Below, piece by piece: positions 1 through 29,600 of a stretch of DNA of 29,600 nt (the first letter of the stretch is position 1; the number at the start of each line of letters is the position of its first letter). This DNA is from a virus: positions 1-29,600 of the IMG/VR virus record IMGVR_UViG_3300033571_006238. One strand, written 5' to 3'. The position numbers and the translations under genes were made by a program. The notes under the pieces are model-generated. The model was not told where the DNA came from, ran no database searches, and saw only the letters and a list, made by a program, of their open reading frames with translations.

Positions 1-1101
1 CAGGTTTGCGCCTGCAAGAGAAATGTTGCTTGTGCGGATTGCTGAGTTCAGAACGGCAATCGTGAAGTTATTACCGTTAGGGTCTATATGATTATTATCA
101 GGTTCTTTATCGTATCCTTGGAAGAGATAGTACTCTTTTGAAGTATGATCTCTGAAAAGACCTGTATGTACGTTCGAACCTGTAGCATTAACATAATTGG
201 CAATAAAACCGATATCAACAATATCAGATGTATAGTTATTGCCTGCTAGATAAATGAGTGGATCAGAAACTCTATAATTTTCTACACTAATGAAAGATGT
301 ATTACCCGTAACACTCAGGTTACCTGTGATAGAAAGGTCACCACTCAGAGAACCGCCTGTTAGAGACAGTTTACCATTAGCCGTATCAAAAGCGGCTGAA
401 CCTACTGAGTTAGCACCAGCACCAACGGCACTGTTAGCTCCTGCAATTACTGCGAGAAGATAAGTGTTAGATGCAGCCCCGATTGCGGCCGCATATGTGT
501 TTGCACCGGTTCCTACAGCGGTATTAGCACCCGCAAGAGTTGTCTGCATGTAGGTGTTTGCACCAGTACCAACAGCGGTATTAGCACCTGCTATGGTTGC
601 AGAAGTAAAAGCATTAGCACCAGCACCAACGGCTGTGTTAGCTCCGGCAACAACAGTGAGAAGATAGTTGTTTGCGCCAGTTCCTACTATATCGGCATAT
701 GCGTTAGCACCCGCACCTACAGCGGTATTGGCTCCTGCGATGGTTGCAGAGGCAAAGGCATTAGCACCTATACCTGTGTTGAATGCAAGAACGTTAGCTG
801 AATTGGCTTTGTCAAATGCTAGAGAAGCAATGATATTGGCCGCATTAGCCTTATCGAAGGCTATACCCGCTATGCTGCCTGTATTTGCAGCACCGAATGC
901 TGCGATAGCAATGTCATATGCACTGTTTGTTTTTGTTACATAAAACTGACCACCGATAGGTGAGACATCGTTTCCACCAGATGTACCGATAAAAGCTACG
1001 TTTGATGTATAGGAATATGCAAGTTCACCGGCACTCAGAGAACCGGCGCCTGGTTGATTGGTTGCCGTCGATCTCTTTACCTGAATTACCGTATTTGACA
1101 T
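1..1101 (-). CDS. Tail-fibre-like virion protein, C-terminus cut by window edge
   Basis: The frame is open from the ATG at 1101 to the left edge (367 codons, no stop). The N-terminus (IQVKRSTATNQPGAG, then LSAGELAYSY and NVAFIGTSGG near residues 6-42) is the start typical of T4-like marine fibre or virion structural proteins. Residues 66-105 carry AFDKAN-type repeats. Residues 110-234 are a run of GANTAVGAGAN repeats, likely a fibrous trimeric shaft. Residues 255-330 (SVTGNTSFISVENYRVSDPL, DIGFIANY, GLFRDHTSKEYYLF) match a domain I recognise from phage fibres. It starts directly after the stop of the 79-residue gene and is the last gene seen of the minus-strand fibre operon. Its role in host attachment is inferred from family and context. 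The C-terminal receptor-binding part lies outside the window. Confidence 0.8.
   Translation of the reverse strand, partial: MSNTVIQVKRSTATNQPGAGSLSAGELAYSYTSNVAFIGTSGGNDVSPIGGQFYVTKTNSAYDIAIAAFGAANTGSIAGIAFDKANAANIIASLAFDKANSANVLAFNTGIGANAFASATIAGANTAVGAGANAYADIVGTGANNYLLTVVAGANTAVGAGANAFTSATIAGANTAVGTGANTYMQTTLAGANTAVGTGANTYAAAIGAASNTYLLAVIAGANSAVGAGANSVGSAAFDTANGKLSLTGGSLSGDLSITGNLSVTGNTSFISVENYRVSDPLIYLAGNNYTSDIVDIGFIANYVNATGSNVHTGLFRDHTSKEYYLFQGYDKEPDNNHIDPNGNNFTIAVLNSAIRTSNISLAGANL
400..774 (-). repeat. Coding tandem repeat, GANTAVGAGAN shaft
   Basis: Residues 110-234 of the left-edge fibre gene consist of repeated AGANTAV and G(A/T)GAN(A/T)(F/Y) blocks of about 19 or 12 residues. The alternation of small residues with periodic Asn and aromatic residues suggests a trimeric fibre shaft. 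The DNA copies are imperfect, so this is an old or selected repeat. Confidence 0.75.
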
Positions 1102-1341
1102 TTAGAAACTTCCCCCGTTTAGGACCGGCAGCTGTTTAACGACATATTTTCCACTTCCAGAATCATAAACTAAGGTATCGTTATTTTGCGGATTGATTGC
1201 TTGTACATCTGTCAACTGAGAAAGAGCAACGTTTGTGGCGGTATCTAGACCTACACTCACAGTTCTGATGGTCTCTCTTGTCTGGTTATTTATAGAAACT
1301 CTGGTCCCTGGAGCCGAGTTTACTAAGACCTTAACACCCAT
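1102..1341 (-). CDS. Small virion-associated protein (79 aa), T4-like fibre-cluster family
   Basis: The short protein begins MGVKVLVNSAPGTRVSINNQ and ends with QLTDVQAINPQNNDTLVYDS and a GKYVVK segment. The motif 'DV..NPQNNDTLVYD..SGKYVVK' recurs in small proteins of the fibre region of T4-like marine phages and at joints of fibre proteins. No catalytic motif, signal peptide or membrane segment is visible. Its ATG overlaps the stop of the preceding gene in a TAATG arrangement, so translation is probably coupled. A role as a small structural or fibre-joining protein is inferred from context. Confidence 0.72.
   Translation of the reverse strand: MGVKVLVNSAPGTRVSINNQTRETIRTVSVGLDTATNVALSQLTDVQAINPQNNDTLVYDSGSGKYVVKQLPVLNGGSF
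1287..1294 (-). promoter_or_regulatory. Possible late promoter TATAAATA inside the 79-aa gene
   Basis: An exact minus-strand TATAAATA matches the T4 late -10 consensus. It lies within coding sequence about 186 nt before the left-edge fibre gene. It also encodes Ile-Asn codons, so chance is possible. Confidence 0.3.
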
Positions 1342-1679
1342 TAGCGTGTGACTCCTGGTGTGACATTTATAATTCCTTCAAGGATTCTCGTCACGCGACC
1401 TTGAGGGTCGGTCGTTTCAACATCGAATAGGTAGCGACCAGCCTTAATGATATTTGTATTGGCCGCAGTCATCGACAGTTTTAGATTACCTGTGGCTGCA
1501 TTGACTATTGTGCAGGTTATGTTAGCAGAAGCATTTGCAGAATAATATGAGCGGCGCATCTGACTGGTGATTGTATAACCAGAGATGTTAGCCGCTGCGT
1601 TTGTGATATCGTCTGTAATGGTAAGGGTGTTTTCAAATGTTGCACCCTGATCCATGTATAGTTCTACATATGCTGCCAT
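1341..1679 (-). CDS. Small beta-rich virion protein (112 aa), BppU-N-like
   Basis: It contains MDQGATFENTLTITDD, ISGYTITSQMRRSYYS, then a KAGRYLFDVETTDPQGRVTR segment and LEGIINVTPGVT. The order 'DQGATF... SGYT..SQMR... AGRYLFDVE... GRVTR.LEG.I.VTP' is characteristic of a small protein of the fibre/baseplate cluster of T4-like marine phages. It also resembles the immunoglobulin-like N-terminal domain of baseplate upper proteins (BppU type). That resemblance is from memory of the pattern, not a search. It is joined by TAATG overlaps to the genes on both sides, in a run of small fibre-cluster genes. It is probably a structural component or adaptor. Confidence 0.75.
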   Translation of the reverse strand: MAAYVELYMDQGATFENTLTITDDITNAAANISGYTITSQMRRSYYSANASANITCTIVNAATGNLKLSMTAANTNIIKAGRYLFDVETTDPQGRVTRILEGIINVTPGVTR

Positions 1680-1900
1680 TAGATTACCGTTGGTTCCTCT
1701 GGTTTTACATTGGCTGGTACGATACGCCAGTCATTATTATAAAATATAAGCACACAGTCTTTGTTCTCTTCTGTGGCTGGTGGTATGTTTGTATTGAATG
1801 TCCAACCACAACCTTCTACAAGTGTTGTATTCTCAGGGAACATTTTCTGTTCACCATTGATCAATCGCGTTTCTGTATCATAACCAAGTGCTATGGGCAT
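1679..1900 (-). CDS. Small protein (73 aa), possibly a divergent tail-fibre chaperone
   Basis: No firm family was recognised. The C-terminal half has a hydrophobic strand with aromatic residues (VLIFYNNDWRIVP) and ends KPEEPTVI. This ending closely matches the end of the 93-residue fibre chaperone (TEPTVI), and W-R-I-V-P aligns with the W-I-I/W-E-I strand of both chaperone paralogues. It may therefore be a third, truncated or diverged member of that family. TAATG overlaps couple it to the genes before and after. Two cysteines (GCG and KDC) are present, with no membrane segment. Confidence 0.65.
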   Translation of the reverse strand: MPIALGYDTETRLINGEQKMFPENTTLVEGCGWTFNTNIPPATEENKDCVLIFYNNDWRIVPANVKPEEPTVI

Positions 1901-2175
1901 TATAACACCTTAGGTTCCGTCTGAAATTCTGGATTATCTAAAACAACACTTTCAATCGCGCTTGAAACGTCAATGTATTCTGGTGCTGGTTTGTCTGTTA
2001 TAATCCATTGCTGAGTAGTCTTCTCAAACTTTGCATTGTGGCCAGCCGGTATCTCAGGCACAGGTACTTTCGTGAAGTAGCGAGGATTATAACCCTCATG
2101 TGCTTCAATTTCCATGATGTTGCCTGTAAAGTAGGCGGCATAGTCATATTGATATAGTTTAATCTTATCTGTCAT
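1900..2175 (-). CDS. Tail-fibre assembly chaperone-like protein (copy B, 91 aa)
   Basis: The core pattern is KIKLYQYDYAAYFTGNIMEI, then VPVPEIPAGHNAKFEKTTQQ and W-I-I-T-D-K-P. The 'PVPEIPAG..AKF....W.I' block resembles the tail fibre assembly protein family (Caudo_TAP, as in phage tail fibre chaperones). It lies immediately downstream of the 560-residue fibre gene, the usual place for a dedicated chaperone, and is a clear paralogue of the 93-residue protein at 4218-4499. It probably assists folding or trimerisation of the adjacent fibre, or caps it. That role is inferred from position and similarity. Confidence 0.72.
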   Translation of the reverse strand: MTDKIKLYQYDYAAYFTGNIMEIEAHEGYNPRYFTKVPVPEIPAGHNAKFEKTTQQWIITDKPAPEYIDVSSAIESVVLDNPEFQTEPKVL

Positions 2176-2186
2176 GCTTTTTAACC

Positions 2187-3869
2187 TTATGTCTTAATAT
2201 AAGGAATTGAAGGAACGGCTGCACCACCATATTGTATTGGTCCATACTGAAGCTGGTTTGATAGCTTAGGCACAGGGAAATCAATGGCTGAAGTATAGCC
2301 AGTCGATGTGAATGATACAATAGTTCTGGCCCAAGGCATCGTCATCAAAATTTTACCGCTTGGTAGAGCAGCAATTCTATGTCTTGCATATGATGTTGCA
2401 GCCAACGCTGGAGCTATTTGATAATACATTGATAAACCTACATCATAATTCACATCATTATCACTAAACCAGTGTATCAAATTTTTAGAATATATTAGTT
2501 TTAAATATCCTGATGGATTATTAATATAAGCAACAAAAACATCACCGTTATGAATTAATTTTATATTTGCTGTTCCCCATATAGAAGACCAATAATGATC
2601 ATCTTCATAAGCAGGAGTACTTGCAATCAGAGTCGTATCTGGTTTAACTGTGTACCAATTACCATTTGCTCCGTTAGCACTAGAAGATACTAAGAATTGA
2701 TTACCTTTTGTAGGAATAATAAACTGATTATTGGCTGCAAAGACGTTATAGAAGTAGCTAGAGTTTGCAATATTTGCTGATGCAGAAACACCCAGAGCGG
2801 TTCTCAAGTTTGCGCTGATGTCAGTCCAGTTCATACCATTAGATGAGAAAAATGCGGTATTACCGTGAGTAACAACGAAACCACCATTGGTACCGTGTGT
2901 GGCTGCAATAGAAGGATAATAAACGCTATTATTTGTTGATAGAGGAAACAGACTGTTTGTGAAAGTCCAGTTTACACCGTCATTACTAGATACCGTATTT
3001 GCTCTATATTGCCAATAACTACAGCAGGCATTTCTTTCATGAGTAAACAATAGAACAAGTCTGTTTTCTGTTCCACCGCCAGCCAATCCGTTTATACTTA
3101 ACATATTATAACCACCAGTCACCGTGACTGCAATAGTTACTGTTCTATTGACCCATGTGACAAGATCGGTGCTTGTCATCAATGTATTTTGGGCTGTTGT
3201 TGCTGTTTGGCGATTAGCCGCCCTTAAAATTGCCCAAGTTGAGTTTCCAGCATTTGCTGTATTTGCAGCAATAGCACCGTTTCTAACAGCATCACTAGTT
3301 AAAGTTGAAGAAAAAGGCGAAGAAGTTCTTGCAGTCCATGTTGAACCATCGGTCGAAGTGTATAAACCACCAGAAAACTGAGTTACGATGTCTAGAGCAT
3401 TTGTGTTTGAGACGAAAGCAACACCATTTGCATATGCTATAATATAAGAAGTTGCACTCCAGCCTGTGGCTGAATTTGAATATTCAGCTGTCATGCTTGA
3501 TAGCATTGGTGGTGTACCAATAACATTTGCTAGAGCCCAATATGAAGAGCGAGTATAGACATTACCATCACAACGTAGATAACCAGATGGTGCCGTTGTG
3601 TTTGCATAATTTATAATTGTACCTGCTGGTGTGGCTGTATTTGCGGCATTAAAAGCAGAGTTAGCCTGACCAAAAGCAGCAACAGCCCTGATGTTTGAGG
3701 TATTAGCAGCTCCAAATGCACCGGTCGCTGCTGTCAAAGCCTGACCAGCAGTAGTGGCCGAATCGTTGGCTGTATTGGAAGCATTATTTGCTACTTGACC
3801 TATAAGTTCAAAACCACCACCAGAGAGTGATGTGACGCCTGTGATAGCTGTTACTGAAAGTGTTGACAT
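2187..3869 (-). CDS. Receptor-binding tail fibre: collar domain plus Asp-box repeats (copy B, 560 aa)
   Basis: Residues 25-80 are an alanine/asparagine-rich coiled or fibrous segment (AFGAANTSN, AFGQANSAF). Residues 81-125 form a phage tail collar domain (PAGTIINYANTTAPSGYLRC, DGNVYTRS, IGTPPML). The rest is a series of Asp-box-like motifs of the sialidase/BNR type: STDGSTW near 172, STDLVTW near 233, SNDGVNW near 295, SSNGMNW near 342 and SKNLIHW near 461. These suggest a beta-propeller. The C-terminus ends QYGGAAVPSIPYIKT, similar to the 649-residue paralogue. No sialidase catalytic set (Arg triad, Tyr/Glu pair) can be assigned, so binding of a surface glycan is more likely than cleavage. 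It pairs with the downstream chaperone. Confidence 0.82.
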   Translation of the reverse strand: MSTLSVTAITGVTSLSGGGFELIGQVANNASNTANDSATTAGQALTAATGAFGAANTSNIRAVAAFGQANSAFNAANTATPAGTIINYANTTAPSGYLRCDGNVYTRSSYWALANVIGTPPMLSSMTAEYSNSATGWSATSYIIAYANGVAFVSNTNALDIVTQFSGGLYTSTDGSTWTARTSSPFSSTLTSDAVRNGAIAANTANAGNSTWAILRAANRQTATTAQNTLMTSTDLVTWVNRTVTIAVTVTGGYNMLSINGLAGGGTENRLVLLFTHERNACCSYWQYRANTVSSNDGVNWTFTNSLFPLSTNNSVYYPSIAATHGTNGGFVVTHGNTAFFSSNGMNWTDISANLRTALGVSASANIANSSYFYNVFAANNQFIIPTKGNQFLVSSSANGANGNWYTVKPDTTLIASTPAYEDDHYWSSIWGTANIKLIHNGDVFVAYINNPSGYLKLIYSKNLIHWFSDNDVNYDVGLSMYYQIAPALAATSYARHRIAALPSGKILMTMPWARTIVSFTSTGYTSAIDFPVPKLSNQLQYGPIQYGGAAVPSIPYIKT

Positions 3870-3880
3870 CTCTTATCCTG

Positions 3881-4195
3881 TTATTGTGGAGGTAAACCAT
3901 ACTGGCTAGTAGATTCACCTGATCCTTTTACTATGTTGACAAGTCTGCTATTGTCTTCTAATGCGATGAACTCATGCTGCTGATAGGCCTGCCAATCAAC
4001 AACGTCACCAGATTTAAGTGTCTTCTCCCATGTACCTTCTGGTCCGTGCGCTCTGAAAGAACCTCTACCAACTATACTGATATGAGTATTCTCAGGTGCG
4101 TGCCAGTGCATGGGTAGTATATCACCTTTAACTTCAAAATCATATACGGTACCTTTGAGGTTACCAAATGTGACTGGTTTAGTTAACAATGCCAT
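3881..4195 (-). CDS. Single-domain cupin protein (104 aa)
   Basis: The first cupin motif fits G24-(x)5-H30-x-H32 with further His38 and Gly43. The second fits G63-(x)5-..-H74. His30, His32, His38 and His74 are therefore candidate metal ligands. The length is normal for a one-domain cupin. Its ATG is preceded by AAGGA, a good ribosome-binding site, and by a GATAAATA late-promoter-like element. It sits between two fibre-plus-chaperone cassettes. Function is unknown: it could be a metal-dependent modifying enzyme or a small structural part of the fibre tip. The cupin fold call is fairly sure; the role is not. Confidence 0.8.
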   Translation of the reverse strand: MALLTKPVTFGNLKGTVYDFEVKGDILPMHWHAPENTHISIVGRGSFRAHGPEGTWEKTLKSGDVVDWQAYQQHEFIALEDNSRLVNIVKGSGESTSQYGLPPQ

Positions 4196-4211
4196 AATGT
4201 ATTTTTCCTTT

Positions 4212-4219
4212 TATTTATC
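4212..4219 (-). promoter_or_regulatory. Putative late promoter GATAAATA before the cupin gene
   Basis: Minus-strand GATAAATA lies 16 nt before the cupin ATG in the gap after the 93-aa gene, leaving room for an AAGGA ribosome-binding site. It matches the NATAAATA late motif reported for T4-like cyanophages. Confidence 0.5.
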
Positions 4220-4499
4220 AAATTACCGTTGGTTCTGTCTGTGGTGCAGTTTCAAGTTGTTCTTGTTGAATCATTGCTATAATTTCATTTGGTGTTCTCA
4301 TAACAGGTCTTTCATTGGCTGTTATTTCCCAAATCTGAAGAGACTTGTTAAATTTTGCAAACTGACCTTCTGGTATTTCAGGTACAGGTACAGTTGTGAG
4401 ATAACCAGGTTGATAACCTTGTGTCTCATCAATTTCCATAATATTGCCTGTAAAGTAGGCTGTGTGGTCATATTCATATAGTTTAATCTTACCTGACAT
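4218..4499 (-). CDS. Tail-fibre assembly chaperone-like protein (copy A, 93 aa)
   Basis: It begins MSGKIKLYEYDHTAYFTGNI and carries TTVPVPEIPEGQFAKFNKSL followed by W-E-I-T-A. It aligns over most of its length with the 91-residue protein at 1900-2175, sharing KIKLY.YD..AYFTGNIMEI and VPVPEIP.G..AKF. Both follow a collar-domain fibre gene, so each fibre appears to travel with its own chaperone. The C-terminal third has diverged, ending QTEPTVI. The Caudo_TAP assignment rests on the PVPEIP...W.I pattern and location. Confidence 0.72.
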   Translation of the reverse strand: MSGKIKLYEYDHTAYFTGNIMEIDETQGYQPGYLTTVPVPEIPEGQFAKFNKSLQIWEITANERPVMRTPNEIIAMIQQEQLETAPQTEPTVI

Positions 4500-4508
4500 G
4501 TTTTCCTC

Positions 4509-6458
4509 TTAGGTCTTAATGTATGCTTTGAGTGGCACCCAAGATGTGCTGAAAGCTTTAGTATATTGCATATTCATTCCAAGTTCTGGCACAGGGAACT
4601 GCGTGGCGGCTGTGTATGCACCATTAGTAGTGAATGAGAAAATACCCCCATAGTATTTACTACCCATAACAACTTTTTTCAAACTAGGTATTGCCGTTGG
4701 CCAACTCAGACCCGCATAAAGTGTTGTTGGACCGGTATAGATCAAAGGGTTAAAACCGGTTATAGGTGTTAAATAATCATCTTTTCGGAACCATGTTCTT
4801 AAATCTTTAGAGTAAAATAGATTTCCAAGTCTATTCTGAATAATATAAACATCACCATTATGGATGATACCTGATGTTTGATAATATGTTTTCCAACCAA
4901 TTGGGGTTGCATAATTACCTTCAAAAAACATAGTATAGAAACTGAAAGCACCGCTATATGGATCATCATCATTTCCGACATCTAAAAGAGGTGTATTATA
5001 TGTTTCAAATAAACCACCTTCATACTTAACTACTCTCCAAGTTCCGTTCGCACCGTTAGATGAAACTAGAAACCTGTTGCCGGAACAAGGCATAATGATT
5101 TCATTATTACAACTAAAAATGTTATATATGAAAGGAGCTGTTTGTGAAGTTGCTGTAATACCCAATGTTGTTTTGATATTAGCTGTAATGTCTGTCCATG
5201 TTGATGGATGACCATTGGCGGACCAGAAAATATTTGAATTTTGTGACAATATAACCGGTACAATAGCATTCGCACTAAAATTTGTACCATCTGCTATGCT
5301 AGTAGTTATAAAAGCAACCATACCATTTGATGTTGCTGCGAGAAGTGGAATAATTGGACCTTGAGTTTCACCTTGAGGTACTGAAGTTGTATAAAGAGTC
5401 TTGAATGATGTGAATGTTAAACCATCAGCACTCCACGCAACATTTGCACCACCTGGATAATAGTTTGTATATGTACAACAACCTGAACCTAGTAGTTGTG
5501 AATTTAGAGCACCGGCGCCCATTATGTACGCATTAGCTGTGCCGCCGGCCACAACACCGGTATAATACCAGTTAGTATATGTATTTGCTCTATAATATAC
5601 TAAACTTCTTTGTGTCCATGTTGCACCTTGGTCTGTGCTTGTCTGATACAACAATGTGTTACCTGCACCGCGATCACCACCAACACCGGTCGCAGCACCA
5701 CCAGGACCAACAATAACAACATAAGGTCCATTTTTACCATTTGATGCAGCATAGTTATAATTTCTCATTCTTAAATAGTAACCTGATGCAAGACCATTAT
5801 TATAACCACCGATTCTAGCTGCCGTTCTGGGCGTCCAAGTTGAACCATCCGTAGAAGTATAAAGATTACCTAACACCGCACCATTACCTGTCCATGAACG
5901 CGGTGACATGAAAAGCATATTATTTGCGCCTGCGAGAATTGGATAATCACCGCTTACACCAAAACCATTTACGGTCGATGTATTTGCATATTCTAAAGTG
6001 AGTGATGAAAGCATCGGTGGTGTACCAAGTACAGATGCAAGTGCAGAATATGTTGATCGGGTGTAAATATTACCATCACAAGGTAAGAAACCTGATGGTG
6101 CCGCAGCACCTGCCCAAGTTATGATACTACCGGTAGGAACACCGGCTGAAGCAGCCGTTGTATTGGCTGTATTAGCAACAGCAAAAGCTGCAATAACCGC
6201 AGAGTTCACGGAGTTCAAATTGCTGATAGCATTATTAGCTTGTGTGAAGGCTAACTCAGCAACGGTGTTGAGTGCAACTTCATTAGAACCACCAGCCTTA
6301 TAAACGATGCGGTTGTTTGCAACAAGGTCGCCATTGTTTCTAAATTGAGCAACTTCTTGCCCACCAGAAACAACAGAAACGTTCCAGCTGTTTGCTATAG
6401 AAATGCTGGCATTTGCAGCATCGTTAAAATAGACTTGATTGACTCTAAGGGTTGACAT
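4509..6458 (-). CDS. Receptor-binding tail fibre: collar domain plus Asp-box repeats (copy A, 649 aa)
   Basis: Residues 1-105 form an N-terminal attachment and shaft region (MSTLRVNQVYFND, AFTQANNAIS, AFAVANTANT). Residues 106-150 are a phage tail collar domain (PTGSIITWAGAAAPSGFLPC, DGNIYTRS, LGTPPML). Asp-box-like motifs follow: STDGSTW near 202, STDQGATW near 274 (a canonical S-x-D-x-G-x-T-W), SADGLTF near 343, SANG..STW near 412 and SKDLRTW near 550. This suggests a sialidase-type beta-propeller. A vicinal Cys pair at 327-328 parallels the one in the 560-residue paralogue. The end (FPVPELGMNMQY, then YIKT) is conserved with the paralogue (FPVPKLSNQLQY, YIKT). An AATAAATA motif 44 nt upstream and AAAAGGAAAA before the ATG are plausible expression signals. 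Receptor binding is inferred. Confidence 0.83.
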   Translation of the reverse strand: MSTLRVNQVYFNDAANASISIANSWNVSVVSGGQEVAQFRNNGDLVANNRIVYKAGGSNEVALNTVAELAFTQANNAISNLNSVNSAVIAAFAVANTANTTAASAGVPTGSIITWAGAAAPSGFLPCDGNIYTRSTYSALASVLGTPPMLSSLTLEYANTSTVNGFGVSGDYPILAGANNMLFMSPRSWTGNGAVLGNLYTSTDGSTWTPRTAARIGGYNNGLASGYYLRMRNYNYAASNGKNGPYVVIVGPGGAATGVGGDRGAGNTLLYQTSTDQGATWTQRSLVYYRANTYTNWYYTGVVAGGTANAYIMGAGALNSQLLGSGCCTYTNYYPGGANVAWSADGLTFTSFKTLYTTSVPQGETQGPIIPLLAATSNGMVAFITTSIADGTNFSANAIVPVILSQNSNIFWSANGHPSTWTDITANIKTTLGITATSQTAPFIYNIFSCNNEIIMPCSGNRFLVSSNGANGTWRVVKYEGGLFETYNTPLLDVGNDDDPYSGAFSFYTMFFEGNYATPIGWKTYYQTSGIIHNGDVYIIQNRLGNLFYSKDLRTWFRKDDYLTPITGFNPLIYTGPTTLYAGLSWPTAIPSLKKVVMGSKYYGGIFSFTTNGAYTAATQFPVPELGMNMQYTKAFSTSWVPLKAYIKT

Positions 6459-6475
6459 CTTTCACCGTTTTCCTT

Positions 6476-7021
6476 TTAGATGATTACTACACGGGCACCA
6501 GTATTTATTTGTACCAGGTAGCCAGTATTGACAGTCAGTGGGCCCGTTGCCGATCCATTCTCACCGTCTGAGAAGTATAGATTTGCACTGATGAAATTAT
6601 TGTTAACGCGGAAGATATCGTTCCTACCATTAGCCTCGTCACCTACTCTTCCGTTATTACCGACATAATATGCACCACCAGATACAGAATTGGCCTTAGC
6701 AAAAGCCGCAGCCGCATTTTGTTGTACGAGATATGCAAAATAGTTGGCTGAGTTAGCCTTGTCGAATGCAGCAAAGCTTACTGAACCGCCTGTGTTGGCT
6801 TTATCAAATGCTGCAACCGTATTGGCATTAACCAAGTAAGCAAAGTAGTTCGCCGCATTTGCTTTATCATAAGCCGCATAGCTGATCGTGCCGCCTGTAT
6901 TGGCTTTATCAAAAGCAGCATTTGTTATGACCTGATTTTCACCAAGTGCGATAATGATCTGGTTCGTACGGACTCGCCAAACATCAAAGGTATCGGTAAT
7001 ATTTACGTTTGCTAATGACAT
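6476..7021 (-). CDS. Fibre connector/virion structural protein with AFDKAN repeats (181 aa)
   Basis: The N-terminus (LANVNITDTFDVWRVRTNQI) is a recurrent opening of T4-like marine fibre-region proteins. Residues 35-69 and 70-104 are two tandem 35-residue repeats (AAFDKANTGGTISYAAYDKA; AAFDKANTGGSVSFAAFDKA; each followed by NYFAYLV), probably a coiled or beta-fibrous connector. The C-terminal part (RVNNNFISANLYFSDGENGS and VNTGYLVQINTGARVVII) looks beta-rich. It lies immediately upstream of the 649-residue fibre, suggesting it links that fibre to the baseplate. The link is inferred from order and repeat sharing with the left-edge fibre. Confidence 0.75.
   Translation of the reverse strand: MSLANVNITDTFDVWRVRTNQIIIALGENQVITNAAFDKANTGGTISYAAYDKANAANYFAYLVNANTVAAFDKANTGGSVSFAAFDKANSANYFAYLVQQNAAAAFAKANSVSGGAYYVGNNGRVGDEANGRNDIFRVNNNFISANLYFSDGENGSATGPLTVNTGYLVQINTGARVVII
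6502..6509 (-). promoter_or_regulatory. Putative late promoter AATAAATA before the 649-aa fibre gene
   Basis: Minus-strand AATAAATA ends 44 nt before the fibre ATG at 6458, inside the end of the upstream gene. The spacing leaves room for a leader with an AAAAGGAAAA ribosome-binding site. It fits NATAAATA but not the strict T4 consensus. Confidence 0.4.
6710..6919 (-). repeat. Two tandem 105-bp coding repeats
   Basis: Two adjacent 35-residue units of the 181-residue connector share AAFDKANTGG, then AA(Y/F)DKAN and ANYFAYLV. They are in frame and head to tail, so they look like an internal duplication. Confidence 0.75.
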
Positions 7022-7022
7022 C

Positions 7023-7223
7023 TTACTTTACGAGCCCTCTAAGAAGTTCTTTTATTTCTTGCATATCACCTTTTAGACCGACCAGTTCTTTTTCGATCTG
7101 TTCGATCTTCATTTCTTTCTGTTTGCGTATCCTGTAGGCTTGTAAAGCCTTATTATCCTTATTTATAAGAGCACCATTTGTAGTATCCTTATAAATTCCA
7201 TTAACATCTGTTTTCTGCTGCAT
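7023..7223 (-). CDS. Small coiled-coil virion-associated protein (66 aa)
   Basis: From ATG 7223 it reads MQQKTDVNGIYKDTTNGALI, then NKDNKALQAYRIRKQKE. A heptad-like C-terminal coiled coil follows (MKIEQIEKELVGLKGDMQEI, KELLRGLV). The 'YKD..NGA..N.D..AL.AY..RK' opening is shared by small proteins beside fibre genes of T4-like marine phages. I prefer this start over the ATG at 7265 because GGA lies 6 nt upstream and conservation begins here; the longer form would add 14 residues and overlap the preceding gene more. It still overlaps that gene by 23 nt. It is probably a structural adaptor or oligomerisation peptide. Confidence 0.7.
   Translation of the reverse strand: MQQKTDVNGIYKDTTNGALINKDNKALQAYRIRKQKEMKIEQIEKELVGLKGDMQEIKELLRGLVK
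7160..7167 (-). promoter_or_regulatory. Possible late promoter TATAAATA within the 66-aa gene
   Basis: An exact minus-strand TATAAATA lies about 139 nt before the 181-residue connector gene. It is inside coding sequence (Leu-Ile-Asn-Lys codons), so chance is possible. If used, it would drive the connector and fibre genes. Confidence 0.35.
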
Positions 7224-7974
7224 GTGTTTTCCGTCTGGCAATAATCCTGTCTTGTGTGTCACCATTCATAATGCGTCGAATAAGGTCTTTTTCATCAATC
7301 TCTTTCAGGTCTTCTTCTCTGTCTGTACAATCATAGAAATCAAGAACACTGAGTAAAGAGTCGAGCCACTTTTTTGATATCTCGCGAGAGTGGCCAAAAG
7401 ACCTGATTAACATCAATCCTTTACTTCTCCAAAGGCTTGGTGGTAAAACCACACAACCTACCGTGATATGGTGGTCGGTAAAAGTGACCGTAGAAGGTAA
7501 CATACCAGAAACAATAAGAGGTCTTTTTGTAGAGACACAGGTTGCGTAGACCTTAACATATTCAGAAAGATCGGACTCACCATGTACTCTAGCATCTTCA
7601 TAAACCTCAGCTGATTGTCTCACTATAGCATTACCATAAACTTCTGAATCACCATAAACTTGTGCAATCTCCGAAATCTTGGCTCTACCATAGACTTTAG
7701 CGTTACCGCTGATCCTAGCATTGTCTCTTACTACCGCATTTTCAAAAACTTGAGCATCACCATAAATCTTAGCATTACCTGATATGAATGCGTTATCATA
7801 GACTTTTGAGTATCCGTCTATCCTAACATCACCATATACTCTGGCATTACCATAAACCATCGCATAAGGGCCTACATAGACTGTTTCATCTATCATTACT
7901 GTATCAGCTACCAAACCACCACCTTTTTCGTGTGTGTGGGCTGATACAGGACCTTCACCAAAATCATAAAGCAT
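7201..7974 (-). CDS. Hexapeptide-repeat left-handed beta-helix protein (257 aa)
   Basis: Near the N-terminus is an 'AHTHEKGGGLVADT' segment. About 17 hexapeptide units follow, for example YGNARV, YGDVRI, SGNAKI, YGDAQV, RDNARI, SGNAKV and YGNAIV, covering roughly residues 35-145. This is the left-handed beta-helix signature. The C-terminal section begins FTDHHITVGC and ends in a charged helical tail. Hexapeptide proteins of this 'H.H..GGG.VADTA...' kind occur in phages and bacteria, often annotated as polymer-forming or putative transferases. The ATG at 7974 follows GAGG at good spacing; a GTG at 7977 is also in frame. It sits between the baseplate and fibre genes, so a trimeric structural role is plausible, but an acyltransferase cannot be excluded. 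Confidence 0.8.
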   Translation of the reverse strand: MLYDFGEGPVSAHTHEKGGGLVADTVMIDETVYVGPYAMVYGNARVYGDVRIDGYSKVYDNAFISGNAKIYGDAQVFENAVVRDNARISGNAKVYGRAKISEIAQVYGDSEVYGNAIVRQSAEVYEDARVHGESDLSEYVKVYATCVSTKRPLIVSGMLPSTVTFTDHHITVGCVVLPPSLWRSKGLMLIRSFGHSREISKKWLDSLLSVLDFYDCTDREEDLKEIDEKDLIRRIMNGDTQDRIIARRKTHAAENRC

Positions 7975-7992
7975 CACGACCTCATTAGTTTA

Positions 7993-10900
7993 TTAAATTT
8001 GCAGAGCTAGTGTTCTTAGATCCGCAACTCTTGGTATCACAGCAGAATTAGAGGCGAGAAGACCAATCTTTACTGCGAAGTACTTATAACCCGTGAAGGT
8101 AACACCATCACTGTTTGTGTATTGAACTTGACCGTTTTCACCTGTCAAATATGAAGCAGGGAAACCAAACTGGTATTCTCTGAAATCGTCTCTATTCGAG
8201 AGAGATGAGTAAAGAGTGTCGGCATCATTTAGCTTTTCAAGTTCAATCCAGCTGTTCTGTTCGAGTGTATCTGAATCTTCACCGTTCAATATCTTTACCC
8301 ATACGCGAACATCTGTATTCGGTGGTCGATATGCTGTCAACACAACTTGTAAGTCTTCAGCATCTTGACCTTGTGCAAGTGTAATGACTTTTGATATGTA
8401 CTTGTTTTGTAGGTAACCACCTGAAGAACCATTTTCACCATTGGCACTATTGTTTACAATGTTATCAACATAGATAGAGTGTGTTCTTGTCAAGTCAAGA
8501 ACAGGTGATAAGAAGTTAGACTGAGTTGACATCGAAACTCTGACTTTGTTTGATTTGTTACTAGACAGAGATGCGATTTCATTTGATCTAGAATATAGGG
8601 CCTGTTCTGTATTGAAGTAATAGTTTTCGTTTGGATTAATCTTAGAATAGGATCCTAGAGAACCTGTATTTGAATATCCTTGCATTTCAAAACTGATAGA
8701 AGTTTTATTGAAATTCAAGAATGCAGGTTCAAAATCTACTACAGAATAACGGAAGTTTTCAATAGCCTGAATAGTTCCGTATGCTCCAGTTGCTGTGCTT
8801 CTGATGTAATCATTCTGTGCAAACTTACCATTAGAAGAAGTAATTGTGACGTAGTTAACGTTGGCGCTTGACTTATATTTGCTCAGAGAGCCACGACCAT
8901 TGTTAATCGCACTAATTGTTGCTGTAATACCTTTAGAGTTCGCATTAGCAAAGTATACCGCAACATTTTCACCGGTTGTATAGAACGTATTCGACATGGT
9001 ATAGATCGAACCATTAATCTGAACAACAGAAGAATTGGCGTTTGAGTTTGCACCTATTATTAGGTCACCAACTGTAATAGTTCCACCAAAGATACCACCC
9101 AGTGTTAGTTTATCACCAGTTGTCATAACCTCACCATAACGGTTAAGATCACTAGATACGTTTGCAACTCGAAGTTTTTCAACGCCTATATTACCGATGA
9201 TGGCCTGGCCGGTCACACCAGTCGTAAAGTTTGCACGATAGAACTTACAAGTCAGGTCAACGTCTGGTACTATATCCCAATTTAGGTTATTGTTCGTTGT
9301 ATAGAACGTACCAGTCATAGGTCTTGCGGTTACTGGGTTATTTGTATTAATATCATTTTCACCAAGTCTTGATACCCAGAAATAGTAATTTGGATTCGTT
9401 GACTCTGGATGAATAACAAAAGCATACTGCACATTATTGTATAGGAAGATAGGTATAGGGAAACGCACTCTCAATGCGTTTGTTGTACCGTTAGTTGAAA
9501 TAGGAACATCTGGATTATCAATCCAAACTTCTGAACCTGGTACTTGATTTCTTGTGATACCACCAGCAGAGTTCATCTCACGAATTTCAAACCAAACACC
9601 TAGATTTGGATGCTTCTCGGCCACAAACACATCGACTGAAGTGAGGAACATACCTTCTTCACCTTGCGGTGCTTTAGCGACAAATGAGTATGCAATACAA
9701 CCTTTACCACCGCCGCCTGCTCTTCTTTGAGGTACATTTTCAAATTGAGAAGTATTATAGCCTTCATCAACTTCGCGTTGCTGAGGAATTACTTGGCGGG
9801 TTGTAAGAATTGTATCTTGCTTCTGCTGAATTAGACCTTGGGCAGTGAAATATCCAATACCGACAGTTGTTGCATCATCAGCATTGTTTGTTGGGCTATC
9901 TGTAAGAATTAGTCTCTTTGAGCCTGTGGTAAATCTCTTTTCAGAAGGAAGTCTCAGTAAGAAATATACTACACCATTTTCATCTGCACGGAGCGTATCG
10001 CCCTCAGTAGGTACATTATTGTCACCCATATTCCAAGGTACGTTTCCAGTTAATACTTTATCATACTGAGTTTTAGTGAGTGGTGTTACATAATCACTCA
10101 AATCTTGTTCATCGAAGTAAGCATACAGACGAGTGTATGGCTTCATACCACGACCGATGATTGCAATCGTCTGAGGTCTAATGTAAGGAACAATACTGAC
10201 ATCAACAACTTTATTTCCTAAAGCCTGTGTATCACTATCTACAACAAGGAAGTTTTCGATACCAGTTCTCTCGGTCGCATAGATCGTTTCGATAGTGACA
10301 TTTGTTGAGGCCGTCCATTGGCGGGCGGCCGCATCAGCTTCTTCGCGAGTGGAGTAGGTGCCAACGTAGTTTTGATTGGCCGCACCACCACCAGATTCAC
10401 CACCAACTGTGCCTTTATAAACAGCATAACCGGTGATTCTTGTTCTCCAAGCATCCCATTCGGTTGTCAGACCACCTTGAAGTTCTGTAACTTCTTCATC
10501 TGTAGGACCAAATGTCAAAGCAGCGTCAGGTGCGAACTGAGTATCAACCCAGATATCACTATCCGGTGTGAGTGTCAGATTACCAATGAAGCGATATGTT
10601 GTGCGTTCTGTATTTCTGGTTGTTGTAACATGTGACACATTAGCGAAAGTTGCTTCAGTATATGTGAGTGTCACTATGTTATTTGTGTTAACAACGTTTG
10701 TTCCTGAAACATACTCGTAACCAAAAGATTCCATAGTATAGTTTGGTCGAATGCTCTTTTCTTTCGGATCAATAACAATTCTATAATCTGGGCTGTAGGT
10801 CGCACCAAGAACATGTGAACTGAATGTATCAACAAACACACCATTCTTAAAACGATCAAGACCGTTTGCATCAAGAACTTGGAAATCAAGTGCATTCTTT

Positions 10901-13900
10901 TCGAGCAGAGAAAGGGTTGTGTAGTATTCAAGATTGACAATACGATCTTTGAGAACACCAATATCACGCATGGTAAAGCGAACTGGTGCAATCCTTGTAA
11001 ACCACGAGGCCAGATCCTTACGGCCGATCAGCTGACCATAATATTGTGAAATTGAAGGGTATGGCGATACATTAACCATCGCAATAGCCATTGCATTATC
11101 TGGTGTTCTTGGTGTAATAGGAATAACAGAAGGCACACCACGAACGGTTGAGAAGTTTCCATCTTGATCGACAATTACAAGATCACGGCGAGCCAGATAA
11201 TATGAATAGTCAAATGTCAATGTAGAAGACGGTGCAGGTATTCTTAGACCGCTACCAGAATATACAAATGCTGTTGATGCTGGTGGATTTGTAGAGGCCG
11301 TACCAACTGTCGTCGCATCTACAGCCGTAATACCTTTTACAGGTCGGAAATCAATATAATTTCTTAAATCATATTCTTCACCTGATGTCGGTGACTTATA
11401 AACTGGAATATTTTCAGTCTTGATTGTCGCTGCGGTAGAACCAGTATCATCAATAGGATACGAATCAACTGAAAAATAACCAACACCGGTTGAGAAGTCA
11501 GGATAGAAGTAATCAAGACTTACTAGCAGATAGTCTGTAGCACCAAGAGTAATGTTTGGTGTTATTGTTGCAAGATCGTAGTAAGTATCTCTTTGACCAT
11601 TGTCAACTCTGAAAGAAGTTGTTACTGTCGTACCATCAGTCAGAGAAGAAGGTGCTGAACCTGTTTTTCTTACAATTTTATTGACTCTATAAAGATCAGC
11701 GAAACCTAATCTAAATGGGCCAGATGTACCTGCTGTTGCACAATTAATAATTACATATCTATTTTGGCGCAGCACTTTATTGGCCTGATCGGCTGATGAT
11801 CTTACAACTTTTGATGTAACTGTAGCAGCTATTGTTGAGTCATAAGTTTCTTTGAGATCAATGTTGATTGCTGTTGGTGTTGTTGTAACAGCACGTTCTA
11901 CGCCTGTGTTACCTTTACTTGTCAAATCAATAATATCACCTGTCTTATAAGCTTTGAAAGGTGTTGCTGCTGACAATGTTGTTGCAGGCACAGATGTTAG
12001 ATTTAATGTTGATGAGTTTGTGATGAAATCAATAATATAGGTTCCTGCTGTACCAGAAAATTCAAGTTTATCACCAGCATTCAAGTTGTTGAAATTGGTA
12101 CCTGAACTTGTAATTGTTTTACCTGTATTAGATACGGTGCCACCTAGTGATACGTTTATTGAAGCATCAAGAGATAGCATGATTTCGCGTTTCTGTGTAT
12201 CCGAAAGATCGGACGAAACGGTGCCATATGGCGTTTCTTCATCGGTAATAGAATAAGGAACTGTAACTGTACCACCGACAGCTATTGTTAAACCACTATG
12301 AGTTTTCTTGAATGTGAACGATGTATCGTCCGAAGTGTCCGAAGAATCTTTAACCTTACGAACATGATCTGAACCAACATAATATAGAAGAGGATTCAAT
12401 GCGGCATCTGTAAGAACAGCGTTGTTCGATGCGTTAAGAACAACGTCAGCACCAAAGTCTGCAAGAGAGGCATCATCATAATAGACACTCTTCACGCTGG
12501 AGAAAGCATTTGTGCCTGTCATTTTGATATCCATTAAGTAGATATCAAATTTACCATTTGAGGTACCCATTGTGCCTGATCTATAATCAATGCTCTTTAG
12601 TATGGCCGAACCGATATTATTACCGCTTTGCGCACCCGAAAATACAGAGTTAGAAATTCTCTGCATAGCCTTGTCATATAGCTGAATAGTAATACCTTGA
12701 TCAAGCGTTGGTGAGCCAACCATTTCATTGACAGTTATGTAAGAACCCATTGGTGCAGATTGTACCTGTGAGTTTACATACTCGAAGTCCTGTGACTTAT
12801 CAACTTCAAGGAATGTAGATGTCAGAGAACCTATTTCGAAACCTTTTACATAGGCCAAACCTGGTTCTATGCTGACTGATAGTAATGAATTATTTCCGTT
12901 TTGGGTATTAGCGTAAAGACCACCATTGTTGGCCGTGTCTAGATGTTCGCGAATACGGATGTTGAGACCGTTCACATAATAGTCACCGGATTCATCAAAG
13001 GTTCTTTTAGCCAGCTCATTCTTTAGGATATTATATTGCGAACGGTCATAGATTTTCTGTATGATACCATCTTTGATTGTGAATAGAGTTGTGAAATCAG
13101 GCGGCCCGATATCATCATCAATCTCAACAACAGATAATTCTGGTGTCAGCTTAAAGCGATTTGCACCAGGTGCAGAATAGTTAGAAGCCTCTTGCGCCGG
13201 ATCAAGAAGTGATGCGTCATTGTCGCTAGTTATGATTGATTCATCAATAAGAAAACCAACCTTACATGTTGGTGTGTCATCATACTTGCTCAGAATAACT
13301 TTCTGGCTAGGAAATGAGATAAAATGTTCTTTTGCAAATACAACACCATCTTCAATAGAAAAGATAGAACCTTTACCTGAAGGGTCTGTATTAACAACAA
13401 CGAGTGTTCCTACATTTGCATTGAAGAGAGTTTCACCAGCCTGAAATGTTTTTACTTCAGCGTTTGCATTTGATGCGCTGATATAGTTAATCATCAGTGT
13501 CTTTGGTTCAGATGTTGTCTCAACACCATCTTCTACAATTTCAACGTAAGCCTGAACACCTGATGTATTGCCGGTTAGTACCTGTCTTTCGAATGATGAT
13601 AGATTTGTAACTTCATTATTTGCTGAATCAACGTCTCTTACCTTGATATACCAAATTGGGTTGCCTGTTGTGGCACACTCAAGAGTAAAGGCACCTGGCA
13701 GTACAATACTACCTTCTCGGAAAACATGTTTACCGAAACTATCAATCTGGCTTTGCAGCATTGATTGAATCTGAGTAAGCTCTCTAGCCTGAACAGCGTA
13801 ACCAGGGCGAAAAAGAATACGATGAAAGTTCTTCGTAGGATCGAAGTCATCATAGTATGGTGTTACATTGAAGTCTGTTCTAAGCGTCTTTGTGTTTGCT

Positions 13901-13911
13901 TCAAAGGTCAT
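7993..13911 (-). CDS. Giant baseplate/virion structural protein, DUF4815-type (1972 aa)
   Basis: The N-terminus (VTPYYDDFDPTKNFHRILFR, then PGYAVQARELTQIQSMLQ) is the DUF4815 signature of very large virion proteins in T4-like marine phages. The next part contains domains with GLAYVKGFEIG and DFRPVKGITAVD segments. The middle has IAIIGRGMKPYTRLYAYFD. The last third is beta-rich (LTAYRPPNTDVRVWVKILNG near the end), typical of an adhesin or baseplate arm. It lies directly after gp8 and before the fibre section, where T4 encodes gp9-gp12. It may functionally replace gp10-type arms connecting wedges to fibres; this is inference from position. There is no frameshift or internal stop over 5.9 kb. 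An AATAAATA motif lies about 200 nt upstream. Confidence 0.87.
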   Translation of the reverse strand: MTFEANTKTLRTDFNVTPYYDDFDPTKNFHRILFRPGYAVQARELTQIQSMLQSQIDSFGKHVFREGSIVLPGAFTLECATTGNPIWYIKVRDVDSANNEVTNLSSFERQVLTGNTSGVQAYVEIVEDGVETTSEPKTLMINYISASNANAEVKTFQAGETLFNANVGTLVVVNTDPSGKGSIFSIEDGVVFAKEHFISFPSQKVILSKYDDTPTCKVGFLIDESIITSDNDASLLDPAQEASNYSAPGANRFKLTPELSVVEIDDDIGPPDFTTLFTIKDGIIQKIYDRSQYNILKNELAKRTFDESGDYYVNGLNIRIREHLDTANNGGLYANTQNGNNSLLSVSIEPGLAYVKGFEIGSLTSTFLEVDKSQDFEYVNSQVQSAPMGSYITVNEMVGSPTLDQGITIQLYDKAMQRISNSVFSGAQSGNNIGSAILKSIDYRSGTMGTSNGKFDIYLMDIKMTGTNAFSSVKSVYYDDASLADFGADVVLNASNNAVLTDAALNPLLYYVGSDHVRKVKDSSDTSDDTSFTFKKTHSGLTIAVGGTVTVPYSITDEETPYGTVSSDLSDTQKREIMLSLDASINVSLGGTVSNTGKTITSSGTNFNNLNAGDKLEFSGTAGTYIIDFITNSSTLNLTSVPATTLSAATPFKAYKTGDIIDLTSKGNTGVERAVTTTPTAINIDLKETYDSTIAATVTSKVVRSSADQANKVLRQNRYVIINCATAGTSGPFRLGFADLYRVNKIVRKTGSAPSSLTDGTTVTTSFRVDNGQRDTYYDLATITPNITLGATDYLLVSLDYFYPDFSTGVGYFSVDSYPIDDTGSTAATIKTENIPVYKSPTSGEEYDLRNYIDFRPVKGITAVDATTVGTASTNPPASTAFVYSGSGLRIPAPSSTLTFDYSYYLARRDLVIVDQDGNFSTVRGVPSVIPITPRTPDNAMAIAMVNVSPYPSISQYYGQLIGRKDLASWFTRIAPVRFTMRDIGVLKDRIVNLEYYTTLSLLEKNALDFQVLDANGLDRFKNGVFVDTFSSHVLGATYSPDYRIVIDPKEKSIRPNYTMESFGYEYVSGTNVVNTNNIVTLTYTEATFANVSHVTTTRNTERTTYRFIGNLTLTPDSDIWVDTQFAPDAALTFGPTDEEVTELQGGLTTEWDAWRTRITGYAVYKGTVGGESGGGAANQNYVGTYSTREEADAAARQWTASTNVTIETIYATERTGIENFLVVDSDTQALGNKVVDVSIVPYIRPQTIAIIGRGMKPYTRLYAYFDEQDLSDYVTPLTKTQYDKVLTGNVPWNMGDNNVPTEGDTLRADENGVVYFLLRLPSEKRFTTGSKRLILTDSPTNNADDATTVGIGYFTAQGLIQQKQDTILTTRQVIPQQREVDEGYNTSQFENVPQRRAGGGGKGCIAYSFVAKAPQGEEGMFLTSVDVFVAEKHPNLGVWFEIREMNSAGGITRNQVPGSEVWIDNPDVPISTNGTTNALRVRFPIPIFLYNNVQYAFVIHPESTNPNYYFWVSRLGENDINTNNPVTARPMTGTFYTTNNNLNWDIVPDVDLTCKFYRANFTTGVTGQAIIGNIGVEKLRVANVSSDLNRYGEVMTTGDKLTLGGIFGGTITVGDLIIGANSNANSSVVQINGSIYTMSNTFYTTGENVAVYFANANSKGITATISAINNGRGSLSKYKSSANVNYVTITSSNGKFAQNDYIRSTATGAYGTIQAIENFRYSVVDFEPAFLNFNKTSISFEMQGYSNTGSLGSYSKINPNENYYFNTEQALYSRSNEIASLSSNKSNKVRVSMSTQSNFLSPVLDLTRTHSIYVDNIVNNSANGENGSSGGYLQNKYISKVITLAQGQDAEDLQVVLTAYRPPNTDVRVWVKILNGEDSDTLEQNSWIELEKLNDADTLYSSLSNRDDFREYQFGFPASYLTGENGQVQYTNSDGVTFTGYKYFAVKIGLLASNSAVIPRVADLRTLALQI

Positions 13912-13927
13912 TTTTTAACTGCTCTCT

Positions 13928-15250
13928 TTAGAATTTGATAATAATCTTAAAATCTTCAGTCTGATCAGAGGCTCTACTAATAGGCTCTACGTTATCAACA
14001 TATAGTATTTGACCGCTATATGGTGTAAGGTCTGGTGCGTTAATCGCGCTAACAAACCTACTTGTTGATGTATTTGAACCGATCAATGACTGAGATGAAG
14101 GTGTACCAACAGTATTTATTATGATTGCCACACCATTTGTAGAATCCCACGAAACTATTCTACCACTGAATGAGGCGGCTGCCAAACTTGAACCCTGATA
14201 AACACTCTCGTCTTGCTGATAGTCACCGGTTCCTATGGTTGTCAAAGTATAGGCCTGAACGAACTTCAGATTTGATGATACGTTTGCACCGTCTTTCAGA
14301 GGGTCTTTCAGAAGAGAAATCTGGCGATAATCATTCGTTGCAGGGAAAACATCTTCTTCAGTATTTCTGAGAAGACCATTAATCATGATGGCTGCACCAC
14401 CTAGCTCGTAAAGAGCATTTGTTCCATGACCACCCAGTGGAGATATGATAGCTCTGGCTGTCGCATTAGCACCACCACCTCCAGATATGGTCACAGTTGC
14501 ATAGGTATAATTATAACCATAATCTGTGACCGTAATACTGTTTATAGAGTTAGAGGCGGCCGCATTAACAGTCGCAGTCGCAACAGCACTTGTTCCATCA
14601 CCAGTTACGGTAATTAATATATTTGATGTATTTGTATAATCAAAACCGCCGTTGGTCAGAATGATACTGTTTATTTCACCAGCGATTGTTTCTTCTTGCA
14701 CCTGATACTGAAGCGAACCATCATCTACCGACACCGATCTGACTGGTATGTATTGAGATGTTGTAAATCTTATCTGATCTGAGTCTGAAACGGTGTACAT
14801 ATACTTCCAGACATAACCATCTGAAGTAGAAGTTAAAGCACCAGGATTAATTGATCTCGGTTCAACCGTTGAGTTCGAACCATTGGCATTTGCAATACAC
14901 TTATAAACATTAAATTCGCTGGTTAGCACATAAAATTGTGTATTACCATCATAAAGATTTGGATTCATATGATCGTAAGCAATATACTTCGTATTTGCGG
15001 TCCAGTTGTATCTTGGTATGACATGAGCCATATCTGATGCAACAAGCTTTTTTCCACCGATCATATTTGACCATATCTCATATTCTGTGGCTACAGATGT
15101 ATTAGATATGCTAGGGCTGGCATCATTCGGCCAAGCAGTAACTTTACCAAAAGTCAGATAGAGATTGGTATTAGGTGACGGTTCTGAAACCGACTCTCTG
15201 AATTGTTCTGCATTGTTGACACGCAGCTTAATGAACGTGGATGAAGTCAT
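13928..15250 (-). CDS. gp8: Baseplate wedge subunit gp8
   Basis: Residues 1-180 show the gp8 pattern: FIKLRVNNAEQFRES, NLYLTFGKVTAWPND, HVIPRYNWTANTKYIAYDH, FYVLTSEFNVYKCIAN and GYVWKYMYTVSDSDQIRF. It resumes with SPLGGHGTNALYELGG and NDYRQISLLKDPL. T4 gp8 has 334 residues; this one has 440. The extra length is largely an insertion at about 191-270 made of GGFDYTN...TVTGDGTSAVATATV and YNYTYATVTISGGGGANATA modules, also found in gp6 and the gp7-like protein here. In T4, gp8 is a dimer in the wedge contacting gp6, gp7 and gp10. A GAGGAA ribosome-binding site and an exact TATAAATA late motif precede the ATG. Confidence 0.9.
   Translation of the reverse strand: MTSSTFIKLRVNNAEQFRESVSEPSPNTNLYLTFGKVTAWPNDASPSISNTSVATEYEIWSNMIGGKKLVASDMAHVIPRYNWTANTKYIAYDHMNPNLYDGNTQFYVLTSEFNVYKCIANANGSNSTVEPRSINPGALTSTSDGYVWKYMYTVSDSDQIRFTTSQYIPVRSVSVDDGSLQYQVQEETIAGEINSIILTNGGFDYTNTSNILITVTGDGTSAVATATVNAAASNSINSITVTDYGYNYTYATVTISGGGGANATARAIISPLGGHGTNALYELGGAAIMINGLLRNTEEDVFPATNDYRQISLLKDPLKDGANVSSNLKFVQAYTLTTIGTGDYQQDESVYQGSSLAAASFSGRIVSWDSTNGVAIIINTVGTPSSQSLIGSNTSTSRFVSAINAPDLTPYSGQILYVDNVEPISRASDQTEDFKIIIKF
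14113..14120 (-). promoter_or_regulatory. Possible late-type motif AATAAATA inside gp8
   Basis: Minus-strand AATAAATA lies about 200 nt before the DUF4815 gene, within gp8 coding sequence. It could be an internal promoter for the giant gene, but coding constraint can explain it. Confidence 0.22.
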
Positions 15251-15270
15251 TTATTCCTCTGGTTTTATCA

Positions 15271-15278
15271 TATTTATA
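15271..15278 (-). promoter_or_regulatory. Putative late promoter TATAAATA before gp8
   Basis: An exact minus-strand TATAAATA overlaps the TAA stop of the gp7-like gene and ends 20 nt before the gp8 ATG. The short leader contains GAGGAA. This is one of the two best-placed late promoter candidates in the window. Confidence 0.6.
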
Positions 15279-18192
15279 CCACTACACCGACGATGACACC
15301 ACCTGTTGTAGTCGTACCATTAAATGCTGTATTGACATTCCAAGATTCGGTCATAGGCAGCTGGTGTACTAAATCATATGTTGCGTCGGTGACATAGAGT
15401 ATTGACCCGTTATTGGCAAATGTTATACCGGTCATGCTCGGTGAGAATAGATTATAGTTTGCACTGTTGGCATAGATCGTTGCAGTATTGACGTTCCAGG
15501 CTGTAGAAAGTCTAAACTCTTTGACCCTATCATTGCTATTGCCGCCCAAGAACATACTTGTACCATTTGCATTGAAGTATAGACCTGAAGGTCCGCCATC
15601 AAAGGCCGCTATGCTTTTCTGAGTTAGGTATGTGGCTGTATTGACATTCCAGGCTTCTGAAAGCTGAAGCTGATAAACTATATCAACAGCACTATCAACA
15701 ATATACAAATAAGTTCCGTCACGGCTTAGTTGAATTGCTTGAGGTGCTGTCAGACTCAACTGACTGTTTACATTGAATGTAAGACCTAGACTTGATGTAT
15801 TAACATTCCAAGCTTCGGTCATGTTATATTGAACAACTCTATCGTTTCCTACTCCACAAATGTAGAATGTTGTACCGTCTGTCTTAAACGTAACATCAGT
15901 TGGTGAACCTTCACCTGATGTGAGATTTACAGATTCACTCATCGTGTAAAGTTTGGCTGTCGTTATGTCATATTGTCTACCAAGCTTATATTGTAGTACT
16001 CTGTCTGTTGTCGAACCTATTAGATAAAAATCATAACCATCTTCTTTCATGTACATGCCTGTTGGTGCAGTTTCAGAGCCAAACTGATTGACATTCAATG
16101 AACCAGGCAGATACTTACCGGAGAATATGGTAAAGGTATTGCTGTTGATGACGTTTGCGACCTTGTAAATTCCGTTTGGTTTGTAAGTTGAAACGTTGGC
16201 TGCAAAGTTAGCTATATTACCTGATGTAAACTGTATGGTTATCTCATCATTAACAGATAAGCCGTGGCCTGTATAGTTGATGATAGCATTATTGCTGATC
16301 GTATAAGTTCTGAGTTTTTGTGAAGTTTCTATTGAATCTTCGGCATCAGGTGAATAAGAAACTGTTTCCGACATATCTTCTATGATATATGTACCAAACA
16401 TCTTCATACCAGCAGGATGTATGAGACCCCTGAGAGCCTGTCTATATTCTTCAATAGAAGCTTTCAGTCTCAGAACATAAGAGAAGTTCTGATAGTAGTC
16501 GCGATCTTGCAAGAAGTTATATGAAGATAAGAAACCATCATCATTGAGATAACGACCAGGATATGTAAAGACACCTTCGATAACAGTTGCATTTGCTGTC
16601 GCAGTACCATCACCGCTCTGTGTAAGATTGAGAGTTGGTGGTGTAATATAACCAGAACCACGATCAATGATGACCAGTCTTTCAATCGCACCGAGTGTGG
16701 TGTTTGCAATGATGTATTCACCACCAGAACCAAGAACGGCCGTAACGGCAATATTAGCACCATATGCGTTAGCGTTTGCTGAAGTGACATTCGTTGTTGG
16801 TAGATAATTCTGCGAATAACCAGCACCACCAATTATATGACCTGGTACCTCAACAAATTGAACTTCACTAATTCTTCCGTTTGCGAGAACATTTGTGACA
16901 TTGGCCGCAGCACCCGTACCATAACCGCCAGGCACATTGATAAAGCTAATAGTGTCACCGATTTGATAACCAACACCGCCGTTGTTTATTCTCATATGAC
17001 CCAGAATACCAAGCTCTGATATTCTAGTATTTGCAACTATGCCTATTGAAGGTGTGGATGTATATCCAGATCCTGGATTACTAATTGTAATTGTTGCAGC
17101 CGGTCCTGTGTTTGCAAAGACAAAAGATGAAAGTGAGTTTGCGATCCAATTGTTGGCTGGGTCTGTTATAGCCGGATTGAGATTTGCATATATCGCATTA
17201 CTTACGTTTGTATTTGCTTCAAGACTAATCTGGCTGAAATAGATGTTATATGTGTTTGGATGTGTTCTGCCGTCATCATCAACTACGGTAAGTGTACCGG
17301 CCGCACCAGCGCCGCCTCCGCCAGATATAAGAAGAGGATCATTAATTCTATAACCAGCACCACCGTCAATAACAGAAATAGATGCAATATTACCACTAGA
17401 AACTCTTGCAATTTGTACGTTTGCACCTGAACCTGTTGCGCTTTCTATTATAACAGGATCACCAACGTTATAACCAGAACCAGGATTGATAATGGTCAGT
17501 GTATTGAGAACACCACCAAAAACATTGGCTGTGGCTGACTTTTGTACACTCTCTTCAGTAAAGATGGAGAATACTTCTTCACCGTTCTCAAAGGTGCCAC
17601 GAATACCAGAAATAACTAGTTCATCAATCTGAGTGCCACCTTCATAGAAACGGTCAATTCTTTCTACGGCCGCTGTGGCACCTGAAGTGTTTCCTCTGAC
17701 TTGTGTGCTGACAAACTTTTCTATGCCAAAGATTGAATTATTTGATACATTATTAATTTTTGTATCGTTAATACGGAGAGATTTCTGAACATACCACTTA
17801 CCATCAGATGGTTTCAAAACATCGTTTTTTGGATAGTAGAACGAAAGCTCTTCTTCGTTTAGAAGAACATTCATCAAGAATCGAATAGATTTTTCCGAAC
17901 CGCGAGAAAGATAGAACTCTTTGGCGTGCTTGAGAAGGACAGATTTATCTGTATTGAGTTCTTTAGGAAAAAGTTTTAGATATGTGTCGTATAGTTTCTC
18001 TGCAAATTGATCGACAGTTTTATCAATATCATTATAATCTAATATGCTCTTTTGTACATTTACAGGATAACCATTCTGTTCTAGGAACTCATAATAAGCC
18101 TCTAGAAAAGAGATGAATTTAGGGTGGTCGTTACGAACGAAGAACGGTACCTGAGAACTTATTAGGTTTGATATTTTATTATTTGTTGACAT
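15274..18192 (-). CDS. Baseplate wedge protein, gp7-like, with C-terminal propeller-like repeats (972 aa)
   Basis: Residues 1-130 (SSQVPFFVRNDHPKFISFLE, AYYEFLEQNGYP, EFYLSRGSEKSIRFL, LSFYYPKNDVL) match the large wedge protein that follows gp6 in T4-like marine phages. Position and size (T4 gp7: 1032 aa) suggest the gp7 role of bridging gp6, gp8 and the arms. Residues 228-304, 365-435 and 503-540 contain repeated 'INPGSGY..GDP..I' and GGGGAGAAG modules. Residues 640-690 form a small beta domain (GHGLSVNDEITIQF, NGIYKVANVINSNTFTIF). Residues 705-960 contain five repeats of about 50 residues ending in (A/S)WNVNTA, probably a beta-propeller. Its start overlaps the gp6 stop as TAATG. The gp7 identity is positional; the N-terminal family match is stronger. 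Confidence 0.83.
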   Translation of the reverse strand: MSTNNKISNLISSQVPFFVRNDHPKFISFLEAYYEFLEQNGYPVNVQKSILDYNDIDKTVDQFAEKLYDTYLKLFPKELNTDKSVLLKHAKEFYLSRGSEKSIRFLMNVLLNEEELSFYYPKNDVLKPSDGKWYVQKSLRINDTKINNVSNNSIFGIEKFVSTQVRGNTSGATAAVERIDRFYEGGTQIDELVISGIRGTFENGEEVFSIFTEESVQKSATANVFGGVLNTLTIINPGSGYNVGDPVIIESATGSGANVQIARVSSGNIASISVIDGGAGYRINDPLLISGGGGAGAAGTLTVVDDDGRTHPNTYNIYFSQISLEANTNVSNAIYANLNPAITDPANNWIANSLSSFVFANTGPAATITISNPGSGYTSTPSIGIVANTRISELGILGHMRINNGGVGYQIGDTISFINVPGGYGTGAAANVTNVLANGRISEVQFVEVPGHIIGGAGYSQNYLPTTNVTSANANAYGANIAVTAVLGSGGEYIIANTTLGAIERLVIIDRGSGYITPPTLNLTQSGDGTATANATVIEGVFTYPGRYLNDDGFLSSYNFLQDRDYYQNFSYVLRLKASIEEYRQALRGLIHPAGMKMFGTYIIEDMSETVSYSPDAEDSIETSQKLRTYTISNNAIINYTGHGLSVNDEITIQFTSGNIANFAANVSTYKPNGIYKVANVINSNTFTIFSGKYLPGSLNVNQFGSETAPTGMYMKEDGYDFYLIGSTTDRVLQYKLGRQYDITTAKLYTMSESVNLTSGEGSPTDVTFKTDGTTFYICGVGNDRVVQYNMTEAWNVNTSSLGLTFNVNSQLSLTAPQAIQLSRDGTYLYIVDSAVDIVYQLQLSEAWNVNTATYLTQKSIAAFDGGPSGLYFNANGTSMFLGGNSNDRVKEFRLSTAWNVNTATIYANSANYNLFSPSMTGITFANNGSILYVTDATYDLVHQLPMTESWNVNTAFNGTTTTGGVIVGVVV
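15313..16080 (-). repeat. Five propeller-like repeats with WNVNTA motif
   Basis: Residues 705-960 of the gp7-like protein contain five units. Each has a 'P.....F...GT..Y..G...D.V.QY.L...W.VNTA' pattern with WNVNT or its variant (YDITTA in the first unit). Unit length is about 50 residues, consistent with blades of a beta-propeller. Confidence 0.7.
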
Positions 18193-20273
18193 TAGGTTTC
18201 AGCGACCATTTGTATCTGAGTACTCTTTGCATCACCTTCATCAATGACAAGTATTCTGTTGCGTAGAGGTTGTATGATCTCAGCCCCAGAAGGAGCAAAG
18301 AATGTGACGGTATCTGTTGGATAGAAATCATTTTCAATAGAACCACTTGTCAATAGTGAATTGAAGGTCAGCAGACCTGCACTATAATTTATAGAACCAA
18401 CATTTGAATTGATTGTGATTTTTTCACCCGTTGATTTGTAGTAAAAGGAACGAATTGTTCCATAATTGTTTTCTAGTAATGCTGTACCTGTGGCACCACT
18501 GCCGCCACCACCGCTGATCTCAACGGTTGCTTTGGTGTAGTCAGAACCTTTATTTACAATCTCAATACTCGTAACTTTACCGTTAGATATTTTGGCCACT
18601 GCGGTTGCACCAGCACCATCACCAGTAATAGTTACTGTCGGTGCTGTCTCATAGCTAGAACCTGCATTAGTAATAGAGATTGAATTAATACCGCTCGGTG
18701 AGTCCAGTATTTCTTCGAATAGGGTGTTTCTTTCGATACCATTACCATCGAAAGTAAATATCTCAGGGAAAGAATACAGTCGATCAGCAAATGTACCCTT
18801 ACGAATAGGCATTCCAAAATTGATACTGTATCTGGTTGAGATGGTTGTATTCAGAATGACACGTTTCTGCACATAAACAGTAATATCTGAGCCTGTGATT
18901 GATTTATCGGCCGCTTCAATATATGTCTGTAGCTTTGATTTACGGAATATCGCACCGAAATCTGAAAGCTCGTTGTCATTATAGTCATAGATGGCTGCTT
19001 TGACCAATTCTTGTAACTGGTTTTCAGATAGAGTTGTCAGAGCAGGGTTGTAGTTGACTTTACCCACAACACGAATATATGTGTAATCAGGATCTACAAT
19101 CTCAGGTGTGACGGTGACTACGTTTCTGTTTCTGATGAGCGTATCTTTGATATATTCTTTGTCTGCATTTGTCAGGGCGTAATTCTGTTTTGTCTTGAGT
19201 GAAAGAAATACTTTACCATATACTACTGGATCGTTGTCTTCTCCACCCCAAACTGATACTGCATCAATACTTGGATAATCTTTTAATATAAGTGTTTCGT
19301 AGTCACCTGTTGTAACAGCTCTATTTTGAGTTCCGTATGCGTATGGTGCTCTGAATCTTATTTGTTCGATTGTTTCTTTGTCTGTGCCGCCATATGACGA
19401 TGTGACTGTTGTTACGGTTACGTTGTCGCGATATAGCCCACCAACTCTGTCTATTGCTGTAAATGCGGATATATTGTTTGCACCAATACCAGCTGTATCA
19501 AGATATGTAATCTGAATAACATTTCCGACTTTTGGCTTTTTACCAATGACATCATCACCAAAGATGATGTTATATGTCATATCGTCACTCTCTTCTAAGA
19601 AGAAGATTGTAGAGTTTGAGTTTGCGTCTACAATGTTTTCTGAGAGTGTATATGTGGCTGTATCTGTATTAGATGTTGATTCAATAACACGAACTTCGAC
19701 TGTATCTGTATCTACGTTAGCTGAAGGTAGTCTGAAGCGTCTCTTTGTATTTGTGGAATCCATCAAATATTGAACGGTGACAACCTGACCTTGTTGAATT
19801 TCTACGTTTGCAAAGCTGAATGTGCCTGTATTTTTAGTCACGGTATTTGAATTTAGTGTCACGAAATTATAGTTGACACCATCAATATCTTTACCTAGAA
19901 AATTGGTGTATTTTGTAAGCTGAAGTGATGTAGCTGTATTGTCTTCCGTATTCGATGGAGTCACCAGAATATTGACAAGGGCTTTCGCACCTCTACGACT
20001 GACAGGCTGATAGTTAATGGCCTTTGCATGAGAAAGAATAGAAGAACGTAGCTGTGCAGTATCCATGAACATTTCGTTGCCGACCATGTTCAGGTAATAG
20101 CCCATATAATGAGTATTGTAGGCCAGAATGTCAAGGAGCACCGACATACCAGAACCATCAAAGTCATAGTCTTGAAATTCAGACTGACCTCTGAGATAAT
20201 TCTTGAGATTTTCTTTAATGCTATCGAAGTCTAGCTCTGTTATTCTCAGGGCTGTGTTTGATACTGGTGCCAT
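18192..20273 (-). CDS. gp6: Baseplate wedge subunit gp6 (Baseplate_J family)
   Basis: The gp6 hallmark appears at residues 35-95: QDYDFDGSGMSVLLDILAYN, THYMGYYLNMVGNEMF, DTAQLRSSILSHAKAINYQP. The baseplate J-like core spans about 225-480 (YNIIFGDDVIGKKP, YGTQNRAVTTGDYETLIL, VWGGEDNDP, VVGKVNYNPALT, DFGAIFRKSKLQTYIEA). T4 gp6 has 660 residues. Here residues 528-603 carry an inserted pair of repeats (SITNAGSSYETAPTVTITGD and VNKGSDYTKATVEISGGGGS) before the conserved YGTIRSFYYKS tail. In T4, gp6 dimers form the inner ring joining neighbouring wedges. It is 2 nt after gp25 and overlaps the gp7-like start. Confidence 0.93.
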   Translation of the reverse strand: MAPVSNTALRITELDFDSIKENLKNYLRGQSEFQDYDFDGSGMSVLLDILAYNTHYMGYYLNMVGNEMFMDTAQLRSSILSHAKAINYQPVSRRGAKALVNILVTPSNTEDNTATSLQLTKYTNFLGKDIDGVNYNFVTLNSNTVTKNTGTFSFANVEIQQGQVVTVQYLMDSTNTKRRFRLPSANVDTDTVEVRVIESTSNTDTATYTLSENIVDANSNSTIFFLEESDDMTYNIIFGDDVIGKKPKVGNVIQITYLDTAGIGANNISAFTAIDRVGGLYRDNVTVTTVTSSYGGTDKETIEQIRFRAPYAYGTQNRAVTTGDYETLILKDYPSIDAVSVWGGEDNDPVVYGKVFLSLKTKQNYALTNADKEYIKDTLIRNRNVVTVTPEIVDPDYTYIRVVGKVNYNPALTTLSENQLQELVKAAIYDYNDNELSDFGAIFRKSKLQTYIEAADKSITGSDITVYVQKRVILNTTISTRYSINFGMPIRKGTFADRLYSFPEIFTFDGNGIERNTLFEEILDSPSGINSISITNAGSSYETAPTVTITGDGAGATAVAKISNGKVTSIEIVNKGSDYTKATVEISGGGGSGATGTALLENNYGTIRSFYYKSTGEKITINSNVGSINYSAGLLTFNSLLTSGSIENDFYPTDTVTFFAPSGAEIIQPLRNRILVIDEGDAKSTQIQMVAET

Positions 20274-20275
20274 TG

Positions 20276-20680
20276 TTATCTAATTCTTTCCAAGAAAATC
20301 GTTGAAACTAGTGGTTCTGGTCGATTAACCAGAGAATATGTCAGAGTAACTGTATAGCCATTATTATCATAATCAAAAACAACATCAAGCCCTAGCAATA
20401 TAATTCTAGGCTCAAATCTTCTGATAACCTCACGAATAGCATCTGACAGGAAATTAGCGGTCAGATGATTTGGGTTTTCAAAAAGCAACTTCTGTGCATT
20501 TGAACCAATAGATGGCTGAAAAGGTCTGTCATAAAAGTTGGTCAGAATAAGGTTGCGAACCGAACGCTTGACGGCCTCTACACCTTTCTTACGAACAATA
20601 TCACCCGTTGTTGGATGGGCTATGAAGTCCAAGTCCAAATCTACGAAATCGGGTTCTCTTGCAATAATTGTTGATGCCAT
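20276..20680 (-). CDS. gp25: Baseplate wedge subunit gp25 (GPW/gp25 family)
   Basis: At 134 residues it is the normal size (T4 gp25: 132). It shows the family pattern DLDLDFIAHPTTGDIVRKKG, EAVKRSVRNLILTNFYDRPF, QPSIGSNAQKLLFE, TANFLSDAIREVIRRFEPRI and a final beta hairpin (YTVTLTYSLVNRPEPL). In contractile tails gp25 nucleates the sheath on the gp6 ring. Its start has no strong Shine-Dalgarno and lies 5 nt after a GATAAATA motif. It sits between the spike gene and gp6, a common order in contractile injection systems. Confidence 0.94.
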   Translation of the reverse strand: MASTIIAREPDFVDLDLDFIAHPTTGDIVRKKGVEAVKRSVRNLILTNFYDRPFQPSIGSNAQKLLFENPNHLTANFLSDAIREVIRRFEPRIILLGLDVVFDYDNNGYTVTLTYSLVNRPEPLVSTIFLERIR

Positions 20681-20685
20681 GAACT

Positions 20686-20693
20686 TATTTATC
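20686..20693 (-). promoter_or_regulatory. GATAAATA motif 5 nt before the gp25 start
   Basis: Minus-strand GATAAATA is separated from ATG 20680 by only AGTTC. If it acts as a T4-type late -10 element, transcription would begin at or very near the A of the start codon, giving a leaderless message. It may instead be a chance A/T-rich spacer. Confidence 0.3.
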
Positions 20694-20700
20694 CGTATTA

Positions 20701-21999
20701 TTAGGCGTAACCAGCCACTTCAGTATAAGCACTATCACTGAGACTTGCATCTTCCTGTGTCGGATTGGTCGATGCGGTCACCAAGAAGTCTGTCTTAGGG
20801 TTATCAGGTGTTGGTGCAGTTACCACAACAGGTATAACTGGTGTTGGTGGTGGGGGCGGTACCGCAACAACGACAGGTCCATTTTGCTGAATGATACCAA
20901 GCGAGGCTATCAACGAAGCATTCAGACCTATTGAGGCCGATTCAATACCTACAGCACCAGCGGCCGCAATACCAATACCAGCACCTGCATCTAGACCAAC
21001 TTCACCGACCGCAGAAATGGCCACGGCTGCTCCGCCTGTAACACCTACTTCACCAGTTGCACCCATAAGCAATGCAGCACCAGACTTGACCTGCATCAGC
21101 CCACCAGTCGTAATATCACCAGCAGCCAAACCTTTTATCGAAAATAATGTGGTTGCTGTAATATAATTCTGCATACTCTTTGAAGATATTTTACCAGCCG
21201 TAGCTTGCATGACAATATCACCAGTCATAGACTCAAATGACATTTTCTTGGCTGAGCGAACCATCAACTCGCCTTGGTCGGCATTAATAGCCACCTTATC
21301 TTTACCGTAGAAAGCTGCACTATTGTCAGATGAACCGGCCATGAATGCACCCTGTGAAGAGAGTGTCATATTACCAATGGATTCTCTGAGAACAGCACCC
21401 TCAACCTTTTCAGTAATACCCTTGGCTGCAACGTCAATATTACCACGAATAGTCTGGTTGAAATTCTGTGCGGTCATATTAATATTCTTCGTCGCTGTGA
21501 GATTAATATCACCACCGACCGTCATATTATAATCTTTATTGACCTTGAGAGAGGCTGCACCGTCTACAGTAATATCATATGCGCCGGTAATTTTCATACG
21601 ATTTTCACCGAAGACGATATTATATTGCCCGTTCTGGGCAGAAATATAAAGCTTACCGTCTGGTTGAAGCTGCACCATCGTACCACCACGGTGCTGCAAG
21701 GTCACATGCTCTGCACCCTTGCTATCGTCCATGATGAGTGTATGACCAGAGCGGGTTTTGTGAACATAAAAATTAGGATATTTACCAGCACCTGTTAATT
21801 TACGAGCATCTTCAGGACCGTCCCATGTTGTTGGTGTGGTCAGTTTGTCTGTAGCGGACGTACCAGCATTTGATTGTGTGAAATTACCGTCACTGCCGAA
21901 AGTATATGTTTCCGAGCCAACTGTGACCTGATCACCAGTCTTGAAGTTGGTGTCTGGAAAAGCTGTTTTAATGGCTGCATTTGGATCTTGAAATGGCAT
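20701..21999 (-). CDS. Baseplate central spike, gp5 C-terminal-type beta-helix (432 aa)
   Basis: Residues 80-115 match the VgrG/gp5 neck (YVHKTRSGHTLIMDDSKGAE, HVTLQHRGGTMVQLQPDGK). Residues 116-300 carry the octad-like repeats of the triple-stranded beta-helix (MKITGAYDITVDG, YNMTVGGDINLTATKNINMT, NQTIRGNIDVAAKG). Residues 300-370 are a Gly/Ala/Val-rich continuation (GEVGVTGGAAVAI, GLDAGAGIGIAAAGAVGIE). A polyproline stretch near 381-386 (VPPPPPTPVIP) leads to a polar tail of about 45 residues. In T4 this needle is the C-terminus of gp5; here it is a separate gene just after the OB-fold gene. It should pierce the outer membrane during contraction. A separate PAAR tip was not seen in the window. 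Confidence 0.85.
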   Translation of the reverse strand: MPFQDPNAAIKTAFPDTNFKTGDQVTVGSETYTFGSDGNFTQSNAGTSATDKLTTPTTWDGPEDARKLTGAGKYPNFYVHKTRSGHTLIMDDSKGAEHVTLQHRGGTMVQLQPDGKLYISAQNGQYNIVFGENRMKITGAYDITVDGAASLKVNKDYNMTVGGDINLTATKNINMTAQNFNQTIRGNIDVAAKGITEKVEGAVLRESIGNMTLSSQGAFMAGSSDNSAAFYGKDKVAINADQGELMVRSAKKMSFESMTGDIVMQATAGKISSKSMQNYITATTLFSIKGLAAGDITTGGLMQVKSGAALLMGATGEVGVTGGAAVAISAVGEVGLDAGAGIGIAAAGAVGIESASIGLNASLIASLGIIQQNGPVVVAVPPPPPTPVIPVVVTAPTPDNPKTDFLVTASTNPTQEDASLSDSAYTEVAGYA

Positions 22000-22002
22000 A
22001 TT

Positions 22003-23256
22003 TTATATACCTGGAAATAATGCTTGAAGAGGATTACCACCTCTGTTTGCGATCTGTGCAGCCCTTGCGATAGTCTGAAGAGCCATATTGGCCTGCATGA
22101 CGGTGAGCATTGTCTTTGCACCAGCACCAGCTGTTGGTGGCAGGCGACCAAACATATTCATCATATTTGCACCACCTGTATTAAAGAACGGTAGACCTGG
22201 TATTGCAGCCGGAAAACTAGATGAACCACCAAGTAGTGTATTGACCACCGCAGCGGCCGCTTGAACAGCCACAGGCGTATAAGTCATCATCTGACCTGAT
22301 GGGCTGAAACTGCGGTAGACTGTGCCGTTTGATGTTGTTAGTGGTGTGACTACTGGTGCGAGTGAACCAAGACCAAATAGGCTGGTATCATACTGAAGGC
22401 GCTGAAACGTATTGACCAGCTGACCTACACCAGTTGCTTGACCTAGCAGACCAATAGCATTGGCCACATAAATGTCCTGATTTACTCTGGTGCCTGTCAT
22501 AAAACCAGCACCCTCTGTCTGTTCGACCGACTGTAGCAAATATGACATAGAATTAAATGCAAGAGCCGTCTGCGGGCTCATTGTGCTATAGAGCTTTTTA
22601 TTATTTGTTTTATTATTTAATATTGTGCTAATCAGTGTACCTAAAGACATGACAACACCAGGTAGACTGCCCATCATAGAACTACTAATCAAATTATCAA
22701 AAGCTTGAAGCCCTGTGGCTACCTGCATGACTTTTGGTAGTGGCATACCAGCCATATTATACATGGCTGCATGAGTTGGTAGACCTCGTACAAGCCCGTG
22801 ATTCCAGTTTTGACCTTTTTCTCTAATTTTACGAACTCTTGCACCGCCCTCTGTCGTTTCATATGTACCAGGTGGTGGTGCAACCTGAATAGGCATGGTC
22901 AAATACATGGCAATATGCTGCAATAGGCTCATATTACCTTCAATCGTTGTATCATTATTATTGAAATCGTTTGCTAGACCTACGATCTGGCACTGGTTTG
23001 AACCTGTATCTTTCATGGCTACAACCAGTGTGCCAGGGTCTAGCCCACCTGGAAATTCTTGCTGTGCTGATCTTGTTGGGTTCATCAGGCGAGGTGAAAA
23101 GGCCAGATGTTTTACGTTGACATCTTTACCGTGAATAGATGGAAAATATACTCTGAGGTTACCTGAATAATCGGTTGGAGCATCAGCATCATGCCCACCA
23201 ACCACAATACCATAAACTAATCCAGAAGCGGCTGAATTTTTAGGTAAATATGACAT
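22003..23256 (-). CDS. gp5: Baseplate hub gp5-like OB-fold protein without lysozyme (417 aa)
   Basis: Residues 11-97 look like the gp5/VgrG OB-fold: SGLVYGIVVGGHDADAPTDY, GNLRVYFPSIHGKD, GGLDPGTLVVAMKDTG, QCQIVGLAND. T4 gp5 continues with a lysozyme domain and then the beta-helix. Here no lysozyme catalytic pattern is visible and the beta-helix is on the next gene. The remaining 300 residues are Ala/Gly/Met-rich and partly hydrophobic (MMGSLPGVVMSLGTLISTIL) with no recognised domain. AGAGGT precedes the ATG; the start overlaps the upstream stop as TAATG. It probably sits between the gp27-like ring and the spike. gp5 identity is inferred from the OB-fold and its neighbours. Confidence 0.78.
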   Translation of the reverse strand: MSYLPKNSAASGLVYGIVVGGHDADAPTDYSGNLRVYFPSIHGKDVNVKHLAFSPRLMNPTRSAQQEFPGGLDPGTLVVAMKDTGSNQCQIVGLANDFNNNDTTIEGNMSLLQHIAMYLTMPIQVAPPPGTYETTEGGARVRKIREKGQNWNHGLVRGLPTHAAMYNMAGMPLPKVMQVATGLQAFDNLISSSMMGSLPGVVMSLGTLISTILNNKTNNKKLYSTMSPQTALAFNSMSYLLQSVEQTEGAGFMTGTRVNQDIYVANAIGLLGQATGVGQLVNTFQRLQYDTSLFGLGSLAPVVTPLTTSNGTVYRSFSPSGQMMTYTPVAVQAAAAVVNTLLGGSSSFPAAIPGLPFFNTGGANMMNMFGRLPPTAGAGAKTMLTVMQANMALQTIARAAQIANRGGNPLQALFPGI

Positions 23257-24509
23257 TATACAATACCTCTACCGACTGTGCTTGACACGCAATCTAACGT
23301 TGTTGTGGCTAGACCACCCTCTACGATATGATGAAACATGTGTAAAATCATATATCGACCAGAACCATAATTTAATTCAAAGCCTGGTCTTGTTTCTTTA
23401 TTATATAGATTGACATCAATGGTCTTACCAGCATGTAAAACTGGATTGAATGGCACTGTCATGCGTAGTGCTATCTTATCTTGTGCGAGTAGAGACATGC
23501 GAGCCTGACGAAACTGTAGAAAGTCTTTTGCATAGTCTGGGCACATATCTTGCTGCTGATAGGTGTTCTGATTAGAAATGGCCATCTTCATGACACCAGA
23601 GCCAATACCACAACCAAATAAATTAAAGTCTTGATTGAACAGACTAAATGATTTATTGATAGGGTCGAACAGAATAAGTGAATTAATATTATTACCGTTC
23701 TCGTCAATACCATTCAGAATATCGGTCAGCAAGTCAAAATCACAAGGGAATCTATAGGTCAGTATTGAGCATGGGTCACCAAACGTATTGCTGACCTCAT
23801 TAAAAGCATATTTCATAACCGGTTGCTGGCGAGACAGCGATCTCAGAGAACGGAAATGGTGAGTTGGTTCTGTACTGAAACCATCACCATAGGTCATGTA
23901 GTGAATGAAAGATGGGTCTGTACCCTCTGCTACAGCATAATTGGCCTGCTGAGAAACGACCTGAAATGGGTGAATATTCTCTGCGATATAATCTCTTGGG
24001 TACATCGACATTTCAATTTGTCTGGCTGTAGAACCGACACATAGACCAAGAACATAGTCGACCACCTCAGAAGGTGTAGCACATTTCCATGAGCGGCTGA
24101 CCAGTGTCTTTGGGTCATTCAGCTGGCTCTGATCACAGGCTCTTAGAGTAAATCTCTCGGTATTATTATTAATTCTGTGGCGACTATCCAGACGATATAC
24201 TTTCTGTAGTACGTTCATAGTCGTTGGTAAACCTAGGTTTCTCAGAGCATTAATACCTGGTTTTTCTAAGGTGATCAGAACGTCTGCATTTTTGAAATTA
24301 TCGAACCATTTGACTGGCACACTATGCAAATAGCTGTCGAATGTTATTGAAGTCTGTAGTCCAGGCGTGAGTAGACTTTCACCAAGATATACCTCTTTTG
24401 GTGTCACTTCTACCAAGTCTTTCTGTGGCACACCATCAAAAGAGATGGTCATACCAACAGAGGCTAGGTCTTCTATTCCTTGTAAGGCATCGCTATAATC
24501 TGCTGTCAT
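23256..24509 (-). CDS. Baseplate hub ring protein, gp27/VgrG-like (417 aa)
   Basis: The segments KEVYLGESLLTPGLQTSITF, WFDNFKNADVLITLEKPG, NNNTERFTLRACDQSQLNDP and SWKCATPSEVVDYVLGLCVG fit the hub barrel domains of gp27 and VgrG proteins. The 'HPFQVVSQQANYAVAEG..PSFIHYMT' region corresponds to the part that often precedes the second barrel. The end (LHAGKTIDVNLYNKET, GSGRYMILHMFHHIVEGG, TTTLDCVSS) is also typical of hub proteins. T4 gp27 has 391 residues. It is followed immediately by the OB-fold gp5 gene, as expected for the hub-spike complex. The gp27 name is by fold logic and order, not close sequence identity. Confidence 0.77.
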   Translation of the reverse strand: MTADYSDALQGIEDLASVGMTISFDGVPQKDLVEVTPKEVYLGESLLTPGLQTSITFDSYLHSVPVKWFDNFKNADVLITLEKPGINALRNLGLPTTMNVLQKVYRLDSRHRINNNTERFTLRACDQSQLNDPKTLVSRSWKCATPSEVVDYVLGLCVGSTARQIEMSMYPRDYIAENIHPFQVVSQQANYAVAEGTDPSFIHYMTYGDGFSTEPTHHFRSLRSLSRQQPVMKYAFNEVSNTFGDPCSILTYRFPCDFDLLTDILNGIDENGNNINSLILFDPINKSFSLFNQDFNLFGCGIGSGVMKMAISNQNTYQQQDMCPDYAKDFLQFRQARMSLLAQDKIALRMTVPFNPVLHAGKTIDVNLYNKETRPGFELNYGSGRYMILHMFHHIVEGGLATTTLDCVSSTVGRGIV

Positions 24510-24515
24510 GATTTT

Positions 24516-25265
24516 TTAGTTGGTCAACTTTCTGATATAATTATTGGCATTGACTATGACCTTAAATTCATTCATAATCTGTGTATAATATTCTGGCTTG
24601 ATTATTTTAATTGTTCTCTTAGCCTCGTTCTGCTCAAGCTCATAGTCATATATGGTCTGATAAGTTTTATAAATTTTCTCGTTAATTGTGACACCAGAGA
24701 CCGTATAGCTATTTGTATTTGCATTAGCCTGAGGTGAAAGATTTGAACTGAGGTAATAATCGTATGGTACGTCAGGTAACGTAATGGTTTCTTTGTCATA
24801 GTTTATTTGATATCGCCATTCGGTTGTCTTGCCTGTCAGCGTATCTGTGCGTTCAATGACCTTTTCATATTTGTATATATTGTTAGCGGCTGCATTTGCT
24901 CTCTGAGACCAGTTGATGACCTGTATGTCAGTCAGAGTATTACCACCAGCGGCTGTGCGATACTTATTTGCAATATAGTTATTAAAATCGGCATAGTTCA
25001 GAGGCCAGTCATATGCACCATCAATAATACCATTTGCGAGCATAATGATCCAGTGTGCTTCTGAAGTACCATAGACACGGTCAGCCAGTCTCTCTGGTGT
25101 TTCACCGTCTTGAATATCGTAGATATAATATGATGAGATATTTTCCAGCGTTTCTTTTATGATACCAATACGCATAAAGATATTCGTGGGTGTCTGATAG
25201 GTGGTATATTCACCTTTATTAATATCATAAGGTATTTTTGGAAATAAATCAAAAAATCTAGACAT
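24516..25265 (-). CDS. gp53: Baseplate wedge subunit gp53
   Basis: The start SRFFDLFPKIPYDI and the segment YYIYDIQDGETPERLADRVY (residues 46-65), then GTSEAHWIIMLANGIIDGAY and DWPLN, match gp53. The region contains a LysM-like fold in known baseplate wedges. The protein is 249 residues against 196 in T4; the extra length is in the C-terminal half, which has VINWSQRANAAANNIYKYEK and ends KIIKPEYYTQIMNEFKVIVN. The T4 protein joins wedges to the hub periphery. The gene starts directly after the gp48 stop (TAAATG) with AAGGA upstream. Confidence 0.9.
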   Translation of the reverse strand: MSRFFDLFPKIPYDINKGEYTTYQTPTNIFMRIGIIKETLENISSYYIYDIQDGETPERLADRVYGTSEAHWIIMLANGIIDGAYDWPLNYADFNNYIANKYRTAAGGNTLTDIQVINWSQRANAAANNIYKYEKVIERTDTLTGKTTEWRYQINYDKETITLPDVPYDYYLSSNLSPQANANTNSYTVSGVTINEKIYKTYQTIYDYELEQNEAKRTIKIIKPEYYTQIMNEFKVIVNANNYIRKLTN

Positions 25266-26459
25266 TTAGAATCCTTGTGCAACTCTTTCTTTATGCAGTA
25301 TCTCAAGCTCACGGAAAGCTAGGCTTAGTCTGACCTGCACCGGATATCCATTTGTGAAGGTTGAGTAGATACCAGAAGGTGCATAATCGACTTCGATCTG
25401 TTCGATAGCACAGGTATTAATTCTAGGTATCTTTGTATTTTCTTTACCCTTGTGATAAAACGTAATATCAAATTCTGCTGGTGGTATGAAGAGTGGTATG
25501 ATACCGGCACCTGTATTTGTACCTGGTATTGGACCATTACCACTGATTTCTGGTGCTGCATGATAGCGGAGTGTGTCGATAATATTCTTGACTGTCTCAC
25601 TCTCTTTTTGATTTTTTGGTGCCATCAGAAGCTCCATACGGAACGCTCTCTGTGGTGTATGTGAGAACATGACTTCGATCTTAGGGTTAATTGGATAACC
25701 AGCAAGAGAGGCTAGCTTACGAATGCTCTCACCACCAACACCCAATAGAGTAGGTAAACCACCTTGTGTAGCACGGTCTAATCTTTGTGTCAACGCACCG
25801 GCTATAGCCTTACCTATTGCGCTAACACCCAATTTCAAGGCCTGTGCGCCTAGGGCTGTCATTGAGATTTCTTCATATACGTTGGTGTGTGTATAGACCA
25901 TAGGTACAGGCATGAAGAGTGCGATAGATTCTTTAATTCTTCTTGTACCTCTAGGAATATTAAATGAGGCAAAATTGGTAATACCTTGCAGAGCTTGATA
26001 TCCGCTAGGCACACCATTAGGAAATTTAAGCTGGTCGACCTTCGAGTATTCACCCTCTAATGTCTGGTAATTTGCTGGACCGAAAAGACTGGGACCGAAG
26101 CCTGCGTTTGTTCTAGCCTTACCTTCAGAGTTAACAGGCACATTGATGTTGATCACCATATAGTGTGCGCTCTCTTCGGAGCCAAGGTTGTCTGGAAATA
26201 CTCTGTAATTGTAATCGTACTTATTATCAAAGCCAAGATACTTATTAAATCTATCGACAGCCTGTGAATTTGAATTGGGGTTGAGATAACCAGAACGAGC
26301 AGAATTACTCATTCTTCTCTGTAGTACGGACGCAGGTGAGTCTGATAATTCAAATTCTGGTGTTACGCGGTCGCGAACCACACCTGGTGTTGATCTTGTC
26401 TGATTGGCAAATAATTCGACTGTTTCTGTGCCAGCTGACGTAGATTCATTTATTGGCAT
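25266..26459 (-). CDS. gp48: Baseplate tail-tube cap gp48
   Basis: Recognisable segments are FNIPRGTRRIKESIALFMPV, PMVYTHTNVYEEISMTALG, NPKIEVMFSHTPQRAFRMEL, APKNQKESETVKNIIDTLRY and IEQIEVDYAPSGIYSTFTNG, followed by a C-terminal YPVQVRLSLAFRELE strand. This is the pattern of T4 gp48 (364 residues; here 397), which sits on the hub and starts tube assembly with gp54. The C-terminal half resembles the tail-tube fold. It is the first gene of the long minus-strand operon and has an exact TATAAATA 27 nt upstream and a GGAT ribosome-binding site. Confidence 0.87.
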   Translation of the reverse strand: MPINESTSAGTETVELFANQTRSTPGVVRDRVTPEFELSDSPASVLQRRMSNSARSGYLNPNSNSQAVDRFNKYLGFDNKYDYNYRVFPDNLGSEESAHYMVININVPVNSEGKARTNAGFGPSLFGPANYQTLEGEYSKVDQLKFPNGVPSGYQALQGITNFASFNIPRGTRRIKESIALFMPVPMVYTHTNVYEEISMTALGAQALKLGVSAIGKAIAGALTQRLDRATQGGLPTLLGVGGESIRKLASLAGYPINPKIEVMFSHTPQRAFRMELLMAPKNQKESETVKNIIDTLRYHAAPEISGNGPIPGTNTGAGIIPLFIPPAEFDITFYHKGKENTKIPRINTCAIEQIEVDYAPSGIYSTFTNGYPVQVRLSLAFRELEILHKERVAQGF

Positions 26460-26486
26460 TTATTTTATCCTGGTTGGTTGCATACA

Positions 26487-26494
26487 TATTTATA
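26487..26494 (-). promoter_or_regulatory. Putative late promoter TATAAATA for the gp48 operon
   Basis: An exact minus-strand TATAAATA lies in the 34-bp divergent gap between gp48 and gp4, 27 nt before the gp48 ATG. It leaves a leader of about 20 nt with GGAT. It also touches the first base of the gp4 start codon on the other strand. Confidence 0.65.
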
Positions 26495-26931
26495 TGGCAT
26501 ACAAAGGACGATTTTCCCCAAAGAACCCAAAGAAATATGATGGTGATCCTACTGGTATCATCTATCGCTCTCTGTGGGAACTAAGGGTAATGAAATATTT
26601 AGATGAAAACGCAAACGTTCTTGAATGGCGTTCGGAAGAGATTGCCATACCATACGTCTCGCCTGTAGATGGTCGATACCATCGGTATTTCCCAGACTTT
26701 ATTGTGAAGGTTCGTAGGCCAGATGGTAGCACCAGGACGATGATGCTGGAGGTCAAACCAAAGAACCAGACCAAAGAGCCAGAGAAAAAGAAAAAGATCA
26801 CCAGAGCCTATATAAACGAAGTCACCACATGGGGTGTCAATCAGGCTAAATGGGCAGCAGCCCAAGACTATTGTGAAGATCGTGGTTGGGAGTTCAGGCT
26901 TATCACCGAAGATCATTTAGGAATCAAATAA
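26494..26931 (+). CDS. gp4: Head completion nuclease gp4 (TnsA-N-like)
   Basis: The protein of 145 residues is close to T4 gp4 (150). It begins MAYKGRFSPKNPKKYDGDPT and contains IIYRSLWELRVMKYLDEN, YHRYFPDFIVKVRRPDG and MMLEVKPKNQTKEPEKKK. Glu29, Asp68, Glu86 and Lys88 fit a PD-(D/E)xK nuclease of the TnsA N-terminal family. T4 gp4 acts at the head after packaging so that tails can join. I chose ATG 26494 because the family starts with (M)AYKG; an in-frame ATG at 26404 would add 30 residues read antisense through gp48. No clear Shine-Dalgarno is present. Confidence 0.9.
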   Translation: MAYKGRFSPKNPKKYDGDPTGIIYRSLWELRVMKYLDENANVLEWRSEEIAIPYVSPVDGRYHRYFPDFIVKVRRPDGSTRTMMLEVKPKNQTKEPEKKKKITRAYINEVTTWGVNQAKWAAAQDYCEDRGWEFRLITEDHLGIK

Positions 26932-26934
26932 ATA
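26927..26934 (+). promoter_or_regulatory. AATAAATA motif 5 nt before the next plus-strand start
   Basis: AATAAATA overlaps the gp4 stop (TAA) and is separated by CTGGA from ATG 26940. As a late -10 element it would start transcription at or next to the start codon. The same 5-nt spacing is seen before gp25. Confidence 0.3.
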
Positions 26935-26939
26935 CTGGA

Positions 26940-27437
26940 ATGGCAGACAAACAACAAGAAGCAACAGACTGGTTCATAGGTAAGGCTCGCTCTGCGGCTG
27001 GTTACCGAAAGAACATCATACGAAACGACCAGCGTGGTAGAGATGCTACGGTCATAGGTCGTATGTATTTCTTTGTATATGATCCAAAGTATAAAGACAC
27101 TCTGCCCATGTATGATAGATTTCCTTTGGTCTTTCCTATAGAACCATATGGTAATGGTTTTCTTGGTCTGAACCTGCACTATCTAAGCCCAGGTGAGAGG
27201 GCTGCACTCTTGACTAAGCTCAAAGAGTTTAGTAGCAGTTCGAGGTTGACACCGACTAGCAGACTCAGACTTTCATATGATCTGCTTCAGGGTACAAAGA
27301 AATTGGCCTCTCTGTCAAGACCGTGTATAAAGAGATATCTGTTCTCACATGTTCGTAGCAAGTTTATTGAGATGACACCAGACGAATGGGAAAAGGCCAT
27401 TAATCTACCTGTCGCTCAATTTGAAGTAAACCCATAA
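26940..27437 (+). CDS. Conserved T4-like protein of the gp4-gp26 cluster, unassigned (165 aa)
   Basis: I recognise the pattern MYFFVYDPKYKDTLPMYDRF, PLVFPIEPYGNGFLGLNLHY, LSPGERAALLTKL and the later CIKRYLFSHVRSKFIEMTPD plus EWEKAINLPVAQFE as a conserved protein of T4-like marine phages, without a firm function. The N-terminus is basic (GKARSAAGYRKNIIRN), possibly for binding nucleic acid or an acidic partner. No transmembrane segment is visible. It is 8 nt after gp4 and before a tail-tube-fold gene, so a role in head-tail joining or hub assembly is plausible. GGA directly abuts the ATG, so the start lacks a normal ribosome-binding site. Confidence 0.78.
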   Translation: MADKQQEATDWFIGKARSAAGYRKNIIRNDQRGRDATVIGRMYFFVYDPKYKDTLPMYDRFPLVFPIEPYGNGFLGLNLHYLSPGERAALLTKLKEFSSSSRLTPTSRLRLSYDLLQGTKKLASLSRPCIKRYLFSHVRSKFIEMTPDEWEKAINLPVAQFEVNP

Positions 27438-27447
27438 AGGCAAATAA

Positions 27448-28098
27448 ATGGCATTACCAACAGGGCAAAACGCACCTCGCGCATTAGATTTAGAAACCTT
27501 CAAGGCGGTATCAGATGACTTTGGTTCTCTAGCCAAATCGTGTCGTTATGTGGTCAGAATATTACCGACTGGTCAGAACAACCCTTTGACAAGTTACTAT
27601 GGTCTATTTCAAGACCTCATATATCTTTGTGAAGTTGCAGAGTTTCCTGGTAGAGGTTTCGAGAGTATCGACCTCCGCTACTATGGTCCAAACTTCAAGA
27701 TGCCTTTCAAAACAACCTATGAAGACATCACTCTTACCTTTCTTTGTAGATCGGCCAGTCTTGAACGTCAGTTGTTCGATGACTGGATGGACGTGATTAA
27801 CCCTGTCAATAATTTTGATTTTAATTATCGCGACGATTATGCCTGTGATATTGAGATATTTCAATATAGCGAATATGATAGCTTTGGATACGGATCATCT
27901 GATCCTGTCTATAGCTTCACACTAAAAGACGCATGGCCTGTTCTGGTCAACCCACAGCCTGTGACATGGGCTGATGACCAGTTTCTACGCCTCGGCGTAA
28001 CCTTCACTTATACAAAATGGTTGAGACCAGGTCTTGACCCAACACCTTCAATGGATGCAAACGGTTCTTATACATTTATCAGCACCGATATTTTCTAA
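27448..28098 (+). CDS. Tail-tube-fold protein, gp54 tube initiator or gp19 tube (216 aa)
   Basis: After a polar start (PTGQNAPRALDLETFKAVSD), the tube fold is recognisable: SCRYVVRILPTGQ, LCEVAEFPGRGFESIDLRYY, KMPFKTTYEDITLTFLCRSA, DDWMDVINPVNNFDFNYRDD, CDIEIFQYSEYDS, LKDAWPVLVNPQPVTWADDQ and FLRLGVTFTYTKW. This matches the gp19/gp54 family. T4 gp19 has 163 residues and gp54 has 320, so length does not decide. The major tube gene usually lies beside gp18 sheath, which is absent here, while baseplate hub genes follow, so gp54-like initiator is my preference. An AAGG ribosome-binding site precedes the ATG. Confidence 0.8.
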   Translation: MALPTGQNAPRALDLETFKAVSDDFGSLAKSCRYVVRILPTGQNNPLTSYYGLFQDLIYLCEVAEFPGRGFESIDLRYYGPNFKMPFKTTYEDITLTFLCRSASLERQLFDDWMDVINPVNNFDFNYRDDYACDIEIFQYSEYDSFGYGSSDPVYSFTLKDAWPVLVNPQPVTWADDQFLRLGVTFTYTKWLRPGLDPTPSMDANGSYTFISTDIF

Positions 28099-28115
28099 TA
28101 TTATGAGAGGTTATT

Positions 28116-28841
28116 ATGGCTTTACCGAAGATAGACTTACCTATCTATGACTTGAAAATTCCTTCTACTGGGCAAGAGATCAAAGTTCGCCCGTTCAAGG
28201 TCAAAGAAGAGAAGATGCTGCTTATTGCGGCCGAATCAAACGATGTAAACGATATCGTCAACACGACCAAACAGGTTATCAATAATTGTATATTGACTGA
28301 AGGTGTTGATGTAGAGAAGTTGCCATTCTTTGATGTTGATTTTCTTTTCATCGCACTCAGAGCGAAGTCTGTGGGTGAATCAATAGCATTAGAGTTTACT
28401 TGCAATGCTGTTATTGATGATAAGAAATGTGGTCATGTCTATGATGGTGAGCTAGACCTCACTAATTGTAGAGTGGTCAAACAAGAAGGTATAGAATCGA
28501 ACATAAACCTTGGTGGTGGTATGTTTGTGAAGATGAAGTATCCGAACTATTCTATCATGAAGATCATTGAAGTTGGTGAAGATGTTTTTGATAGAAAGAT
28601 TAAGATCATCGCATCTTGTATTGAGATGATACAGAAGGGTGATGATATCTATACCCTTAAAGATGTGACGAAGAAAGAGATAGTAGAGTTTATTGAGAAT
28701 CTGTCAGAAAACCAGTATTCAAAACTTGAGATGTTTATAGATAACTTTCCTTATTTTGTGGTCGATATCGACACAGAATGCCCAAAGTGCAAGACTAAGC
28801 ACAGGAAGGAGTACCGAGATTTCTCAAGTTTTTTTCAATGA
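28116..28841 (+). CDS. gp26: Baseplate hub assembly protein gp26
   Basis: The pattern PKIDLPIYDLKIPSTGQEIK, VRPFKVKEEKMLLIAAES, QVINNCI and LPFFDVDFLFIALRAKSVGE is that of the T4 gp26 / T4_baseplate family (T4: 208 residues; here 241). Cys96, Cys105, Cys222 and Cys225 (CPKC) could form a zinc site bringing the two halves together. T4 gp26 is needed for hub assembly. GAGAGG precedes the ATG. The gene ends AGT TTT TTT CAA TGA, and its stop overlaps the ATG of the next gene by 4 nt. The seven-T run is exactly phased for a -1 frameshift into the gp51-like frame. Confidence 0.88.
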   Translation: MALPKIDLPIYDLKIPSTGQEIKVRPFKVKEEKMLLIAAESNDVNDIVNTTKQVINNCILTEGVDVEKLPFFDVDFLFIALRAKSVGESIALEFTCNAVIDDKKCGHVYDGELDLTNCRVVKQEGIESNINLGGGMFVKMKYPNYSIMKIIEVGEDVFDRKIKIIASCIEMIQKGDDIYTLKDVTKKEIVEFIENLSENQYSKLEMFIDNFPYFVVDIDTECPKCKTKHRKEYRDFSSFFQ

Positions 28842-28862
28842 TGTTTAGCTATGACAGGCTGA
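28829..28862 (+). other. Candidate -1 frameshift site T TTT TTT with short hairpin
   Basis: The heptamer at 28829-28835 reads T TTT TTT in the gp26 frame. Slipping back one base gives Ser then the Met-Met of the gp51-like frame, for a fusion of about 306 residues. A 5-bp stem (TTAGC at 28845-28849 with GCTGA at 28858-28862, one G-U pair) begins 9 nt downstream. The stem is weak. Confidence 0.4.
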
Positions 28863-29035
28863 CAAATTTCTTTAAGACTAATTTTGCCATGATGCAGCAT
28901 CACAAATATAGCTTAAATGAGCTAGAAGAAATGATGCCTTGGGAGAGATTTATATACCTTGATATGCTAAAAGAACATATCAAGAAAGTAGATGAACAGC
29001 GCCGTGATCAGATGGCCTCAGCAAGAAGAAAATAA
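28838..29035 (+). CDS. Small hub-assembly protein, gp51/GpE-like (65 aa)
   Basis: The core NFAMMQHHKYSLNELEEMMP, then WERFIYLDMLKEHIKKVDEQ, is a helical pattern found right after gp26 in T4-like phages and resembles the small second product of tail assembly chaperone pairs (P2 GpE family: a short 'SL.EL..W' helix). T4 gp51, which helps hub assembly, has 249 residues, so if this is gp51 it is a much shorter version. The ATG at 28838 lies inside the gp26 stop (ATGATG); a second ATG follows at 28841. It may be made by re-initiation, by a -1 frameshift as a gp26 fusion, or both. It is highly charged, with no membrane segment. Confidence 0.75.
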   Translation: MMFSYDRLTNFFKTNFAMMQHHKYSLNELEEMMPWERFIYLDMLKEHIKKVDEQRRDQMASARRK

Positions 29036-29600
29036 ATGGCAAGAACCAAAGATAATAGATTTCAAAATCTAACCATTGACTATAGAAAATTGATGGACCT
29101 CAACGTCTCAAGACGATTTGAGCTTCTTGACTCAACTGAGGGTAGAAGACTTCTTTCTAGCTTCACGCCCGTAGAACTGGCCAATGCTTTCCCCTATACA
29201 CCAGGTACAGACAATCGTAGAAAATTAGAAAGTCTGACAACAGGCACATGGCAAAATAAACAACCAGGTGACAAGAGTGATGTCAGTGTAGGAACAAAGA
29301 GAGACCTTGGCGGTGGTGGATCAAACCCTGCTGTACAGCAAAAAATAGCCTCACTCACATCAGAACAAAAGGCCGCATACGAAGAACTTAAGAAGGGTAC
29401 CATATCTGTAGATGACCCTCGCGTAGCCTTTCTCAAAGACATATCGGTTGATGATCTGAAGAGAGCTGGTATTGAAAAGGTCACAGGTGAGGGTGGTAAA
29501 GAAAGCTATAGAATGACAGCAATCGAACCAACTCAAACTGATATTGATGTTGCTAGAAAGAATTTGATAACAGGACGAAGCAACAAAGAAATCATTCAGA
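29036..29600 (+). CDS. Start of a large hub/tail protein, C-terminus cut by window edge
   Basis: The ATG directly follows the TAA of the gp51-like gene (AAAATAAATGGC) and the frame is open to the edge (188 codons). Near the N-terminus are LMDLNVSRRFELLDSTEGRR and LLSSFTPVELANAFPYTPGT. The 'TPEG..LL..FTP..LA..FP' pattern is familiar from large hub or tail proteins in T4-like marine phages, some of which carry a lytic domain further on. A flexible polar stretch follows, then charged helical sequence. By comparison with other tailed phages, the gene after tail assembly chaperones is often the tape measure, so that role is possible. Function cannot be settled from this fragment. Confidence 0.72.
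   Translation, partial: MARTKDNRFQNLTIDYRKLMDLNVSRRFELLDSTEGRRLLSSFTPVELANAFPYTPGTDNRRKLESLTTGTWQNKQPGDKSDVSVGTKRDLGGGGSNPAVQQKIASLTSEQKAAYEELKKGTISVDDPRVAFLKDISVDDLKRAGIEKVTGEGGKESYRMTAIEPTQTDIDVARKNLITGRSNKEIIQ

Follow-up and report, generated by a model that had tools for sequence, protein, structure and literature searches.

Two fibre proteins of a T4-like phage fragment appear to carry a beta-propeller inside a split gp12-type collar

Two collar-domain genes on the minus strand of a 29,600-nucleotide stretch of viral DNA (the window) raise the question of what kind of head their products carry and how that head is joined to the collar. The window comes from an uncultivated T4-like phage and is a fragment of its baseplate/fibre region. 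Both ORFs were genuine by ORF check, and their products, P0001 (560 aa) and P0002 (649 aa), are predicted to be receptor-binding fibres of a T4-like phage of bacteria. NCBIfam gave no name for P0001, P0002 or for the small gene and the cupin gene encoded beside them. The original prediction placed sialidase-type Asp boxes at 2380-6000, a span which takes in most of both heads but misses the gene ends. The features are as follows, all on the minus strand.

1900..2175, minus: second small fibre-assembly-like protein, directly after P0001; homologue of P0008; phrog_1766, E 0.0095
2187..3869, minus: fibre P0001, 560 aa, predicted stem, split collar and propeller; ORF, Pfam Collar 34.1 bits, fold searches
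3624..3869, minus: P0001 stem, residues 1-82; not in common with L099, to which the BLASTP alignment begins at residue 81
3510..3623, minus: P0001 putative first collar half, residues 83-120; PF07484 positions 1-37 of 57
2298..3509, minus: P0001 predicted inserted propeller, residues ~121-524; VIA model range 46-454, which is residues 119-527
2190..2297, minus: P0001 putative second collar half, residues 525-560 (DFPVPKL ... PYIKT); C-terminal motifs in 19/19 distinct proteins
2469..3356, minus: six W-box turns of P0001, at 3336-3356, 3153-3173, 2967-2987, 2826-2846, 2655-2681 and 2469-2489; pattern search, pairwise alignment, model
3881..4195, minus: cupin P0007, 104 aa; Pfam Cupin_2 17.8 bits, under the 27.2 cut-off; four invariant His in 11 homologues
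4218..4499, minus: small fibre-assembly-like protein P0008, 93 aa, directly after P0002; phrog_105 tail fiber assembly, E 0.0019, and phrog_1766, E 0.0027
4509..6458, minus: fibre P0002, 649 aa, predicted stem, split collar and propeller; ORF, Pfam Collar 41.8 bits, fold searches
6132..6458, minus: P0002 stem, residues 1-109; same stem in L002
6018..6131, minus: P0002 putative first collar half, residues 110-147; PF07484 positions 1-37 of 57
4620..6017, minus: P0002 predicted inserted propeller, residues ~148-613; VIA model range 42-511, which is residues 146-615
4512..4619, minus: P0002 putative second collar half, residues 614-649 (TQFPVPEL ... AYIKT); C-terminal motifs and alignment of heads
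4791..5855, minus: six W-box turns of P0002, at 5835-5855, 5616-5639, 5412-5432, 5196-5222, 5037-5063 and 4791-4811; pattern search, pairwise alignment, model

W-turns are commoner than chance in both fibres. The pattern first proposed for them, a repeated S-x-[DN]-x-G-x-x-W, was found only once per protein (P0001 residue 294, P0002 residue 274), which 61 and 66 of 5000 shuffles equalled, and the example given for it, STDGSTW, is one residue too short to fit. What is repeated is a looser Ser-x-Asp/Asn...Trp/Phe turn, present six times in P0001 (residues 172, 233, 295, 342, 397 and 461) and six times in P0002 (residues 202, 274, 343, 413, 466 and 550); the six turns match one to one when the two proteins are aligned. 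The pattern [ST].[DN]G.{2,5}[WF] occurred four times in P0001 and five times in P0002, where shuffles gave 0.28 and 0.37 and 0/5000 of them reached the observed count for P0001 or for P0002; the P0002 match at residue 376 lies outside the six turns. For the loosest form, [ST].[DN].{3,5}[WF], the counts were 9 and 8 against 2.8 and 2.7, reached by 6 and 15 of 5000 shuffles. The turns are not strictly regular in spacing, being 47-64 residues apart in P0001 and 53-84 in P0002. Cleaner relatives contain five or six motifs ~40 residues apart, with seven blade cores in regular succession in 4 of 16, and a blade profile built from them found no match in P0001, P0002 or P0009.

AlphaFold monomer models of both fibres were of moderate confidence (mean pLDDT 63.4 and 62.7, pTM ~0.69). 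Among the VIA matches listed, the recognised folds were propellers for both models, with Z of 15.4-18.1; the best was Z 18.1, rmsd 4.3 over 321 aligned residues for P0001 and Z 17.0, rmsd 4.0 over 294 for P0002. The P0002 value belongs to the xyloglucan enzyme 2ebs, and the P0001 model matched the Photorhabdus lectin PLL2 with Z 17.0 and rmsd 3.8 over 283 residues at 14% identity, both of them tied with many propellers. Foldseek also returned propellers, down to E 4.5e-8 for YCF48, and sialidases were among its matches. In these models of moderate confidence the W-motifs were strand-loop-strand in 12/12 cases. The heads of P0001 and P0002 are thereby predicted to adopt a beta-propeller fold with the motifs at equivalent positions, as had been proposed; the contrary outcome, another fold with motifs at non-equivalent positions, was not found, because both models match propellers and all 12 motifs lie between strands. 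Single fibre sequences searched against the PDB gave nothing useful (best E 0.044, to an antibody chain, and 1.7).

Six motif blades and one motif-less closing blade suggest seven blades as the best count for the window propellers. Many of the leading VIA matches listed are presumably seven-bladed folds, and we take YCF48, xyloglucanases and PLL2 to be seven-bladed as well. Sialidases are six-bladed. The window motifs share with Asp-box/BNR-type propellers the Ser-x-Asp/Asn turn between strands. They differ in that most are one residue shorter (S-x-D-G-x-x-W) or read S-x-D-L-x-x-W, and in that their propeller sits within a phage collar.

That nesting departs from the original prediction, in which the propeller followed an N-terminal collar domain. 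In both fibres the propeller appears to interrupt the collar, whose second half would form the C-terminus of the protein. Pfam Collar (PF07484) matched P0001 and P0002 above its cut-off of 24 bits, but the match was not contiguous over the 57 profile positions and stopped at position 37 in both, where intact collars reach 53-57. In one Pfam scan of the collected proteins, 13 of 15 matches ended at position 36-38, the exceptions being L097, which is intact (1-53, 86.8 bits), and L101 (1-46); in two further Pfam sets it ended at 37 in 7/7 and 10/10 proteins. By motif (F-x-V-P ... YIKT), the missing half is the last 36 residues of P0001 and of P0002. F-x-[VLI]-P within the last 45 residues, together with a Y/F-I/V-K-type end, was present in 19/19 distinct collar-bearing proteins against 0.57 and 0.17 expected from shuffles. 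These 19 are the collar-bearing proteins of two Pfam scans, minus two intact ones, plus P0001 and P0002; they are akin and their records were first collected by likeness to whole heads, so the count is neither blind nor one of 19 independent events. The end pattern is loose, passing YVITY (L122) and YLIKT (L105), and a simpler one failed in 1 of 17 heads (L141, YHIKT). Seven more heads, found through their cupin neighbour, share the C-terminal columns, which are present in 19/19 alignment rows.

An unlikely alternative is that the layout is serial, with a truncated collar followed by the propeller, and that the C-terminal F-x-V-P...YIKT is an unrelated cap or a chaperone-related motif. It would agree with Pfam Collar seeing the first half only: the C-terminal 60-64 residues on their own matched in 0/10 cases. 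Fusing the two halves and scoring them against one control join each in five proteins gave mixed results, the joined halves beating the control in three (49.2/47.2, 37.3/29.1 and 40.7/29.7 bits) but falling slightly under it in P0001 (42.8/43.9 bits), and L042 had no Collar match with or without joining. Against the serial layout, the intact collar of L117, which also ends in YYIKT, finishes with these two motifs in this order; the intact collar of L117/L119 spans positions 1-57 and reads IGTSYGAGDGSTTFAVPDLRG ... ALPYYIKT. The same two motifs close gp12 too, where the ends are FVIKVR and YIIKVK, and nearly all members are broken at one and the same profile position. Searching the collected ORFs by regular expression gave no intact collar, the intact ones being found otherwise. 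No Pfam Collar match was found in the records of the clean class (L022, L031, L040, L042 and L060), so its split collar is a reading of the sequences, nor anywhere in the record of the named relative Melnitz.

The split collar belongs to the T4 gp12 type. According to PMC3004832, the collar of the gp12 short tail fibre comprises residues 342-397, and the head that follows residue 397 is a knitted zinc-binding trimer (His445/447). The window fibres share with gp12 the succession P-x-G-x-I-x-x-W ... C-D/H-G ... I-G-T ... LPDMRG and a C-terminal F/Y-x-I-K strand. They differ in that the propeller lies inside the collar, at ~gp12 residues 382-389, that H-x-H is absent from P0001 and P0002, and that 20-21 residues separate FPVP from the last five. 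The earlier contrast with gp12 thus holds for the head, but not for the collar by this motif comparison.

We regard as probable a gp12-type collar with an inserted propeller, most likely seven-bladed, serving as a non-catalytic and probably glycan-binding head. The N-terminal stem, different in the two fibres, would lead into the collar; the propeller (~404 aa in P0001, ~466 aa in P0002) would be inserted in the collar loop after I-G-T, and the chain would then re-enter the collar and finish as F-x-V-P ... Y-I-K-T at the C-terminus. If the first and last strands are paired, both ends of the propeller fall in one blade, which fits insertion into a loop. The zinc-binding head of gp12, which comes later in the chain, would be cut down to ~20 residues, and a collar trimer would probably display three propellers. 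The two collar halves, the propeller fold, the equivalent motif positions, the lack of conserved catalytic residues and the gene cassette described below can each be read from sequence or prediction.

Cleavage of a bound host polysaccharide by the propeller, as a sialidase-like or other glycoside hydrolase or lyase, is improbable. The fold and profile neighbours do include sialidases, xyloglucanases, a GH93 enzyme and a rhamnose-glucuronate lyase, and the family profile matches an exo-alpha-sialidase chain in the PDB (E 3.2e-5). However, no Arg, Glu, His or Lys column of the propeller was conserved at the level of 9/12, nor in 75% of 19 heads; 6 of the 19 have no Glu at all, and R-[ILV]-P was absent from 12 heads. 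GH33-type sialidases have an Arg triad with R-I-P, a Tyr-Glu nucleophile pair and an Asp, and in this family-level test, under which a single window protein may hold a private activity, no such conserved set was found. The strict Asp box [ST]-x-D-x-G-x-T-[WF] occurred 0 times in P0001 and once in P0002, rather than as the several canonical S-x-D-x-G-x-T-W boxes of sialidases. The term sialidase-type is not supported, since the heads lack the catalytic residues as a conserved set and seven blades are suggested against six; judged at this level, the heads as a family are not sialidase-like in function. A glycan ligand is plausible.

Relatives of the heads were found with alignments as query, single sequences being insufficient: the close-relative scan gave no relative for P0001 alone and the stem only, in two contigs, for P0002 alone, while P0009 as query matched only its own residues 13-45. 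Three weak matches in MAGs came from a genome-contig scan. F5_F8_type_C was matched in 2/12 members; in L010 the score was 29.1 bits (cut-off 28.2), although no single stretch passed, and over the longer protein it fell below the cut-off. We take it as a probable match to repeated blades. The stems of P0001 and P0002 differ from each other. L002 has a P0002-type stem (75% over residues 1-83) and then a different C-terminal part, and the same head class occurs on other stems in L099, L005 and L006; such swapping is expected of exchangeable receptor-binding tips. Phage-tail propellers may have structural roles, but with this swapping and a tail-fibre-assembly-like gene directly after each fibre, it is hardly likely that the propeller serves for structure or decoration at the baseplate periphery and not for receptor binding.

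Among viral predicted structures, the first-ranked match was A0A6J7XCF5 ('Sialidase_non-viral domain containing protein', 29% over 598 columns) and the fifth A0A6J7W9V9 ('Phage tail collar domain containing protein', 19% over 565 columns), both of uncultured Caudovirales phages and annotated piecemeal. Their superposition was poor (rmsd 20.4 and 15.5), and they possibly share the window architecture. UOF79773.1 ('tail collar domain') of MW202640.1, Podoviridae sp. ctEw122, has a split collar and a propeller-like head, is 28% identical to P0001, and is followed by the same small gene and a cupin; it differs in belonging to a podovirus by record title and in its stem. For the fibres of contractile injection systems, PMC12923769 reports lectins of beta-propeller fold that sit on collagen-like shafts, and PMC10743442 describes a tentaclin-like protein containing a beta-propeller. 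In the part of the open PMC literature covered, no collar with a nested propeller was found.

The fibre, the small assembly-like gene and the cupin occurred together in 18/19 records examined. Neither cupin nor small gene was matched in three split-collar records (those of L030, L041 and L049) or in the clean class (L022, L031, L040, L042, L060), which confines the cassette to one part of the family. The cupin was first thought specific to propeller fibres because, at E up to 1e-5, MW202640 was its only match among the 50,697 records of the phage collection. This was rejected by a scan with the cupin as bait: among the best 80 of 118 relatives, 61 loci had an ORF of >700 bases ending <=700 bases upstream and 19 had none, and the 61 comprised 17 split-collar propellers (9 from records already in the set, and L172 repeating L165) and 44 others, many with glycine-rich ends. 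The small assembly-like gene accompanied 17/17 propeller fibres and 0/44 other ORFs, although distant forms could be missed since its profile was built from propeller neighbours. Its product would help the head to fold.

These findings suggest that the gp12-type collar, which is very common, can receive its receptor-binding tip in a second manner, as one domain set within another, with the propeller replacing the zinc head of gp12 in this design. We tentatively raise the possibility that whole receptor-binding domains land naturally in the collar loop after I-G-T, the split-collar propeller being one such head. It would pass between myoviruses and podoviruses in a cassette that also holds a dedicated folding partner (the 80-95 aa gene) and a metal-binding cupin, the latter standing beside other fibre heads too. 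If true, the phage would carry a receptor-recognition unit in which the target of the cupin is the fibre or the host glycan; no such role was met in the part of the open PMC literature covered. Nesting would explain why domain searches detect only one collar half and something vaguely 'sialidase-like', and a simple sequence test for such fibres follows from the split collar. In environmental phages, the unexplained cupin adjoins upstream ORFs of many kinds, which are probably fibre heads.

The analysis supports a beta-propeller in both fibres, with corrections to its place in the chain, its likely blade number and its likely function. On its minus strand the 29.6-kb virus record carries a run of T4-like phage baseplate genes that ends with the two fibres.

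1-1101 (-), third fibre-like ORF, truncated at the window end
2187-3869 (-), P0001, 560-aa fibre
3881-4195 (-), cupin
4509-6458 (-), P0002, 649-aa fibre
6476-7021 (-), fibre-like protein

When gp6 was compared, Pelagibacter phages HTVC008M and Mosig and Methylophilales phage Melnitz came first among the named phages listed (39-41% identity). The fibres matched one record, MW202640, in a phage collection (50,697 records, E up to 1e-5). The third fibre-like ORF gave a sub-threshold match to Mtd_N, the major tropism determinant N-terminal domain (E 0.0093, 16.3 vs the cut-off of 26.3 bits). This ORF and the protein at 6476-7021 contain Ala/Asn-rich repeats of the A-F-D-K-A-N type, which are perhaps stalks.

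Pfam confirmed the collar domain of both fibres. The Asp-box pattern of the original prediction, as first written, has a single match in each protein; the element that recurs is a shorter or variable turn, S-x-D/N-(G/L...)-W/F. Each fibre has six such S-x-D/N...W/F turns, paired one to one between P0001 and P0002; the two proteins share 35% identity across 643 alignment columns (42% over residues 59-649 in another alignment). For the forms that contain G and allow a flexible gap, observed counts clearly exceeded those in shuffles. AlphaFold2 models of P0001 and P0002 had pTM of 0.69 and 0.68 and mean pLDDT of 63.4 and 62.7; from these moderate values the predicted topology is likely to be correct, and many of the loops unreliable. 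All 12 motifs sit between two strands in the models, with a short helix preceding the second strand at P0002 residue 413. A VIA fold search listed 50 entries for each fibre, and those recognised were propellers: 5mvh (Z 18.1, rmsd 4.3, 321 aligned) and the lectin PLL2 (Z 17.0, rmsd 3.8, 283 aligned) for P0001, and the xyloglucan enzyme 2ebs (Z 17.0, rmsd 4.0, 294 aligned) and YncE (Z 16.8, rmsd 3.8, 287 aligned) for P0002, entries differing by less than 1 Z being counted as tied. Foldseek ranked YCF48 first for P0002 (E 4.5e-8). The predicted propeller head is thus supported by the fold matches of both models and by the position of the motifs.

Many of these fold neighbours are seven-bladed. 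Relatives were gathered from IMG/VR, and 12 heads were aligned (A3, A4). Across 16 cleaner relatives, 369-447 residues long, motif spacing was mostly ~40 residues; 14 had six motifs and two had five motifs plus one double-length gap. A simple core pattern picked out seven blade cores in regular succession in 4/16 (two from L042, one each from L040 and L031); it overlooks cores in most of the others, and the counts of seven for L040 6068 and L030 6026 include irregular matches. A profile built from clean blades did not match P0001 or P0002. From the motif and core counts in the cleaner relatives, six motif blades and one closing blade are the most economical count, which suggests seven blades where sialidases have six. 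Four tandem genes of ~370 aa each in L042 (1943-6400) and L040 (4962-9400) code for propellers that have regular blades of 40 residues and ends resembling a collar, 50-72% identical within and between both contigs.

The propeller had been placed simply after an N-terminal collar. The Pfam Collar match, however, ends at position 37 of 57 in P0001, P0002 and ten other A3 heads, and the closing motifs lie at the C-terminus. On this reading the propeller splits the collar in two. In one survey 13 of 15 Collar matches ended at 36-38, the exceptions being L097 (intact, 1-53, in the same record as L015) and L101 (1-46). In a second survey four of six ended at 36-37 (one repeating the first survey), L122 at 41, and L119 was intact (1-57). 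The intact L097 collar matched 183 phage records, and all of the best 30 listed continue across the break, reaching at least query residue 59. The intact protein L117 reads ...LFGVIGTSYGAGDGSTTFAVPDLRG...ALPYYIKT, and the order in P0002 is ...LASVLGTP, propeller, AYTAATQFPVPELG...VPLKAYIKT. A Y-I-K-type C-terminus, scored with a loose pattern, and F-x-[VLI]-P no more than 45 residues before the end occurred in 19/19 distinct collar-bearing proteins (both surveys minus two intact proteins plus the window pair, from records fetched by whole-head likeness), where shuffles expect 0.57 and 0.17. Seven further heads, found via the cupin, share these C-terminal columns, one ending in YHIKT and so failing the simpler end pattern. 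Two results speak against a split collar. Pfam matched Collar in 0/10 C-terminal parts submitted alone. With the halves rejoined, and one control each, the outcome was mixed: the Collar score was better in three proteins and slightly worse in P0001, and L042 had no match. Pfam found no Collar match in the clean-class records (L022, L031, L040, L042, L060), and their collar halves were therefore read by eye.

Stems and heads occur in different combinations. The P0002 stem is also present in L001 (92% over 1-92) and L002 (75% over 1-83), and in L002 it leads into a different C-terminal part. L099, in the L002 record, matches P0001 at 40% identity from its collar onward, and ahead of the collar no similarity was reported. 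The head of L011 follows a T7-type fibre N-terminus that scores under Pfam's cut-off (21.1 vs 25.2 bits).

The fibre is followed by a gene of 80-95 aa with weak matches to tail-fibre-assembly families, and then by the cupin, which has four invariant histidines. This order was found in 18/19 split-collar records compared; in the exception, L111 (the record of L099), the contig does not extend beyond the fibre. Eleven of the 18 supplied the cupin and small-gene profiles, and the other 7 came from a scan with the cupin as bait, in which neither fibre nor small gene was a criterion. One arrangement (fibre, small gene, cupin, fibre, small gene) is common to the window, L013 and L112; the second fibres of L013 and L112 are closely related. 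In L015 the cupin is last. Neither cupin nor small gene was found in the available DNA of the split-collar records L030, L041 and L049 or of the clean class. A cupin specific to propellers was rejected, as this cupin family (window 3881-4195; L125-L204) lies downstream of varied long phage ORFs: of 61 such ORFs, 17 are propeller fibres and 44 are others. Searches of the open PMC literature did not find the nested arrangement or the cassette; UniProt entries naming one half of the nested arrangement exist.

A sialidase-type mechanism uses a Tyr/Glu pair and an Arg triad. No Arg, Glu, His or Lys column reached 9/12 in the propeller of the 12 aligned heads, or 75% in 19 aligned heads, and 6/19 lack any glutamate in collar and head together. 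Because of this, a sialidase-type function is not borne out as a family property, and on the alignments the Tyr/Glu-Arg-triad mechanism is excluded as one that the heads have in common; either window protein may have an activity of its own. In 11/12 heads a Cys (P0002 residue 327) is conserved in a loop ahead of the third motif, and several have a Cys-Cys pair there. The head at L010 4980-6212 gave an F5/8 type C match (29.1 vs the cut-off of 28.2 bits) through pieces that fail alone.

The gp12 of a T4-like Enterobacter phage could be aligned over its whole length with that of T4. A review, PMC3004832, places the T4 gp12 collar at residues 342-397. Counted along the gp12 alignment, the insertion point in the window fibres corresponds to about residues 382-389 and so lies within the collar, not behind residue 397 as the head of gp12 does. 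H-x-H is absent from both window fibres, unlike gp12 with its zinc-binding head, and only 20-21 residues separate FPVP from the final five, where gp12 has that head. Given the insertion inside the collar and this remnant in place of the zinc-binding head, the propeller appears, from sequence, to replace the head of gp12, standing in for it from a different loop.
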